DNA of 58,795 nucleotides from Acidimicrobiales bacterium (lineage in GTDB: Bacteria; Actinomycetota; Acidimicrobiia; Acidimicrobiales; Aldehydirespiratoraceae), in the NCBI GenBank assembly GCA_022425325.1, contig JAKMFW010000079.1:1-58795 (forward strand), in the 5' to 3' direction. Numbering within the stretch: position 1 is the stretch's first letter; every line of letters starts with the position of its first letter. Position numbers and translations under genes: made by a program. Positions 1-58,795 of the stretch are shown here, in pieces. The notes below the pieces were generated by a model, which saw only the letters and a list, made by a program, of their open reading frames with translations, was not told where the DNA came from and made no database searches.

Positions 1-378
1 CGGTCGGCAGAGTTCGTTGCCGAGGCCAAGCTGGTCCCCGACGACTCTGGGCCGGGCCCACTCGCCCGCCTTGCCCTGTCCTATTGGAGCGACCTTGAGG
101 TCGTGGCGGTGGAGAGCACCACCGTCGAGATCGGGGCTGTCGTCGACTACTACCAGAGTTATCTCGACACCGCTGAGCCGTTCGCCTTCGACACCGCCGA
201 CATCATCCTCGAGGGTGACAAGGAGCGCTTCCAACAACTGGTAACCCGTCCTGCGCCCGGGCTGGAGGCCAGTCGGAGCATGGTGACATTCCTGTGCCAG
301 ATCGAGGTACCGGATCAGCCGTACATCAGCCCGCGTTCCTTCGATGCCCTCGAGGACCGGCTGCTCGATCCACCGTAG
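1..378 (+). CDS. C-terminal part of an unknown protein (cut by window edge)
   Basis: The frame is open from the first base and ends with TAG at 376-378, leaving 125 residues. The start codon lies outside the window; the internal GTG at 103 is not needed as a start. The sequence is acidic, with no membrane segment, no cysteine cluster and no motif that I recognise. It is followed after 77 bases by a lipoprotein gene on the same strand. Function is unknown; coding status rests on the uninterrupted frame and actinobacterial third-base GC use. Confidence 0.6.
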   Translation, partial: RSAEFVAEAKLVPDDSGPGPLARLALSYWSDLEVVAVESTTVEIGAVVDYYQSYLDTAEPFAFDTADIILEGDKERFQQLVTRPAPGLEASRSMVTFLCQIEVPDQPYISPRSFDALEDRLLDPP

Positions 379-455
379 GCCTGCACCTCGGTCCGACTGG
401 TGCAGCTCGACACGACGCACCGGGTTGTCGACGCCGACCTGCCAGACTCTCGCCC

Positions 456-1322
456 ATGCCGGCCCGCCGCTCGACGAGCGTGATACTCATCTTCACCCTT
501 TGGCTTGCCGCCTGCGGCGGTGACCGTGCGTCAAGCGACAGCGAGTCGAGCCTTGCGGGAATCGAACCGGTCTTGGCAACGCAGCGGTGGCCGAGGCCGC
601 TCGACACGCTCGACCCCAATGCTCCTGCGCGGTGGGGCGTGGAGGTGCTGGATCGGTTTCCTCACGACGCCCGCGCCTTTACGCAGGGGCTCGAGGCGCT
701 TGGTGACGGCACCCTGCTGGAGTCCACGGGACTCCGTGGGGAGAGCACGATCCGGGTTGTCGACCCGACGACCGGCATCGTTCTGGACCGCGCTGACCTC
801 ACCGACGAGGAATTCGGCGAGGGCGCAACCGTCGTCGACGACACCATCGTGCAGTTGACCTGGCAGTCCGAACGCGCCCGTCGATGGCGCCTCAGCGACC
901 TGAGCCCGCTCGAACCGTGGGCCTTCGAGGGCGAGGGCTGGGGGCTGTGTCTGCTCGACGATCGACTCGCCATGAGCGATGGCAGCGCGATTTTGACCTT
1001 CCGCGATCCCCAGGACTTCACCATCCTGGAACAGGTCACGGTGACCTTCGAGGGCGACGACATCACCCGCCTCAACGAACTCGAATGTGTCGACGGTCAT
1101 GTGATTGCGAATATCTGGCAGTCACCGATGATCCTCGTGATCCGACCCGACGGCCGAGTAGTCGCCACGATCGACGGTACGCCGCTCGTCGATGAGATCG
1201 GATCGACGGCACCGAGCCGCGAGGTGCTCAACGGCATCGCCGTGCGAGACGAGACATCGTTCTGGCTGACCGGCAAGCAGTGGCCGACCTTGTTTGCCGT
1301 CGGTGTCGCAGCCGATGCCTAA
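456..1322 (+). CDS. Secreted glutaminyl-peptide cyclotransferase lipoprotein
   Basis: The 288-residue product matches the plant/bacterial-type glutamine cyclotransferase family, which converts N-terminal Gln to pyroglutamate and folds as a five-bladed beta-propeller. The signature FTQG (residues 75-78) followed by ESTGLRG (89-95) is visible. The N-terminus MPARRS, a hydrophobic stretch and the lipobox LAAC with Cys20 make it an exported, lipid-anchored protein. ATG 456 was chosen because it places this signal peptide at the very start; an upstream start at 294 would add an arginine-rich tail before it. The downstream exonuclease gene overlaps its last 8 bases. Confidence 0.85.
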   Translation: MPARRSTSVILIFTLWLAACGGDRASSDSESSLAGIEPVLATQRWPRPLDTLDPNAPARWGVEVLDRFPHDARAFTQGLEALGDGTLLESTGLRGESTIRVVDPTTGIVLDRADLTDEEFGEGATVVDDTIVQLTWQSERARRWRLSDLSPLEPWAFEGEGWGLCLLDDRLAMSDGSAILTFRDPQDFTILEQVTVTFEGDDITRLNELECVDGHVIANIWQSPMILVIRPDGRVVATIDGTPLVDEIGSTAPSREVLNGIAVRDETSFWLTGKQWPTLFAVGVAADA

Positions 1323-1947
1323 TCTCGACACCATCGACACCACGACTCCCCTGATCGGTCTCGACATCGAGACCGACACCACAATCGATGGGCTCGACCC
1401 GCGTCAATCGTCAGTACTCGCCGTCGCCATCTCGGGCGGCGGTATCGAGGCGGTTCTCGACGGGCCCGACGAACGGTCCGTGCTCATGGAGACCGACCGC
1501 CTCCTCGCACCGATCGAGGCCGGCGTGCTCGTCACCTGGAACGGCTCGGGGTTCGATCTTCCCTTCATCGCGACTCGTGCTCGGATCCTCGGTCTGTCTC
1601 TTGGTCTCATCACCCGGCACGACCCATCGATCGCCGGGCACCACGATCCGTTGCCGGGTGAGCCAGGCCGAGTGCGGGGCCGGTGGTATCGACTCGGCCA
1701 CCTCGATGGCTTTCAGGCGTATCGGGCCGACGTCGGGCAGAACCTCCCAATCTCGTGTGGGCTCAAGTCGCTTGCGAAATTCGTCGGGCTCGAACCCGTC
1801 GAGGTCGACCGTCGCCGCATCCATGAACTCTCGCCCGAGGAGATGCATGCGTACGTGCTGAGTGACGCCCGGCTCGCTCGTCAACTCGTCGAGCGACGGG
1901 TCGACCGGTTTGCGTGGATCGATCAGAATCCGTCGTCGAGCGGCTGA
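1315..1947 (+). CDS. DEDDy-type 3'-5' exonuclease, DnaQ/PolB-exonuclease-like
   Basis: The 210-residue protein carries the three exonuclease motifs: Exo I LDIET (Asp17, Glu19), Exo II TWNGSGFD (Asn76, Asp81) and Exo III Y-x3-D (Tyr180, Asp184), so it is of the tyrosine (DEDDy) subclass. It probably trims DNA 3' ends using two metal ions; the exact substrate is unknown. ATG 1315 overlaps the stop of the preceding gene; an earlier TTG at 1294 is less likely. It converges with the minus-strand nuclease-like gene and overlaps its 3' end by 25 bases. Confidence 0.75.
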   Translation: MPNLDTIDTTTPLIGLDIETDTTIDGLDPRQSSVLAVAISGGGIEAVLDGPDERSVLMETDRLLAPIEAGVLVTWNGSGFDLPFIATRARILGLSLGLITRHDPSIAGHHDPLPGEPGRVRGRWYRLGHLDGFQAYRADVGQNLPISCGLKSLAKFVGLEPVEVDRRRIHELSPEEMHAYVLSDARLARQLVERRVDRFAWIDQNPSSSG

Positions 1948-2936
1948 TACCCGGCCACGTTGTGATGCGGGGTATCGAGATAGATCTTCGCCTCGGGGAC
2001 ACCACCGAACTTGCCGTGACTCCAGCGCACTTCGACGTGCCCCTCAACGACTCGGTCGGTGTCGAGTTCCCGATCGTGCACGTCGACCCGCCACCGAACC
2101 AGGGGTTGCCCGGCGTGCTCACCCCACAGATCAACCGATCGGAGCGCGAAACGCGTGCGGAAATCCCAGGGGGTGGTGACCCGATAGTGCAAGGGAACGT
2201 TCTTGAGATCGGCGCCAAGCACAAAGTACGGAGCCGCCTGGAGTCGTAGCAGCCGCCACACGAACGCTTCGCGCTCACCCTTGGCGGTGATGTTGTCGAG
2301 CAGGCGATCGGCACTGGCCCGGGCGATCTCAAACGCCACGAGCCCCCACTGTTCGCGGAGTTCAGCCGGCCAACGGCCGGGCAGCGCCTTCCGGAGTCGT
2401 TCGCGATCGTTTCGGTCGAGTTCGGTGGGGTCCGCCGGAAGACCGGTGAGACCGGTGTGCGCCACGACCTCGGTGTAGAACTCGCCATACGACGTGGGAG
2501 CGACGGCATCGAACCAATCCACAGAAGAGGTTCGCCGCTCACTGAGCGCCCGGTCGAAGAGGTTCGCAGGCGAGGCGTTCTGCAGGATTTTCGACCCGTA
2601 CTTGCAGCTCAACAGATACACGTGATCGACCCGGAGATCGGCTGGGATCTGCTCGTAAGCGGGTGGCTTGTGTGGGCCTTTCCACTCCACCGACCACGGG
2701 GGGCGGCCGCGGAGGCCGTCGGTCGATCGGGCGAAGCGCTGACCGTTGGCCCAGGCCACCCGGAACACATCCGTGTGGGTACCCGACGCGAACGCTTCGT
2801 CGAGTTGGTCGTAGACGTCGTCGTCGACATTGGTAATGAACCGGGGGCGGGCCGCCAGGGCCTGGGCGAGATCCCGAAACCCATACAGGCCGAGACCGGT
2901 CACGATCTCGCTCACTGCGGTGCGGGTATCGGGCAT
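1923..2936 (-). CDS. Nuclease-like protein, last gene of a methyltransferase cassette
   Basis: This 337-residue protein matches no family I can name. Residues 73-86 contain Asp73, ten residues, then Glu84-Trp-Lys86, the spacing of a PD-(D/E)XK nuclease core, followed by a well-ordered segment VYLLSCKYGSK (107-117) and a C-terminal half rich in aromatic beta-strand-like sequence. Its ATG at 2936 overlaps the TGA of the gene upstream (TGATG), and that gene overlaps the methyltransferase, so the three should be translated together. A restriction endonuclease role is therefore an inference from the motif plus context, not a family match. Confidence 0.55.
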   Translation of the reverse strand: MPDTRTAVSEIVTGLGLYGFRDLAQALAARPRFITNVDDDVYDQLDEAFASGTHTDVFRVAWANGQRFARSTDGLRGRPPWSVEWKGPHKPPAYEQIPADLRVDHVYLLSCKYGSKILQNASPANLFDRALSERRTSSVDWFDAVAPTSYGEFYTEVVAHTGLTGLPADPTELDRNDRERLRKALPGRWPAELREQWGLVAFEIARASADRLLDNITAKGEREAFVWRLLRLQAAPYFVLGADLKNVPLHYRVTTPWDFRTRFALRSVDLWGEHAGQPLVRWRVDVHDRELDTDRVVEGHVEVRWSHGKFGGVPEAKIYLDTPHHNVAGYQPLDDGF

Positions 2937-3283
2937 CAGCCGAGCCGACGGAGTTCGCCGATGCGTCCACCACCGAACAGGCGAGTGAACTGCAGTTGGG
3001 CGCCGATCAGGTCGGCCGGAAGGTCGTCGGCGGTGTAGATCGACTTGCCGTCGTAGACATCGATCCCGGTGCCGAGCGCTTGGATCCATGCGACGACGGC
3101 ATCGCCCCACCGTTCCTCGAGCAGGGCGTCGCAGATCGAGCCTGCGTTTGCGCCCAGCATCGCCGGATCGGTTCGGGCGACGACCTCGAGGGCGAGTACC
3201 CGATGCAGGACGTCGATGTCGTCGGCCAGGAAGATGGACGGCGGTTCGGTGTGAACCACGGCGTAGGCGACAGTGTCGGTCAC
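2936..3283 (-). CDS. Small protein of unknown function between methyltransferase and nuclease-like gene
   Basis: The 115-residue product starts at GTG 3283, inside the methyltransferase stop (GTGA, 4-base overlap), and ends in TGATG with the next gene. It has no membrane segment or signal peptide and a hydrophobic/acidic alpha-beta character. No domain is recognised. Position suggests a subunit, specificity factor or regulator of the flanking proteins. Coding status is supported by both overlaps being exactly in register. Confidence 0.6.
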
Positions 3284-4791
3284 TTGGGGCGGCGCTCCGT
3301 CGCCTCGAAGGCGGCAATGTCGGCCTCGGCCCAAAAGCCGGGGATCGGCAGGACCGTGTCGCCCTTTGCGTACTCACGAAGGCGGGCCACGCCGGCGGCG
3401 TCGAACATCTCGATCGCGTCGAACACCTGATCGACACCGACCGCTCGGAGCGCCTTGTCGCCTTCGCTGTTGGCTTTCGGGAGATTCGATGTCAGCACGA
3501 GGACCCGGCTCGGATTCTGCGGTTCGTCGGTGGCCCGCAGCACATGGATGCGACCCAAGGTCTTCCAGAGCGTGTCGGTTCGCATCAGGCCGGGTCGCAC
3601 GGTCGTGAACGCGCCCGAGACATCGACGTACCAGCGGCCGCCCTCGGCGTCCTCGGCGAGGAAGTTGAACTGCACGCCGACCTTCGGGATCTTGACCGGA
3701 TCCGACACGACCGTGAAGCCGGCATCGGTGAGCACCCGTTCGGCGATGTCGGCGGCCTTCTTGCCCTCGCTGGTGGCGCGAGCCTGGAAGAACTCGAGGC
3801 GGTCGTCATCATCGTCGGGGGTCTCGAAGAGCTGCTCCTCGCCGAGGACCTCGACCGCACGGAGCCTGGGTCGCTGGCGCTCGGCGTCGAGCCGAGCCTG
3901 CGCAATCTCGCAGTACTCCGGATCGAGATCGAAACCGAATCCGCGCCGACCGGTGCGCTCCGCTGCGACGAGTGTCGATCCCGACCCGAGGAACGGGTCG
4001 AGGACGACGTCGCCTTCGTAGGTGTAGAGATCGATCAGCCGCCGAGGCAACTCCACGGGGAATGGTGCCGGATGCTGGACGCGCCGAGCCGACTCGGGAT
4101 TGATCTTCCAGACGTCGAGGGTCGCCTCCATGAAATCGTCGGCCGACATGGTGGACTCTCGCCCCTTCGGCGAAACCCGGTCGAACCGGCCCTTGCTGGC
4201 GACGATCACTCGCTCGGTGAGATCACGCAGCACCGGGTTGGTGGCCTTGCGGTAGCTGCCCCAGGCGACCGAACCCGTGGCGCCCTCGGCCTTCTGCCAG
4301 ATGATCTCGCCCCGCAACAACAGACCGAGATCGTCCTGCAGGATCGAGATGACGTCGGCGCTCAGCGAGCGGTAGGGCTTGCGGCCGAGATTGGCGACAT
4401 TGACCGCAATGCGACCGCCGGGTTCGAGGACCTCGACGCACGCCCTGAAGACGTCGTGCAACATCTGGAGATACTCGAGGTAGGACTCCGGAACACTCGG
4501 CACACCGCTGCGGGTATCGGGATCTCCCGTGACCGCGAGCTCGTACTCCTTGCCCACGAAGTAGGGCGGAGAGGTCACGACGAGCGCCACGGAATTCGCC
4601 GGGAAGACCTCCGCGATCTCGAGACTGTTGCGGTTGTGGATCGGCGCAAGATCCTCGGGCACGGTGGCGACCGTGTCGTCGGTGCTGATCTCGGGGGGCG
4701 TGAAGCGCGCGTAGAAATCAGACGCGTCGTGGCTTTCACGACGACCCACCCCGAAGGCGGTGGTGGCGGTGGTCTTTCGGCGTTCGGTCAC
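3280..4791 (-). CDS. DNA N4-cytosine/N6-adenine methyltransferase with extra C-terminal domain
   Basis: The 503-residue protein has the beta-class order of motifs: the catalytic TSPPY at 73-77 and then the S-adenosylmethionine motif DPFLGSGST at 265-273 (N6_N4_Mtase family). It would methylate an exocyclic amino group in a specific DNA sequence. After the methyltransferase domain (to about residue 310) there are about 190 further residues, including an acidic linker (DDDDD, 326-330) and a segment with Asp381, Asp390-Val-Ser and Lys410 that could be a degenerate nuclease or target-recognition domain. GTG 4791 precedes TERRKT; upstream sequence looks non-coding. It heads a three-gene overlapping cassette. 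Confidence 0.85.
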
Positions 4792-5035
4792 AGGGTCTCC
4801 GGGGTTGCGTGGCGATCCTAGGCCGGGCTCGTGTCCGGCCCGTGCAACTGCCCGCACTCTGCCCAAGGGGTGTGACACTCCCCCGCGAACGGCACATGCA
4901 GGTACCAGGCCGAGCCGGGGACCCTCCGTCGAAAGAAACGGGCTGTCACACGGTGTCGACAAGGTGAACGGCACCTCGCAGCCGGGTCGGCTGCCTTCAC
5001 CCCGAGTGCTGCTGCACCGAACGAAGGACCCGCCC
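4792..5035. promoter_or_regulatory. Divergent intergenic region with distant inverted repeat
   Basis: This 244-base gap separates the methyltransferase cassette from the plus-strand gene at 5036 and should hold both promoters. It contains GTGTGACA at 4870-4877 and its exact reverse complement TGTCACAC at 4944-4951. The 66-base spacing is long for one operator, so the repeat may be two half-sites or chance. No clear promoter hexamers were chosen. Confidence 0.3.
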
Positions 5036-5755
5036 GTGCCCACCGCCATCCCGACCCTCACCGAGCTCGCCACGATTGCCCACACCAACCGGTGCTCGGT
5101 TGTCGCCACCCACCGCCGACACGTGCTCCTCGACGACACGGCGAGCCCGCTCCCGTTTCTCGGCATGCGTTTCGGGCCGGCGGTCGAGGCAGTGGCGGCC
5201 CCCATCGGCCCTCACGACCATCGGACGATCGTCGTAGCCGTCGACCGTTCCGGCGAGGCGATCGCCTTCGACCCGGCCACCGGTCGAATCGAATCCGATA
5301 TCCAACGCCTCACCGCGCTCGATCCCCCACGCCGCACCCTCGGGCTTGCCACTCGGCCGTGCCGACGCCCGGTGTGGGCGCTCGCCAACCTCGTCTGGCT
5401 CGACCGCGTTCTCGCCGCCACGCTCGACGCGCCGCTCGGCGATCCACCTCAGTGGCTCGAACTTGGCCGCCTGCACCCCCTGGCCGAAGCGGGGCCGCCG
5501 TCGAGCCCGGAAGTGCTCGCTCATCACACACGGCACCAGCCGGCGACATGGGCGGCACTTCGTGCCGGTTCGATCGAGGGCACGACCACGTGGACACCGG
5601 TCCGTCCGGCCCTGGCCTCGTGGTTCGATGAGGGATCCTTCGCTCGTCACTGCTTTGCGTCGCTACCCGATCTCGACATCGTCGCGGCCGATCTGCACGA
5701 ACTGCTCGGGCCATCGGGATGGAGGCGAGTGCTCTCCGGACTCGCCCGGCCGTGA
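5036..5755 (+). CDS. Unknown protein, 239 residues
   Basis: GTG 5036 is preceded by GAAGGAC, a plausible ribosome binding site, and gives a 239-residue soluble protein rich in Ala, Leu, Arg and His with many Thr-Pro and Asp-Pro turns. No motif is recognised. The N-terminal part ([15 protein letters not shown]) and a mid-protein [18 protein letters not shown] segment look like ordinary folded protein. It lies upstream of carD and is separated from it by a short hairpin. Confidence 0.55.
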
Positions 5756-5825
5756 TCAGCCCTGCGCACCTCGTGATGCGCTTCGCTCGGTTGCGTTTGC
5801 GAACGCCTGTGAGGATGGCATCCTG

Positions 5826-5845
5826 AAGGCCCCGAAAAGGGCCTT
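5826..5845 (+). other. Hairpin upstream of carD
   Basis: AAGGCCC (5826-5832) and GGGCCTT (5839-5845) form a perfect 7-bp stem with loop CGAAAA. There is no T-run after it, so it may be a weak terminator of the upstream gene or a structure in the carD leader. Confidence 0.4.
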
Positions 5846-5865
5846 ACCTCGAGGACGGAACTTCT

Positions 5866-6345
5866 GTGAGCTTCAAGCCTGGTGACCGAGTGGTGTACCC
5901 CCACCACGGAGCGGCCGTGATCGAGAAGAAAGAGAAGCGCAAGGCGTTCGGTGAGGAAACCGAGTATCTCGTGCTCCGCATGGCCCATGGCGAGATGACC
6001 CTCGCAGTGCCGGTCGACAAGGCCGACGAGGTCGGCATGCGCTGGCCCATCTCCGAAGAGGACGTCGAGGATCTCTTCGAGGTGCTGGCCAAGCGCGACG
6101 TCCGCGAGCCCGCCAACTGGTCCCGCCGCTTCAAGAACCATCAGGAAAAGCTCAAGAGTGGCGACGTTTACCAGGTCGCCGAGGTGGTCCGAAATCTCGC
6201 TCTGCGCGATCAGGCCAAGGGGCTGTCTGCCGGTGAGAAGTCGCTCTACACCAAAGCCCGCAACGTGCTCGTTTCGGAACTTGCGTTCGCGCTCGACGTC
6301 GACGAAGAAGCCGCCATGGCCAAGGTCGACGGCGCGCTGGTCTGA
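5866..6345 (+). CDS. carD: CarD-family RNA polymerase-binding transcription regulator
   Basis: The 159-residue protein begins with the CarD/TRCF RNA-polymerase-interacting domain (FKPGDRVVYPHHGAAVIE, 3-20) and continues with the helical DNA-binding C-terminal domain containing NWSRRFKNHQEKL and a long GLSAGEKSLYTKARNVL helix. In actinobacteria CarD stabilises the open complex at many promoters, including rRNA promoters. GTG 5866 follows GAGGACGG. Length equals the family norm. It converges on the LLM oxidoreductase with only 4 bases between the genes. Confidence 0.95.
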   Translation: MSFKPGDRVVYPHHGAAVIEKKEKRKAFGEETEYLVLRMAHGEMTLAVPVDKADEVGMRWPISEEDVEDLFEVLAKRDVREPANWSRRFKNHQEKLKSGDVYQVAEVVRNLALRDQAKGLSAGEKSLYTKARNVLVSELAFALDVDEEAAMAKVDGALV

Positions 6346-6349
6346 GGGG

Positions 6350-7291
6350 TCAGCCGCCGAGTCCCGCCCGGACTGCGTCGACAAAACCGTCGGCGTGTTG
6401 CGTGAGTTGATCGTCGACCTGCGCAGGCGTGAGTCCGTTGACGTGCACGCGAACATTGACGGTGTCGCAATCTGATTCCGCCAGCACGGCGAGCAGCGCT
6501 TCTGCAGCAGCGGCCGGTGTGTCACCGTGCACCAGCGAATCATCCGTCCAGTTCTTCGTGGCTGCCTCGTTGGCGTAGCTGCGGTAGTGATCCATCTGGG
6601 CCGCCATCTCGGCCTCGGGTGGCGGGCCGATCCACACCCGTCGGATCAGCACTCGCCCCGTCTCGGCTCCGGCCTCACGGTGCGCAGCGCCGAGCCGCGC
6701 GGAGACCTCGGACGATTGGAGACTGTCGTAGAGCACGCCGCATCCCAGCCGAGCCGCTCGCCGGCACGCCGGCGCGCTCTGAGCGGCGACAAGGATCGGC
6801 ATCGGGTCGGCAGCAAGACGTCGGATCGCTCGATCGGTGCCGAGTGGGCCGGGGTCGTGGCCCCGCAGCGCATCGATGATCTTCGGCAGTGCGGTCTTGA
6901 AACGTTCGACGATCTCGTCGAACGGAATCTCGGCGAGTTCGAAGTCGACCGGAAGCGCGCCTGCAGCGAAACCAACCCCGACCCTGCCGGGGTAGGCCGC
7001 CGCCAGCCAGGCGAGATCCTCGGCGATCAGGGCATACGGCTTCAACGGCAGCAGCATCGGGCAGGGCGCCACCCAGCCGGTGGGCATCGCGTCGAGCAGA
7101 AGGCCGGCGAGTTGCACCGGGTTGGGCAGGTAACCGGGGAAGTCTGCGTGATGCTCGCTCACCATGACGCCGTCGTACCCGATCTCGCTGGCCCGCCGAG
7201 CCTGGCGACGCAACACCTCGACCTGCTCGGTCGCCGGGAGGTCGTGCGGATAGAGCCGAAGCGAGACCGAACCGGGAGCGAGCGGGGTCAT
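6350..7291 (-). CDS. LLM-class (luciferase-like) flavin/F420 oxidoreductase
   Basis: The 313-residue protein has the TIM-barrel pattern of luciferase-like monooxygenases: GYDGVMVSEHH near residues 38-48, AYPGRVGVGFAAG near 109-121 and a late PILVAAQS segment. Members use FMN or F420 to oxidise or reduce small organic substrates. It is the third gene of a thiolase-SDR-LLM operon, with 2 bases between the SDR stop and its ATG, which suggests a role in degrading a CoA-linked or hydroxylated substrate. The substrate cannot be read from sequence. Confidence 0.8.
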   Translation of the reverse strand: MTPLAPGSVSLRLYPHDLPATEQVEVLRRQARRASEIGYDGVMVSEHHADFPGYLPNPVQLAGLLLDAMPTGWVAPCPMLLPLKPYALIAEDLAWLAAAYPGRVGVGFAAGALPVDFELAEIPFDEIVERFKTALPKIIDALRGHDPGPLGTDRAIRRLAADPMPILVAAQSAPACRRAARLGCGVLYDSLQSSEVSARLGAAHREAGAETGRVLIRRVWIGPPPEAEMAAQMDHYRSYANEAATKNWTDDSLVHGDTPAAAAEALLAVLAESDCDTVNVRVHVNGLTPAQVDDQLTQHADGFVDAVRAGLGG

Positions 7292-7293
7292 GA

Positions 7294-8049
7294 TCAGCGA
7301 ACGAGTCCGCCGCCATCGACGATCAGTGACTGACCGTTGACCATGCCGGCATGGGGCGACGTAAGCCAGACGACAGCGCTGGCGATCTCGTCGGGTTCGA
7401 TCAGGCGCCCGTGGATGTTGGACGAGGCGATGATCTTCGCCATGCCCTCGTCGCCAGCGATGAACGACTGCAGCATCGTGGTGTCGGTCGAGCCCGGCAG
7501 CACCGCATTGACCCGGATGCCTTGCCGCGCGTACTCCTGCGCCGCCGCCTTCGTGAGACCGACGACGCCGTGCTTCGCTGCGGTGTAGTGCGGGAGTCCG
7601 GGAGCTGCGACCACGCCGGCACCCGACGAGGTGTTGACGATCGATCCCGACCCGGCAGCCGCCATATGGCGCAGTTCGTGCTTCATGCAGACGAACACAC
7701 TGCTGAGGTTCACGCGGATCATGCGATCCCACGACGCCGCGTCGAGATCGTGGAAGGCACGCGGTACGTCGTTGACGCCTGCGTTGTTGAACGCAATGTC
7801 GAGTCGGCCGTGCTCGGCGACAAGGCCGTCGATCGCGGCGGCCACTGCCGCGTCGTCGGTGACGTCGAGTTCGATCGATGAACCCGGACCGGCGAGGGAG
7901 GCGGCGGTGTGTTCCGCGCCGCTGATGTCGAGGTCCGCCACCACGACATGGCTCGCGCCCTCCGCCGAGAACTGCTGGGCCGCTGCTCGACCGATGCCGC
8001 TTGCGCCGCCGGTGACGAACACCACGGCTCCCGTTGCGAGATCGGGCAT
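7294..8049 (-). CDS. Short-chain dehydrogenase/reductase
   Basis: The 251-residue protein has the classical SDR layout: cofactor motif TGGASGIG near 14-21, NNAGV near 90, and the active-site YTAAK in PHYTAAKHG. It should oxidise or reduce a hydroxyl/keto group with NAD(P). Its ATG overlaps the thiolase stop by one base (TGATG), so it is translationally coupled. Placed after a thiolase it may act as a 3-hydroxyacyl-CoA-type dehydrogenase, although the sequence alone does not prove this. Confidence 0.85.
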   Translation of the reverse strand: MPDLATGAVVFVTGGASGIGRAAAQQFSAEGASHVVVADLDISGAEHTAASLAGPGSSIELDVTDDAAVAAAIDGLVAEHGRLDIAFNNAGVNDVPRAFHDLDAASWDRMIRVNLSSVFVCMKHELRHMAAAGSGSIVNTSSGAGVVAAPGLPHYTAAKHGVVGLTKAAAQEYARQGIRVNAVLPGSTDTTMLQSFIAGDEGMAKIIASSNIHGRLIEPDEIASAVVWLTSPHAGMVNGQSLIVDGGGLVR

Positions 8050-9200
8050 CAGAGGCGCTCGATGATGGTGACGTTGGCCTGACCACCGCCTTCGCACATC
8101 GTCTGCAGGCCGTAGCGACCACCGGTGCGCTCGAGTTCGTTGAGCAAGGTGGTCATGAGCTTGGCGCCGGTGGCCCCAAGGGGGTGCCCAAGGGCAATGG
8201 CGCCACCGTTGACATTGACCTTCTCGTGAGGGATGTCGTGTTCGATCATCCATGCGAGCGGCACGCTGGCGAACGCCTCGTTGCATTCGAAGAGGTCGAT
8301 GTCATCAATCGACATGCCGGTCTTGGCGAGGGCGTGCTCGGTGGCGGGAATCGGGCCGGTGAGCATGTAGATCGGGTCGTCGCCACGAACACTCATGTGG
8401 TGGATTCGGGCTCGTGGTGTGAGGCCGTGATCCTTGACTGCCTGTTCGCTGGCGATCAGCAGCGACGCCGACGCATCAGAGATCTGGCTTGCGACGGCAG
8501 CAGTGATGCGTCCGCCTTCGACGAGCGTCGAGAGTTGCTGCATCTTCTCGATAGAGCCGCCACGGCGCGGCCCCTCATCCATCGTGCAGTCGCCCACGGG
8601 GACGATCTCGTTGTCGAAGCGGCCCTCGTCGATCGCCTGGATGGCTCGTTCGTGGCTCGCGAAGGCGAACGCCTCCATCTGGTCGCGGCTGATGTCCCAC
8701 TTCTCCGCGATCATCTCGGCGCCCCGGAACTGGGAGACTTCCTGGGTCCCGTAACGATCGACCCATCCCTCCGAACCGCTGAACGGATCGTCGAAGCCGA
8801 GATCGGCGGCGAGGGTCATGGCGGAGGAGATCGGGATCTGTGACATCTGCTGCACGCCACCGGCGACGACAAGGTCGTGCACGCCGGCCATGACGCCCAT
8901 GGCGGCGAACGACACCGCCTGCTGCCCTGATCCACACTGGCGGTCGACGGTTGTGCCGGGGACGTGCTGCGGTAGACCGGCCGCCAACCAGCAGGTCCGA
9001 GCGATGTCGCCGGCCTGACCGCCGACCGAGTCGACATTGCCGAAGATGACGTCTTCGACGGCGTCGGGGTCGACGCCCGTGCGTTCGAGCAGGGCCGTGA
9101 TGCTGGCGGCACCAAGGTCGGCGGGGTGGACGAGCGCGAGTCCTCCACCTCGCTTTCCGGTGGGAGTGCGGACAGCGTCGACGATGTAAGCCTCGGTCAT
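8049..9200 (-). CDS. Thiolase (acetyl-CoA acyltransferase)
   Basis: The 383-residue protein has all thiolase catalytic landmarks: nucleophile Cys89 in [15 protein letters not shown], His339 in GHPLGATG and Cys369 in MCEGGGQAN. It cleaves 3-ketoacyl-CoA with CoA, or runs the reverse condensation. ATG 9200 gives [13 protein letters not shown], the normal thiolase N-terminus; a longer form starting at 9257 would add an atypical leader. It heads the operon with the SDR and LLM genes and is divergent from a TetR gene, with a 15-base palindrome abutting its start codon. Confidence 0.92.
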
Positions 9201-9215
9201 GGCCACAGTGTGGCC
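9201..9215. promoter_or_regulatory. Palindrome abutting thiolase start, candidate TetR operator
   Basis: GGCCACA (9201-9207), central G, and TGTGGCC (9209-9215) form a perfect 15-base palindrome directly upstream of the thiolase ATG. The divergent gene at 9355 encodes a TetR repressor, the obvious candidate to bind it. The rest of the 154-base intergenic region shows no second copy. Confidence 0.45.
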
Positions 9216-9354
9216 CATCAGCAACGGTCGGCCCAAGATCCGGTCCGGAGCGAACACCTCGCCAGGCCGGGCGTTTGGGATGACGCAGGGAGTGCCGTCC
9301 AGCCCGCGCTCGTCGTGCCCAATCGGCTGGGGAGCGCAGTGCTACCTTCGCCAC

Positions 9355-9945
9355 ATGGTCGGCGATCGATCCCAGCGGCGGCGCGACGTCCTCGAGACAT
9401 CGACCAACCTCCTTCACGAGAGTGGCTGGGCGGCGCTCACCATGCGAGAGGTCGCAGCACGCACCGGTGTGAGCGCCGGGGCGCTCTACCAATGGTTCGA
9501 CAGCAAAGACGAGATCTACGCCGAACTCTTCACCGCACGGCTCAACCGGGGTATCGCGCAGTTCGACGCCATGCCGGATGATCTCCCCTTCGACGACGTC
9601 CTGGCATCCATGCTCCGGTGGGTCCAGACCACCTGGATCACCCTTGGCCGCTGGCAACTCGACTACTCGGAGATCGCCCGTGGTCGCGGGCCAGGCCCGG
9701 CGCGTTCGGCGCTAAGCGAGGCCTATCGACACATCCTCGAGGTCGGATCCGTCAAGCTGCAGGCAGCCGCTGAGCGAGAAGGTCGTCGCTTTCTCGGCGA
9801 CCTCGACACGATGCACATGATCTGGGGAATCGCGGCCGGGATCGCCCAGCGAGCCGAGATCCTCCAGATGGAGACGGAGCGGGTCGATCAGATGATGGAG
9901 CGAGCCGTCCGCTCGCTCAGTGCAGGATTGACCGAATCGGCCTGA
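9355..9945 (+). CDS. TetR/AcrR-family transcriptional regulator
   Basis: The 196-residue protein has an N-terminal TetR helix-turn-helix: RRRDVLETSTNLLHESGWAALTMREVAARTGVSAGALYQWF, in which REVAARTGVSAGALYQWF is the recognition portion. The C-terminal part is a helical ligand-binding and dimerisation domain. ATG 9355 was chosen because the helix-turn-helix then starts at the usual position. It is divergent from the thiolase operon and upstream of an acyl-CoA dehydrogenase, so it probably controls lipid or related CoA catabolism. Confidence 0.88.
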   Translation: MVGDRSQRRRDVLETSTNLLHESGWAALTMREVAARTGVSAGALYQWFDSKDEIYAELFTARLNRGIAQFDAMPDDLPFDDVLASMLRWVQTTWITLGRWQLDYSEIARGRGPGPARSALSEAYRHILEVGSVKLQAAAEREGRRFLGDLDTMHMIWGIAAGIAQRAEILQMETERVDQMMERAVRSLSAGLTESA

Positions 9946-9974
9946 CCGAGACCGTGACGGTAGAGTCCGCCGCC

Positions 9975-11186
9975 ATGGCTGACGCTGCAGAGTCCCCGGA
10001 CGACTTCCGTGCCCGCGTACGGAGCTGGTACGAGGAAAACGCCACACCACGCACCGAGACCGACCCATGGGCGGTCAACGTCCACGCCGACCATGAAACC
10101 GAGCATCATCACTTCGAGTTGAGCCGCCGCTGGCAGGGAACGCTCGCCGCTGCCGGGCTCATGGGGATCGCCTATCCGGCTGCCTACGGTGGTGGCGGAG
10201 GTGCCGGCTGGATGACGCGAATCGAGCGTGAGATCTGCCGTGACTACGAGGAGAACACCGGCTTCCCCGGCGCCACCACGGCGATGCTGGCGCCGGCGCT
10301 GCTCCGTCACGCCTCCGAGGAGCAAAAGCTCGAGTACCTCCCGAAGCTGCTCTCGGCCGAACTGACGTTCTGCCAACTCTTCAGCGAGCCGGGTTCGGGC
10401 TCCGACCTCGCCTCACTTGGCACTCGCGCCATTCGTGACGGCGACGAGTTCATCGTGACCGGGCAGAAGGTGTGGAACAGCGCCGCCCAGTTGTGCGACT
10501 GGGGGTTCCTTCTTGTCCGCACCGACCCCGATGCGCCGAAGCATCGCGGCATCACGTTCGTGCTGGTCGACATGTCGACGCCGGGCATCGAGGTTCGGCC
10601 TCTGGTGCAGATCAACGGCTCCGCTCACTTCAACGAGGTGTTCCTCGACGAGGTCCGCATTCCTGTGGCGAATGTGATCGGCGAGATCAACGAGGGATGG
10701 ACCGTTGCCCGCACCGTGCTGGCCAACGAGGCCGCCTTCATCGGCGGCAGCGCGAAGACGCTCGCCAGCACGAACCTGCGAACGCTCGCCGAGGCGGCAG
10801 GGCTCACCGACGACGCCAACGTGCGCCAAGAACTCGCCGACCTCATCACTCGCGAGCGTGTGGTCGCCTGGATGGGAGAGCAGATCCAGCAAGCGGTTCG
10901 TCGTGGTGAGATGCCGCCCATGGACCCCGGGCTCATCAAGTTGATGACTGCTGACAACCGAGTTCGCTCCGGGAACATGGCGATGCAGATCACGGGGGCG
11001 GGCAGTATCGCAGGTGACAGTCCGGAGACGACGTGGAGTCAGGTCGAACTGATGATGCGTTTCGCCGTCTCCATCGGCGGCGGCACCAATGAGGTCCTTC
11101 GCAACAATGTCGGCGAGCGGGCGCTCGGCCTTCCCCGCGAACCGGGTTACGACAAAACCCAGCCGTGGAAGGACATTCCTCGCTGA
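9975..11186 (+). CDS. Acyl-CoA dehydrogenase
   Basis: The 403-residue flavoprotein shows the acyl-CoA dehydrogenase signatures FSEPGSGSDLASL, GQKVWNSAA and a C-terminal SIGGGTNEVLRN. The Gly at the position that is Glu in MCAD-type enzymes means the catalytic base is probably the Glu in ANEAAFIGG, as in isovaleryl-CoA-type enzymes. It would introduce an alpha-beta double bond into an acyl-CoA with FAD. ATG 9975 gives MADAAESPDD; GTG 9954 is possible. It lies 29 bases after the TetR gene. Confidence 0.9.
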   Translation: MADAAESPDDFRARVRSWYEENATPRTETDPWAVNVHADHETEHHHFELSRRWQGTLAAAGLMGIAYPAAYGGGGGAGWMTRIEREICRDYEENTGFPGATTAMLAPALLRHASEEQKLEYLPKLLSAELTFCQLFSEPGSGSDLASLGTRAIRDGDEFIVTGQKVWNSAAQLCDWGFLLVRTDPDAPKHRGITFVLVDMSTPGIEVRPLVQINGSAHFNEVFLDEVRIPVANVIGEINEGWTVARTVLANEAAFIGGSAKTLASTNLRTLAEAAGLTDDANVRQELADLITRERVVAWMGEQIQQAVRRGEMPPMDPGLIKLMTADNRVRSGNMAMQITGAGSIAGDSPETTWSQVELMMRFAVSIGGGTNEVLRNNVGERALGLPREPGYDKTQPWKDIPR

Positions 11187-11199
11187 GACCGAGCGTCGG

Positions 11200-11652
11200 T
11201 CAGCCGCAGCACGCCCCGCCATCACCGAGGGCGACCTCGGCCATGGTCTTCCCGCTTTTGAACTCGGCGATCTCGTCGGTGCCGAAGTCCACCTCGTCGG
11301 AGGTCTTCACGTACCACTCCCAACGAGCGCCGTCGGGCCCGACCACCCACGTCTCGGTCTTGCCGGCGTAGCAACACACGTTGTCGTTGACGCCGGTGGT
11401 GTCGAGGCCGGATGTATCCATGCGCGCTTCGGCCGCCTCGACCTGCTGCGATGTCTCGGTCTCGACACCGAGGTGGTTGAGGCCGCCGGCATTGTCGGGG
11501 TTCTCGAACAGCACGAGTTTGAGCGGTGGATTCTCGATGGCGAAGTTCGCGTAGCCCGGCTTGCGCTTGGCGGGTTCGGCGTCGAAGAGCTTCGAGTAGA
11601 AGTCGACGGCTTCGTCGATGTCGCTGACGTCGAGGGCGAGTTGCAGGCGCAT
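11200..11652 (-). CDS. arsI: ArsI/CadI-type glyoxalase-fold dioxygenase
   Basis: The 150-residue protein matches ArsI/CadI family members of the vicinal-oxygen-chelate fold. Candidate Fe(II) ligands Gln4, His60 and Glu112 are at the expected positions, and the vicinal pair Cys93-Cys94 (NVCCYAG) is the As(III)-organic binding signature of C-As lyases; another Cys pair sits at the extreme C-terminus (ACCG). The known family reaction is oxygen-dependent cleavage of methyl- or aromatic arsenicals. No arsR, arsB or arsC is nearby, so it stands alone here. CadI-like metal binding is an alternative. Confidence 0.82.
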   Translation of the reverse strand: MRLQLALDVSDIDEAVDFYSKLFDAEPAKRKPGYANFAIENPPLKLVLFENPDNAGGLNHLGVETETSQQVEAAEARMDTSGLDTTGVNDNVCCYAGKTETWVVGPDGARWEWYVKTSDEVDFGTDEIAEFKSGKTMAEVALGDGGACCG

Positions 11653-11755
11653 GGGTCTCCTTGATCTCGAGCGAGCGTATCCCACGTATCGACACTCATC
11701 AATTTGTTTGTCCAGAGTTTCTTCCTGGCTCCACGAACCGGCGATGATTGGCCCC

Positions 11756-12769
11756 ATGCGCACCCGCTACTCCGAGGACGAGGTCGCCGTTCGCGACGCC
11801 TTCCTCGATTTCTTCGCCAACGAGTGCCCCACCAGCACGGTGCGGGCCGCCGCCGAGGGCTCCGGCTTTGATCCGGCCCTCTGGTCGTCCCTCGCCGCCA
11901 TGGGCGCTCCCGGCATGGCCTTACCGGAATCACTCGGCGGTGCCGGTGCGGCGCTCACGGACCTCGCCGTCGTCGCCGACGTCGCCGGAGCGCACCTCGC
12001 CCCCGTTCCGCTGATTGAGCACGCCGTGACCGCACGTGCCCTTACTCGGGCCGGTGGCCATGACGACCTCGTCGCCGAGCTCGCCGAGGGGTCGACCCTC
12101 GCCACCCTTGCGCTTCGTCCGCCGACGGGCGACACCGCCCGCCTCGTTCCGGCTGGCGCAGTTGCCGACGTGCTCCTGCATCACTGCGACGGTGTCACGT
12201 CGATCAGTCGAGGCAACGCCCCCAGCGCAAAGCTGCCGAACACGGCCGACCTGCCTCTCGCTCACCGCGTCATCAGCGACCCAACCGCGATCGATCTCGA
12301 CGCCGACGGGTGGAACCGCACCGTCGACGAATGGCGAGCCCTCACGGCAGTGGCCTATGTCGGCCTCGCCAAGCGGGCGATCGAGATCGGCGTCGCCTAC
12401 ACCAAGGAGCGCATCCAGTTCGGGGTGCTGATCGGAACCTTCCAGGCCCTCCAACACGGCTTTGCCGATGCAGCCACGTCGGTCGAAGGTGCGCATCTCC
12501 TCGCCCAGCGTGCGGTCTGGGCCCTCGAAACCAACCAGCCCGGCGCCTCCCGCCTCGCGGGCATGGCACTGCTGTTCGCCGCCGAATCGGCCCGCTTCGC
12601 CGCCGATCGTTCCGTCCAGTACCACGGCGGGTACGGCTTCTCCGAGGAGTACGACATCCAGCTCTACCACCGTCACGCCACGGCGTGGATCCTCCAGCTC
12701 GGCGATCCGGCGGCCGAGTACGCCCGCCTCGCCGACGCCGAATTCGGGCCCGTGAAGGGAGCTGCCTGA
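11756..12769 (+). CDS. Acyl-CoA dehydrogenase-like subunit (likely non-catalytic partner)
   Basis: The 337-residue protein has the overall acyl-CoA dehydrogenase fold, with GAPGMALPESLGGAG early and QYHGGYGFSEEYDIQLYHRHA late, but a shortened middle domain. It resembles the partner subunits of two-gene (alpha2beta2) acyl-CoA dehydrogenases known from steroid and side-chain catabolism. Its stop overlaps the start of the next acyl-CoA dehydrogenase (TGATG), which supports hetero-oligomer formation. ATG 11756 was chosen over ATG 11744, four codons earlier. Confidence 0.85.
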   Translation: MRTRYSEDEVAVRDAFLDFFANECPTSTVRAAAEGSGFDPALWSSLAAMGAPGMALPESLGGAGAALTDLAVVADVAGAHLAPVPLIEHAVTARALTRAGGHDDLVAELAEGSTLATLALRPPTGDTARLVPAGAVADVLLHHCDGVTSISRGNAPSAKLPNTADLPLAHRVISDPTAIDLDADGWNRTVDEWRALTAVAYVGLAKRAIEIGVAYTKERIQFGVLIGTFQALQHGFADAATSVEGAHLLAQRAVWALETNQPGASRLAGMALLFAAESARFAADRSVQYHGGYGFSEEYDIQLYHRHATAWILQLGDPAAEYARLADAEFGPVKGAA

Positions 12770-13935
12770 TGGACTTCAGTTTCCCGCCCGAGGTCGAGGC
12801 CTTCCGCACCGAGGTGAAGGCGTTCCTCGCCGAGAACTTCGACGAATCGATGCTCGACGTCACCCACGACGGCACCATGCACGTTCCCGAGCTGCATGCT
12901 GCGCTGGCGGCCGAGGGCTGGCTCGCCGGCCCCGTCCCGAAAGAGCTCGGCGGTGGTGGTCGCACTGCGCTCGAGTCGATCGTGCTCAACGAAGAAATGC
13001 AGCTCGCCCGGGCGCCGATCGACGCGATGGGCGTCACGGTCATCACCGCGGCAATCCTGATGGAACACGGCAGCGACCATCTCAAGGAGACGGTCGTGCC
13101 CGCTCTGCTCAACGGAGAGGCACTCACGTCGTTCGGCTACACCGAGCCGGAGTCCGGCTCCGACGTCGCCGCAGCCACCACCAAGGCGGTGAAGGACGGC
13201 GACGAATGGGTGATCAACGGAGCGAAGATGTGGACCACGATGGCCCACATCGCCGACTACGTGATCCTGCTCACCCGCACCGATCCCGACGTCCCGAAGC
13301 ACAAGGGCCTCACCTTTTTTCTCGTGCCCTTCGACTCTCCCGGCATCGAGATCCAGCCCGTGCCGACAATGGCGACCGAGCGATCGAACGCCACCTTCTA
13401 CGACGACGTCCGCTTGTCGGACGACTGGCGGGTCGGCGAGGTCAACGGCGGCTGGGCCGTGATGAAGACCGCGCTCAAATATGAGCGCGGCGTCGCAGGT
13501 GGCCAGTTCATGTCACCGCCGGTGATCGACGCAGGCATCGACTGGGCGACCAACCATGAGCGGGCCGACGGCACCCGACCGATCGACGACCCGGCCGTGC
13601 GCGAGCGTCTGATCCGAGCGCAGATCGACGTCGAGGTATGCCGCGGCTTCGCCTATCACTGCGCCGACCTCGCCAACGAAGGCGCGATGTTCGGTGTCGA
13701 GGGGTCGATGACAAAGCTGTTCGCCAGCGAGACGTTCAAGCGCCACTGTCGGGAGATCCACGACATGATGGGAGCCGAGGGCCTCGTGACTCTCGAGTCG
13801 CCCGAGGCTCACCGTGGCGGACTGATCGAGGAGGCGCTGCGACACTCCCCGGTCACCGCCATCTACGGCGGGACCAGCGAGATCAACCGCAACATGGTTG
13901 CCGAGGGCTTCCTCGGCCTCCCTCGGGCTCGCTGA
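12769..13935 (+). CDS. Acyl-CoA dehydrogenase, likely catalytic subunit of a two-gene enzyme
   Basis: The 388-residue protein has YTEPESGSDVAA, NGAKMWTTMAH and YGGTSEINRNMVAEG. The YGGT segment lacks the Glu used by MCAD-type enzymes, but Glu239 in KYERGVAGG aligns with the alternative catalytic Glu of isovaleryl- and long-chain-type enzymes. It therefore looks active, with the overlapping upstream gene supplying a partner. Substrate is not evident; a bulky or branched acyl-CoA would fit the two-subunit class. Confidence 0.9.
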   Translation: MDFSFPPEVEAFRTEVKAFLAENFDESMLDVTHDGTMHVPELHAALAAEGWLAGPVPKELGGGGRTALESIVLNEEMQLARAPIDAMGVTVITAAILMEHGSDHLKETVVPALLNGEALTSFGYTEPESGSDVAAATTKAVKDGDEWVINGAKMWTTMAHIADYVILLTRTDPDVPKHKGLTFFLVPFDSPGIEIQPVPTMATERSNATFYDDVRLSDDWRVGEVNGGWAVMKTALKYERGVAGGQFMSPPVIDAGIDWATNHERADGTRPIDDPAVRERLIRAQIDVEVCRGFAYHCADLANEGAMFGVEGSMTKLFASETFKRHCREIHDMMGAEGLVTLESPEAHRGGLIEEALRHSPVTAIYGGTSEINRNMVAEGFLGLPRAR

Positions 13936-13952
13936 GCGACCAGCCGGCGGGT

Positions 13953-15026
13953 TCAGCTCCAGCGGGGACGCAGGGCCGAGTGCTCAATGTTGGGCAGCAC
14001 GTGCTCGGCCACGAGATCGCATTCGGCGATGTGGGTGTAGCCCGACAGGATGAAGGCCTCGACGCCGACCTCCTGGTACGCCTTCAGCTTGGCCACGACC
14101 TGATCGGGGTCGCCGACGATCGCCGCGCCGGCGCCGGAACGGGCCCGACCGACGCCTGTCCAGAGATTGGCCTCGGCGTAGCCGTCGTCGTCAGCGCCGT
14201 CGCGAAGTTCGTTCTGACGTGACACGCCAGCCGACTGAGTGTCCAGCGACTTGTTCCTGATCTGCTTACCGGTGTCGATGTCGAGCTTCGACAGGAGTCG
14301 GTCGGCGGCGGCTCGCGCTTCAGCTTCGGTCTCGCGAACGATCATGTGGGCGCGTAGGCCGTAGGTCAGTTCGCGCCCGAACGTATCGGCGCGGCGGCGC
14401 ATGTCGGCGACGGTTTCACCCACCGAGGCGACCGTGTCGGGCCAGGTGAGGAACACGTCGGCGGCTTCGGCAGCGCACTGCTTGGCGGCCTCGGAGAAGC
14501 CACCGAAATACATCGGCGGGCAACCCGGGTTGACGGTGGCGATTCGAGGCGGGTCGAGGTCGAACTGGGCGAAATCACCATCGATCTCGAGACGCTCACC
14601 GTTGAGCAGTGATCGCAGACCGTGCATGAACTCGACAGTTCGGCGGTAGCGAGGCCCGGATTCGAGCGACTGTCCCGGCATGTCAGAGCTGATGATGTTG
14701 ATCGTCAGGCGCCCCTCGGCCATCTGGTCGATGGTGGCGAGCTGGCGAGCCAGCTGCGGCAGCCACATCTCCCCGATCCGCACCGCAAGCAGCAGGTTGA
14801 TCTGTTCGGTCTGGGTGGCGATCGCCGAGGCAAACGCTGTCGAGTCGATCCCGAGTTGGTAGCCCGATGGCAGGAGGATGTTGTCGAAGCCATTGCGGTC
14901 GGCAGTCTGGACGATGTCGCGACAATGGTTCCACGAGCTCTCCAGCTCGGGGTTCGGGACGCCAAGGAACTCGTAGTCGTCGTCGCACAGGGCACCGAAC
15001 CAGCTGATTTCCACGGGGGCGCTCAC
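13953..15026 (-). CDS. SsuD-like FMNH2-dependent monooxygenase (LLM class)
   Basis: The 357-residue protein resembles alkanesulfonate monooxygenases: SGYQLGIDSTAFASAIA near 54-70, MAEGRLTINIISSDMPGQ near 102-119, and PPMYFGGFSEAA near 173-184. Such enzymes use reduced FMN from a partner reductase to oxygenate sulfonates or related compounds. GTG 15026 lies in a GTGA overlap with the aldo/keto reductase stop, so the two are coupled. No ssuE reductase or sulfonate transporter is visible. The operon is divergent from a Gfo/Idh/MocA gene across a LacI-type operator, so a sugar-related substrate is also possible. Confidence 0.8.
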   Translation of the reverse strand: MSAPVEISWFGALCDDDYEFLGVPNPELESSWNHCRDIVQTADRNGFDNILLPSGYQLGIDSTAFASAIATQTEQINLLLAVRIGEMWLPQLARQLATIDQMAEGRLTINIISSDMPGQSLESGPRYRRTVEFMHGLRSLLNGERLEIDGDFAQFDLDPPRIATVNPGCPPMYFGGFSEAAKQCAAEAADVFLTWPDTVASVGETVADMRRRADTFGRELTYGLRAHMIVRETEAEARAAADRLLSKLDIDTGKQIRNKSLDTQSAGVSRQNELRDGADDDGYAEANLWTGVGRARSGAGAAIVGDPDQVVAKLKAYQEVGVEAFILSGYTHIAECDLVAEHVLPNIEHSALRPRWS

Positions 15027-15934
15027 GGGAGCGGCACTCCTTCGCTGTCCTGGACGATGCGGTAGACGTCGTTACGGTCGAGCATGACACCGAGTGCGGC
15101 GACTGCGGCACGAAGCCGATCGGGGTTCTGGGTGCCGAGCAGAGCGACCGGTGCCGACGGGTGCGCGAGCACGAAGGCGTAACAGATCGCTGCTCGGTCA
15201 ACGCCCTCGCGTTCGGCGAGTTCGTCGAGCGTGGCGATCAGCGCAGCGGGAACGTTCTCGCCCGACATGAGACGACCGCCACCAAGCGGACTCCAGGCGA
15301 GCGGCACGATGCCATCGCGCATGCAGAGATCGAAGGTGCCATCGCGCAGCGGGCCGAGGAAGGCCGGCGAGTACTCGGGTTGGCTGGTTGCGAGCGGCAG
15401 GTCGCCGAGATGGGCGATCAGTGCGTCGTGCTGCGCCGGCGTGTGGTTGGAGACGCCGACCGCCCGGATCTTGCCCTCGCCGACCAGCGACGAAAGCGTC
15501 TCGGCAACCTGAGCGGGATGGGCGAACATGTCAGGTCGGTGGATCTGGTAGAGGTCGATCACTTCGACACCGAGCCGCCCAAGGCTGGCCTCGACCGCCG
15601 AGCGGAGGTAGGTGTCGCTCGAGTCGTACGGGATCGGCGGCATGATGCCGCCCTTGGTGGCGAGCACCATGCGGTCGCGCAAGCCGGGCGCCTGAGCAAG
15701 CACCTTGCCGAGCAGTTCTTCGTTGCCGCCGAAGCCGGAGCCGTCGTAGTCGAGGCCGTACACGTCGGCCGTGTCGATCAGATTCATGCCAACGTCAAGC
15801 GCCGTCTCGACGAGTTCGTGGGCGGCACCGAAATCATCGGTGGTGAACCGCCACGTCCCGAAACCGAGGGGGCCGATCGGGTCGAGGCTGGCGGGCAGAG
15901 AACGTGGCCTGATCTGGACCAGAGAGTGGGTCAT
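15023..15934 (-). CDS. Aldo/keto reductase
   Basis: The 303-residue protein has the AKR catalytic tetrad: Asp54 and Tyr59 (LIDTADVYG), Lys94 (LATKGG) and His132 (YQIHRPD), in a TIM-barrel framework with GVSNHT later. It reduces aldehydes or ketones, or oxidises sugars, with NADP. It is the first gene of a two-gene operon with an SsuD-like monooxygenase and lies 20 bases from the LacI-type operator. Confidence 0.88.
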   Translation of the reverse strand: MTHSLVQIRPRSLPASLDPIGPLGFGTWRFTTDDFGAAHELVETALDVGMNLIDTADVYGLDYDGSGFGGNEELLGKVLAQAPGLRDRMVLATKGGIMPPIPYDSSDTYLRSAVEASLGRLGVEVIDLYQIHRPDMFAHPAQVAETLSSLVGEGKIRAVGVSNHTPAQHDALIAHLGDLPLATSQPEYSPAFLGPLRDGTFDLCMRDGIVPLAWSPLGGGRLMSGENVPAALIATLDELAEREGVDRAAICYAFVLAHPSAPVALLGTQNPDRLRAAVAALGVMLDRNDVYRIVQDSEGVPLP

Positions 15935-15954
15935 GTGCGTAGGCTAGCCCGCGG

Positions 15955-15970
15955 ATGTAAACGCTTACAT
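15955..15970. promoter_or_regulatory. LacI-family operator between divergent AKR and Gfo/Idh/MocA genes
   Basis: The 16 bases ATGTAAACGCTTACAT form a palindrome with one mismatch and a central CG, the hallmark of LacI/GalR-family operators. It sits in the 65-base intergenic region so one bound repressor could block both directions. A LacI regulator is encoded at 17086-18105, next to the rightward gene. Confidence 0.8.
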
Positions 15971-15999
15971 TCCAACAGAATCACCATTTCGGGGGCACT

Positions 16000-17067
16000 G
16001 TGACCACGCTCAGATACGGCATCATCGGCAGCGGCATGATGGGTGTGGAGCACATCGAGAATCTCTCGCACACCGAGGGTGTCGAAGTCACGGCGATCGC
16101 CGACCCCGACCCCGGAAGCCGAGAGTTCGCGGGTGCGCTCGTCCCTGATGCGCTGCACTACACGAACCATGAAGCGCTGATCGCCGACAACGTCTGCGAC
16201 GCCGTGGTCGTCGCCTCACCGAATTTCACCCACGTCGATGTGCTGCGTGACCTCCTGGCGACCGACCTCCATGTGCTGGTCGAGAAGCCGCTCTGCACCA
16301 CCGTCGACGACTGTTACACGATCCTCGAGCTCGCCGAGGGCCGGAACGCGATCACCTGGGTCGGCCTCGAGTACCGGTACATGCCGCCAATCGCCCGCCT
16401 GATCGACGAGGTTGCGGCGGGTGCCGTCGGCGTCCCGAAGATGATCTCGATCCGCGAGCACCGCTTCCCCTTCCTCGAGAAGGTCGGAGACTGGAATCGC
16501 TTCTCGGAGAACACGGGTGGAACGCTCGTCGAGAAGTGCTGCCACTTCTTCGACCTGATGGTGCAGATCATGCCGGGCCGCCCGGTTCGCGTGATGGCCT
16601 CCGGTGCGCAAGACGTCAACCATTTGGACGAGGTCTACGACGGCCGAGTCCCCGACATTCTCGACAATGCCTTCGTCATCGTCGATTTCGATGACGGCAC
16701 TCGCGGCCTCCTCGACCTCTGCATGTTCGCCGAAGCGACCCACAACCAAGAGGAACTCAGCGTGGTCGGCCCGCTAGGCAAGGTCGAGGCACTCATTCCC
16801 GAAGACATCGTGCGCATCGGCCGCCGCGGCGAACACTGGATCGGCGGCGTCAACGTTCACCCGGTCACAAACGACGAAATCCCCTACGAGGGCCACCACT
16901 CGGGTTCGAGCTGGGTCGAGCACCAGAAGTTCCGCGACGCCGTGCTCGGCGTCGCTCCCGCCGAGGTGAGTCTCTTCGACGGTCTGCTCTCGGTTGCGAT
17001 CGGCGCCGCCGCGCACCGCTCGATTGACGAAGGGCGCCCGGTCGAGCTGAGCGAGTTCCTTCGCTGA
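16000..17067 (+). CDS. Gfo/Idh/MocA-family oxidoreductase
   Basis: The 355-residue protein has the Rossmann motif GIIGSGMMG (7-15), the conserved EKPL (95-98) whose Lys is catalytic, and GGTLVEKCCHFFDL in the substrate half, where the His is part of the active site. Family members oxidise or reduce sugars, inositols and their derivatives with NAD(P). GTG 16000 begins VTTLRYGIIG directly before the nucleotide-binding strand. The flanking LacI gene and operator suggest induction by a sugar or polyol. Confidence 0.9.
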   Translation: MTTLRYGIIGSGMMGVEHIENLSHTEGVEVTAIADPDPGSREFAGALVPDALHYTNHEALIADNVCDAVVVASPNFTHVDVLRDLLATDLHVLVEKPLCTTVDDCYTILELAEGRNAITWVGLEYRYMPPIARLIDEVAAGAVGVPKMISIREHRFPFLEKVGDWNRFSENTGGTLVEKCCHFFDLMVQIMPGRPVRVMASGAQDVNHLDEVYDGRVPDILDNAFVIVDFDDGTRGLLDLCMFAEATHNQEELSVVGPLGKVEALIPEDIVRIGRRGEHWIGGVNVHPVTNDEIPYEGHHSGSSWVEHQKFRDAVLGVAPAEVSLFDGLLSVAIGAAAHRSIDEGRPVELSEFLR

Positions 17068-17085
17068 ACCCGAACCGTCCGGTGA

Positions 17086-18105
17086 TCAGCAGGGCGGCGC
17101 CGAAGTGCGCCGCACCACCAGCTCGACGTCGACTTCGTGGGTGTGAAGGTTGCACGCGTCGTTGCGGAGATCCTCGACGATCCAGCGAGCAGCATGGGCG
17201 CCGCTCGCTGTCGGGTCCTGCCGGATCGTGGTGAGCGCAACCGTCTGGGCGAGTGGATGATCATCGAAACCGACCACCGACATGTCCTCGGGAATCCGAA
17301 GGCCCTGTTCGACAGCCACTCCCCTGGCTCCCATCGCCATCTCGTCGGAGATCGCAAACACTGCGGTGGGCGGCTTGGACAAGGCCAGCAGGCGGGCCAT
17401 GGCGTCCTGCCCTCCCTCGATCGAGAAGTTGCCGGTGTGGAGCAGGTCGGGATCGACGACGATCCCCGCTCGGGTGAGCGCCTGTTCGTACCCTTCACGG
17501 CGACGCCACGAGACCTCGGTTCGCATGGGATCGTCGGGCATGCCCTCGATGAGGCCGATCCGTCGGTGTCCGAGCTGCAGCAGGTGGTCGACGGCGAGAC
17601 GAGCGGCCGAGATGTCATCGGGGCGCACCGACGACAGACCCGGATAGCTGTTGCCGATAGTGACGGTGCGGATGTCGGTGTCCCGCAGCGCGTCGACCTC
17701 ATCAGGTTCGAGACGAATGTCGACCATGACAAGCCCGTCGACCCGCCGGTGCATCTGGAGCGCGGATGCGACGAAGTGGCGTCGTGCTTCGGGACCAGCG
17801 ACACCCATCACCTGCGTGTCGTAGCCGGCCTCTGACAGCACTGCCTCGACCCCGCCGACGACCTGGGCTGAGAACCAGCCGGCGATATTGGACACGGCGA
17901 CCACGATCGTCTTCGAGCTGCCCGCCGCCAGCTTCGCCGCTGCAGGATTGGCGACATACCCGAGCTCGGCGGCGGCCAACTCGACCTTCTGGCGAGTGCT
18001 GTGCGCGACATTGTCGAGCCCTCGCAGCGCGCGGCTGACGGTCGCCACCGAGACGCTCGCTGCGACGGCGACGTCCTCAATCGTGACGCTGCGAATGTCG
18101 GCCAT
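17086..18105 (-). CDS. LacI-family transcriptional regulator
   Basis: The 339-residue protein opens with the LacI helix-turn-helix and hinge: TIEDVAVAASVSVATVSRAL (8-27) and NPAAAKLAAG. The C-terminal periplasmic-binding-protein-like domain contains SVVGFDDHPLAQ and the terminal TTIRQDP typical of the family. It most likely binds the palindrome at 15955-15970 and responds to a sugar. It converges with the Gfo/Idh/MocA gene. Confidence 0.92.
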   Translation of the reverse strand: MADIRSVTIEDVAVAASVSVATVSRALRGLDNVAHSTRQKVELAAAELGYVANPAAAKLAAGSSKTIVVAVSNIAGWFSAQVVGGVEAVLSEAGYDTQVMGVAGPEARRHFVASALQMHRRVDGLVMVDIRLEPDEVDALRDTDIRTVTIGNSYPGLSSVRPDDISAARLAVDHLLQLGHRRIGLIEGMPDDPMRTEVSWRRREGYEQALTRAGIVVDPDLLHTGNFSIEGGQDAMARLLALSKPPTAVFAISDEMAMGARGVAVEQGLRIPEDMSVVGFDDHPLAQTVALTTIRQDPTASGAHAARWIVEDLRNDACNLHTHEVDVELVVRRTSAPPC

Positions 18106-18187
18106 GGAGCAAGTGTGGCGTAGGCGAGCGTCAGATCACAGTTTTCGCCTTCGCACGAGCGCATTCCCGGTACCCTCAGCCCCCACA

Positions 18188-18261
18188 CGGGACGTGGCGC
18201 AGCTCGGTAGCGCACCTGCTTTGGGAGCAGGGGGTCGTGGGTTCAAATCCCGCCGTCCCGA
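18188..18261 (+). tRNA. tRNA-Pro (anticodon TGG)
   Basis: The acceptor stem CGGGACG (18188-18194) pairs with CGTCCCG (18254-18260), with discriminator A at 18261. The anticodon stem CCTGC/GCAGG encloses loop TTTGGGA, giving anticodon TGG. The T-arm contains GGTTCAAATCC. No CCA is encoded. Confidence 0.97.
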
Positions 18262-18347
18262 CGAAGAACGCGAGGAAACTCAGGCGCGCCGACAGAACGT
18301 GGGGCACTCGTCCCGCACACGTAGCGGGTCTGCCCTTGAGGGAACGC

Positions 18348-18956
18348 CTAGAACAGGCGACGCGTCATCAAACGACCGAGGATCGTTGATTTTGTCGCCG
18401 CCATCGTTTCCTGAACTGCTGGGTCGGCAAAGTTCGCGGTAGACGCTGCGAGCAGCGCATCCATGGAGTCTGCCCAGGTCACGACAACTCCATTGAATGG
18501 TGCAGGCCCGGACGCAATGACTTGCATCGCTGTCATACCCGCTGCGCCTGCACTGATGTGATTCCAATTCCGGGTGAAGTTCGATTCGGCCGTCTCGTCA
18601 TCAACAGGCTGACCAGCAACGTAGAGAACCGTCGCGTGGCTTGCGTCGCGAGTTCCAAATTCCGCCTGGATTCGCATCAAGCTTCGGCGCTCAACCTGCA
18701 CTCCGGCATCCCGCAACAGCCCCACAAGATCGCCGTCGCCGTAGATGGCGGCGTTCAGCGCCATTGCCGAATCTGCGGTGTCGACCTCAAACGCAACCAA
18801 GACCTGCCCAGCCATTTCGCCACCCATGACGACCTCGTTTGCCGTCACACTGTTCGCACCAAGCGAACGCATGCGATCGCCAGCCCACCCGGCACCAGCT
18901 TCGGCGAAAAGCTTCGAGTCGGACAACTGCGCAGCGACTGAATAGATGAACGGCAT
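18348..18956 (-). CDS. Unknown protein with two ferredoxin-like repeats
   Basis: The 202-residue product appears to contain two copies of one module: residues about 18-95 and about 125-202 both run through a helix, a strand ending VLVAFEVDTADS or GVVVTWADSMDA, a helix and a terminal RRSL/RRLF. This is the pattern of dimeric alpha-beta barrel proteins related to antibiotic-biosynthesis monooxygenase folds. No catalytic motif is evident. ATG 18956 begins MPFIYSV, a typical first strand. It stands alone between tRNA-Pro and an unassigned stretch. Confidence 0.6.
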   Translation of the reverse strand: MPFIYSVAAQLSDSKLFAEAGAGWAGDRMRSLGANSVTANEVVMGGEMAGQVLVAFEVDTADSAMALNAAIYGDGDLVGLLRDAGVQVERRSLMRIQAEFGTRDASHATVLYVAGQPVDDETAESNFTRNWNHISAGAAGMTAMQVIASGPAPFNGVVVTWADSMDALLAASTANFADPAVQETMAATKSTILGRLMTRRLF

Positions 18957-19357
18957 TTGGACTCCCCATCGTTGGGCCGTCCACACAACTTTCGTGGCAG
19001 CGAACGGCTGACTTCTGATCGGATGGTCCTGCAGAACCACGCGAAGATCAAGGCATCGGGAAAGAAATCGTTCAGATACCTCGCGCCCTGGCCTGCCGTT
19101 CTCATCGTTCCCTCAACGTCGCGGCCAACCGGGCGAACCATCTCATGCCGGAACTGTATGAACAACTCACCCCGGACGGTGATCGACGGTTCGCAGCCAG
19201 CCGACCGCTCGACGCAGACGCCATGCCGCCATCGAAACCAACGACCAAACATGGCTCACCTAGCGAATGAGCCCGTCCTACAAAATCTTGAGAAATGCTT
19301 CGAATGAAGAGCGAAACACGGCGCTGGGGCACCCAAGTGATGCGTCGGCGATGCTTG
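18957..19357. other. Unassigned stretch, no gene seen
   Basis: About 400 bases between the 202-residue unknown and the terminator of the DUF6777 gene. Short open frames on both strands have no ribosome binding site, no recognisable protein and atypical codon use. It may hold the promoter for the minus-strand gene ending at 18348. No repeat of the tRNA-Pro 3' end was found here. Confidence 0.4.
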
Positions 19358-19387
19358 CTCTCGCACGGAACCCGTTCCCTGCGAGAG
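19358..19387 (-). terminator. Hairpin downstream of the DUF6777 gene
   Basis: CTCTCGCA (19358-19365) pairs with TGCGAGAG (19380-19387), and inside it GGAAC (19367-19371) pairs with GTTCC (19374-19378) across a C-C mismatch. It lies 4 bases past the stop codon of the minus-strand gene. No T-run follows. Confidence 0.5.
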
Positions 19388-19391
19388 GGCT

Positions 19392-21875
19392 TCAGTCATC
19401 GAAGTAAACGGGGCAGCCGGGCTGGCCAGCGACCGGGGAGCCGGCGTCGATCGCCTCGTAGTGATACGTCGTGTCATAGGGGACCGGTCCCCCGACCGCT
19501 TCAATCTCGCCGTAGAAGTCGAGCCGCTCTCTCAGGGTTGCCGGCCAGTACGTCGTGGGGAACCCAAACTCATCCGACCAGAAACGGATCGCAAAGGTCT
19601 CACCGCTCACCGTTTTGGTGAGCGGCGGATAGCCGTCGAAGGTCACTGTCACCCGCCACGAATCGGGAAGGGGGTCACCTGGTCCGACGGACCAGGAAAC
19701 GTCAGCCCACGGGCGATCTTCGAGGCAGTCGACCACCATCTGCGATGAATAGAGTTCGAGCGGGCAGGCCTTGCGGTAGCTGTCGGTGAGCGTCTCGTAG
19801 GGAGCGCCGCCGATGCTCGCGATCGAGACATCAAAGGTTACGAAGCCAGCATTGTCCGGCCAGATGTAGGACGGGAATCCGCTCGGCGCAAGATCTTGCG
19901 GCTGCAACGAGGCCACCCATTCAGTCTGACCAGGAGTCGCCGGTGTCGAAGCCGAGTAGGTAAGAAGCCCGTAGTCGGCGGAGTCGACCGTCACCGTAAG
20001 CGTCCAACTGTCGGGAAGTGGATCTTCGGCTCGGGTGAACCAGCGAACCGTAAACGAATTCTGCTCCACATCGCATTGCCCGCTCAGAGACACATCAGCA
20101 ATCCGGTTCGGATCCGGGTCAGGATCAGGATCAGGATCAGGATCAGGATCAGGATCAGGATCAGGATCAGGATCAGGATCAGGATCAGGATCAGGATCAG
20201 GATCAGGATCAGTCTGCGTTATGACTGGGTCGCCAAAGCAAGGCGCCCACCCGGGAAGACCACGGTGGCTCTCAATGCCATAGGCGAAACCAACCGGCTC
20301 GCCAGCGGCATCAACCGGAGTCCAAAGCCCATCGATGAAGCGCCAAAGGGTCCCGTTCGGGCCTTCCCAAAGCGTCAGACTGTCACCGGTTTCGATCCAG
20401 CCCCACAACGACGTGTCGCAGTGGCAATCTTCGTCGTAGCCGGGAAGATCTTCGGTCGGTACCTGGTACTCGGTGTAGGCGACGCCAACGGGCTGATCTT
20501 GCGGCACCCAACCACCTTCGGAGTAGGGGTACCAGATGTTGCCGGTCGGGTCTTGCCAGACGTACCCGCCATTCGGGCCCGTCGTCCAACCCCACGGCGG
20601 GCATTCGAAGCACTCCGAAGTCCAGCCGGGCAGATCGGCGAAATCGGGAATCACAATGTCGTCAATCGGGTCGGTCAGGAGCTGTCGCCAACCTCCATCG
20701 GCGGCCGACCACACCCATGCGTTGCCGTCCTGCTCGACCCATACCCATCCGGTGTAGAGGTCTGACTCGCCAAACACCCAACCCCACGAACCATCCTCCG
20801 GGCATGGCGGGAAGCACTCGTCGAAGTCATAACCCTCGTCGTAGTCATACGTGACCGAGCTCGCGATCTCTTCGATCTCGCGCTCCCCCGGCGTGATGAC
20901 GACATAGGTCGTGATGCGCTGTTCACCCTCAGCTTCCGCCACATCGTCGGGTGTGCGATAGGTCCCGTCGCGATACTCGTACGACGACGAGCCCGACGAG
21001 TCACCGGGACATGGGTAACACTCTTCGCGGTAGCCGGGTACCAGCGTCTCGTCCTCGTAGGTCGCTTCACTGCCGTCGGTCGCGACCCACGTTCGAGACT
21101 CTTCGTACCAGCGGTACACCCCTTCCTCGGTTTCGAGGATCCAGCCGCCGTCGTTCTCCTGAAAGCCGTAGGGAGGGGTCGGAGGGCATTCGGGGACCGT
21201 GGTCGTCGGCACATCGGGGATCGTGGTCGTCGGAGGTTCCTCGCCTGGTGTGTCCGGCGGGATCAACGGGTTCCCACAGGCGCAGCGAGCTCGCGGAATG
21301 CCGTCTTCATCCACCAGCACAGCAGTGCCGGCCTCGAGAACCGCCTGGAACGGGGTCGCTCTTCCGTCGCGGTACCCGTGGTTGGTCACCAGCGTGTTTT
21401 CCAGCAGGATCGCCGGCTCGAGGCTCCGCAGGTAGTCCTCGAGCTCGGCCACAGTCAGTCCCTGCACCTCGGCCCACGCGCGGGCCATGTCCGGGTTCTC
21501 CCGCAGGAATTGGATCAACTGATCAACGTCGCAGACGTTCTCGTTCGTGCCGCCATAGAGGCCTGGACCGGCGACAACGACCCCGCTCCGGAGCCCCTCG
21601 TCTTCGACGTCAACAAGAACGTTGGCAACAGAGCGGGTGAACGGGTCGGGTCCGGGAGCGTCAGCCGGCTGAAAGAGGAAGTCCTCTCGGGGCGACAGCA
21701 CGGTCACATCATCGTCACCGCCATCATCACCGTCTGACAATGCTCGCGAGGCGAAGAAACCACCGACGATCGCAACAAGAAGAACGACAACACCGACGAC
21801 AACTCGCCGGGGGCCTCCTGGCGACAACGGAGCAGGCGAGGGCTGGTCAGCAGCGTCAGGCGGCAGATCACTCAT
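19392..21875 (-). CDS. Membrane-anchored DUF6777 protein with Asp-Pro repeat and Ig-like modules
   Basis: The 827-residue protein has a short cytoplasmic Pro-rich tail, one membrane segment (about 25-43), then a DUF6777 domain (about 85-205) with the typical CDVDQLIQFLRENP, VTNHGY, QAVLEAGTAVLVD and CACGNPL pieces. A Thr-Pro linker follows, then a Trp/Cys-rich region (about 215-545) in which phrases such as GYVWQDPTGNIWYPY and GWVWVEQDGNAWVW recur with CPP and CFEC pairs. Residues 556-589 are 17 Asp-Pro units; the end holds two similar Ig-like modules (about 597-700 and 703-825), each containing DPLPDSW. It is extracellular. Its role is unknown; surface adhesion or envelope sensing are guesses. 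Confidence 0.85.
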   Translation of the reverse strand: MSDLPPDAADQPSPAPLSPGGPRRVVVGVVVLLVAIVGGFFASRALSDGDDGGDDDVTVLSPREDFLFQPADAPGPDPFTRSVANVLVDVEDEGLRSGVVVAGPGLYGGTNENVCDVDQLIQFLRENPDMARAWAEVQGLTVAELEDYLRSLEPAILLENTLVTNHGYRDGRATPFQAVLEAGTAVLVDEDGIPRARCACGNPLIPPDTPGEEPPTTTIPDVPTTTVPECPPTPPYGFQENDGGWILETEEGVYRWYEESRTWVATDGSEATYEDETLVPGYREECYPCPGDSSGSSSYEYRDGTYRTPDDVAEAEGEQRITTYVVITPGEREIEEIASSVTYDYDEGYDFDECFPPCPEDGSWGWVFGESDLYTGWVWVEQDGNAWVWSAADGGWRQLLTDPIDDIVIPDFADLPGWTSECFECPPWGWTTGPNGGYVWQDPTGNIWYPYSEGGWVPQDQPVGVAYTEYQVPTEDLPGYDEDCHCDTSLWGWIETGDSLTLWEGPNGTLWRFIDGLWTPVDAAGEPVGFAYGIESHRGLPGWAPCFGDPVITQTDPDPDPDPDPDPDPDPDPDPDPDPDPDPDPDPDPNRIADVSLSGQCDVEQNSFTVRWFTRAEDPLPDSWTLTVTVDSADYGLLTYSASTPATPGQTEWVASLQPQDLAPSGFPSYIWPDNAGFVTFDVSIASIGGAPYETLTDSYRKACPLELYSSQMVVDCLEDRPWADVSWSVGPGDPLPDSWRVTVTFDGYPPLTKTVSGETFAIRFWSDEFGFPTTYWPATLRERLDFYGEIEAVGGPVPYDTTYHYEAIDAGSPVAGQPGCPVYFDD
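20109..20210. repeat. Hexanucleotide microsatellite coding for Asp-Pro repeats
   Basis: The plus strand holds 15 perfect copies of AGGATC at 20121-20210, preceded by two variant units from 20109. On the coding (minus) strand this is 17 Asp-Pro pairs. Because the unit is 6 bases, gain or loss of copies changes linker length without breaking the frame. It is not a CRISPR: no spacers. Confidence 0.95.
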
Positions 21876-21926
21876 CTCCGGGACATTAGTCGTGTCGCGC
21901 GAGGCCGTTCTTGCGGCGGCTGCCGA

Positions 21927-24362
21927 TCAGGTCAGGACGTCGGCGATCGCAAGGTCGGTGATCTCATCGTCGGTGAAACCGAGGAGATCCTTCAGAATCT
22001 GCTCGTTGTGCTCGCCGATCGTCGGCCCGGCTCGCCACGGGGCGTGGGGCGTCGCCGAGAAATGGCTGACCGGCCCATCGAAGCGGGACTCGATCGCCCG
22101 ATGCCCGAGCGCCGTGAAGAATCCACGGTGGGTGAGCTGTGGATCGCGGATGAGGTCCGTGGCTCTCAGCGAGACGTAGGCAGGGCACCCGGCGGCGAGC
22201 AGGGCGGACTGGGTATCGAACGGATCCTGATCGGCGAGCCACGCAGCGAATCCAGCCTCGATCTCGGCGCGCGCAGCGAGTCGGGCCGCTCGGTCCAGAT
22301 GACCGAACGCCCGCATCGGCTCGGCGACGGAAACGAGACCGGCCCAGTGCGCATCGGAGATCACCGACACGACGAGGTACCGCTCGCTCCCGGCAGCACG
22401 GAACACGCCGCTCGGGGCACCGGCCTCCGCTGCCGTGCCCGGCCGTTCGAGCAGGTTGCCCGTGGCGGCGTACTCGCTCACCAACGGACCAAGATGGTGC
22501 ACGCCCGCCTCGTTCTGTGAGACGTCGATGTACTGCCCGATGCCAACCCGGTCGCGGTGGCGTAACGCTGCGACGAGCGCGGCGAGCGCAAAGCGAGGCG
22601 ACACGAAGTCGGTGTAGGCCCCCCACGGGGCGATCGGCGAACGATCAGGCCAGCCGGTGACGTCGACGTAACCGGCCATGGCCCCACCCTGGAGACCGAA
22701 ACCGATCATCGTCGCTTCGGGTCCGGTCTGGCCTCGCATGGAGGTCGACAGCATCACCGCCCGAGGATTCCGGGCGTGGACCTGCTCCCACCCGAAGCCG
22801 TGGCGGGCGGCCATACCGGGCCGGAAGTTCTCGACGACGACATCGGCCCAATCGATCAGCCGATCGATCACGGCCCGGGCTTCGGGCTTGGCGAAGTTGC
22901 AGGCCAGACCGAGCTTGCTTTGGTTGGCGTTCGCGGCGGGCAGGCCCGTCTCCGGCGTGAACTGATCGCCGAAGTACGGCGGCAACCATCGCATCGTGTC
23001 GACGCGGGTCATGGTCTCGGCATGCACGACCGTGGCGCCGTGGTTCGCGAGTTCGCGCGTGATAAGCGGGCCGGCGGCCATCCACGTGAGGTCGGCAACC
23101 TTGAGTCCAGCGAAGACGCCTGATCGAGGTTCGGTGTGAATCGCGGCGGGTGCCGGCTGCACCGGTTCCGGGATCGACTCGAGCAACATCTGGTCGGCGC
23201 CGAGGACGGGCGCACCACCCTCGTAGACAATCGGCGTTTCGCTCAGCACGGCAAACGGACCGGGCAGTGGAAGCCCGTCCACGTCGACCCAGAAGTCACG
23301 GGCGAGCAATTGCGGATCGGCGAGCAGATCCTTGGCATTGTTCGCCGGCGCGATCAGCAGTTTGTCGGTGACTGAGCGGGCATGGATCTCGGCCTTGGTC
23401 TTCGTCTTCAGGAAATCGAGCACGGCGCGCATGGCCCGGGCGCCCATCTCGACGGGCAACTCCCCCGTCTTCATCTCGTCGATCCACGGTTCCCAATCAC
23501 GACCGCAGAGATCCTCATCGAGAACGCCCTCGTTCTCGAGCCACCGGATGGCGGCGGCAAACGCCGCATTGCCCTGCGCACCCAGCACGAAGGTCATCAC
23601 GACGAACCCGTCGGCACACGGCTCGACGACCGGGTTTCGCACGCCGGGCACGACCTCTCCACCACGATCGGAGGGTCCATCGGCGCGATCGTCACCCGAG
23701 AAGGTCGGGTTGCGGTCGACGGCCGCGTAGCTCGCCGTCCACAGCAGGGTTCCGACCACGGCGGCCTGCGTGGAGGTGTCGAGGTGTTGGCCGAGACCGG
23801 ATCGCTCGCGCTCGTAGATCGCCGTGATGGCATCGGCGGCCGCCTGAACGGCACCGTGATTGGCCATCTCCGGAAACCCGATCGGCAACGGTGGGCGATC
23901 ACGATCACCCTGGTGGTTCAAGAATCCGCCCGCAGCCGACAGGGTCATGTCCGTCGCAGGCGCATCGGCCAGTGGACCGGTGGCACCGAACGGAGTGATG
24001 CTGACGTGGACCAAGCGGGGGTATGCGTCGGCGACATCATCGATGCTGACGCCCCAGGCGGTCCGCTCGGCGGAGGTCGCCGTCTCGAGCAGGATGTCGG
24101 CACTCGCCAGCAGACGGTGCAGCGCGTCGATGCCGTCCGCGGTCTGAAGATCGAGCACGACACTGCGCTTGCCGCGACCCCACACCCGCCAGTGAAAGCT
24201 CGTACCGTCGGCGTCGCCCGCGCCGCGGTGTCGCGATGCACACCCGGACGGCGGTTCGACCTTGATCACCTCGGCACCGAGATCAGCGAGAACGCGGCCC
24301 GCCGCCTCACCGAAATCATCGGTCAGGTCGATGACGCGAAGGTCGGAGAGCAGGGTGCTCAT
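21927..24362 (-). CDS. Double-domain CaiB/BaiF (family III) CoA-transferase
   Basis: The 811-residue protein is two fused CaiB/BaiF domains (about 1-375 and 415-811); single enzymes are about 400 residues. Each half starts with the family opening (LSDLRVIDLTDDFGEAAGRVLADLGAEVIKVEPP; FAGLKVADLTWMAAGPLITREL) and holds the GxGQxxD motif with the catalytic Asp (GLGQHLDTS; GIGQYIDVS). Family III enzymes move CoA between carboxylic acids. The gene overlaps the upstream DinB-fold gene by TGATG. The fused form may replace the usual dimer. Confidence 0.9.
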   Translation of the reverse strand: MSTLLSDLRVIDLTDDFGEAAGRVLADLGAEVIKVEPPSGCASRHRGAGDADGTSFHWRVWGRGKRSVVLDLQTADGIDALHRLLASADILLETATSAERTAWGVSIDDVADAYPRLVHVSITPFGATGPLADAPATDMTLSAAGGFLNHQGDRDRPPLPIGFPEMANHGAVQAAADAITAIYERERSGLGQHLDTSTQAAVVGTLLWTASYAAVDRNPTFSGDDRADGPSDRGGEVVPGVRNPVVEPCADGFVVMTFVLGAQGNAAFAAAIRWLENEGVLDEDLCGRDWEPWIDEMKTGELPVEMGARAMRAVLDFLKTKTKAEIHARSVTDKLLIAPANNAKDLLADPQLLARDFWVDVDGLPLPGPFAVLSETPIVYEGGAPVLGADQMLLESIPEPVQPAPAAIHTEPRSGVFAGLKVADLTWMAAGPLITRELANHGATVVHAETMTRVDTMRWLPPYFGDQFTPETGLPAANANQSKLGLACNFAKPEARAVIDRLIDWADVVVENFRPGMAARHGFGWEQVHARNPRAVMLSTSMRGQTGPEATMIGFGLQGGAMAGYVDVTGWPDRSPIAPWGAYTDFVSPRFALAALVAALRHRDRVGIGQYIDVSQNEAGVHHLGPLVSEYAATGNLLERPGTAAEAGAPSGVFRAAGSERYLVVSVISDAHWAGLVSVAEPMRAFGHLDRAARLAARAEIEAGFAAWLADQDPFDTQSALLAAGCPAYVSLRATDLIRDPQLTHRGFFTALGHRAIESRFDGPVSHFSATPHAPWRAGPTIGEHNEQILKDLLGFTDDEITDLAIADVLT

Positions 24363-24985
24363 CAGCGCTGTGCCAGCACGTTGCGGCCGGGGCCGTCGAG
24401 TCGGTCGAGCCACACGGACCGGCCGCAGGCAGCGAGGATGATTGCTGCTGCCGGCCCGCGAACTTCGGGGCCGGTGCCGTAGTGCCAGTCGATGTCGGTG
24501 GCGATCATCCGCACGTCGCGCACCCGTTCGGCACATCCGATGAATCGGGTTGCCTGCGGGATGCCGTCCGCAAGCCAGCGGAGCCGGGCCTCATCGGTCG
24601 GCACCTCCCGGCCCACAGCCAGGGCGATGTCGTGGTGATGGACGAAGGCATCGATCCCCCCATCGGAGGACTTGGTGGTCGGGGCGACCGCATCCGAGAC
24701 CGCCACCCGGCGCAACGCCTCGAGGTGCTCGGCGATCGGCCGTTCGCCGACCTTGCGAGCATGGGTCGCCATGAAACGGTGGATGTCACCCCGAGCCTTG
24801 AGCATCCCCACGATCGCAGTGCCGAGACCGAGGGTGACGTTGAAGTTCACGTGAGCGACGACATCGCGCGCCCGCCAACCGACCGCCAACGAGGGCGTAT
24901 CCCAGTCGCGTGGATCGAGTTGCTCAACCGTTCTGAGCAGTGAGGCCCGCTCGGCAAGCAGCTTTGCTTTGTCGTTGTCGGCCAC
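24362..24985 (-). CDS. Maleylpyruvate isomerase/DinB-fold protein
   Basis: The 207-residue protein has the N-terminal pattern of the mycothiol-dependent maleylpyruvate isomerase family: LRTVEQLDPRDWDTPSLAVGW, then RDVVAHVNFN (about 39-48) and a later HHHDIALAVGREVP, which together offer the three histidines that bind a metal. The family carries out thiol-dependent isomerisation or transfer reactions. GTG 24985 is the start. It is coupled to the CoA-transferase gene and divergent from an MFS gene. Confidence 0.75.
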   Translation of the reverse strand: MADNDKAKLLAERASLLRTVEQLDPRDWDTPSLAVGWRARDVVAHVNFNVTLGLGTAIVGMLKARGDIHRFMATHARKVGERPIAEHLEALRRVAVSDAVAPTTKSSDGGIDAFVHHHDIALAVGREVPTDEARLRWLADGIPQATRFIGCAERVRDVRMIATDIDWHYGTGPEVRGPAAAIILAACGRSVWLDRLDGPGRNVLAQR

Positions 24986-25062
24986 GTGTTCTCCTCCGGT
25001 GTCGGCGAGATGCTCGCATCGGATCTGGGTCGGCGCAACGACGCCCGCTACGGTCGACGTTG

Positions 25063-26310
25063 ATGACGGATACGCCGGAACCCACGGGACGCTTCGCCTC
25101 CCTGGCGATCCCCGAGTTCCGTCGTCTCTGGTGGGGCGGCGTCTTCGTCTTCCTCGCGATGCAGACCCAGCAGATCGCCCGGAGCTGGCTGGCCTACGAA
25201 CTCACCGGCACCAACACGGCGCTCGGCGGTGTGCTGATCGGCTTTGGTGTTGCCGGACTAGTCGCGATCCCGACCGGTGGCGTTCTCGCCGACCGGTTCA
25301 CGAAGCGCACCATCCTCGTCACCACCCAGCTGGTTAACACCGTGACGGCGGTGCTGATTGCGGTTGCGATCGAAACCGACGTGATCGCCTACTGGATGAT
25401 CGTGGCAGCCTCGGTCGTCGGCGGCTCCACGATCTCGATCCTGGCGCCGGCTCGGATGGCACTGTCGGCGGAGATCGTCAGCCGGGACGGACTCACGAAC
25501 GCAATCATGCTCGGCACCATGAGCGCTCAGGTCACCCGCGTGGTCGGCCCCGCAGCCGCCGGTGTGATGATCGGCATTTCGGTCATCGGGGTCGCCGGCG
25601 TGTACTGGGTTTCGGCCGTGCTTTCGCTCATCGCGGTGGGCTTGTCGATCACGCTCCCTGAGGGCGCTCCCCGATTCGCCCGCGACACCGGCCCGCTCGA
25701 GGATCTGAAGGAAGGCATCCGCTACACCCGATCGAAGCCCGAGCTGGTGCGGCTCCTGGTGATGTCACTCGGTGTCGTGATGTTCGGCTTCGCGCACCAA
25801 GCCTTTCTCCCGACGGTCGTCGCCGACCTGTTCGGCCGCAGTGCGGGCAGCCTCGGCTTGCTCACGACCGTCGCCGCTGTCGGTGCCGTGATCACCTCGG
25901 TGGCGTTGGCCAACACGCCGAGAGAACAGCTCCGTCGTCGGCAGGACACCGCGGCGTACATGTTCGGTGGAGCGATCGTCTTGTTCGCAGTGATGCCGAA
26001 CTTCGGGCTCGCGCTCGGCGCCATGTTCCTCGTCGGCTGCGGCATGTCGGCCTTCCAGTCGCTCAACGGATCGCTGATCTTGTCGAGCGCCGACATGGAG
26101 TACCACGGACGCGTGCAGTCGCTCATCATGTTGAGCTTCTCGGCCTTCGGTCTTGCCGCCCTGCCCTTCGGTGTCATCGCCGACCGGGTCGGGCTTCGTG
26201 AGACGATGGTCGGTATGGGGATCGCCGTGATCCTCACCGCCGCCCACAGCACATGGTGGCGGCGCCGCATCGTCGCCGCCCGCACTCCCGACCCGCTCGA
26301 GTCACTCTGA
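25063..26310 (+). CDS. Major facilitator superfamily transporter
   Basis: The 415-residue protein has about 12 hydrophobic segments. The motif DRFTKRTILV after the third segment is the MFS loop signature (D-R-x-x-[KR]-R). It resembles the MFS_3/EntS-type exporters, with FRRLWWGG at the first segment. The substrate is unknown; export of a small metabolite or drug is likely. ATG 25063 begins MTDTPEPTG. It is followed after 8 bases by a SnoaL-like gene. Confidence 0.88.
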   Translation: MTDTPEPTGRFASLAIPEFRRLWWGGVFVFLAMQTQQIARSWLAYELTGTNTALGGVLIGFGVAGLVAIPTGGVLADRFTKRTILVTTQLVNTVTAVLIAVAIETDVIAYWMIVAASVVGGSTISILAPARMALSAEIVSRDGLTNAIMLGTMSAQVTRVVGPAAAGVMIGISVIGVAGVYWVSAVLSLIAVGLSITLPEGAPRFARDTGPLEDLKEGIRYTRSKPELVRLLVMSLGVVMFGFAHQAFLPTVVADLFGRSAGSLGLLTTVAAVGAVITSVALANTPREQLRRRQDTAAYMFGGAIVLFAVMPNFGLALGAMFLVGCGMSAFQSLNGSLILSSADMEYHGRVQSLIMLSFSAFGLAALPFGVIADRVGLRETMVGMGIAVILTAAHSTWWRRRIVAARTPDPLESL

Positions 26311-26318
26311 GGAATCCC

Positions 26319-26696
26319 ATGTCCGACCCGACGACGACATCGAACAACGTCCTGGTCCGCTGCTGGCAGGCTCTCTGGATCGACGGCGACACCGACACCG
26401 CGCTCGGCTGTCTGCATGACCCTTACGTTCGTCACGGCGTCGACGGGCCGCCGACGATGAGCCCGGAGGCGTACGTCGCTCATGTCAGCAAGGTCACTAG
26501 CGACCTGCGCGGCACCTCGATCGATGTCAACCACCTGCACGAGGTCGGTGACATGCTGTACGCCCGCTTCACGATGCGAGGCGTCAACGTCACGACCGGC
26601 GGCACGATCGCGATCGCCTGGATCGGCCACTACCGGCTCGTCGACGGCAAACTCGCCGAGTCCTGGACGATGCGCCAGAGCGACTTCGCATGGTGA
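26319..26696 (+). CDS. SnoaL-like (NTF2-fold) protein
   Basis: The 125-residue protein has the SnoaL/NTF2 pattern: an N-terminal helix ending in WIDGDTDTALGCLHDPYVRHG, a middle VARFTMRG-like strand (YARFTMRGVN) and the closing strand GHYRLVDGKLAESW. Proteins of this fold bind small hydrophobic ligands and may be isomerases, cyclases or hydrolases. ATG 26319 follows GAGGAA. It is probably cotranscribed with the MFS gene. Confidence 0.78.
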   Translation: MSDPTTTSNNVLVRCWQALWIDGDTDTALGCLHDPYVRHGVDGPPTMSPEAYVAHVSKVTSDLRGTSIDVNHLHEVGDMLYARFTMRGVNVTTGGTIAIAWIGHYRLVDGKLAESWTMRQSDFAW

Positions 26697-26718
26697 GCAA
26701 CGAACTCTGGGGCGCGCC

Positions 26719-27741
26719 GTGAAGGCCTTTCCGGCTCGAGACCGACGCCGTCGTGTCGAGAACGACCCGTGGCGCCGCGTGCGCGTCGGGGTGAGCATGC
26801 TCTCGGGCGTCACCGTGATCGGGTTCATCGGTTATCTGCTGCTCGGGCTCAGTGCCTTCGACGCGATCTACATGACCGTGATCACGATCACGACGGTCGG
26901 CTTCTCCGAGATCGGTGCTCCCGAGGAGATCACAGCCGCCTACCAGGCCTTCACGCTGCTGCTTGCGCTCTTCGGCGTCGGCACCGCGCTCTACACCCTT
27001 GGTGTCTCGTTCGAGGCGCTCGTCGAGGGTTCCATCAACGACGGATTCCAGATCCGGAGAGGACTCCGCATGATCGACAAGAAGTCGAATCACATCATCG
27101 TCGTGGGCAACGGCCGCGTCGGACAGGCCATCGTCCACTATGTCGGCCGACACGGTGCCGAGGTCGTGCTGGTCGACCGCGAGCCGCAACCCGACAGCGA
27201 CTGGCCTGTCGTCATCGGTGAAGCCACCGAGGACGAGACCCTGCGCAGCGCCGGTATCGAGCGGGCAACCACCCTCATCGCAGCGCTCGACTCCGATGCC
27301 GACAATGTGTACGTCACGCTTTCGGCTCGAGCGCTCAACCCGGCGCTTCATATCGTCGCCCGCACCGACCACCAGCACAACGAGGCCAAGTTCTTCCAGG
27401 CAGGCGCTGATCGGGTGGTCAATCCCTACGAGATCGGCGGCAGCCGCATGGGAGCCCTCGCTCTACACCCAACGTTGGCCGAGTTCCTCGATGAGGTGCT
27501 GCACGACGACAGCCACGGCGTGGCCGTCGACGAGATCGAGGTCCCGCCGACGTCGCCCGCTGTCGGGAAACCGCTTGGCGATCTTGTCGGGCCCGGTGGG
27601 CAGCCGCTCGTCATCGCCCTGCGCGACGCCGACCACGGCTATGTCGCAAATCCGTCATCATCGACACCGGTACCTGCAGGAACGGTCCTCGTCGTGCTGG
27701 GATCGAGCGCCGACGTCGCAGCGCTCGCTACGCGAGTCTGA
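26719..27741 (+). CDS. Potassium channel with RCK (TrkA-N/TrkA-C) domains
   Basis: The 340-residue protein has two membrane segments around a pore helix with selectivity sequence TITTVGFSE (about 53-61), then a RCK-N domain beginning IIVVGNGRVGQAIVHYVG (about 124-141) with Rossmann nucleotide binding, and a C-terminal RCK-C domain containing VGKPLGDLVGPGGQPLVIALR. The TVGF filter instead of TVGY is common in prokaryotic K+ channels. It is a ligand-gated K+ channel subunit. GTG 26719 gives a basic N-terminus (KAFPARDRRRRVE) as expected for a cytoplasmic start. Confidence 0.9.
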   Translation: MKAFPARDRRRRVENDPWRRVRVGVSMLSGVTVIGFIGYLLLGLSAFDAIYMTVITITTVGFSEIGAPEEITAAYQAFTLLLALFGVGTALYTLGVSFEALVEGSINDGFQIRRGLRMIDKKSNHIIVVGNGRVGQAIVHYVGRHGAEVVLVDREPQPDSDWPVVIGEATEDETLRSAGIERATTLIAALDSDADNVYVTLSARALNPALHIVARTDHQHNEAKFFQAGADRVVNPYEIGGSRMGALALHPTLAEFLDEVLHDDSHGVAVDEIEVPPTSPAVGKPLGDLVGPGGQPLVIALRDADHGYVANPSSSTPVPAGTVLVVLGSSADVAALATRV

Positions 27742-27813
27742 CCATCGCTGGACGATCGTTCAGTCGAGGCCTACCATCCGACCGCCTCGCAGGATCAAAC
27801 CAGGAGTCACAAC

Positions 27814-28584
27814 ATGCAGATCTCGCTCGAGGGCAAGCGCGCCTTCGTCACCGCCGGCGGCGACGGTATGGGCCGCACCACAGCGATCACCATGCACGAG
27901 CTCGGTGCCGAGGTGTTCACCTGCGACATCGATCCACGTGGACTGGCCACCCTTCCTGACGGGATCACCACGTGGGAATGCGATGTCAGCGACTCATCGG
28001 CACTCAACGCGATCTTTGACGAGATCCTGCCCGGCGGGCTCGACATCATGATCAACAACGCTGGTGTCGGCGGACCTACCAAGCTGGTTGAGGACGTCAC
28101 CGACGAGGAGTGGGATCACTGCATGAGCATCTGCATCGACGCGCAGTTTTACTGCGCCCGCCGCGTGGCCCCGGTCTTCAAGGCCCAGCAGAGCGGCGTC
28201 ATCATCAACATGATCTCGGGTGCCGGCATCATGGGCTTCCCAGGCCGGTCTCCGTATGCCGCTGCCAAGTGGGCGGCCGCGGGCTTCACCGAGACGCTCG
28301 CGATGGAGCTTGGACCCGACAACATTCGGGTCAACGGCATCGTTCCGGGCAATGTCAACGGCGACCGCATGGAGCGCGTCATCGCCGCGCACGCCGGCGC
28401 CGAGGGCCTTGATCCTGAGGCCGTGCGGCACATGTACGCCATCGGCACATCGATGCAGTGCTATGTCGATCCACAAGAGATCAGTGATCTGATCATGTTC
28501 CTCGTCTCGGACTATGGCCGCCACATCTCGGGCCAGATCATCGGTGTCGACGGCAACACCGAGACCCTCTACCCGCGCAGCTGA
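27814..28584 (+). CDS. Short-chain dehydrogenase/reductase
   Basis: The 256-residue protein is a classical SDR with NNAGV (about 81-85), active-site YAAAK (about 147-151) and a C-terminal DGNTE. The cofactor loop reads TAGGDGMG instead of TGxxxGxG, so the first Gly is Ala; this is tolerated in some SDRs. ATG 27814 is preceded by AGGAG. Four bases after its stop begins the aconitase X large subunit, suggesting that it oxidises or reduces a substrate or product of that dehydratase. Confidence 0.85.
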   Translation: MQISLEGKRAFVTAGGDGMGRTTAITMHELGAEVFTCDIDPRGLATLPDGITTWECDVSDSSALNAIFDEILPGGLDIMINNAGVGGPTKLVEDVTDEEWDHCMSICIDAQFYCARRVAPVFKAQQSGVIINMISGAGIMGFPGRSPYAAAKWAAAGFTETLAMELGPDNIRVNGIVPGNVNGDRMERVIAAHAGAEGLDPEAVRHMYAIGTSMQCYVDPQEISDLIMFLVSDYGRHISGQIIGVDGNTETLYPRS

Positions 28585-28588
28585 GTCC

Positions 28589-29845
28589 GTGACGAGCATC
28601 GAGCTCGACGACCTCGATCGAGAGCGACTCGCCGGCACCCGCGGCAAGGCCGAACAGCTGGCGATGCGCATGCTCGTCGCTGCGGCCGAAACGTCGGGGG
28701 CCACCGAGTTCGTTCCGATCGAGTTCGCTCACATCGGGTCCTGCCACTACACCGGCCGGCTTGCGCTCGACTACGCCGAGTTCCTCCTCGCCGAGGGCGC
28801 AACGCTCGCCGTGCCCACACACACGAATGCGAGCCTGATCGACATTCATCAGCCTGCGATGCGACCGGAGGCTGCGACTCCCGAAGCGGTTCGGGGTGCG
28901 GCTCGGCTGATGGAGATCTACGAAGCCTTGGGATGCACGGCGATGTGGTCGTGTGCGCCGTATCACGAGGCCCGAACCCGTCCAACGGTCGGCACGCAGA
29001 TCGTCGGCTCGGAGTCGAACGCCGTCTCCTTCTTCAACTCGGTGCTCGGTGCCCGCACCAACAAGTACGGCGATCTGCTCGATGTGTGTGCAGCGATCAT
29101 CGGCAAGGTGCCTCTGGCCGGGTTGCACACCGACGAGGGACGCCTCGCCACCCACGAACTCCGGCTGGAGCTCACCGATGCCGAGCTGGCCGACTCGTCG
29201 CTCCCCCATCTGCTCGGGATCATCATGGGCCGTGCCGTCGGCACCGCTGTTCCGGTCCTCACCGGTCTGCCGAGCGCCACGGAGGACGAGCTCAAAGCCA
29301 TCGCCGCTGCGGCTGCCACCTCCGGCGCCGTGGAGATGTTCCACGTCGTCGGCGTCACGCCTGAAGCCCCGACCTTTTCCGACGCCACCGGCGGACGCCC
29401 CGTCGACCGGGTCACCGTCGTCGACCGGGAGGCACTCGCCGAGGCGCGGATGCTGCTCACCACCACCGACAGCGAACATATCGACAGTGTGTGCCTCGGC
29501 ACGCCGCATTTCTCGATCGACGAATTCGGGGCCCTGCGGAAAGCGCTCGCCGGGCGCCGCGTTCACGACGACGTTTGTCTCGTCGTCACCACCAGCCGGG
29601 CGATCGCCCACGAACTCGGCCTGCGCGGCTGGCGGGCCGAACTCGACGAGCTCGGTGTTGAGGTCGTCCTCGACACCTGCACCTACTACCCGCCGCAACC
29701 CTCGGGCGTTCGCGGCACGGTCATGACCAACTCGGCGAAGTGGGCCTACTACGCGCCAGGCATGCTGCCGATCAATGTCGTTTTCGGTGGGCTCCAGGCC
29801 TGCGCCGACGCTGCGGTCACCGGACAGATTGGAGGTTCGGCGTGA
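28589..29845 (+). CDS. Aconitase X large (catalytic) subunit
   Basis: The 418-residue protein matches the aconitase X catalytic domain (AcnX, formerly DUF521): VPIEFAHIGSCHYTG, a central VGSESNAVSFFNSVLGARTN, and Cys-containing CLGTPHFS and DTCTYYPP that supply iron-sulfur ligands. Studied AcnX enzymes dehydrate cis-3-hydroxy-L-proline (bacteria) or mevalonate 5-phosphate (archaea). The overlapping next gene is the small subunit. The start GTG 28589 lies 4 bases after the SDR stop. The neighbouring threonine ammonia-lyase and SDR do not settle the substrate. Confidence 0.88.
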   Translation: MTSIELDDLDRERLAGTRGKAEQLAMRMLVAAAETSGATEFVPIEFAHIGSCHYTGRLALDYAEFLLAEGATLAVPTHTNASLIDIHQPAMRPEAATPEAVRGAARLMEIYEALGCTAMWSCAPYHEARTRPTVGTQIVGSESNAVSFFNSVLGARTNKYGDLLDVCAAIIGKVPLAGLHTDEGRLATHELRLELTDAELADSSLPHLLGIIMGRAVGTAVPVLTGLPSATEDELKAIAAAAATSGAVEMFHVVGVTPEAPTFSDATGGRPVDRVTVVDREALAEARMLLTTTDSEHIDSVCLGTPHFSIDEFGALRKALAGRRVHDDVCLVVTTSRAIAHELGLRGWRAELDELGVEVVLDTCTYYPPQPSGVRGTVMTNSAKWAYYAPGMLPINVVFGGLQACADAAVTGQIGGSA

Positions 29846-30249
29846 AAATCACCGGACGCTGGCTGCACGGCGAATCGATCTCGGGGGAGGTCCTGCGCCT
29901 TGATGAACCGCTCAGCTTCTGGGGCGGCCTTGACCCCAGCACGGGAGAGATCATCGACCAAGCCCACCCCCAGGCCGGCGCATCGATGGCGGGCGCTGTC
30001 GTGGCCATGCCCGGTTCGCGCGGATCGTCAGGCACTCCCGGGGTTCTGGGCGAAGCGCTGCGTACCGGCGCGGGGCCGGCGGCGTTGATCGTCACGAAGG
30101 CCGACATCAACCTCGTGGCCGGGGCGATGGTCGCCGAATCGCTCTATGGGGTTGACTGCCCCGTGTTGCTGGTCGACGGCGAGACGTTCGCCTCGCTGAC
30201 GACCGGGACGAGGGTCGAACACGCAGGCCCTGGTTCGCTGGTTGACTGA
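29842..30249 (+). CDS. Aconitase X small (swivel) subunit
   Basis: The 135-residue protein matches the DUF126 swivel domain: GEVLRLDEPLSFWGGLDPSTG, then GSRGSSGTPGVLGEAL, whose Ser-rich loop is the conserved core. It combines with the large subunit to form the active site. GTG 29842 overlaps the large-subunit stop (GTGA). Having both subunits as separate overlapping genes is the two-subunit AcnX arrangement rather than the fused form. Confidence 0.88.
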   Translation: MKITGRWLHGESISGEVLRLDEPLSFWGGLDPSTGEIIDQAHPQAGASMAGAVVAMPGSRGSSGTPGVLGEALRTGAGPAALIVTKADINLVAGAMVAESLYGVDCPVLLVDGETFASLTTGTRVEHAGPGSLVD

Positions 30250-30253
30250 TGGA

Positions 30254-31780
30254 GTGACCGGCCTCGATGACAACGACTACCTGCGTCGGATCCTGACCGC
30301 CGATGTCTACGACATTGCGGTCGAGACACCGCTTGACGATGCCCCGTCGCTTTCGGCGCGCACCGGCAATCGGGTGCTGCTGAAACGCGAGGACCTCCAA
30401 CCGGTCTTCTCGTTCAAGGTGCGCGGTGCCTACAACAAAATGGCCAAGCTCAGCCCGGAGCAGCGGGCTCGCGGAGTCATCTGCTCCTCAGCCGGAAACC
30501 ACGCACAAGGGGTCGCCCTCGCCGCCGCCGAGCTCGGCTGCCGAGCAGTGATCGTCATGCCGGTCACCACACCAGCGCTCAAGGTCGACGCCGTTCGTGC
30601 CCGCGGGGCGGAGGTCGTGTTGCACGGCGAGTCCTACAGCGACGCCGAGACCGAAGCCCATCGCCTGATGGCCGAGCAGGGCCTCGAGTTCGTGCATCCG
30701 TTCGATGATCCCGACGTGATCGCCGGCCAGGGCACGGTTGCGATGGAACTACTCCGTCAGCACCCTGGCCCGATCGACGCCGTTTTCGTCGCCATCGGGG
30801 GCGGTGGGCTCATTTCGGGCATCGCCACCTACCTCAAGGCGCTCAGGCCCGACATCCGGATCATCGGCGTGCAGACCGAGGACTCTGACGCAATGGCCCG
30901 AAGTGTCGACGCAGGTGAGATCATCGAACTCGACGACGTCGGGTTATTCAGCGACGGCACCGCCGTGCGGCGGGTCGGAGACGAGACGTTCCGACTCGTG
31001 CAGCGCCACGTCGACAAGATCCTGCGGGTCGACACCGACGCCGCGTGTGCGGCGATCAAGGATGTGTTCGGCGACACCCGGGCCATCCTCGAGCCCGCTG
31101 GAGCGCTCGCCATCGCCGGCCTGAAGCACTACGCCGAGCAGACGGGCGCAACCGGGCAGACGTTTGTTGCGATCGCCTGCGGAGCGAACATGAACTTCGA
31201 CCGCCTCCGCTTCGTGTCGGAGCGCGCCGAGATCGGCGAACGGCGGGAGGCCGTCTTTGCCGTGACCATCCCGGAGGAGCGCGGCTCGTTCCGTCGGTTC
31301 TGCGCCGAGATCGGTGACCGGTCGGTGACGGAGTTCAACTACCGGATCAGCGGCGCTGCGGAAGCCCATGTGTTCGTCGGCATCGAGACCCAGCACCGGA
31401 ACGAAGCCGCCGAGATCTCCGACCAGCTGGAAGGGGCCGGCTTCACGACGCTTGATCTCACCGGTGATGAACTCGCCAAAGTCCACCTTCGCCACCTCGT
31501 CGGCGGAAAGTCCCCGCTCGCCGGCGACGAGGTCCTGTACCGCTTCGAATTCCCCGAACGGCCGGGCGCACTCATGCGTTTCCTCGCCAACATGCGGCCT
31601 GACTGGAACATCTCGCTGTTCCACTACCGCAACCACGGTGCCGATTACGGGCGAGTGCTCGTGGGCATGCAGGTGCCTTCTGACGACCAGGCCGCATTCG
31701 GCGAGTTCCTCGGCGAGTTGGGCTACCGCCACTGGGACGAGACTTCGAACCCCGCCTATCAACTCTTCCTCGGCGGCTGA
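30254..31780 (+). CDS. ilvA: Threonine ammonia-lyase, biosynthetic (threonine deaminase)
   Basis: The 508-residue protein converts threonine to 2-oxobutyrate and ammonia with PLP, the first committed step of isoleucine synthesis. Lys55 in FSFKVRGAYNKM binds PLP; SSAGNHAQGVA and GGGGLISG hold the phosphate. Two C-terminal ACT-like domains (from about residue 335), with EERGSFRRF and ERPGALMRF, are the allosteric part, so it is the regulated long form. GTG 30254 lies 4 bases after the AcnX small-subunit stop; TTG 30242 is an alternative. Confidence 0.93.
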   Translation: MTGLDDNDYLRRILTADVYDIAVETPLDDAPSLSARTGNRVLLKREDLQPVFSFKVRGAYNKMAKLSPEQRARGVICSSAGNHAQGVALAAAELGCRAVIVMPVTTPALKVDAVRARGAEVVLHGESYSDAETEAHRLMAEQGLEFVHPFDDPDVIAGQGTVAMELLRQHPGPIDAVFVAIGGGGLISGIATYLKALRPDIRIIGVQTEDSDAMARSVDAGEIIELDDVGLFSDGTAVRRVGDETFRLVQRHVDKILRVDTDAACAAIKDVFGDTRAILEPAGALAIAGLKHYAEQTGATGQTFVAIACGANMNFDRLRFVSERAEIGERREAVFAVTIPEERGSFRRFCAEIGDRSVTEFNYRISGAAEAHVFVGIETQHRNEAAEISDQLEGAGFTTLDLTGDELAKVHLRHLVGGKSPLAGDEVLYRFEFPERPGALMRFLANMRPDWNISLFHYRNHGADYGRVLVGMQVPSDDQAAFGEFLGELGYRHWDETSNPAYQLFLGG

Positions 31781-31872
31781 GGGCGACACGGGCACAGCGC
31801 ACTGGTCCGAACCCGGCCGACGGCGAGCTGACCGTCGCCGACGGCAGCTACCGACGGTCGGAAAACGACGAA

Positions 31873-31892
31873 CGCCGCTCCGAAGAGCGGCG
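31873..31892. terminator. Hairpin downstream of ilvA
   Basis: CGCCGCTC (31873-31880) and GAGCGGCG (31885-31892) form an 8-bp stem with a CGAA loop. The left side is A-rich on the plus strand, so the T-rich side faces minus-strand transcription; it may act in both directions. It lies about 90 bases after the ilvA stop. Confidence 0.5.
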
Positions 31893-31992
31893 CTGGTGCG
31901 TACCCCTAAGCACTCGTAGTTGGAACCAGATCTGGTCGTGGCTCGAGAACATCGAGAAATCAAGGCCTCTCCTCGAATCGGTCATCAGGTAG

Positions 31993-32121
31993 CTAGCGAT
32001 CCGTTTCCTAGTTCATCGATTTCACCCCCGGTCTCGGGAGGAGCTGAACGCCGAGGGCACCCCCACAGTCAAGGGTGGCTGCTTCCACGTTCCGGCATGG
32101 GCGCACGTCAGTGGACCGTGA
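31993..32121 (+). pseudogene. Possible remnant of a serine recombinase (very short)
   Basis: Within the 425-base stretch between ilvA and the small membrane genes, one frame reads LNAEGTPTVKGGCFHVPAWA (about 32044-32103) before a TGA at 32119. This looks like the LNAEGxPTxxGG segment of large serine recombinases, but a TAG at 31990 closes the frame upstream and nothing else of the protein is present. The rest of the stretch has no gene that I can support. The match is short and could be chance. Confidence 0.2.
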
Positions 32122-32205
32122 AGCTGAGATGGAGGGCGTCGCAGCATGACCGACGAGGGAACCGAAACTGCGGATAACAGTCCTGATGGCTGTTACGGTT
32201 CGGGA

Positions 32206-32427
32206 ATGCGATCCATTCCGAACTCTCTCAAACTAAAACTTCCATTCATCATCTCCGGTTTTGCATCGTTCCTTTTCTCGGTTTGGCTCTACTTCATCCA
32301 GGACCAAGAAATGGCAGGGATTTTCGTTGGACTTTGGGTCCCCTCAATTCATTCGCTCGGAACTTTGCTGCTTACGCCTGTGAGCGTCACCAACGAAGCG
32401 CAAGAGGAGGCGGTGCCCAATGGATGA
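32206..32427 (+). CDS. Small two-segment membrane protein
   Basis: The 73-residue product from ATG 32206 has two hydrophobic stretches, LPFIISGFASFLFSVWLYFI and an IFVGLWVPSIHSLGTLLL segment, and a short acidic tail. ATG 32146 would add 20 polar residues and is less likely. Codon use is more A/T-rich than its neighbours. The next tiny membrane gene overlaps its last 8 bases. No family is recognised. Confidence 0.6.
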   Translation: MRSIPNSLKLKLPFIISGFASFLFSVWLYFIQDQEMAGIFVGLWVPSIHSLGTLLLTPVSVTNEAQEEAVPNG

Positions 32428-32560
32428 CCTTGGAATCTTCATCGTTGGCATTGTGATCTTCGCCGTGACAGTTGTCGGGTCTGTCATTGCAGGAAGCCGC
32501 ACGATGCAAGCTGCAATTGACGATCAAGGCAGATCGAATCTGGCAAGAAGGCCCGAGTAG
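32420..32560 (+). CDS. 46-residue single-span membrane protein
   Basis: ATG 32420 to TAG 32558-32560 encodes MDDLGIFIVGIVIFAVTVVG, a single membrane span, followed by a polar charged tail ending ARRPE. It overlaps the upstream small membrane gene by 8 bases, which suggests coupled translation. It is too short for ordinary gene finders. The role is unknown; it might form a two-component small membrane complex with its partner. Confidence 0.5.
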   Translation: MDDLGIFIVGIVIFAVTVVGSVIAGSRTMQAAIDDQGRSNLARRPE

Positions 32561-32626
32561 TAACCCTTTGCGCAGCTCGCAATGGGCGTAATTGTCGCTG
32601 TCCACAAGCGGGCCAAGCCGGTGTGG

Positions 32627-32699
32627 TACCCCGTACGGGATTTGAACCCGTGCTACCACCTTGAGAGGGTGGCGTCCTAGGCCGCTAGACGAACGGGGC
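32627..32699 (-). tRNA. tRNA-Glu (anticodon CTC)
   Basis: On the minus strand the acceptor stem GCCCCGT pairs with ACGGGGT (first pair G-U), discriminator A at 32627, followed by genomic CCA. The anticodon stem CCACC/GGTGG encloses loop CTCTCAA, giving anticodon CTC. The T-arm has GGTTCAAATCC. Confidence 0.95.
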
Positions 32700-32769
32700 A
32701 GGTTCGATCCACCGAAGTGGTCGGCTCGCCGAGTGTAGCGATCGGGCGAGGTGCCCCCAACCGAAACCG

Positions 32770-33756
32770 TCAGGCGACAGCCGCTTCGATCTCCACCTTC
32801 ACCTCGGGTGTGATCTTCGAGATCACGTCAAGCGCACCGAAGTTCGCAACGACCTGCTCGACACGGGACGCGCCGGTGATAACGCTGGAGACGTTGGGGC
32901 TGAGGGTGCACCAGGCGAGCGCGAGCTGCGCCATCGTGCACTCGAGACGCTCGGTGATCGGGCGTAGACCTTCGACCCTGGTGATGGCGGCAGCGTTGGT
33001 CATTCGTTCACCGAGCCACTCGTAGCCGTCGAGCGCTGCGCGTGAGTCCTCAGGTACGCCGTCGCGGTACTTGCCGGTGAGGAGCCCCGAAGCGAGCGGG
33101 CTCCAGATCGTGTTGCCGTACCCGGTCTCCGCAGTGAGGCGAGCGAACTCGGTGTCGATACGACGCTCGAGCAGGTTGTACTGACTCTGCTCGGTGACAG
33201 GCTTGTGCAGGCCGTGCTTCTCGGCGATACCCATCGCCTCACGTACCTGTTCGGCGGTCCACTCGCTGGTGCCCCAGTAATGGGCCTTGCCGGCGGAGAC
33301 GATCTCACTCATCGCGAAAACGACCTCTTCCATCGGCGTCTCCGGATCGGCCCGGTGCGCGTAGAAGACGTCGACGAAGTCCGTTTGGAGCCGCTCGAGC
33401 GAACCGTCGATCGACTGCATGAGGTACTTGCGATTGAGCGTGTTGTTCATGTTCGGGACGTCGCGATGGATGCCCCAGAACGCCTTCGTGGTGAGCACGT
33501 ATGACCAGCGGGGCCAACCGAGTTCCTGAAAGACGCGGCCCATGATCGTCTCGGATTCGCCGCCGGCGTACACCTCAGCGTTGTCGAAAAAATTGCAGCC
33601 CGCCTCGCCGGCAGCGTCGATGCAGTCGCGTGCGAGACCGGTGTCGAGTTGGTTACCGAAGGTGACCCAGCTGCCGAAGGACAGGACGCTCACGCGCAGA
33701 CCGGACGCACCGAGGCGTCGGTACTCCATGTGCGGATTGACGTTGGGGGATGGCAT
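32770..33756 (-). CDS. Aldo/keto reductase (Kv-beta-like)
   Basis: The 328-residue protein has the AKR tetrad Asp58, Tyr63 (FFDNAEVYAGG), Lys91 (TTKAFWG) and His134 (FYAHRAD). EYRRLGASGLRVS, YWGTSEW and the C-terminal SVITGASRVEQ resemble the potassium-channel beta-subunit/YghZ branch of the family. It reduces carbonyl compounds with NADPH. ATG 33756 was chosen; ATG 33729 (MEYRRLG) is equally possible. Confidence 0.88.
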   Translation of the reverse strand: MPSPNVNPHMEYRRLGASGLRVSVLSFGSWVTFGNQLDTGLARDCIDAAGEAGCNFFDNAEVYAGGESETIMGRVFQELGWPRWSYVLTTKAFWGIHRDVPNMNNTLNRKYLMQSIDGSLERLQTDFVDVFYAHRADPETPMEEVVFAMSEIVSAGKAHYWGTSEWTAEQVREAMGIAEKHGLHKPVTEQSQYNLLERRIDTEFARLTAETGYGNTIWSPLASGLLTGKYRDGVPEDSRAALDGYEWLGERMTNAAAITRVEGLRPITERLECTMAQLALAWCTLSPNVSSVITGASRVEQVVANFGALDVISKITPEVKVEIEAAVA

Positions 33757-33784
33757 GAGGTCGACGGTATCGGCGTGCCGATGG

Positions 33785-34954
33785 CTATGCAGCGTTGCGC
33801 TCGACCAGGACCGGCTCGCCGTCAACCCAGCGAATCGGACGTGCGTACAGCGAACGCACACCGCCGTCGCCGTAGCCGACAAGATCACCGGTCCACCCGT
33901 GATAGACGACCAGATCAGTGCCGAGGGACGGCGCTGCAACGACCTCCAGCCCGCCGGGCCCTGACGTCGCCTCGGTATCGGCGAGCCACGGCTCGGGATC
34001 CTTCACGCAGGGTCCGGCGACGCTCTCACAGACGGCATGGCCGACGGCGTAGGCCTCGGTGTCCCACCGGTTGGCGGAATAGAAGAGGTGGTACTCGCCG
34101 TCGACCTCGATCATCGACGGAGCCTCCACCACGTCGCGCTCCCAGGACTGATCGTTGCGAAGGAGTTCGACAGCCGGTCCGGCGAGTTCGGTGCCGTCGG
34201 CGGACAGGGGCTGGGCGAAGATCATGGTCGGGATGCCACAGCAGTTGCCGTCGGACTTCCACAGCAGCCACAGCGATCCGTCGTCGTCGGCCACCGTGCT
34301 CGGGTCGATCGAACCACCCAGGTCGAGGGTGCACACGAGCGGTTCGGTTGAGGCACCGACGAAGGGGCCGGCCGGATGATCGGCGACAGCGACAGAAATG
34401 CACTGCCGGCCCGACGCGGTGTGCCGGGTCGTGTAGTGGAGGACGTAGGTGCCGTCGACCTCGCTGACCGACGGGGCCCAGACATGGTGCGGTTCGGACC
34501 ATGCGGGAAGCTCCGGCAAGGCGTCGCCGACCATCTCGCCGGAACCGTCGCGGTACGACGCCAGCACCGGAACGTTCATGAACAGCGTGTTGGTTGCGTA
34601 GGCATAGAAGTCGTCTTCGTGGGGAAGCAAGAACGGGTCGGCGAAGTCACCGTCGAAGGTCGGGTTGCCATCACGTGCGATGCGGCCACTCGCAGCTCGG
34701 GCGGCGCCCTGCCCCTGCGACAGGGGCCGATCGTCGACCGGAGGAGCCATCGTCGTGGTCGACACGACCGGCTCCTGCGTCACGACCGGGAGCGGGGACA
34801 TCGTGCTCGATAATTCGGACGGTTCGGTCACGTCGATCACGACGAGCGGTTCATCTTCGGCCATTGCGGTTTCGATCGATCGATCGAAACCGCCGCAGGC
34901 CGCGGCAAGCACGGCGAAGGCGAGAACAGGGAGGCATCGGGGGACGTGTCGCAT
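33785..34954 (-). CDS. Lipoprotein with GH43-like five-bladed propeller
   Basis: The 389-residue protein starts with a signal peptide and lipobox LAAAC (Cys20), a Thr/Pro-rich linker, then a GH43-like fold: FADPFLLPHEDDFYAYAT with the likely catalytic-base Asp, VWAPSVSEVDGTYVLHYTTR, SIDPSTVADDDGSLWLLW with a pKa-modulating Asp, and VEAPSMIEVDGEYHLFYSAN with the acid Glu. It probably cleaves arabinan or xylan-like glycans at the cell surface. ATG 34954 lies 10 bases after GAGG; ATG 34969 would add five residues. Confidence 0.8.
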   Translation of the reverse strand: MRHVPRCLPVLAFAVLAAACGGFDRSIETAMAEDEPLVVIDVTEPSELSSTMSPLPVVTQEPVVSTTTMAPPVDDRPLSQGQGAARAASGRIARDGNPTFDGDFADPFLLPHEDDFYAYATNTLFMNVPVLASYRDGSGEMVGDALPELPAWSEPHHVWAPSVSEVDGTYVLHYTTRHTASGRQCISVAVADHPAGPFVGASTEPLVCTLDLGGSIDPSTVADDDGSLWLLWKSDGNCCGIPTMIFAQPLSADGTELAGPAVELLRNDQSWERDVVEAPSMIEVDGEYHLFYSANRWDTEAYAVGHAVCESVAGPCVKDPEPWLADTEATSGPGGLEVVAAPSLGTDLVVYHGWTGDLVGYGDGGVRSLYARPIRWVDGEPVLVERNAA

Positions 34955-35033
34955 GCCGATGAGCCTCATGAACGCAGGTGAGCGTCTCGCGAGCGGAACG
35001 TGAGCGTTTCGTGAGGATCCGACCGAAAACCAC

Positions 35034-35059
35034 AAACGGCGCCCCGGAGGGCGCCGTTT
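35034..35059 (-). terminator. Rho-independent terminator of tRNA-Gln
   Basis: AAACGGCGCCC (35034-35044) and GGGCGCCGTTT (35049-35059) form a perfect 11-bp stem with a CGGA loop. On the minus strand it is followed by T-rich sequence (GTGGTTTTC) and lies 7 bases past the 3' end of tRNA-Gln. Confidence 0.8.
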
Positions 35060-35065
35060 CGTTGG

Positions 35066-35137
35066 CTCGGGGAGGAGGACTTGAACCCCCAATAACTGGA
35101 CCAGAACCAGTTGTGTTACCGATTACACCATCCCCGA
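35066..35137 (-). tRNA. tRNA-Gln (anticodon CTG)
   Basis: On the minus strand the acceptor stem TCGGGGA pairs with TCCCCGA, discriminator G. The anticodon stem ACTGG/CCAGT encloses TTCTGGT, giving anticodon CTG. The T-arm has GGTTCAAGTCC. No CCA is encoded. Confidence 0.95.
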
Positions 35138-35183
35138 AGGATGGCCCGCTTGGGCAGTGCGAAGGGTAGCGGGAAGTCGGCGG

Positions 35184-35813
35184 TCAGCCGACCCCGTCAA
35201 GCCAGTTGTCGACCCGTCGATACCCGACGATCCTCCCGAGGCTCACGGCGGCGGTCTCGCGCAACAGTTGGCGAATCGATGACGCCCCATCAGTCGACGA
35301 CACCGAGGCCTCGAGCCCTACCTCGTCGGCGATCTGGGTGAGCCGAAGCGAGTGGTACGGATCCGACACCAGCACGACCGAATCGAGGTCGCGCAGACGA
35401 AGCTGTAGCGCCGTTGCGGCGAGTTGCTCCCACGTCGATGCGCCATCGGTGATCACGAGGAGATCCGCATCGGGAATGCCGGCGAAGCGCAGGTACTCGT
35501 AGCCGGCGAAGCCCTCGGTGAAACGATCACCGGGCAGATTCGATCCGGTGGTGACGACGATCGGCGCCACCCCCTCACGCCAGAGTTTCTCCGCATGGTC
35601 GAGTCGGCCGGCGAGCACCGGTGACGGCTCGCCGTCGTACTGTGCAGCGCCGAGCACGACGATCGCATCAGCCTCGACACGATCGTCAGTCCCTGCGGCG
35701 AGCAGCACCTGGAAGAACGTGACACCGACGTAGAGCACGCCGAGGACACCCCCGACCGCCACGATCCGTCGCCATGAGAACCGCTCGCGAAGCTGCTGCA
35801 GCGGCGACGCCAT
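35184..35813 (-). CDS. YdcF/SanA-family (DUF218) membrane protein
   Basis: The 209-residue protein has one N-terminal membrane segment (about 17-40), then the DUF218 core: DAIVVLGAAQYDGEPSPVLAGRLDHAEKLW, IVVTTGSN, and SVVLVSDPYHSLRL, with the conserved Asp and His residues of the family. SanA/YdcF proteins affect envelope integrity, but their reaction is not firmly known. Its ATG is 2 bases after the gltX stop. Confidence 0.85.
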   Translation of the reverse strand: MASPLQQLRERFSWRRIVAVGGVLGVLYVGVTFFQVLLAAGTDDRVEADAIVVLGAAQYDGEPSPVLAGRLDHAEKLWREGVAPIVVTTGSNLPGDRFTEGFAGYEYLRFAGIPDADLLVITDGASTWEQLAATALQLRLRDLDSVVLVSDPYHSLRLTQIADEVGLEASVSSTDGASSIRQLLRETAAVSLGRIVGYRRVDNWLDGVG

Positions 35814-35815
35814 GA

Positions 35816-37234
35816 TCAACCGAACTGCGCTCGGGCTGCTCGAAGGCGGGCCAGGCACTCGTCGCGACCGAGAAGGGTCATCGCCTGCCACAGCGGAATA
35901 CCCGCTCCCCCGCCCGTCAGCGCGACCCGCACGGGCGCCTGGGACATCACCCGGGCATCGAGCGCCTCGGTGAGCGCATCGCCGACCCCGAGAACGATCT
36001 GCTCGATGCGCCCGGCGTCGGAGAAGTCGTCACCATCGAGGGCGGCGATCACCTCGTCGAGCACGCGATCGGCAGCCCGGCCCTTCACCATGGCCTTGGA
36101 CCACGACTTCTCGTCGAACTCGGTCGGACGCACGAACAGCCAGGTCAACCAGCCGGCGGCCTCGTCGAGCTTTGAAATGCGCTGCTGGATCTCAGGGGCG
36201 AGGGCCTCGACCACCGCCGAGTCGTAGGCATCGGCCGGCCACGGCGCCTCGTCGCTGGTGAGCCAGGGTTCGGCGGCGGCCGTGAACTCGGCCGCGCTGA
36301 GGCCTTTGATGTACTCGGCGTTGATGTGGCCGAGTTTCTGCACGTCGAACATGGCCGCCGCCTTGTTGACCGTCTCCAGCGAGAACAGCTCGACGATCTC
36401 GGCCATCGGACGAATCTCGACCTCGTCGGGCGGACCCCAGCCCAGCAGAGCGAGGGCATTCGCCATGGCATCGGGCAGGTATCCCTCGTCGCGGAAGGCG
36501 GCCAACGCCACCGAATCGCGCCGCTTCGACAACTTCTTCCGCTGCTCGTTCACGAGCAACGGCAAGTGGGCGTACACCGGCTTCTCGCCGTAACCGAGCG
36601 CGTCCCACAGCAACATGACCTTCGGCGCCGTGTTGAGGAGATCCTCGCCGCGGATGACATGGGTGATGCCCATGTCGTGGTCGTCGACGGCGTTGGCGAT
36701 GAGGAAGACCGGGCTGCCGTCGCCACGACGGATCACGAAATCCTCGATCGTCTCGTGGGCGATCTCGACTCGACCCCGAACGATGTCGTCGATGACAGTG
36801 ACGCCATCGTCGGGAGCCCGGAAGCGCACGACGACACCGGGCCCATCCCCGACGTCGCGATCTCGCGACCAGCCGTGATAGCCGCCCTTGAGGCCCGCTT
36901 CGTCGTTCTTGGCCTCGATCTCTTCCTGCGACAGGTCGCAGTAATAGGCATGGCCCGTGTTGAGCAACTGCTGCACCGCCGCCATGTGCAGCTCGAGGCG
37001 CTCGGACTGGAAGTACGGGCCTTCATCCCAGTCGAGACCAAGCCATGCAAGCGGCTCGGTGATGGCGTCGACGAACTCCTGGGTGGTCTTCTCGGCGTTG
37101 GTGTCCTCGACCCGCAAAACGAACGTGCCGCCGGTGTTGCGGGCATAGAGCCAGTTGAAAAGGGCCGACCGGGCGCTGCCGACATGCAGGAACCCGGTGG
37201 GGGCAGGGGCGAAACGAACGCGAGGGCTGGTCAC
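35816..37234 (-). CDS. gltX: Glutamyl-tRNA synthetase
   Basis: The 472-residue class I synthetase has the HIGH-equivalent FAPAPTGFLHVGSAR (8-22) and the KMSKS-equivalent KKLSKRRD (about 248-255), then a C-terminal anticodon-binding helical domain. It charges tRNA-Glu and, as in many actinobacteria lacking GlnRS, may also mischarge tRNA-Gln for correction by GatCAB; this last point is inference. GTG 37234 places VRFAPAPTG at the usual distance. tRNA-Glu and tRNA-Gln genes lie within 5 kb on the same strand. Confidence 0.95.
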   Translation of the reverse strand: MTSPRVRFAPAPTGFLHVGSARSALFNWLYARNTGGTFVLRVEDTNAEKTTQEFVDAITEPLAWLGLDWDEGPYFQSERLELHMAAVQQLLNTGHAYYCDLSQEEIEAKNDEAGLKGGYHGWSRDRDVGDGPGVVVRFRAPDDGVTVIDDIVRGRVEIAHETIEDFVIRRGDGSPVFLIANAVDDHDMGITHVIRGEDLLNTAPKVMLLWDALGYGEKPVYAHLPLLVNEQRKKLSKRRDSVALAAFRDEGYLPDAMANALALLGWGPPDEVEIRPMAEIVELFSLETVNKAAAMFDVQKLGHINAEYIKGLSAAEFTAAAEPWLTSDEAPWPADAYDSAVVEALAPEIQQRISKLDEAAGWLTWLFVRPTEFDEKSWSKAMVKGRAADRVLDEVIAALDGDDFSDAGRIEQIVLGVGDALTEALDARVMSQAPVRVALTGGGAGIPLWQAMTLLGRDECLARLRAARAQFG

Positions 37235-37306
37235 TCGACCGAGGCTACCGGCGGAACGGTCGTCACTTTCCGACGAGGAGCAGGTGCGCGTCGGGCAGGG
37301 GTGTGG

Positions 37307-37837
37307 TCAGGACTCGCCGTCGACCAGCGCGGCCTTCCAGTCGGCCTGGATGGCGACACGAGCCGAAGCGATCGGTTGGCGGAGCCAGTCGCCGTCGACC
37401 CGGTCGGCGATCTCGCGGGCCGAGAAGTAGTGGATCGTCGTGTGATGAACCTCGGAGAACAGCGCTTTGCGCAGCTCGATCAGCGCCGCCGGCGCGTCAC
37501 CGAGGAAGCCGTAGGCGAGCAGGCCCAACTCGATGTCGTCACGGACCGGGGCACGACCGAACATCGACGCCCGGCGCAGACCAACGGCCACAGCGCCATC
37601 GAGCGCGTCGGCATCATGCTCGCCGGGCGCGAGGATGAGATCGCCGGCGAAGGCCTTGGCGAGTTTGATGGCGTATCCCTGATCGGGGCCCTGGTTGCCG
37701 AGTGCACCACCGGTCGGGTGAGGGGCGCCGATGGTCTCGCCCGGACGCTCGGCGCGCCATGAATCACCCCGGCGAGGCGGCGAGGCGTAGTGCTTCGGGG
37801 CCGTGGGCGAGGTGGGGACACGAGACGGAGCTGCCAT
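37307..37837 (-). CDS. Unknown protein, 176 residues
   Basis: ATG 37837 opens a soluble, Pro- and Arg-rich N-terminal tail (about 50 residues) followed by a compact alpha-helical core that begins GNQGPDQGYAIKLAKAFAGDL and ends DWLRQPIASARVAIQADWKAALV. No catalytic motif is recognised. It is upstream of gltX on the same strand with 72 bases between, and 54 bases from the divergent CoA-transferase gene. The well-conserved look of the core supports a real gene. Confidence 0.65.
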   Translation of the reverse strand: MAAPSRVPTSPTAPKHYASPPRRGDSWRAERPGETIGAPHPTGGALGNQGPDQGYAIKLAKAFAGDLILAPGEHDADALDGAVAVGLRRASMFGRAPVRDDIELGLLAYGFLGDAPAALIELRKALFSEVHHTTIHYFSAREIADRVDGDWLRQPIASARVAIQADWKAALVDGES

Positions 37838-37891
37838 GTCGGGAATCGTAGCGAGATCGCCTGCGTCAGCGAGACACGCGAGACTCCGAAC

Positions 37892-40123
37892 ATGCCCAGC
37901 CCTGCCCCACTCGCCGGCGTGGTCGTTCTCGACGACACCGATCTGCGTGGCGCGCTCTGCGCCCGCTTGCTCGCCGACCTCGGTGCCGACGTCCGACGGG
38001 TCCGCCATGCCGACGACGATGGCTCCCCTGCCGACCGCTTTCGCAATGCCCGGAAGCGGCCGGTCGCAGCAGACCAGTTCGGCCTGACCGGTATCGACAT
38101 CTATGTCGAAAATCACGGTCCGGCCGCAGCGCTCGACCGCGACGCGATCGCCGACACGCATCCCGGGCTGATCCACGTGGCGCTCACCGACCTGGGGCTC
38201 ACCGGCGAACGAGCCCATTGGCATCTCGAGCCCCTCCCCGCCCTCGCCGCGTCGGGCGGACTCCACGCAGCGGGTTTTCGTCATCTGCCGCCGACGAGTC
38301 TTCCCGGCTATCTCGCTCACGACTGTGCGTCGGTGCACGGCGCGCTCGGCGCGGCCGCCGCGATCCTCGAGCGCAGCCGAACCGGTCACGGGCAGCGCAT
38401 CGAAGTCAGCTCGCAAGAGGCGGCACTCGGCGGCCTCGTGCCATGGACCGTGATCGTCCCGGATTATCTCGACGTCAATCCATTCCTTCCCGTCGAGGGC
38501 ACCCGCTCGGCTGACGGGCTCTACTACGTGCTGCCATGCGCGGACGGCTACGTCCGAGTCGTGCTCACTTCCGGACGGGACTGGGACCTCTTCCTCGAAC
38601 TTCTCGGCGCGCCCGACGAGCTCGAGGGGCCCGAGTGGAAGGATCTCGCCCACCGTGGGATGAACACCCCGATGATCCGCGAGGTCGCCGCACGACAGCT
38701 CGCCGACCGCACCCGCGCCGATCTGTACGCCGCTGCCGAACCCCTGGGAATGCCGCTCGGGATGGTGCAGACCCCCCTCGAGTACGTGGCTCACCCCCAG
38801 ACGGTCGCCCGCGCTCCATTCGTCGACGGCATCGCCTCGTCGGTCTGGAACTTCTCGGCCACTCCGTCGCCTCACCTTGACGCGTCGGGCGGTCACCACC
38901 GCCGGTCGTTCCCCGCCCCCAGCGGTGCTGCGGCGTCGCTCCCACTCGCCGGGATACGGGTCGTCGAGTTCGGTGTCGCCGCCGTTGTGCCGGAGTGCGT
39001 CTGGATGCTGAGCGAACTCGGCGCAGAGGTGATCAAGATCGAGTCCACCGGAAAGATGGACAACCTCCGCTTCACCGGCCTGGGCGATCCCAACAAGGGG
39101 TTCGCCTTCAACACCGAGGCGCGGGGGCGGGCCGGCGTCACGCTCGACCTCACGCTCGAGGAGGGACGCCGTCTTGCCCGGGAGCTGTGCCTCGCCGCCG
39201 ACGTCGTCGCCGAGAACAATCGCGGCGGGATGATGGCCAAGCTCGGCCTCGATCACGACCAACTACGCACAGAGAAGCCCGAGCTGATCTACGCCGCGTC
39301 GCAGGGCTACGGGCGCGGCGGCCCGATGGGCGATAAGAAGGCCTACGGCCCACTCAACGCCGCTTTTGCCGGCATCCACCTGCTGTGGAGCCACCCCGAT
39401 GGTCCGTACCCGTCCGGCACGGCCATGAACCATCCCGATCACATCGCCGGCAAGATGCTCGCCACCGCCGTGCTCGCCGCCCTCGACCATCGACAACGCA
39501 CTGGCGAAGGCCAGTTTGTCGAACTGTCCCAGGCGGAAGCGGCGGTCTATCTCCTGGGTGAGCAGTACCTCGCTGCGATTGAGTCGGGCATCGATCCGGT
39601 CAATCTCGGGAATCGACACCCGAGCCAAGCGCCCCATGGCGTCTACCCGGCCGATGGTGACGACGCATGGATTGCGATCGCCATCCCCGACGACGACGCG
39701 TGGCGGCGGCTGGAGGCCGCCTGTGGTTGGGAGACCGACCCGAGCATGGCCACCACCGAGGCACGCCTGGCGAGGGTCGACGAGGTCGACGAACGCCTCG
39801 CCGCCTGGACCCGAGATCGCGACAAGAACGCCGCCGCTGCCGACCTCCAGCAGGCCGGCGTGTCGGCAATGCCGGTGATGGGGCCGCTCGACCACCTCGC
39901 CGACCCGCATCTCCTGAGTCGAGCGGCATTCGACGAAGTCGAACATCCCGTCGGCGGCACCGAGCATCACATCGCCAACCCGACCCGCTTTTCGCGCACA
40001 CCGACCCGCACTGCAGGGCCGGCTCCCTGTCTGGGTGCCGACACCCGACGGATCCTCGCCGAGTGGCTCGGACTCGACGACGCCGAGCTGGACCGTCTCG
40101 CCGAAACCGGTGCCCTCACCTAG
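37892..40123 (+). CDS. Double-domain CaiB/BaiF CoA-transferase, second paralogue
   Basis: The 743-residue protein is again two fused CaiB/BaiF domains (about 1-330 and 350-743), the first shortened. Openings are LAGVVVLDDTDLRGALCARLLADLGADVRRV and LAGIRVVEFGVAAVVPECVWMLSELGAEVIKIE. At the position of the catalytic Asp both halves have Glu (GHGQRIEVS and GEGQFVELS). It probably moves CoA between acids, but the double Asp-to-Glu change could alter or weaken activity. ATG 37892 gives MPSPAPLAGVVVLDD. Confidence 0.88.
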   Translation: MPSPAPLAGVVVLDDTDLRGALCARLLADLGADVRRVRHADDDGSPADRFRNARKRPVAADQFGLTGIDIYVENHGPAAALDRDAIADTHPGLIHVALTDLGLTGERAHWHLEPLPALAASGGLHAAGFRHLPPTSLPGYLAHDCASVHGALGAAAAILERSRTGHGQRIEVSSQEAALGGLVPWTVIVPDYLDVNPFLPVEGTRSADGLYYVLPCADGYVRVVLTSGRDWDLFLELLGAPDELEGPEWKDLAHRGMNTPMIREVAARQLADRTRADLYAAAEPLGMPLGMVQTPLEYVAHPQTVARAPFVDGIASSVWNFSATPSPHLDASGGHHRRSFPAPSGAAASLPLAGIRVVEFGVAAVVPECVWMLSELGAEVIKIESTGKMDNLRFTGLGDPNKGFAFNTEARGRAGVTLDLTLEEGRRLARELCLAADVVAENNRGGMMAKLGLDHDQLRTEKPELIYAASQGYGRGGPMGDKKAYGPLNAAFAGIHLLWSHPDGPYPSGTAMNHPDHIAGKMLATAVLAALDHRQRTGEGQFVELSQAEAAVYLLGEQYLAAIESGIDPVNLGNRHPSQAPHGVYPADGDDAWIAIAIPDDDAWRRLEAACGWETDPSMATTEARLARVDEVDERLAAWTRDRDKNAAAADLQQAGVSAMPVMGPLDHLADPHLLSRAAFDEVEHPVGGTEHHIANPTRFSRTPTRTAGPAPCLGADTRRILAEWLGLDDAELDRLAETGALT

Positions 40124-40134
40124 GGCCCGGTGGC

Positions 40135-41769
40135 TCAGTCAGCGGCGTGAAGCAGGCCGTAGACCAGCGAATCGACGAGGGCCTGCCATGAGGCCTCGAT
40201 GATGTTCTCGCTCACCCCGATCGTGGTCCACTCACGGGAGCCGTCGGTCGAGTCGAGCAGGACACGCGTGATCGCACCGGTGCCCTTGCCCGTATCGAGA
40301 ACACGCACCTTGAAGTCGGTGAGGCTGATGCGGTCGAGCGCCGGGTAGATGTCGCCGAGTGCGTTGCGCAGGGCGGCGTCGAGCGCGTTGACCGGACCAT
40401 TGCCTTCGCCCACCGCGAGGTGACGGGTGTCGTCAACCCAGACCTTCACGGTGGCCGAGGTCTCGACATCGACCGCGACGTCGTTCCACAGGCGGGCGTT
40501 GGTGCCGGACCGGTGATCGGTGTCGACCGAGAACGATTCGAGTCGGAAGAACGGCTGCTCCCATCCGGCAGCGCCACGCATGAGCAACTCGAGCGACGCA
40601 TCGGCCGCCTCGAAGTGGTAGCCCTCGTGCTCGAGCTTCTTGAGCGTGTCGATGACATCGCCGACCGTCTTGCCGTCAAGCTCGATGCCGAGCGCCTCGG
40701 CTTTCATCTCGAGCGTCGAACGGCCGGCCATCTCCGACACGAGCACGCGGGTGCCGTTGCCGACCGCCTCCGGATCGACGTGCTCGTAGGCGTCGCTCGC
40801 CCGGCTCAGCGCCGAGGTGTGCAGGCCTGCCTTGTGCGCGAACGCCGTCGAGCCCACGTACGGCTGCTGCGGGTCGACCGAGAAGTTCACGAGCTCGGCC
40901 ACATGGTGGGCAACCGAGGTGAGGTTGGCGAGACGCCCCTCCGGCAGACACTGGATACCCATCTTCAGTTCGAGGTTGGCCATGATCGGCACGAGGTCGC
41001 AGTTACCGACCCGTTCGCCATAGCCGTTGATCGTGCCCTGCACCTGGGTGGCACCCGCCCGCACGGCGGCGAGGGCGTTGGCGACGCCACAGCCGGTGTC
41101 GTTGTGGAGATGGATGCCGACCTGGCAGTCGACATGATCGACGACCGCACCGACCGCGGCTTCGACATCAGGGGGAAGCGACCCGCCGTTGGTGTCGCAC
41201 AGCACGACGGCCTCGGCACCGGCCATCGCCGCCGCTTCCACGACGCGAAGGCTGAACTCGGGGTTGCGTTTGAAGCCGTCGAAGAAGTGTTCGGCATCGA
41301 AGAACACCCGCTTGCCCTGGGCGACCAGGTACTCGACCGAATCGGCCACCATCGCCACACCCTCGTCGAGGGTGGTCTTCAGCGCCTCGGTGACGTGGTA
41401 GTCCCAGCACTTCCCGACGATGCAGACAACCTCGGTGCCGGCGGCGACGAGGTTCGTGAGGGTCGGATCACTGTCGACCTTGCCCTTCGCTCGACGAGTG
41501 GAACCAAACGCCACAAAGGTCGACGTCGACAGGTCGAGTTCGGTCTTGGCCCGCTCGAAGAACTCGTCGTCCTTCGGGTTGGCGCCCGGCCAACCACCCT
41601 CGATGAACGCAACACCGAGGCGGTCGAGCTGCTCGGCGATGCGCAGCTTGTCGTCGACCGTCAGCGAAATGCCCTCCAGCTGACTTCCGTCGCGGAGGGT
41701 CGTGTCGTAGATGTCGACCTGGGTGGGCCAGGACGGATCGTGGACAGCGCTGCGGTCGATGACGGTCAT
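40135..41769 (-). CDS. cimA: (R)-citramalate synthase
   Basis: The 544-residue protein condenses pyruvate with acetyl-CoA to citramalate, a threonine-independent route to 2-oxobutyrate for isoleucine. The HMGL-like catalytic motif DTTLRDGSQ is at 22-30, GIHLHNDTGCG and NGYGERVGN are in the barrel, and the C-terminal LeuA-type allosteric dimerisation domain holds TDFKVRVLDTGKGT. Length and the LEGISLTVDDK and WDYHV pieces match the direct citramalate synthase class rather than LeuA. ATG 41769 overlaps the ilvE stop (ATGA). Confidence 0.9.
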   Translation of the reverse strand: MTVIDRSAVHDPSWPTQVDIYDTTLRDGSQLEGISLTVDDKLRIAEQLDRLGVAFIEGGWPGANPKDDEFFERAKTELDLSTSTFVAFGSTRRAKGKVDSDPTLTNLVAAGTEVVCIVGKCWDYHVTEALKTTLDEGVAMVADSVEYLVAQGKRVFFDAEHFFDGFKRNPEFSLRVVEAAAMAGAEAVVLCDTNGGSLPPDVEAAVGAVVDHVDCQVGIHLHNDTGCGVANALAAVRAGATQVQGTINGYGERVGNCDLVPIMANLELKMGIQCLPEGRLANLTSVAHHVAELVNFSVDPQQPYVGSTAFAHKAGLHTSALSRASDAYEHVDPEAVGNGTRVLVSEMAGRSTLEMKAEALGIELDGKTVGDVIDTLKKLEHEGYHFEAADASLELLMRGAAGWEQPFFRLESFSVDTDHRSGTNARLWNDVAVDVETSATVKVWVDDTRHLAVGEGNGPVNALDAALRNALGDIYPALDRISLTDFKVRVLDTGKGTGAITRVLLDSTDGSREWTTIGVSENIIEASWQALVDSLVYGLLHAAD

Positions 41770-42683
41770 GACGCCAGTTCGTTCCAGGCCCGATACGTCT
41801 CGTTCCTGCCCCGCACGAGATCGGCATAGGCGTCGGCCAGCACTTTGGTGGCGGGGCCGGGGCACGGCACCGGACGATCGTCGACGGAGTTGACGGCAGA
41901 GACCTCGGCGGCGGTGCCGACGACGAAGATTTCATCGGCGGTGTAGAGATCGCTGCGAGCCAGGTCGCCGACCTGGATGTCGATGCCGTGATCGGCGGCG
42001 AGGGTCATCACCGTGTGTTGGGTGATGCCGGGGAGCGCTCCCGACGAGGTGGGCGGGGTGAGGATGACATCACCCTTGGCCACGAAGATGTTCTCGCCAG
42101 AGCATTCCGACACGAGACCGGCACCGTTGAGCATGATCGCCTCGTCGTAGCCCGCGTTGAGGGCTTCCATCTTGGCGAGGGTGCTGTTGGCGTAGTTGCC
42201 GGTGGTCTTTGCGGCCGGCGGCATGATGTTGTGGTCGTGGCGGGTCCACGAGCTGATCTTCATGCGCACGCCCTTGGTGACGGCGTCGTCGCCCAGGTAG
42301 GCACCCCACGGCCACGCAGCGATGGCGATGTCGGTCGTGCAGGCGCCGGTGGCGAGTCCCATCTCCCCATAGCCGTAGTAGGCGATCGGGCGGAGGTAGC
42401 AGGCGTCGAGTCCGGAGTCGGCAACGACGTCCTTGCAGGCCTGCACGATGGTCGGCACGTCGTACGGCATCGGCATGCCGAGGATCTTCGCCGAGTTGTA
42501 GAGGCGCTCGATGTGCTCGGTCAGCCGGAAGATGGCCGGACCCTGCTCGGTCTCGTAGGCACGGATGCCTTCGAAGACGCCGGTGCCGTAATGGAGCGTG
42601 TGGGTGAGGACATGGATCTTGGCGTCCTCCCACGGCACCATCTCGCCGTTCATCCAGATGTGGGGTGTCGGGGTGATGGGCAT
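41766..42683 (-). CDS. ilvE: Branched-chain amino acid aminotransferase
   Basis: The 305-residue class IV aminotransferase carries out the last step of valine, leucine and isoleucine synthesis. Lys159 in PPAAKTTGNYANS binds PLP, HTLHYGTGVFEGIRAY (28-43) is the family N-terminal signature, and LVSECSGENIFVAKG and LPGITQHTVM are present. It is the middle gene of leuB-ilvE-cimA and overlaps cimA by 4 bases. Length is that of the E. coli IlvE type. Confidence 0.95.
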   Translation of the reverse strand: MPITPTPHIWMNGEMVPWEDAKIHVLTHTLHYGTGVFEGIRAYETEQGPAIFRLTEHIERLYNSAKILGMPMPYDVPTIVQACKDVVADSGLDACYLRPIAYYGYGEMGLATGACTTDIAIAAWPWGAYLGDDAVTKGVRMKISSWTRHDHNIMPPAAKTTGNYANSTLAKMEALNAGYDEAIMLNGAGLVSECSGENIFVAKGDVILTPPTSSGALPGITQHTVMTLAADHGIDIQVGDLARSDLYTADEIFVVGTAAEVSAVNSVDDRPVPCPGPATKVLADAYADLVRGRNETYRAWNELAS

Positions 42684-42744
42684 GTCGTTACCTTCGCTGC
42701 ATTCGCTGAACGCCCAGAGGGCGATCGGTGGTTGATGGTGGGTT

Positions 42745-43731
42745 TCAGAGGCGAGCGACGACCGCGTCGCCGATCTCGCTGGTGGTTCCGGTCAGGGTTT
42801 CGGGCTCGGTGCAGGCCGCACGGATGCGGTCGGCCGCCTCGGACTCGCCGAGGTGGTCCAACATCATCGCACCACTCAGGATGGCGGCGATGGGGTTTGC
42901 CTTGCCGGTGCCGACGATGTCGGGCGCCGAGCCGTGGACCGGCTCGAACATCGACATGCCGTTCGGGTTCAGGTTGGCGGTGGGAGCCAGGCCGATACCG
43001 CCCGACACCGCACCACCGAGGTCGGTGAGGATGTCGCCGAAGAGGTTGTCGGTGACGATCACGTCGTACCGCTGAGGGTCCTGCACGAAGTAGATGCAGG
43101 CGGCGTCGACATGGTTGTACGCCGTCTCGACCTCGGGGTACTCGGCGGCGACCTCGTTGAAGGTGCGCTCCCAGAGATCGCCCGAGAAGGTGAGGACATT
43201 GGTCTTGTGCACGAGCGTCACGTGCTTGCTGCGCTTCATCGCAAGGTCGAAGGCGTAGCGGACGCAGCGCTCGACGCCCATCCGGGTGTTGACCGAACCC
43301 TGGGTGGCGATCTCGTGCGGGGTGTTGGCCCGCAGCAGCCCGCCCTCTCCGGCGTAGGTACCTTCGGTGTTCTCTCGGATGACGACGAAGTCGTGGCTGA
43401 CCCCGCCGTCGTCGGTGCGCGCCCCGAGGAACGGCCGGTAGTTGATGTAGAGGTCGAGCTCGAACCGCATCTTGAGCAACAGGCCTCGTTCGATGAGCCC
43501 GGGCGGCACGTCGGGCGTGCCGACCGCACCTGCGTAGAGGGCATCGATCCCGCGCCACTCGTCGATGATCTCCTGGGGCAGGACGGTGCCGTCCTTGAGG
43601 TACCGCTCACCGCCAAGGTCGTAGTCGATGCGCTCGTACTCGATGCCGAGGGCGTCGATGACCTTGAGGCCTTCGGCCACGACCTCGGGGCCGATGCCGT
43701 CGCCACCCATGATGCCGATGCGGTGCGTCAC
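42745..43731 (-). CDS. leuB: 3-isopropylmalate dehydrogenase
   Basis: The 328-residue protein oxidatively decarboxylates 3-isopropylmalate in leucine synthesis with NAD. GGDGIGPEVVAEG opens the protein, IRENTEGTYAG binds substrate, NLFGDILTDLGGAVSGGIG is the metal-binding motif, and MFEPVHGSAPDIVGTGKANP the cofactor loop. GTG 43731 is supported by GGAAGG (43744-43739) 7 bases upstream; an ATG at 43752 would hide this site. It may also act on citramalate-derived methylmalate. It follows an attenuator-like leader. Confidence 0.94.
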   Translation of the reverse strand: MTHRIGIMGGDGIGPEVVAEGLKVIDALGIEYERIDYDLGGERYLKDGTVLPQEIIDEWRGIDALYAGAVGTPDVPPGLIERGLLLKMRFELDLYINYRPFLGARTDDGGVSHDFVVIRENTEGTYAGEGGLLRANTPHEIATQGSVNTRMGVERCVRYAFDLAMKRSKHVTLVHKTNVLTFSGDLWERTFNEVAAEYPEVETAYNHVDAACIYFVQDPQRYDVIVTDNLFGDILTDLGGAVSGGIGLAPTANLNPNGMSMFEPVHGSAPDIVGTGKANPIAAILSGAMMLDHLGESEAADRIRAACTEPETLTGTTSEIGDAVVARL

Positions 43732-43753
43732 GTTGGAACCTTCCTGGAACATG

Positions 43754-43778
43754 AAAAACCGCCCACCGAAGTGGACGG
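43754..43778 (-). terminator. Attenuator terminator before leuB
   Basis: On the minus strand CCGTCCAC (43778-43771), loop TTCG, GTGGGCGG (43766-43759) form an 8-bp stem with one U-G pair, directly followed by TTTTT (43758-43754). It ends 23 bases before the leuB start, so it would stop transcription before leuB. Confidence 0.85.
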
Positions 43779-43784
43779 CCGGAG

Positions 43785-43810
43785 GCGCACGCCGAAAGCC
43801 CGGCGTGCGC
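43785..43810 (-). promoter_or_regulatory. First (pause/anti-terminator) hairpin of the leuB leader
   Basis: GCGCACGCCG and CGGCGTGCGC (43785-43794 and 43801-43810) form a perfect 10-bp stem with a six-base loop. Its 5' arm on the minus strand begins at the stop codon of the leader peptide, so a ribosome stalled on the Ile codons would sit on or near it. It lies 6 bases from the terminator stem. Confidence 0.7.
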
Positions 43811-43842
43811 TACGAAATGCTGATGATGATCAAGCTGGCCAT
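43810..43842 (-). CDS. Leader peptide of the leuB-ilvE-cimA operon
   Basis: ATG 43842 to TAG 43810 encodes MASLIIISIS, with one Leu and four Ile in ten residues, the control-codon pattern of branched-chain amino acid attenuators. A GTG directly before the ATG could also start. The predicted transcription start, about 6-8 bases after the -10 box, falls at or next to the start codon, so the message may be leaderless; no strong ribosome binding site is seen. Confidence 0.75.
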   Translation of the reverse strand: MASLIIISIS

Positions 43843-43852
43843 CACGGCCACC

Positions 43853-43881
43853 AGCCTACCGGGCGCCCTTCTTCGACTCAA
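43853..43881 (-). promoter_or_regulatory. Promoter of the leuB leader
   Basis: On the minus strand TTGAGT (43881-43876) and TAGGCT (43858-43853) are separated by 17 bases, fitting a vegetative -35/-10 pair with the actinobacterial TAnnnT -10 form. Transcription would start near 43846. Confidence 0.6.
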
Positions 43882-43948
43882 TCAGTCGTCGACGTAACTC
43901 ATGGGCTGTACGGCTGAGCGAACCGACCAGACCGCTAGCCTCGTCCGC

Positions 43949-44425
43949 ATGGCAGATGCACAGCAGCTCTCCCAAGCCGCCTTCGACCGGCTCAAGGCCG
44001 AGTACGACGACCTCACCACGCGCGGGCGCATCGACATCGCCCGCAAGATCGAGGCCGCTCGTGAGCTCGGCGATCTCTCCGAGAACGGCGACTACCACGC
44101 CGCCAAGGAGGAGCAGGGCAAGATGGAAGGCCGCATCATGCACCTCGGGCGCATGATCGAAAATGCCGTGATTGTCGAGGCCGAGGTCGGCGGCGATTCC
44201 GTCATGGCGGGGGCCATCGTTACGATCGTCTTTGACGATGACGACGAGGACGACGCTGAGCGCTACCTCGTGGGTTCGATCGAGGAACAGGCTGACGACG
44301 TCACCGTCGTGTCGCCCGGCTCACCGATGGGCGCCGCCTTGCTCGGTGCCGCCGTCGGCGACGAGGTCGAGTACGAGGCACCGACCGGTGCCGTCTTGAA
44401 GGTCAAGGTCCTCGCGATCGCGTAG
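43949..44425 (+). CDS. greA: Transcription elongation factor GreA
   Basis: The 158-residue protein has the N-terminal coiled-coil domain with the acidic tip DLSENGDYHAAKEEQ (about 48-62), whose Asp and Glu enter the RNA polymerase channel to stimulate cleavage of backtracked RNA, and the C-terminal FKBP-like domain with SPMGAALLGAAVGDEVEY. ATG 43949 yields MADAQQLSQAAFDRL. It diverges from the leuB leader. Confidence 0.95.
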   Translation: MADAQQLSQAAFDRLKAEYDDLTTRGRIDIARKIEAARELGDLSENGDYHAAKEEQGKMEGRIMHLGRMIENAVIVEAEVGGDSVMAGAIVTIVFDDDDEDDAERYLVGSIEEQADDVTVVSPGSPMGAALLGAAVGDEVEYEAPTGAVLKVKVLAIA

Positions 44426-44524
44426 ATCCCCGTTGTGAAGCCTTCCAGCGCGACGATGGCGCTGCGCTTCCACGACGTGAGCGCGACACGGGTCGCGAAC
44501 TCCAAGCCCGCTACGGTCCTCGCC

Positions 44525-45031
44525 ATGCGCCTGCGCCTGACCCTCGTCCTTGCCGCTCTTCTCGTGTCGTCGTGTTCCGACGACGACTCGCTCGACGCGT
44601 TTGTCGAGGTCGAGTCTGAGATCGTTATCGAGACCGAAGCACTCGACGTCGATATCGATGCGCTCGAGGAAGCTGCCGCCGACACCGAAGCCGTGGTTGA
44701 CGAACCGGCGCCGATCGAGATCCCCGACGACGCCCTCGACCTCAGCGACATGAGCCAGGTTGCGCTCGACATCCAGGACAACGCGTTCACCCAGCGGGTC
44801 GTCGTCGTGAGTGCCGGAACCGAGATCACCTGGACCAACCAGGGACGTAACGAGCACAACGTCCGGCCCGCCGTCGAGGGGGCGTTCGAACCGATCTCGA
44901 CGCTCGATCTCGCCGAAAAGGGAGACAGCGCCTCGCTCGTTTTCGAGACCCCCGGCGACTTCCCGTACTTCTGCAGCCTCCACGGCACGGCGACCAACGG
45001 CCAGACAGGCCGCGTGATCGTCGTTCCCTGA
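44525..45031 (+). CDS. Cupredoxin (plastocyanin-like) lipoprotein
   Basis: The 168-residue protein has a signal peptide with lipobox LLVSSC (Cys17), an acidic linker, and a C-terminal cupredoxin domain. Type 1 copper ligands His111 (NEHNVRP), Cys150 and His153 (YFCSLHG) are present. The usual axial Met is absent; GQTG (159-162) aligns with the plastocyanin GMVG, so the axial ligand may be Gln160, which would lower the redox potential. It is the first of three lipoprotein genes that likely form an exported electron-transfer or copper module. Confidence 0.82.
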   Translation: MRLRLTLVLAALLVSSCSDDDSLDAFVEVESEIVIETEALDVDIDALEEAAADTEAVVDEPAPIEIPDDALDLSDMSQVALDIQDNAFTQRVVVVSAGTEITWTNQGRNEHNVRPAVEGAFEPISTLDLAEKGDSASLVFETPGDFPYFCSLHGTATNGQTGRVIVVP

Positions 45032-45101
45032 GTCGCTCGGGTTTCTTGCATCCCGACCAACGGGACTAGGGTTCCGCGTGTCGCTTTTCTGAGGGGGAAC
45101 C

Positions 45102-46508
45102 ATGCGTCGCCTGTTGATTCTGCTGTCTGTCTTCGCGTTCATCGCGTCCGCCTGTGGAGGAGGGAGCGACAGCACCGACACCGCCGCGGACACGACAGGC
45201 GAGTCCGATTCGGCCGCCGAGTCCGAGGAGGAGACGGCCGAGCCGGAGCCCGCACCAGAAGACGACGCCGAGGCCGAACCTGAGCCAGAGCCCGAGGAGC
45301 CCGCCGACGACAACCCGCTCGACGCGCTCCGGGTGCCGCAGGATTTCGCCACCATTCAAGAAGCTGTCGATGCCGCCGAACCGGGCGACCTCGTGCTGAT
45401 CGACGAAGGCGTCTACAACGAGTCGGTCGTCGTTGAGACCGACAACATCGTCATTCGTGGTGTCGACCGCCAGACCGTCGTGCTCGATGGCGAGCACTCC
45501 GAGGAGATGGCGAACGGCATCATCGTGTTCTCCAACGGCGTCGCCGTCGAGAACCTCACCGTGAAAAACTACTTCTCGAACGGCGTGTTCTTCACCGGCG
45601 ACTACAACTCGGACTTCATCCTCCGGGGCTACCGAGTGAGCTACGTCAACGCTCTCAACAACCGGGTCTACGGCATCTACGCCTTCAACGCCGAGTACGG
45701 CATGTTCGACAACACCTACGCCGCCGGACACACCGACTCGGGCTACTACATCGGCCAGTGCCAGCCGTGCAACGCCGTGTTGTCGAACAACCTTTCGGAG
45801 TACAACACGCTCGCCTACTCGGGCACGAACGCCGGCGGCGACCTCTTCGTCGTGAACAACGAGTTCCGAATGAACCGCATCGGCGTCACCCCCAACACAC
45901 TCAACTCCGAAGAACTCGCCCCGCAGCGCGGCGCGACCTTCGCCGGCAACTGGATCCACAGCAACGGCAACCCCGACACCCCCAAAGGCGGCGACGTCTG
46001 GGAGCTCGCCTATGGCGTGGGCATGGTCCTGCCGGGGGCCAACAACAACCTCGTCAGCCGAAACCTGATCGAGAACAACCGCAACGGCGGCGTGGCGATC
46101 TCGTTCATGCCCGACGGCGACACGCTCTGGCTAGCCGAGAACAACACGATCACCGACAACGTGTTCCGTGGCAACGGCATCGACGCTGTCATGGTCGACC
46201 AGGGCGGCCAGGCAGGCCTCGGCAACTGCTTCAGCGGCAACACCTTCGAGACCTCCCGCCCGGCCGATATCGAAACGGTCCTGCCCTGCGACGGACCCGA
46301 AGGGGACCTCAGCGACATGATCGGCATCGACTTCTTCGCCCCGCCAGGCGCAGACCAAAACGTGCCGTACGCCGATGTCGCCTCGCCGAGCGCTGCCGAT
46401 CAGCCGTCAATGCCCGATGCGTTGACCACTCCGGCGTCGCCTGCCGACGTCCTGCCCGAGTTCGACGGTTTCGATCTGGATGCGATCACCGTCCCGAGCG
46501 GTACCTGA
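45102..46508 (+). CDS. Right-handed parallel beta-helix lipoprotein
   Basis: The 468-residue protein has a lipobox (ASAC, Cys18), an acidic Glu/Pro-rich linker to about residue 72, then repeated beta-helix rungs: FATIQEAVDAAEPGDLVLI opens a NosD/pectate-lyase-like helix, followed by many Asn-rich turns such as NNRVYGIYAFN, NLSEYNT and NRIGVTPNTLNSEE. NosD-type proteins help copper or cofactor loading in exported enzymes; polysaccharide binding is the alternative. It sits between a cupredoxin and a di-heme oxidoreductase gene. Confidence 0.8.
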   Translation: MRRLLILLSVFAFIASACGGGSDSTDTAADTTGESDSAAESEEETAEPEPAPEDDAEAEPEPEPEEPADDNPLDALRVPQDFATIQEAVDAAEPGDLVLIDEGVYNESVVVETDNIVIRGVDRQTVVLDGEHSEEMANGIIVFSNGVAVENLTVKNYFSNGVFFTGDYNSDFILRGYRVSYVNALNNRVYGIYAFNAEYGMFDNTYAAGHTDSGYYIGQCQPCNAVLSNNLSEYNTLAYSGTNAGGDLFVVNNEFRMNRIGVTPNTLNSEELAPQRGATFAGNWIHSNGNPDTPKGGDVWELAYGVGMVLPGANNNLVSRNLIENNRNGGVAISFMPDGDTLWLAENNTITDNVFRGNGIDAVMVDQGGQAGLGNCFSGNTFETSRPADIETVLPCDGPEGDLSDMIGIDFFAPPGADQNVPYADVASPSAADQPSMPDALTTPASPADVLPEFDGFDLDAITVPSGT

Positions 46509-47847
46509 AGAACCAACTCGTCGAATCGGCGTCCTGCTCGGCGCCCTCGCCGTCCTCGTGGCGGCGTGTGGCGGCAGCACCGGCGCCGATTCCGACGCGC
46601 TCGTCGTTCCGGCGACTGCGCCGGACTGGTTGATCGAGCGAGCCGGCGACGCAACGACGACCTTCGAGGTGAGCGAGCGCTCCTATAACCTCTCGGCCCG
46701 CAACGTCGGTCTTCCCGCACGGATTCGTTTTGCGGATGGCGACGAGGTCTTCGAAGCCTTCTTCGATACCGAGATGGGCCTCGGCCCCGACTTCAACGCC
46801 AACAGTTGCACGTCGTGCCACGTCAACAATGGCCGGCAACAGTTCCCGGTCGAGACCGGCTCGGTGGGCATCGGTCCGGTCGTCCACGTGTCCACTCCGG
46901 GGGCCGCAGTCGACGAGGCACCGTTCGATCTCCCCGGATTCGGCACCCGCCTGCAGACCGCCACCGTCGACGGCAGCCAACCCGAAGCCCGGGTCGAGGT
47001 GACGTGGGAGACGATCGAGGGCATCTATCCCGACGGCACGTCCTACGAGCTTCGTCGCCCCGTCGTCTCGGCCGTCGGTCTCGACGGTGATCTTCCTGTC
47101 GATGCACAACTGTCGCTTCGCATCCCACAGCAGGTGGCGGGTCCGGGCCTGCTCGAATACGTACCGGCGGAGGACATCGTGGCTGCAGCTGATCCCGATG
47201 ATGCCGACGGCGACGGCATCTCCGGCACGGTTAACTATGTCGGCGACGGTCGCATCGGCCGCCACGGCTGGAAGGCCGACACGCCCGATCTCGTCCACCA
47301 GTCGGCGAACGCACTCGCCGAGGACATCGGTGTCGGCACCTCGCTCATCCCGGTCAACGGCGCGATCGAGTTGTCCGACGAGGAGCTCGCCGATCTCGCG
47401 TTTTACGTCGAGGCCCTTGCGATTCCTGCCGGACGGGACGTCGATAATCCCGACGTCGTCCGTGGTGCCAACCTCTTCACCGCAATCGGCTGCGCCGACT
47501 GCCACACGCCGACACAACGAACCGGCACGACCCAGTACGCCGAACTCGACAACCTGTTGCTCATCCCCTTCACCGACCTGCTGCTCCACGACATGGGACC
47601 AGGGCTCGACGACGGCCGGAGCGTCTTCGGCGCGTCGGGCAGCGAATGGCGGACCGCACCGCTGTGGGGCATCGGCCTGCTCGACACCGTCAACGGCCAC
47701 GTGTCGCTCCTGCACGACGGCCGAGCCCAGTCGATCGAAGAGGCGATCCTGTGGCACGGCGGAGAGGCTCAGCACGTCACCGATGCCTTCATGGCGCTCA
47801 GCGCCGAGGATCGAGCTGCGCTGCTTCGATTCGTCGCGAGCCGCTAG
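46480..47847 (+). CDS. Di-heme oxidoreductase (DHOR/DUF1111-type) lipoprotein
   Basis: The 455-residue protein has a lipobox (LVAAC, Cys30) and two c-heme sites, CTSCH (110-114) and CADCH (338-342), in the layout of DUF1111 di-heme oxidoreductases, including LGPDFNANSCTSCH and PLWGIGLL. These are related to MauG/cytochrome c peroxidases, but their reactions are mostly unknown. ATG 46480 lies 29 bases inside the beta-helix gene; no better start is present. Its stop overlaps the convergent protease stop in a shared CTAG. Confidence 0.9.
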   Translation: MRSPSRAVPEEPTRRIGVLLGALAVLVAACGGSTGADSDALVVPATAPDWLIERAGDATTTFEVSERSYNLSARNVGLPARIRFADGDEVFEAFFDTEMGLGPDFNANSCTSCHVNNGRQQFPVETGSVGIGPVVHVSTPGAAVDEAPFDLPGFGTRLQTATVDGSQPEARVEVTWETIEGIYPDGTSYELRRPVVSAVGLDGDLPVDAQLSLRIPQQVAGPGLLEYVPAEDIVAAADPDDADGDGISGTVNYVGDGRIGRHGWKADTPDLVHQSANALAEDIGVGTSLIPVNGAIELSDEELADLAFYVEALAIPAGRDVDNPDVVRGANLFTAIGCADCHTPTQRTGTTQYAELDNLLLIPFTDLLLHDMGPGLDDGRSVFGASGSEWRTAPLWGIGLLDTVNGHVSLLHDGRAQSIEEAILWHGGEAQHVTDAFMALSAEDRAALLRFVASR

Positions 47848-49130
47848 GCGCAGCGATCGATTCGGAACCAATCGCCGACGTCACTGATACCGGCACCCAC
47901 CCCTGCAGCCCACTGGTCGAGGCCGGCGCGCAATTCCTTGCGATCGCGTGGAGTGTCCATGGCAATGATCCATCGTAGGCACTCTCGGCCACCGGAATCG
48001 CGGTAGACGGAGAGCGCATCGCCGCCCCAGCCCGACGCTGTGTCGGGTGTGCCGCCGACCGCGACCGTGATCGCTTCGAGCAGCGCCTGGCCACCAGTTC
48101 CCTGCCACAGAACCTCACCGTCAACATCGGGGACCGGCACGTCCACGATCGCGAGGTCGACCGTCCCCGGCGCCTCGATCACCGCTTCGCTGCTGGAAGC
48201 CGGGTTGGCGACGGCATCGTCGATGGCGGAGATCCCCTCTTCGGCAATGCGCCGGTTGAGCCAGGTGTTGCCGTAGTCGTAGACGGCGGTCTGGTACAGC
48301 AGAAAGCCGACGTCGAGCGAGAAGATGTCGCCGACCTCGAAGGCGGCTTCCTCAGCGGCGAGTTGGGTTTGCTCGGTAGCGGAGAGCGAGTCGCGCCAGA
48401 GTTCCTCGATCACGGTGGCGCTGCCCTCGACGGCAGCGGTGAACGCCCAGGCGGCGTCGCCGTCGCCGCTGAGTTCGGGGCGGTCGAGGTCGAAATGCTG
48501 ATCGTCAAAGGCGTGGACGAGTTCATGGACGACCGTGGCCTTGGCCGACAGCGTGAGTTCGCCGTTCGAGCGGACGAGCAGACGGTCAGAGGAGGGGAAG
48601 TACACGCCGAGCACTCCTCCGGACACGAACACCTCGTACACGTCGAGCATGTCGTCGTCCGGCCCCAAGAAGCCGACCGACCGAGCGAACGCGAGACTCG
48701 CCGCCGACCCCGCAGGATCGGCGGCCAACTCGGACTCGAGATCGTCGAGGACGATGCGAGTCATCGTGTCGACGTCGACCAGTTCGACATCGGGGCGTTC
48801 GAGGAAGTCACGCCGGCGAGCCTTTTCGATGAACGCAATCGCTTCGTCGACGAATGCGTCGAGCTCGGCCTGCTCGTCAGCGGGGGTATCCGATGCTCCT
48901 GGCTCGACCGAATCGGTGGCTTCGTCGATGCCGAGGTCCGTCGTGGGCGTGGTCGCAGGCAGGTCAGCGAGCCCGTCGTCATCGAGCAGGCTGACGATCG
49001 CCTGCACGGCGAACGCAAGCACGACTGCCGTGGCGACGACGAGAACTCCGCGCAGGAACCAGAGCGAGAAACGGCTGACCTCCGCTTCAGCAGCGGCGGG
49101 TTCGGTGTCGGAGTTCGGCCGTTCGCTCAC
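47844..49130 (-). CDS. Membrane-anchored HExxH metalloprotease-like protein
   Basis: The 428-residue protein has an N-terminal membrane segment (about 24-47), an acidic linker and a soluble domain with HELVH (202-206), a zinc-protease signature in the exposed helix TVVHELVHAFDDQHFD. The third ligand is not certain; Glu residues in EGSATVIEELW follow about 25 residues later. The active domain would be outside the membrane. GTG 49130 overlaps the ltbR stop (GTGA), so it is cotranscribed with a regulator. Substrate is unknown. Confidence 0.75.
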   Translation of the reverse strand: MSERPNSDTEPAAAEAEVSRFSLWFLRGVLVVATAVVLAFAVQAIVSLLDDDGLADLPATTPTTDLGIDEATDSVEPGASDTPADEQAELDAFVDEAIAFIEKARRRDFLERPDVELVDVDTMTRIVLDDLESELAADPAGSAASLAFARSVGFLGPDDDMLDVYEVFVSGGVLGVYFPSSDRLLVRSNGELTLSAKATVVHELVHAFDDQHFDLDRPELSGDGDAAWAFTAAVEGSATVIEELWRDSLSATEQTQLAAEEAAFEVGDIFSLDVGFLLYQTAVYDYGNTWLNRRIAEEGISAIDDAVANPASSSEAVIEAPGTVDLAIVDVPVPDVDGEVLWQGTGGQALLEAITVAVGGTPDTASGWGGDALSVYRDSGGRECLRWIIAMDTPRDRKELRAGLDQWAAGVGAGISDVGDWFRIDRCA

Positions 49131-49777
49131 TGCAAGCCTGCCTCCTGGGCAACCCGACGGGCTGCCTCGACGACCGCCGGGCCAAACACCGACCCGGGAT
49201 CGCGAGTGAGCCGCTCGATCGGCCCACTCACCGAGACCGCTGCGACAACCGTCCCGTGGCGGTCGTGCACCGGTGCACTCACCGAGGCAACGCCCGCCTC
49301 GCGTTCTTCGACTGTGGCGACCCATGCCCCGCCGTCGGTGCCGAGTAGGACCCGGCCGCCCGACCCCTGATCGAGCGGCAGGATCGCGCCGGCGGCAACG
49401 ATCGTGCGCAGCCCGTGGGGCGACTGCAGGGAGGCAAGACAGACGCGGGCATCGCCTTGCCGCACGAAAAGCTGCGCGGATTCGCCGGTGGTGTCACGAA
49501 GCGCCGAGAGGGCGGGGCGAGCCGCCTCGGCGAGTGGCCACCCTGCGGCTGCGGTCTCACCGAGCGTGACGAGTCGGGGACCCAGCGCGAACCGAGCGTC
49601 GTGACTACGACGCAGCAGGCCATGGACTTCGAGTGCCGAGGCGAGGCGGTGTGCAGTGGCCCGACTCAGACCGGTGCGTTCGACGAGTTCGTTGAGCGAC
49701 GCACCGCCCTCCTCGACCGCACCGAGGACCAAGGCGGCTTTGTCGATGACGCCGACACCGCTTACACTCAATTCCAC
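49127..49777 (-). CDS. ltbR: IclR-family regulator, LtbR-like
   Basis: The 216-residue protein has an N-terminal winged helix (GVIDKAALVLGAVEEG, then SLNELVERTGLSRATAHRLASAL, 27-49) and the IclR effector domain. The opening SGVGVIDKA and its position divergent from leuCD match LtbR, the regulator of leucine (and tryptophan) genes in corynebacteria. GTG 49777 is chosen because it gives this family N-terminus. A perfect palindrome lies 16 bases upstream. It is coupled to the membrane protease gene. Confidence 0.85.
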   Translation of the reverse strand: MELSVSGVGVIDKAALVLGAVEEGGASLNELVERTGLSRATAHRLASALEVHGLLRRSHDARFALGPRLVTLGETAAAGWPLAEAARPALSALRDTTGESAQLFVRQGDARVCLASLQSPHGLRTIVAAGAILPLDQGSGGRVLLGTDGGAWVATVEEREAGVASVSAPVHDRHGTVVAAVSVSGPIERLTRDPGSVFGPAVVEAARRVAQEAGLQ

Positions 49778-49792
49778 ATTGCAAAACGTACT

Positions 49793-49807
49793 TCTCACAA
49801 TGTGAGA
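49793..49807. promoter_or_regulatory. Palindrome between ltbR and leuC, likely regulator operator
   Basis: TCTCACA (49793-49799), central A, and TGTGAGA (49801-49807) form a perfect 15-base palindrome in the 49-base intergenic region. The related pair CACATTG (49775-49781) and CAATGTG (49798-49804) overlaps it and reaches into the ltbR start. LtbR would bind here to control itself and leuCD. Confidence 0.7.
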
Positions 49808-49826
49808 TGCCAACTTGGTGATCACT

Positions 49827-51236
49827 ATGTCGCAACCCCGCACCCTGAGCCAGAAGATCTGGGACCGCCACGTCGTCACACCCGGCGTGGGCGGCGCCCC
49901 CGACCTGCTCTACATCGACCTCCACCTCATCCACGAGGTCACCTCGCCGCAGGCCTTCGACGGTCTTCGCATGGATGGCCGACCGGTCCGCCGCCCCGAT
50001 CTCACCGTGGCCACCGAAGACCACAACACACCGACGGAGGATCAGGACAAGCCGATCGCCGACGAGATCAGTGCCACCCAGATCGAGACGCTCCGCACGA
50101 ACACGAAAGAATTCGGCATCGTCCACTACCCGATGGGCCACGAGAACAACGGGATCGTGCACGTCATGGGCCCCGAGCAGGGCCTTACGCAGCCGGGCAT
50201 GACCATCGTGTGTGGCGACTCTCACACGGCCACCCACGGCGCGTTCGGATCGATCGCGTTCGGCATCGGTACCAGCGAGGTCGAGCACGTGCTCGCTACC
50301 CAGACGCTGCCCCAGGCCCGACCCGGCACGATGGCGATCACGGTCAACGGCGAACTGCGACCGGGGGTCACCCCGAAGGACGTGATCCTTCACGTGATCG
50401 GCGTGATCGGCACCGGTGGCGGTATCGGCAAGATCATCGAGTACCGCGGCGACGTCTTCGAGAACATGTCGATGGAAGGCCGCATGACGGTCTGCAACAT
50501 GTCGATCGAAGGCGGTGCCAAAGCTGGCCTCATCGCCCCGGACGAGACCACGTTCGAGTACATGGCTGGCCGCCCCAACTCGCCCGTTGGGGCCGAGCTC
50601 GAGGCCGCCATCGAGGATTGGAAGACGCTCGCAACCGATGACGGCGCCGTCTTCGACGAAGAGGTGATCATCGATGCAGCCGACATCGCGCCGCAGGTCA
50701 GCTGGGGGACCAACCCGGCCCAAGTCATGCCGATCGATGGCGTGATCCCCGGCCCCGACGACTTCGACGATCCGAACCTCGCCAACACCGCGGCTCGAGC
50801 CCTCGAGTACATGGATTTCGAGGCCGGAACCCCGATCAAGGACATCAAGGTCGACACCGTCTTCATCGGCAGCTGCACAAACAGCCGCATCGAGGACCTG
50901 CGAGCGGCAGCCGCCGTCGCCAAGGGCCGCAAGGTCGCCGACGACATGCGCACCCTCGTCGTGCCGGGCTCCGGCCTGGTCAAGCAGCAGGCCGAAGCCG
51001 AGGGCCTGCCGGAGATCTTCCGCGAAGCCGGCTTTGACTGGCGGGAGCCGGGGTGCTCGATGTGCCTCGCCATGAATCCCGACAAGCTCCAGCCGGGTGA
51101 GCGTTGCGCCAGCACCAGCAACCGCAACTTCGAAGGACGTCAGGGTCGAGGGGGCCGCACCCACCTCGTCTCCCCCGCCATCGCCGCCGCCACCGCCATC
51201 GCCGGGCACTTTGCGTCGCCCGACGATTTGGCCTGA
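49827..51236 (+). CDS. leuC: 3-isopropylmalate dehydratase large subunit
   Basis: The 469-residue protein isomerises 2-isopropylmalate to 3-isopropylmalate. [13 protein letters not shown], the iron-sulfur ligands in [12 protein letters not shown] and in [10 protein letters not shown], and the closing [18 protein letters not shown] identify the aconitase-family catalytic subunit. ATG 49827 gives [15 protein letters not shown]. leuD follows after 44 bases. It is divergent from ltbR, whose operator lies 19 bases upstream. Confidence 0.97.
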
Positions 51237-51280
51237 ACACGAGAACACGACAACGAACGCACCATGCCGGGAGCACCACA

Positions 51281-51874
51281 ATGAAAGCCGTCCGCATCGT
51301 CCAAGGCACCGCCGTGCCACTCGACCGCACCGACGTCGACACCGATCAGATCATCCCGTCCGACTGGCTCAAGCGTGTCGAGCGCACCGGTTTCGAGAAG
51401 GGTCTCTTCTCGGAGTGGCGCGACGACCGGGACTTCGTGCTCAATCAGGAGCAGTACTCCGGCGCCAACATCCTCATCGGGGGCCTGAACTTTGGGACCG
51501 GTTCGAGCCGTGAACACGCCGTGTGGGCGATTCAGCAGTACGGCTTTGATGCCGTCATCTCGCCGCGGTTCGCCGACATCTTCCGCAACAACTGCACCAA
51601 GAACGGTCTCGTGCCGGTGACGGTGTCCGACGAGGTCAATGAGCAGTTGATGCGGGCTGTCGAGGCCGACCCCACGCTGGAGATCACGATCGACGTCGAG
51701 CGCCTTACCGTCGAGGCGCCGGCCATCGGGCTGGAGACGACGTTCCCACTGAGCGAGGCGATCCAGGAACGCTACCTCGAAGGTCTCGATGACATCGGCC
51801 TCACCATGCGGTTCGCCACCGACATCGACGAGTACGAGACCACCCGCAAGCCCTGGATGCCCGCTCAGGCCTGA
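51281..51874 (+). CDS. leuD: 3-isopropylmalate dehydratase small subunit
   Basis: The 197-residue swivel subunit shows DVDTDQIIPSDWLKRVERTGFEKGLF and the substrate loop GLNFGTGSSREHAVWAI. It joins LeuC to form the dehydratase. ATG 51281 starts MKAVRIVQG, and length is normal. It is the last gene of the leuCD pair and converges with an SDR gene. Confidence 0.97.
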   Translation: MKAVRIVQGTAVPLDRTDVDTDQIIPSDWLKRVERTGFEKGLFSEWRDDRDFVLNQEQYSGANILIGGLNFGTGSSREHAVWAIQQYGFDAVISPRFADIFRNNCTKNGLVPVTVSDEVNEQLMRAVEADPTLEITIDVERLTVEAPAIGLETTFPLSEAIQERYLEGLDDIGLTMRFATDIDEYETTRKPWMPAQA

Positions 51875-51900
51875 AGCCCGTCAGCCGGGCGGCAACATCG

Positions 51901-52725
51901 TCAGATGAAGCTCTTCGCCGGTCGGATCACGAGCTCCTCGATGTTCAGGTGGATCGGCTGCGTGATCACGAACTCGACCGTGCGAGCGATGTCCTCGACA
52001 TCCCCGAAGGTCGTCGACATGTTCGCCGCAAGCTGAGCGAGCATCTCGCGCGACACCCGTCCTTTGGCATCGCGTTCGACATTCTCGACACCGGCCATGC
52101 CTGCAATCATGCCCATCATGTCGTCGCCGACATTGCGGCTGAAGTTGGTGGCGAAGACGCCGGGCATGATCGACGTGACACGGATCGTGTCGTCCTCGAG
52201 TTCACTTCGCAGGCTTGCGTTGATGCAGTTGACGGCGTGCTTGGTGGCTCCGTACATCCCGGAATCGCGCCGAATCGCGGCGACCGAACTGATGTTGATG
52301 ATGTTGCCCTGCGACTCGGTGGACCGCATTGCGGCGACGGCGGCCTGGCTGCCGACGGCGAGGGCGAGGACGTTGACGTCGAGCATGCCCTTCCAGACGT
52401 CGGGATCGCCGCTGAGGAACGATGTGCCGAAATCACCGAAGCCGGCGTTGTTGATCATCACGTCGAGACGACCCGTCTCATCGGCCGCTCGCTGGATCCA
52501 CGCCTGCAAGGCAGCCGTGTCGGCGACATCGAACGTCGCCAGGTCGGCCTTGCCACCCGCTGCCTCGATCCGTGCCTTGGACTCCTCCATGGGCTCGGCG
52601 TTGCGGCCCATCAGGTAGACGGTCGCGCCAAGCGCGCCGAGGTGTTCAGCAATCGCGCGGCCCATGCCGCTCGACGATCCAGTGATGCAGACGGTGCGAC
52701 CGTGAACGGACATGCGATCAGACAT
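51901..52725 (-). CDS. Short-chain dehydrogenase/reductase
   Basis: The 274-residue protein is a classical SDR with TGSSSGMG (about 15-22), NNAGFGDFG and active-site YGATK (about 157-161). The substrate is unknown. ATG 52725 (MSDRMSVHG) follows GGAGTCC. Its upstream region holds tandem TGACA/TGTCA inverted repeats, so it is probably repressed by a TetR-type protein encoded elsewhere. Confidence 0.85.
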   Translation of the reverse strand: MSDRMSVHGRTVCITGSSSGMGRAIAEHLGALGATVYLMGRNAEPMEESKARIEAAGGKADLATFDVADTAALQAWIQRAADETGRLDVMINNAGFGDFGTSFLSGDPDVWKGMLDVNVLALAVGSQAAVAAMRSTESQGNIINISSVAAIRRDSGMYGATKHAVNCINASLRSELEDDTIRVTSIMPGVFATNFSRNVGDDMMGMIAGMAGVENVERDAKGRVSREMLAQLAANMSTTFGDVEDIARTVEFVITQPIHLNIEELVIRPAKSFI

Positions 52726-52733
52726 GGAGGACT

Positions 52734-52791
52734 CCTGACATTTGCTATGAAAAGTGTCAGGGTAATCTGACACTTCAGCACCGAAGTGTCA
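52734..52791. promoter_or_regulatory. Two tandem operator-like inverted repeats upstream of an SDR gene
   Basis: Four TGACA half-sites alternate in orientation: 52736-52740, 52755-52759 (as TGTCA), 52768-52772 and 52787-52791 (as TGTCA). The spacing 19-13-19 makes two identical inverted repeats offset by 32 bases. The inner pair AAGTGTCAG (52752-52760) and CTGACACTT (52767-52775) is perfect over 9 bases, and TGACACTTC/GAAGTGTCA (52768-52776/52783-52791) also. Confidence 0.7.
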
Positions 52792-52943
52792 ACGACGTCC
52801 TCCCTGAACTCCCCTCCTGCCGGAGCGCTGGCGTCCCAACCACCCGAACAGGCGGGAATCTGAGAAAATGTCACTCTTCGGGAACCAACCCGTCGATCGG
52901 TGCGTCAAAACATCACCAACACCCCTGCGAACCGGAGATGATC

Positions 52944-55292
52944 GTGCGCAGACTTCTGTTTCTCTTCCTCAGCTGCACCCTGCTGGCCACCGCCTGCAGC
53001 GACGACAGTGCCTCGAACGCTGGTGACACCGACCCCGATGCGTCGGTCCAGCGCAACGACGACGGTGAGGTCGTTGTCGACATCGACGGCGACGAGGTCG
53101 TCTTGACCTCCGGCCTCTCCGGCTTCACCGACTGCGACACCCTGCTCACGCACCTTCGTGCCGAGGCGGCTGAGCGGGTCGGCCCGTACGGCTTCGATTC
53201 CGGCGGCTGGTACGGCGGACCAAGCTGGGGTCGCGGTATCGAGGGCGACGAGATGGCAGTCGACGACATGGCTGCCGATACCGCCGACTTTGCCACCGCC
53301 GAGGAAAGCGCTGGGAGCGTTGCGTTCGACGGCGACGACTCGGCCGGCCCGACCGAGGGAGTCGACTTCTCCGGCACCAATGTGCAGGAACTCGGTGTCG
53401 ACGAGGCCGACATCGTCAAGACCGACGGTGAACGGGTCTATGTGCTCGCCGCCAACCGGCTCACCGTGATCGATGCCGAGACCCGCACCGAGCTCTCCTC
53501 GATCGAACTCCCGCAGGCGTACCAGGCCGAGATGTTCCTGGCCGGCGACGAGATCCTCGTCATCGGTTCCACCTGGCTCGATCGCGGCTTCGCCACGGAT
53601 GCGGACGACGGCATGGCCATCGAGGAGTCCTGGTACAGCACGAGCATCGTTCGCCTCACCCGCATCTCCGTGGCCGGTGCCGACGCCGAGTTGATCGAGT
53701 CGATCGTCATCGAAGGGGACTATGTGTCGGCCCGCTCGGTCGACGGTGTCGCCCGGGTCGTGATCCGCAGCAACCCACAGCAGAACTTCCCCTTCGTGTA
53801 CCCGGCCGGCCCGGCCGGTGAGGACATCGCCACCGAGGCCAACCGGGCCGCTGTGCGCAACTCCGACCTCGACACCTGGCTCCCCGCATGGGGCACGGTC
53901 GACGACTCGGGCGACATCGTGAGCCAGGGCATCTTCCCCGACTGCTCGTCGGTGCACGCACCCACCGAGTTCGCCGGCTTCGGTGTGCTCTCGGTCGTGA
54001 GCGTTCCGGTCACCGGCGCGCTCGACGCCCCCGAGACCACCAGTGTCCTCGCCCCTGGCAACACCATCTACGCCTCGACCGACTCGGTCTTCGTCGCCAC
54101 CCAGACGTGGCCCGACATCGCCATCCTCGAAGACGACGCGGACGCCTGGGAGAAGGCTTGGGATGCCCGCCACACCTCGATCCATCGATTCGCCCTGAGC
54201 GACACCGGCGCTGCCTACACCGCGTCGGGTTCCGTGCCCGGCGACCTGCGCAACCAGTTCTCGCTCAGCGAGCACGAAGGCCACCTCCGGGTCGTCACCA
54301 CGAGCGGCGACACCTGGGATGGGAGCTCTGAGTCGTTCGTCCGGGTTCTGCGCGAGACCGACGGCGAACTGGTCGAGGTCGGCAGCGTCGGCGACATGGG
54401 CAACGGCGAGGCTGTCCAATCCGTTCGCTTCGTCGGCGACGTCGGCTATGTCGTCACCTTCCGCCAGATCGACCCCTTCTATACCCTCGATCTCCGAGAT
54501 CCCGAGAACCCACGCGTCGTCGGCGAACTCAAGATTCCCGGCTTCTCCAGCTACCTCCACCCGATCGGTGACGGCCGGGTGCTCGGGGTCGGTTCCGATG
54601 CTGATCTCGACGGCCGGGTCACCGGTTCGAAGGTTTCGATCTTCGACGTGAGCGAACCCGCCGATCCCCAGGAAGTCGCCGTCTGGTCCGCCCCGGGTGG
54701 CTGGAACGACATCGGGTGGGAGCACCGCAGCTTCCTGTGGTGGGGTCCCGAACAGCTCGCCGTGATTCCAGTCAATGTCTGGAACAACGGTGAGAACTGG
54801 GCCGGCGCGGTCGTGTTGAAGGTCGACGGCACCACCATCGAAGAGGTCGGCCGCATCGATCACATCGATGAAGACGTTGAACGTGGCCGCACGGAGTGCG
54901 ACGTGCTCACCTCCGATGATCTGCCTTCGAACGGCGACGAAACCTCGTTCGAGACCGAACTCGAGTGGATCGTCACCGACGGCTACAGCCGCATCATTCT
55001 CTGCGAGCCGGGCGAGCCCCTCTCGGTCTCGGGCTTCCAGTGCTACGAGGAGCCCTGGATGCTTGACGAGGCCGAGCAGATCGGTGTCGCCATTCCTGAC
55101 GACGCAACCCTTGGCTACTGCTGGGACAACGGCAACATGGCTCCGGTCATCAGCCGCACGATGGTGATCGACGGAGACGAACTCTGGTCCCTGAGCTCCG
55201 AATGGGGCTGGAACTCCCCCGAGGCGCCGGCAACGCTCCAGGTCAACGACCTTGGTTCGTTCGAGCGCATCGGCCGAGTCCAGATCGGCTGA
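52944..55292 (+). CDS. Secreted beta-propeller lipoprotein (PF09826-type)
   Basis: The 782-residue protein has a signal peptide and lipobox LATAC (Cys18), a long acidic linker, and the actinobacterial/archaeal beta-propeller family signature TNVQELGVDEADIVKTDGERVYVL (about 149-172), followed by repeated strands (VTFRQIDPFYTLDLRDPENPRVVGELKIPGFSSYLHPIGDGRVLGVG). It is an exported surface protein of unknown function. GTG 52944 sits 6 bases after GGAG; ATG 52938 would touch that site. Confidence 0.85.
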   Translation: MRRLLFLFLSCTLLATACSDDSASNAGDTDPDASVQRNDDGEVVVDIDGDEVVLTSGLSGFTDCDTLLTHLRAEAAERVGPYGFDSGGWYGGPSWGRGIEGDEMAVDDMAADTADFATAEESAGSVAFDGDDSAGPTEGVDFSGTNVQELGVDEADIVKTDGERVYVLAANRLTVIDAETRTELSSIELPQAYQAEMFLAGDEILVIGSTWLDRGFATDADDGMAIEESWYSTSIVRLTRISVAGADAELIESIVIEGDYVSARSVDGVARVVIRSNPQQNFPFVYPAGPAGEDIATEANRAAVRNSDLDTWLPAWGTVDDSGDIVSQGIFPDCSSVHAPTEFAGFGVLSVVSVPVTGALDAPETTSVLAPGNTIYASTDSVFVATQTWPDIAILEDDADAWEKAWDARHTSIHRFALSDTGAAYTASGSVPGDLRNQFSLSEHEGHLRVVTTSGDTWDGSSESFVRVLRETDGELVEVGSVGDMGNGEAVQSVRFVGDVGYVVTFRQIDPFYTLDLRDPENPRVVGELKIPGFSSYLHPIGDGRVLGVGSDADLDGRVTGSKVSIFDVSEPADPQEVAVWSAPGGWNDIGWEHRSFLWWGPEQLAVIPVNVWNNGENWAGAVVLKVDGTTIEEVGRIDHIDEDVERGRTECDVLTSDDLPSNGDETSFETELEWIVTDGYSRIILCEPGEPLSVSGFQCYEEPWMLDEAEQIGVAIPDDATLGYCWDNGNMAPVISRTMVIDGDELWSLSSEWGWNSPEAPATLQVNDLGSFERIGRVQIG

Positions 55293-55320
55293 CTCCACCG
55301 GCACGAACGCTGCGGTTCCT

Positions 55321-55351
55321 CGAGGTCGGGTCGGCTGCCGACCCGACCTCG
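55321..55351 (+). terminator. 14-bp hairpin after the beta-propeller gene
   Basis: CGAGGTCGGGTCGG (55321-55334) and CCGACCCGACCTCG (55338-55351) form a perfect 14-bp stem with a CTG loop, 28 bases after the stop codon. No T-run follows, but the stem is very strong. Confidence 0.65.
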
Positions 55352-55366
55352 GCTACCGTCGTGGCC

Positions 55367-55756
55367 ATGCCGGGATCCTCTCTCCGCATCACCCGTCTTG
55401 TCGCACTCAGCGTGCTCGCCTCGTTGATCGTTGGACTCGTTCGCTCCGCCCGTCGTCAGCCGACTCCGACAACGACGGGTGTGGCCAGCTGGGAACCACT
55501 CGTCGAGGAGGCGCCGACGCCGTCACGATCAGGCCCGGTGCAGTTCGCGGCTACCGCAACATCCAGCGAGCACCCTGGCTGGGTCGAGCCCGATGCCGAT
55601 GGCGGCTGTCCGGGTTCACACCCGGTCAAGGGCAACACCCAGAGCAAGATCTTCCACGTGCCCGGCGGCATGTCCTATGAGCGCACCAACGCCGAGCGTT
55701 GCTATTGCGACGAGCCAGCGGCCGAAGCCGATGGCTACCGCAAGGCGAAGCGCTAG
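55367..55756 (+). CDS. Membrane-anchored sunset-domain protein
   Basis: The 129-residue protein has an N-terminal membrane segment (about 8-26), a Thr/Pro-rich linker, and a C-terminal domain CPGSHPVKGNTQSKIFHVPGG...ERTNAERCYCDEPAAEADGYRKAKR. This is the pattern of sunset domains (KGN, S-K-I-x-H-x-P-G-G, CxC, AxxxGYRxxK), a small probably metal-binding unit. Function is unknown. ATG 55367 gives a short basic n-region before the membrane span. Confidence 0.75.
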   Translation: MPGSSLRITRLVALSVLASLIVGLVRSARRQPTPTTTGVASWEPLVEEAPTPSRSGPVQFAATATSSEHPGWVEPDADGGCPGSHPVKGNTQSKIFHVPGGMSYERTNAERCYCDEPAAEADGYRKAKR

Positions 55757-55783
55757 CCGCGAAGCCAACGAGACCGCGAAGCG

Positions 55784-57355
55784 CTAGCCGAGGCGGACGG
55801 CGCGAACACTCTGGACGCCGTCGACGGCGCGGATCGCCTGCTGCACATTGTTGGGGACAAGGCCATCGGTCGAGATGACCATCATCGCCGCGACCCCATC
55901 GGCGTCTTCACCGATGTACATGTTGGAGATGTTGACTCCGGCGTCGCCGACCATCGTGCCGACGATGCCGACCATGCCGGGGATGTCGTGGTTGCGCACG
56001 ATCAACATGTCGTCAGAGGGGCGAATGTCGAGCCGATGGCCGTCGACCTCGTTGAGTCGGGGGTTGCCGTCGATCGGTGAGAGCGAGCCGGCGAGCGAGT
56101 GGACATCACCGGTGACCCGGATCAGGTTGCTGCGACCTTTCTCGCCGGGCGTGGTGATCACTCGGACGTCGAGGCTGCGCTGCTCGGCGAGGCGGGCGGC
56201 GTTGACGTAGCTGACGGGATCACCACCGATGTTGCCGAGCAGCCCTTTGAGGAACGAGAGCTTGGCCAGCGAGGGATCCGATTCGCCGATCTCACCCTGA
56301 AGTTCGAGGTCCATCGTGGCCGGCAGACCCTCTGCGAGACCGGCGAACATCGAGCCGAGTTGCTCGCACAACGGCAGGTGATCCCGGAGCGCACCGCTGG
56401 CAGCGCCGGCTTCGACGTTGACGGCGAAAGGGACGAAGTCGCCGGCGAGGGCCTTGATCACCTGTTCGGCGATCGTCTCGCCGGCTCGATCCTGCGCCTC
56501 GCGGGTCGAGGCACCGAGGTGAGGGGTCGTGATGATGCCGGGCACACCGATGAGGGGGGACTCGGTGGTGGGTTCGTCTTCGAACACGTCGATGGCAGCA
56601 CCGGCGATCTGACCGGAAGCGACTGCCTCGGCAAGCGCGAGTTCGTCGATGATGCCGCCGCGGGCGACGTTGACGATCCGCAGATGCGGCTTGGCGAGCC
56701 CGAGCCGTTCCTTGTTGATCAGCCCGATGGTCTCGCGTGTCTTCGCCACATGGAGGGTGAGAAAGTCGGCCCTCGCCATGAGGTCGTTGAGTTCGAGGAA
56801 CTCGACGTCGAGGTGTTTGGCCGCTTCGGCTGGGACGAACGGATCGTGGGCAACGATCTTCATGCCGAACGCAGCGGCGCGATGAGCGACGAGGCGGCCG
56901 ATGCGACCGAAGCCGACAACGCCGAGCGTCTTGTCTTCGAGTTCGACGCCTTCCCACTTGGAGCGTTCCCAGCGGCCGGCGACCAGAGCGCTGTGCGCCT
57001 GCGGCACGTTGCGGGCCTGCGCCAGCAGGAGTGCCATCGTGTGCTCCGCGGCTGAGGTGATGTTCGACTCGGGGGCATTGACCACCATGACGCCGTTGGC
57101 GGTGGCGGCGGCCGTGTCGACATTGTCGAGGCCGACACCGGCGCGACCGACGACCGCCAGCGATGGCCCTGCCGCAGCGATCAGCTCGGCGTCGACCTCC
57201 GTGGCCGAGCGCACAATGAGCCCTGACGCTCCGGCGATGGCCTCCCGTAGTTCCTCAGGCGACAGTCCGGTGCGGACATCCACCTCGTGGCCGGCCGCCC
57301 GCAGGGCGTCCAGACCGGGATCGGCGATCTTTTCAGCGACGAGGACACGATGCAC
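55784..57355 (-). CDS. serA: D-3-phosphoglycerate dehydrogenase
   Basis: The 523-residue protein oxidises 3-phosphoglycerate in the first step of serine synthesis. VGVVGFGRIGRLVAHRAAAFGM (about 145-166) binds NAD, NVARGGIIDELAL and TTPHLGASTREAQ hold catalytic residues, an intervening domain follows, and the C-terminal ACT domain (from about 450; DIPGMVGIVGTMVGDAGVNI) senses serine. This is the long mycobacterial-type form. GTG 57355 begins VHRVLVAEKI. Confidence 0.96.
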   Translation of the reverse strand: MHRVLVAEKIADPGLDALRAAGHEVDVRTGLSPEELREAIAGASGLIVRSATEVDAELIAAAGPSLAVVGRAGVGLDNVDTAAATANGVMVVNAPESNITSAAEHTMALLLAQARNVPQAHSALVAGRWERSKWEGVELEDKTLGVVGFGRIGRLVAHRAAAFGMKIVAHDPFVPAEAAKHLDVEFLELNDLMARADFLTLHVAKTRETIGLINKERLGLAKPHLRIVNVARGGIIDELALAEAVASGQIAGAAIDVFEDEPTTESPLIGVPGIITTPHLGASTREAQDRAGETIAEQVIKALAGDFVPFAVNVEAGAASGALRDHLPLCEQLGSMFAGLAEGLPATMDLELQGEIGESDPSLAKLSFLKGLLGNIGGDPVSYVNAARLAEQRSLDVRVITTPGEKGRSNLIRVTGDVHSLAGSLSPIDGNPRLNEVDGHRLDIRPSDDMLIVRNHDIPGMVGIVGTMVGDAGVNISNMYIGEDADGVAAMMVISTDGLVPNNVQQAIRAVDGVQSVRAVRLG

Positions 57356-57439
57356 CCGATCATCTTGGCGGTTGGCCGTCGGCCAGCCTCCGGAATTCGT
57401 GTGAACGCTCTGTGACGTCTTCCGCCAGGGTTCGGCAGG

Positions 57440-58795
57440 TCACCGACGGATGTCGATGTCCGGAACGTCGCCGGCGGGCGTGAAGCCCAGCATGTCGCCG
57501 AAGAACACGAGTTCGGCTTCCAGTGCGGTGATCACGTTCTCCGCCTTCCGGAATCCGTGCTGCTCTCCCTCGAAGAGCAGATAGCTGACCGGGATGCCCT
57601 GCTGTTCGAGCGCCGCCACGATCATCTCACTCTGGTTCGGCGGGACGATGGCGTCCTCGTCGCCCTGGAGCACGATCATCGGCGCGGAGAACTTCTCGAC
57701 ATGGTTGACCGGCGACCGCTCGTCGTAGATCGCCTTCGCCTCAGGCCAGGGACCGACAAGGGTGTCGAGGTAGCGCGACTCGAACTTGTGAGTGTCGGTC
57801 GCAAGCGCCTCGAGGTCGGCGACGCCGTACCGGGACGCCCCGACAGCGAAGACGTCGTGGAACGCGAGTGCGGACAGCACGGTGAACCCACCGGCGGAAC
57901 CGCCGCGGATCATGAGACGTTCGGGGTCGACGTCGCCTCGTTCGGCGAGGTAGCGGGCGGCCGCGACACAGTCCTCCACGTCGGCGACACCCCAGGAGCC
58001 GTTCAGCGCCTGGCGATACGAACGGCCGTACCCGGTGGAGCCGCGGTAGTCGACGTCGACGACAGCGATTCCCCTGCTGGTCCAATAGAGAATGCCGAGC
58101 TGGAGTTGGCGGCGGGCCTGGGCGGTCGGGCCGCCGTGGGCGAGAACCAGCAGCGGCGGCGCGGTCCCCTCCACGCCGACATGATTGGGATTGGTCGGCG
58201 GGTAATAGAGGGCATGAGCCACCGCATCACCATCACCGGTCGGGAAGGTGATCGACTCGGGCTCGATCAGGTAACCGATGTCGACGGGCAACTCGCGTCC
58301 GGCATGCACGACCTCGCGGGTGACCTTCGGGCCGTCGAGCACGACCTTGACGACCTGCGCTTCGTGGCCGTAGCCGGCACCGACATAGACGACGCCGTCA
58401 GCGGCAGGTTGCATCGAGGAGACGGTGGCATCGGGCATCGAGACGGTGCGGCCGTCGATCACCAACTCGTCGCCGGTCGGCAACCCGACGGCGGCGACCG
58501 TGTGCTCGGGTGTGATCGCCCAGCGCTGCATACCGAACACCCAGCTCGGTGTCGGAATCTCGAACGGGCCGGCGATCACCGGGGCGAACCCGGTGTCGGC
58601 CGACACCGAACCGAGATTCCACCACTCGTGCCGATCGCTGCAGGCGTAGAGCGTGCCGTCGGGACCCCAGCCGGGTTCGACCCAGGCTTCGGCACCATTG
58701 CCAAACTCGAGCTCGATGTCGCCGAGGGCGCCGTCGGCGAAGGGTGCGACGAGCAGGCGGGTGGCATCCCACGGCATGTTCGGATGGTCCCACGC
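57440..58795 (-). CDS. S9-family (prolyl oligopeptidase-like) serine peptidase, N-terminus cut by window edge
   Basis: The open frame runs past the window edge; the first visible residues are AWDHPNMPWDATRL, typical of the beta-propeller half of these peptidases. The alpha/beta-hydrolase half has the nucleophile in GGSAGGFT, Asp in GDEDAIVPP and His in EGEQHGFR. It would remove dipeptides or longer pieces from short peptides. 451 residues are visible, the remainder lying outside. Confidence 0.9.
   Translation of the reverse strand, partial: AWDHPNMPWDATRLLVAPFADGALGDIELEFGNGAEAWVEPGWGPDGTLYACSDRHEWWNLGSVSADTGFAPVIAGPFEIPTPSWVFGMQRWAITPEHTVAAVGLPTGDELVIDGRTVSMPDATVSSMQPAADGVVYVGAGYGHEAQVVKVVLDGPKVTREVVHAGRELPVDIGYLIEPESITFPTGDGDAVAHALYYPPTNPNHVGVEGTAPPLLVLAHGGPTAQARRQLQLGILYWTSRGIAVVDVDYRGSTGYGRSYRQALNGSWGVADVEDCVAAARYLAERGDVDPERLMIRGGSAGGFTVLSALAFHDVFAVGASRYGVADLEALATDTHKFESRYLDTLVGPWPEAKAIYDERSPVNHVEKFSAPMIVLQGDEDAIVPPNQSEMIVAALEQQGIPVSYLLFEGEQHGFRKAENVITALEAELVFFGDMLGFTPAGDVPDIDIRR

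Follow-up and report, generated by a model that had tools for sequence, protein, structure and literature searches.

The leuB-ilvE-cimA operon in the window (the whole stretch of 58,795 nucleotides of Acidimicrobiales DNA that we analyzed) is preceded by an element that is very probably a leader-peptide attenuator, predicted to halt transcription when isoleucine is plentiful. This reading had been put forward in an initial annotation of the same DNA, and conservation, codon content and covariation support it. Most probably, the attenuator is ribosome mediated and senses charged tRNA-Ile (and tRNA-Val in relatives), with the first of its two hairpins (hairpin 1) perhaps acting by abutment. The annotation had also called the attenuator complete, a description that we do not retain, as no base-pairing antiterminator competing with the terminator was found.

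The element lies on the minus strand between positions 43881 and 43754, and direct reading placed the promoter, leader open reading frame (ORF), two hairpins, T-run and leuB ribosome-binding site exactly where they had initially been annotated. The promoter (43881 to 43853), likewise read directly, consists of a -35-like TTGAGT (43881 to 43876), a 17-nucleotide spacer and a -10 box of the TANNNT type, TAGGCT (43858 to 43853); a strict sigma-70 scan made no call there. The leader ORF, MMASLIIISIS (43845 to 43810), starts at GTG 43845 (or at ATG 43842, giving MASLIIISIS), ends with the stop codon TAG (43812 to 43810) and carries Ile codons at positions -2, -4, -5 and -6 counted from the stop (within 43830 to 43816). 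While the short, Ile-rich ORF stands as annotated, its start probably does not: because of the spacing of the TANNNT box in homologous leaders, GTG 43845, 7 bases after the -10 box, is the likelier start codon, which would yield 11 residues, not 10. Hairpin 1 (43810 to 43785), the proposed sensor of ribosome position and candidate antiterminator, has a 10-bp stem (GCGCACGCCG / CGGCGTGCGC) whose first base is the final G of the stop codon. After a gap of 4 nucleotides (43784 to 43781), it is followed by an intrinsic terminator (43780 to 43754), GGCCGTCCAC-TTCG-GTGGGCGGTT (CCGTCCAC-TTCG-GTGGGCGG when counted from 43778), with its T-run, TTTTT, at 43758 to 43754. This terminator emerged from folding and was recovered by a terminator scan, and the 95-nucleotide leader RNA folded 4.5 standard deviations better than shuffled sequences, 0 of 200 shuffles being as good.

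Downstream, on the same strand, a directly read ribosome-binding site, AGGAAGG (43745 to 43739), precedes leuB (43731 to 42745; start codon GTG 43731), encoding a 3-isopropylmalate dehydrogenase of 328 amino acids (NCBIfam NF002898, over cutoff). It is followed by ilvE, encoding a branched-chain aminotransferase (42683 to 41766; TIGR01122 and NF005146, both over cutoff), and by cimA, encoding citramalate synthase (TIGR00977, over cutoff). The listed cimA ORF spans 41865 to 40135, and the TIGR00977 match starts at its residue 50; the true start is probably located downstream of the listed one, near 41766. The window genome contains two members of the isopropylmalate/isocitrate dehydrogenase family, of which only the one in the window closely resembles leuB.

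To place this element in a wider context, 140 leuB upstream regions of Acidimicrobiia were collected from whole genomes and GTDB species contigs (some genomes being present in both sources). A search for a stop codon, a hairpin and an adjacent terminator, with codons left unconstrained and the remainder inspected, yielded the element in 89 of these regions, 80 of them distinct; these sequences are related, hence the conservation counts do not represent independent events. Codon -2 encodes Ile in 76 of the 80 distinct leaders, codons -5 to -3 mostly encode Ile or Val, and codon -1 encodes Ser, Pro, Arg or others. Over the last six codons, Ile, Val and Leu together make up 58% in frame, but 4% and 9% when the two alternative frames are read. 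The stop codon is TAG in 74 distinct copies, and in 71 the stem of hairpin 1 begins inside the stop codon, at an offset of 1 or 2 bases. Leucine had been named alongside isoleucine in the initial annotation, but the single Leu codon of the window leader is not conserved and Leu accounts for 3% of the last six codons; we therefore rejected Leu as a sensed amino acid, leaving Ile and, in relatives, Val.

In an alignment of 51 diverse leuB copies, 9 of the 10 pairs of hairpin 1 show two-sided covariation and 96% of the cells hold standard pairs, with all shuffles and slides scoring lower. Whereas hairpin 1 varies freely, the terminator core, CCGTCC..GG(G/A)CGG, shows almost no variation across an order, its U-G wobble included; four of its pairs are constant and two others differ on a single side, a near-invariance for which pairing alone does not account. 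Reuse of the same terminator throughout the genome was considered and rejected, the window pattern being essentially single-copy. The comparison across related genomes has thus come out positive for the Ile codons, for compensatory stem changes and for the T-run.

The distribution of the element follows cimA. It was found at 86 of the 118 loci at which cimA follows leuB and at none of the 13 at which it does not, while in two relatives in which cimA lies apart from leuB (L219 and L222) it directly precedes cimA. Therefore, the signal goes with isoleucine synthesis by the citramalate route, and the fit initially noted between the Ile codons and an operon containing cimA and ilvE is borne out. 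The same counts show that the arrangement, once described as uncommon, is the usual one for leuB-cimA loci of Acidimicrobiia. Elsewhere in the window, a threonine-dehydratase-like gene on the plus strand (30326 to 31447; TIGR01127, 324 bits, below cutoff) represents a possible second route to isoleucine, so that citramalate need not be the sole one.

Several further observations concern the surroundings of leuB. A greA-like gene (43901 to 44425, plus strand) is divergent from the attenuator promoter, and greA-like sequence flanks leuB in several relatives as well; the neighborhood therefore seems old. In five element-free relatives (L053, L038, L084, L095 and L117), a -10-like box is located a few bases before the leuB ATG, right behind divergent greA, and leuB may itself be leaderless there. 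Additionally, Acidimicrobiia-like leuB genes occur in public metagenome-assembled genome records L086, L091 and L100 (all three named "Bifidobacterium breve"), L103 ("Pirellulaceae") and L112 ("Acidobacteria"), three of which (L086, L091 and L112) also contain this attenuator; the names of these records look wrong, or the bins contaminated.

The suggestion that the leader is read from a leaderless message has gained support and, judged from its sequence, is probably correct for the window. In 51 of the 77 leuB copies, and in 13 of 21 copies of the leuA leader described below, a TANNNT box lies 6 to 8 nucleotides upstream of an in-frame start codon (ATG or GTG); the frequency at control codons is approximately 1 to 2%. 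The ilvB leaders carry CATACT, read by eye, at about the same distance before the start. In Streptomyces lividans, the mean distance from the -10 box to the start is 6.3 nucleotides (PMC8079986). Since leaderless leader peptides are known from both Streptomyces and Corynebacterium (PMC8079986, PMC11857589), such a start is in itself ordinary for Actinobacteria.

The same layout recurs in front of two sister operons. Copies upstream of ilvB and leuA were first picked up by a covariance model built from the leuB copies and then by directed inspection, giving 30 of 50 ilvB regions and 22 of 30 leuA regions (21 distinct), as opposed to 0 of 30 trpE regions. The sensing codons differ by operon, with Ile/Val at leuB-cimA, Leu-Val-Val-Val/Ile at ilvB and four Leu (-5 to -2) at leuA; as the ilvB and leuA sets were required to hold at least three Leu, Val or Ile codons among the last seven, their codon content is partly selected, while codon position and synonymous choice are not. 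The identity of the leader codons thus tracks the downstream pathway across the three operons, with the layout remaining constant. The sensing codons are rare synonyms: ATT makes up 84% of the Ile codons at position -2 of the leuB leaders (comparison level, 8.6%), GTA makes up 86% of the Val codons in the ilvB leaders (2.6% in leuB genes) and CTT makes up 46% of the Leu codons in the leuA leaders (comparison level, 5.7%). At positions -3 to -5 of the leuB leaders, Ile is written as ATC (86%), confining the rare synonym to the last sensing codon there. The terminator core is specific to each operon, ACCGTCC at leuB, GACCTCC at ilvB and ACCCCTCGTGCC at leuA.

All three leaders are present in the window genome itself. 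Its ilvB leader, MNHAVGLLVVVAR (L342, G000:C100:43500-44400), is probably leaderless, encodes Val three times as GTA and is followed by a stop-locked hairpin with a terminator abutting it; in its leuA leader, MKSCSNTLLLLV (L299, G000:C35), the hairpin GGCGAGCGCC..GGCGCTCGCC directly abuts the terminator AACCCTCC..GGAGGGTT. Leaders of ilvB with the same abutting pair were also found in other actinomycetote families (L391, L403 and L405 to L408). The Streptomyces-type ilvB leader, MRTRILVLGKRVG (L397), does not have this layout and carries no stop-locked hairpin. None of the leuB, ilvB and leuA leaders matched an Rfam family, T-boxes and riboswitches included, near the gathering score, Rfam being the collection of described RNA motifs used for comparison.

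Across all three operons, the spacing of the two hairpins is nearly fixed. Within the gaps allowed by the search (up to 18 nucleotides for leuB and up to 7 for ilvB and leuA), the distance between hairpin 1 and the terminator is at most 5 nucleotides in 125 of 128 copies (74 of 77 for leuB, 30 of 30 for ilvB and 21 of 21 for leuA). The gap stays this short although hairpin 1 itself varies between 18 and 40 nucleotides in length. Hairpin 1 is stable (median, -15 to -21 kcal/mol), and in no copy does it overlap the terminator. The helicase site of the ribosome is located approximately 11 nucleotides downstream of the first P-site base, and the edge of the ribosome lies at approximately 15. When codon -2 occupies the A site, hairpin 1 starts at base 12, which is the G of TAG. 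Folding with the corresponding regions masked (assumed footprints, +11/+15 from the P site) gave hairpin 1 a probability of 0.97 with the ribosome stalled at -2 and of 0.00 with the ribosome at the stop, a result that depends on the footprint, since a wider one leaves hairpin 1 a probability of 0.11 at the -2 stall by opening its lower half.

Neither a search by hand nor masked partition functions, applied to the leuB, ilvB and leuA sets with pseudoknot-free models, identified a pairing antiterminator. With the ribosome stalled at -2 and the 3' arm of the terminator not yet made, the pairing of its 5' arm had a median of 0.02 for leuB, 0.00 for ilvB and 0.05 for leuA. The positive controls, Escherichia coli trp, leu and thr, gave 0.62 to 0.99 at the last regulatory codon and values near 0 at the stop, and E. 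coli his gave 0.21 by the same approach. In RNAfold, hairpin 1 and the terminator coexist; therefore, thermodynamics alone gives termination in both states. Within the models used, then, a classical trp-type antiterminator sharing an arm with the terminator appears to be absent. It is nonetheless conceivable, if unlikely, that attenuation is classical and that its antiterminator escaped our notice, in the form of a pseudoknot, a tertiary contact or a weak pairing between an arm of hairpin 1 and an arm of the terminator. The overlapping terminator and antiterminator hairpins of Corynebacterium ilvB (PMC11857589) would favor this explanation, as would the constraint on the terminator core beyond pairing and the partial pairing of the terminator 5' arm when the 5' arm of hairpin 1 is masked (median, 0.47 for leuB). 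However, this last pairing occurs in the fed state, opposite to what an antiterminator would require, its median falls to 0.24 in ilvB and 0.31 in leuA, and the arm that an antiterminator would have to sequester is free in the stalled state, in distinction from the E. coli trp, leu and thr controls.

We therefore favor a mechanism that runs without competition for base pairs. As hairpin 1 and the terminator have no sequence in common, the former must act in another way, and since starvation must raise expression and hairpin 1 is the sole difference found between the starved and the fed RNA, it should oppose termination; the sign of its effect, like regulation itself, we infer from physiology. 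A ribosome would load on the 5' start codon of the leaderless message. When isoleucine is plentiful, it would reach the TAG codon and cover the whole 5' arm of hairpin 1, so that with hairpin 1 masked only the terminator would form and RNA polymerase would stop near 43754. When isoleucine is short, the ribosome would stall with one of the Ile codons (-2 to -6) in its A site, leaving hairpin 1 just free to fold, and readthrough would follow. Such a stall geometry would account both for codon conservation ending at -2 and for the fixed position of the stem relative to the stop. As for the step from hairpin 1 to readthrough, termination would require the base of the terminator stem to be pulled up near the RNA-DNA hybrid, within an exit channel that has room for one duplex; a stable hairpin 0 to 5 nucleotides upstream could not follow the terminator stem into that channel, and the base of the terminator could not zip. 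Taken alone, this steric step is a tentative proposal, which we would not yet back at even odds. A direct block of the terminator by the ribosome, of the pyrBI type, was rejected, as the leader stop lies approximately 30 nucleotides before the terminator.

Pausing at the 1:2 hairpin belongs to classical attenuation in E. coli trp, and hairpin 1 might analogously be a pause hairpin or a termination helper that synchronizes polymerase and ribosome, with the choice being made by coupling or timing and not by opposition to the terminator. Clusters of adjacent hairpins have indeed been argued to favor termination (PMC8355165), which also counts against abutment. Yet a pause hairpin needs neither a stop-locked start nor a gap of 0 to 5 nucleotides, and without an antiterminator the stalled state would terminate, contrary to the need for isoleucine; we consider this explanation rather improbable. 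A further observation that speaks against our proposal is that leader codon changes before Streptomyces coelicolor ilvB were reportedly without effect (PMC1262725), though the Streptomyces-type leader is without the layout described here. The near-invariant terminator core, for which pairing alone does not account, likewise counts against it.

The contrast between the terminator pairs, conserved over the 51 copies, and the freely varying hairpin 1 would also be expected if the terminator were recognized by an RNA-binding factor with sequence specificity, either NusA or a dedicated protein, with ribosome position acting only as a gate; for the rimP leader, where a conserved terminator likewise stands without a visible antiterminator, a protein has been proposed by others on these grounds (PMC2965389). 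We regard the involvement of such a factor as quite unlikely, given that each operon has its own terminator core, making a single recognition sequence implausible, and that the codons already supply a sensor. Finally, that there is no regulation at all, the leader being just a short conserved ORF and the terminator behind it simply leaky, is hardly credible in view of codons that track the pathway in three operons, rare codons at the sensing positions and covarying stems.

Attenuation governed by branched-chain amino acid leaders is established for Corynebacterium ilvB and Mycobacterium tuberculosis ilvB1 (PMC11857589, PMC10272879, PMC13236596). In the literature collection searched, no paper links Acidimicrobiia with leader peptides and attenuation. 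In M. tuberculosis, replacing LVVI of the ilvB1 upstream ORF (uORF) by AAAA abolishes induction in vivo (PMC13236596; 2026), an equivalent logic at work in a living cell. That system resembles ours in the branched-chain codons, including GUA, of its short uORF, in its intrinsic terminator and in the masking of the antiterminator that is ascribed there to a ribosome positioned at the stop; it differs in its UGA stop and in the mutually exclusive terminator and antiterminator drawn there, and abutment is not described. The Corynebacterium ilvB (ilvB-II) motif shares an ORF start one nucleotide from the transcript start, branched-chain codons and a hairpin plus terminator, but its terminator and antiterminator hairpins overlap, with most of its first hairpin lying within the uORF (PMC10272879, PMC11857589); the first hairpin of the Acidimicrobiia element, by contrast, begins only at the stop codon and stays clear of the terminator. 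Similarly, leuL, ilvL and trpL of S. lividans have a leaderless start, amino acid codons and, in some cases, a hairpin plus U-run (PMC8079986).

With the thr, trp, leu and his attenuators of E. coli, the element has in common its ribosome logic and the location of hairpin 1 at the position of the first antiterminator arm, directly after the stop (trp); unlike in those systems, this segment does not pair with the terminator, the start is leaderless and there is no separate 1:2 hairpin. The LEU element of actinobacterial leuA likewise places a leucine leader before leuA but has a pseudoknot region, pairs its run of Leu codons with the Shine-Dalgarno box and lacks a terminator (PMC1262725), whereas the leuA leaders of Acidimicrobiia have both a terminator and a stop-locked hairpin. 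Identity with the LEU element was rejected, there being no Leu run at leuB and a terminator at both leuB and leuA. Compared with known attenuators, therefore, the logic is the same, and what is new is a fixed, stop-locked and abutting geometry without an overlapping antiterminator.

Taken together, three leader families with a rigid geometry in common and without an antiterminator point to a different coupling between ribosome and terminator. We speculate, with some reserve, that the leaders of leuB-cimA, ilvB and leuA in Acidimicrobiia and other actinomycetote families may form a class of attenuators in which the antiterminator hairpin abuts the terminator and does not pair with it. If true, the ribosome would decide only whether a neighboring hairpin exists, a simple design for a two-hairpin sensor. 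These leaders also outline a branched-chain amino acid regulon for a mostly uncultured bacterial class.
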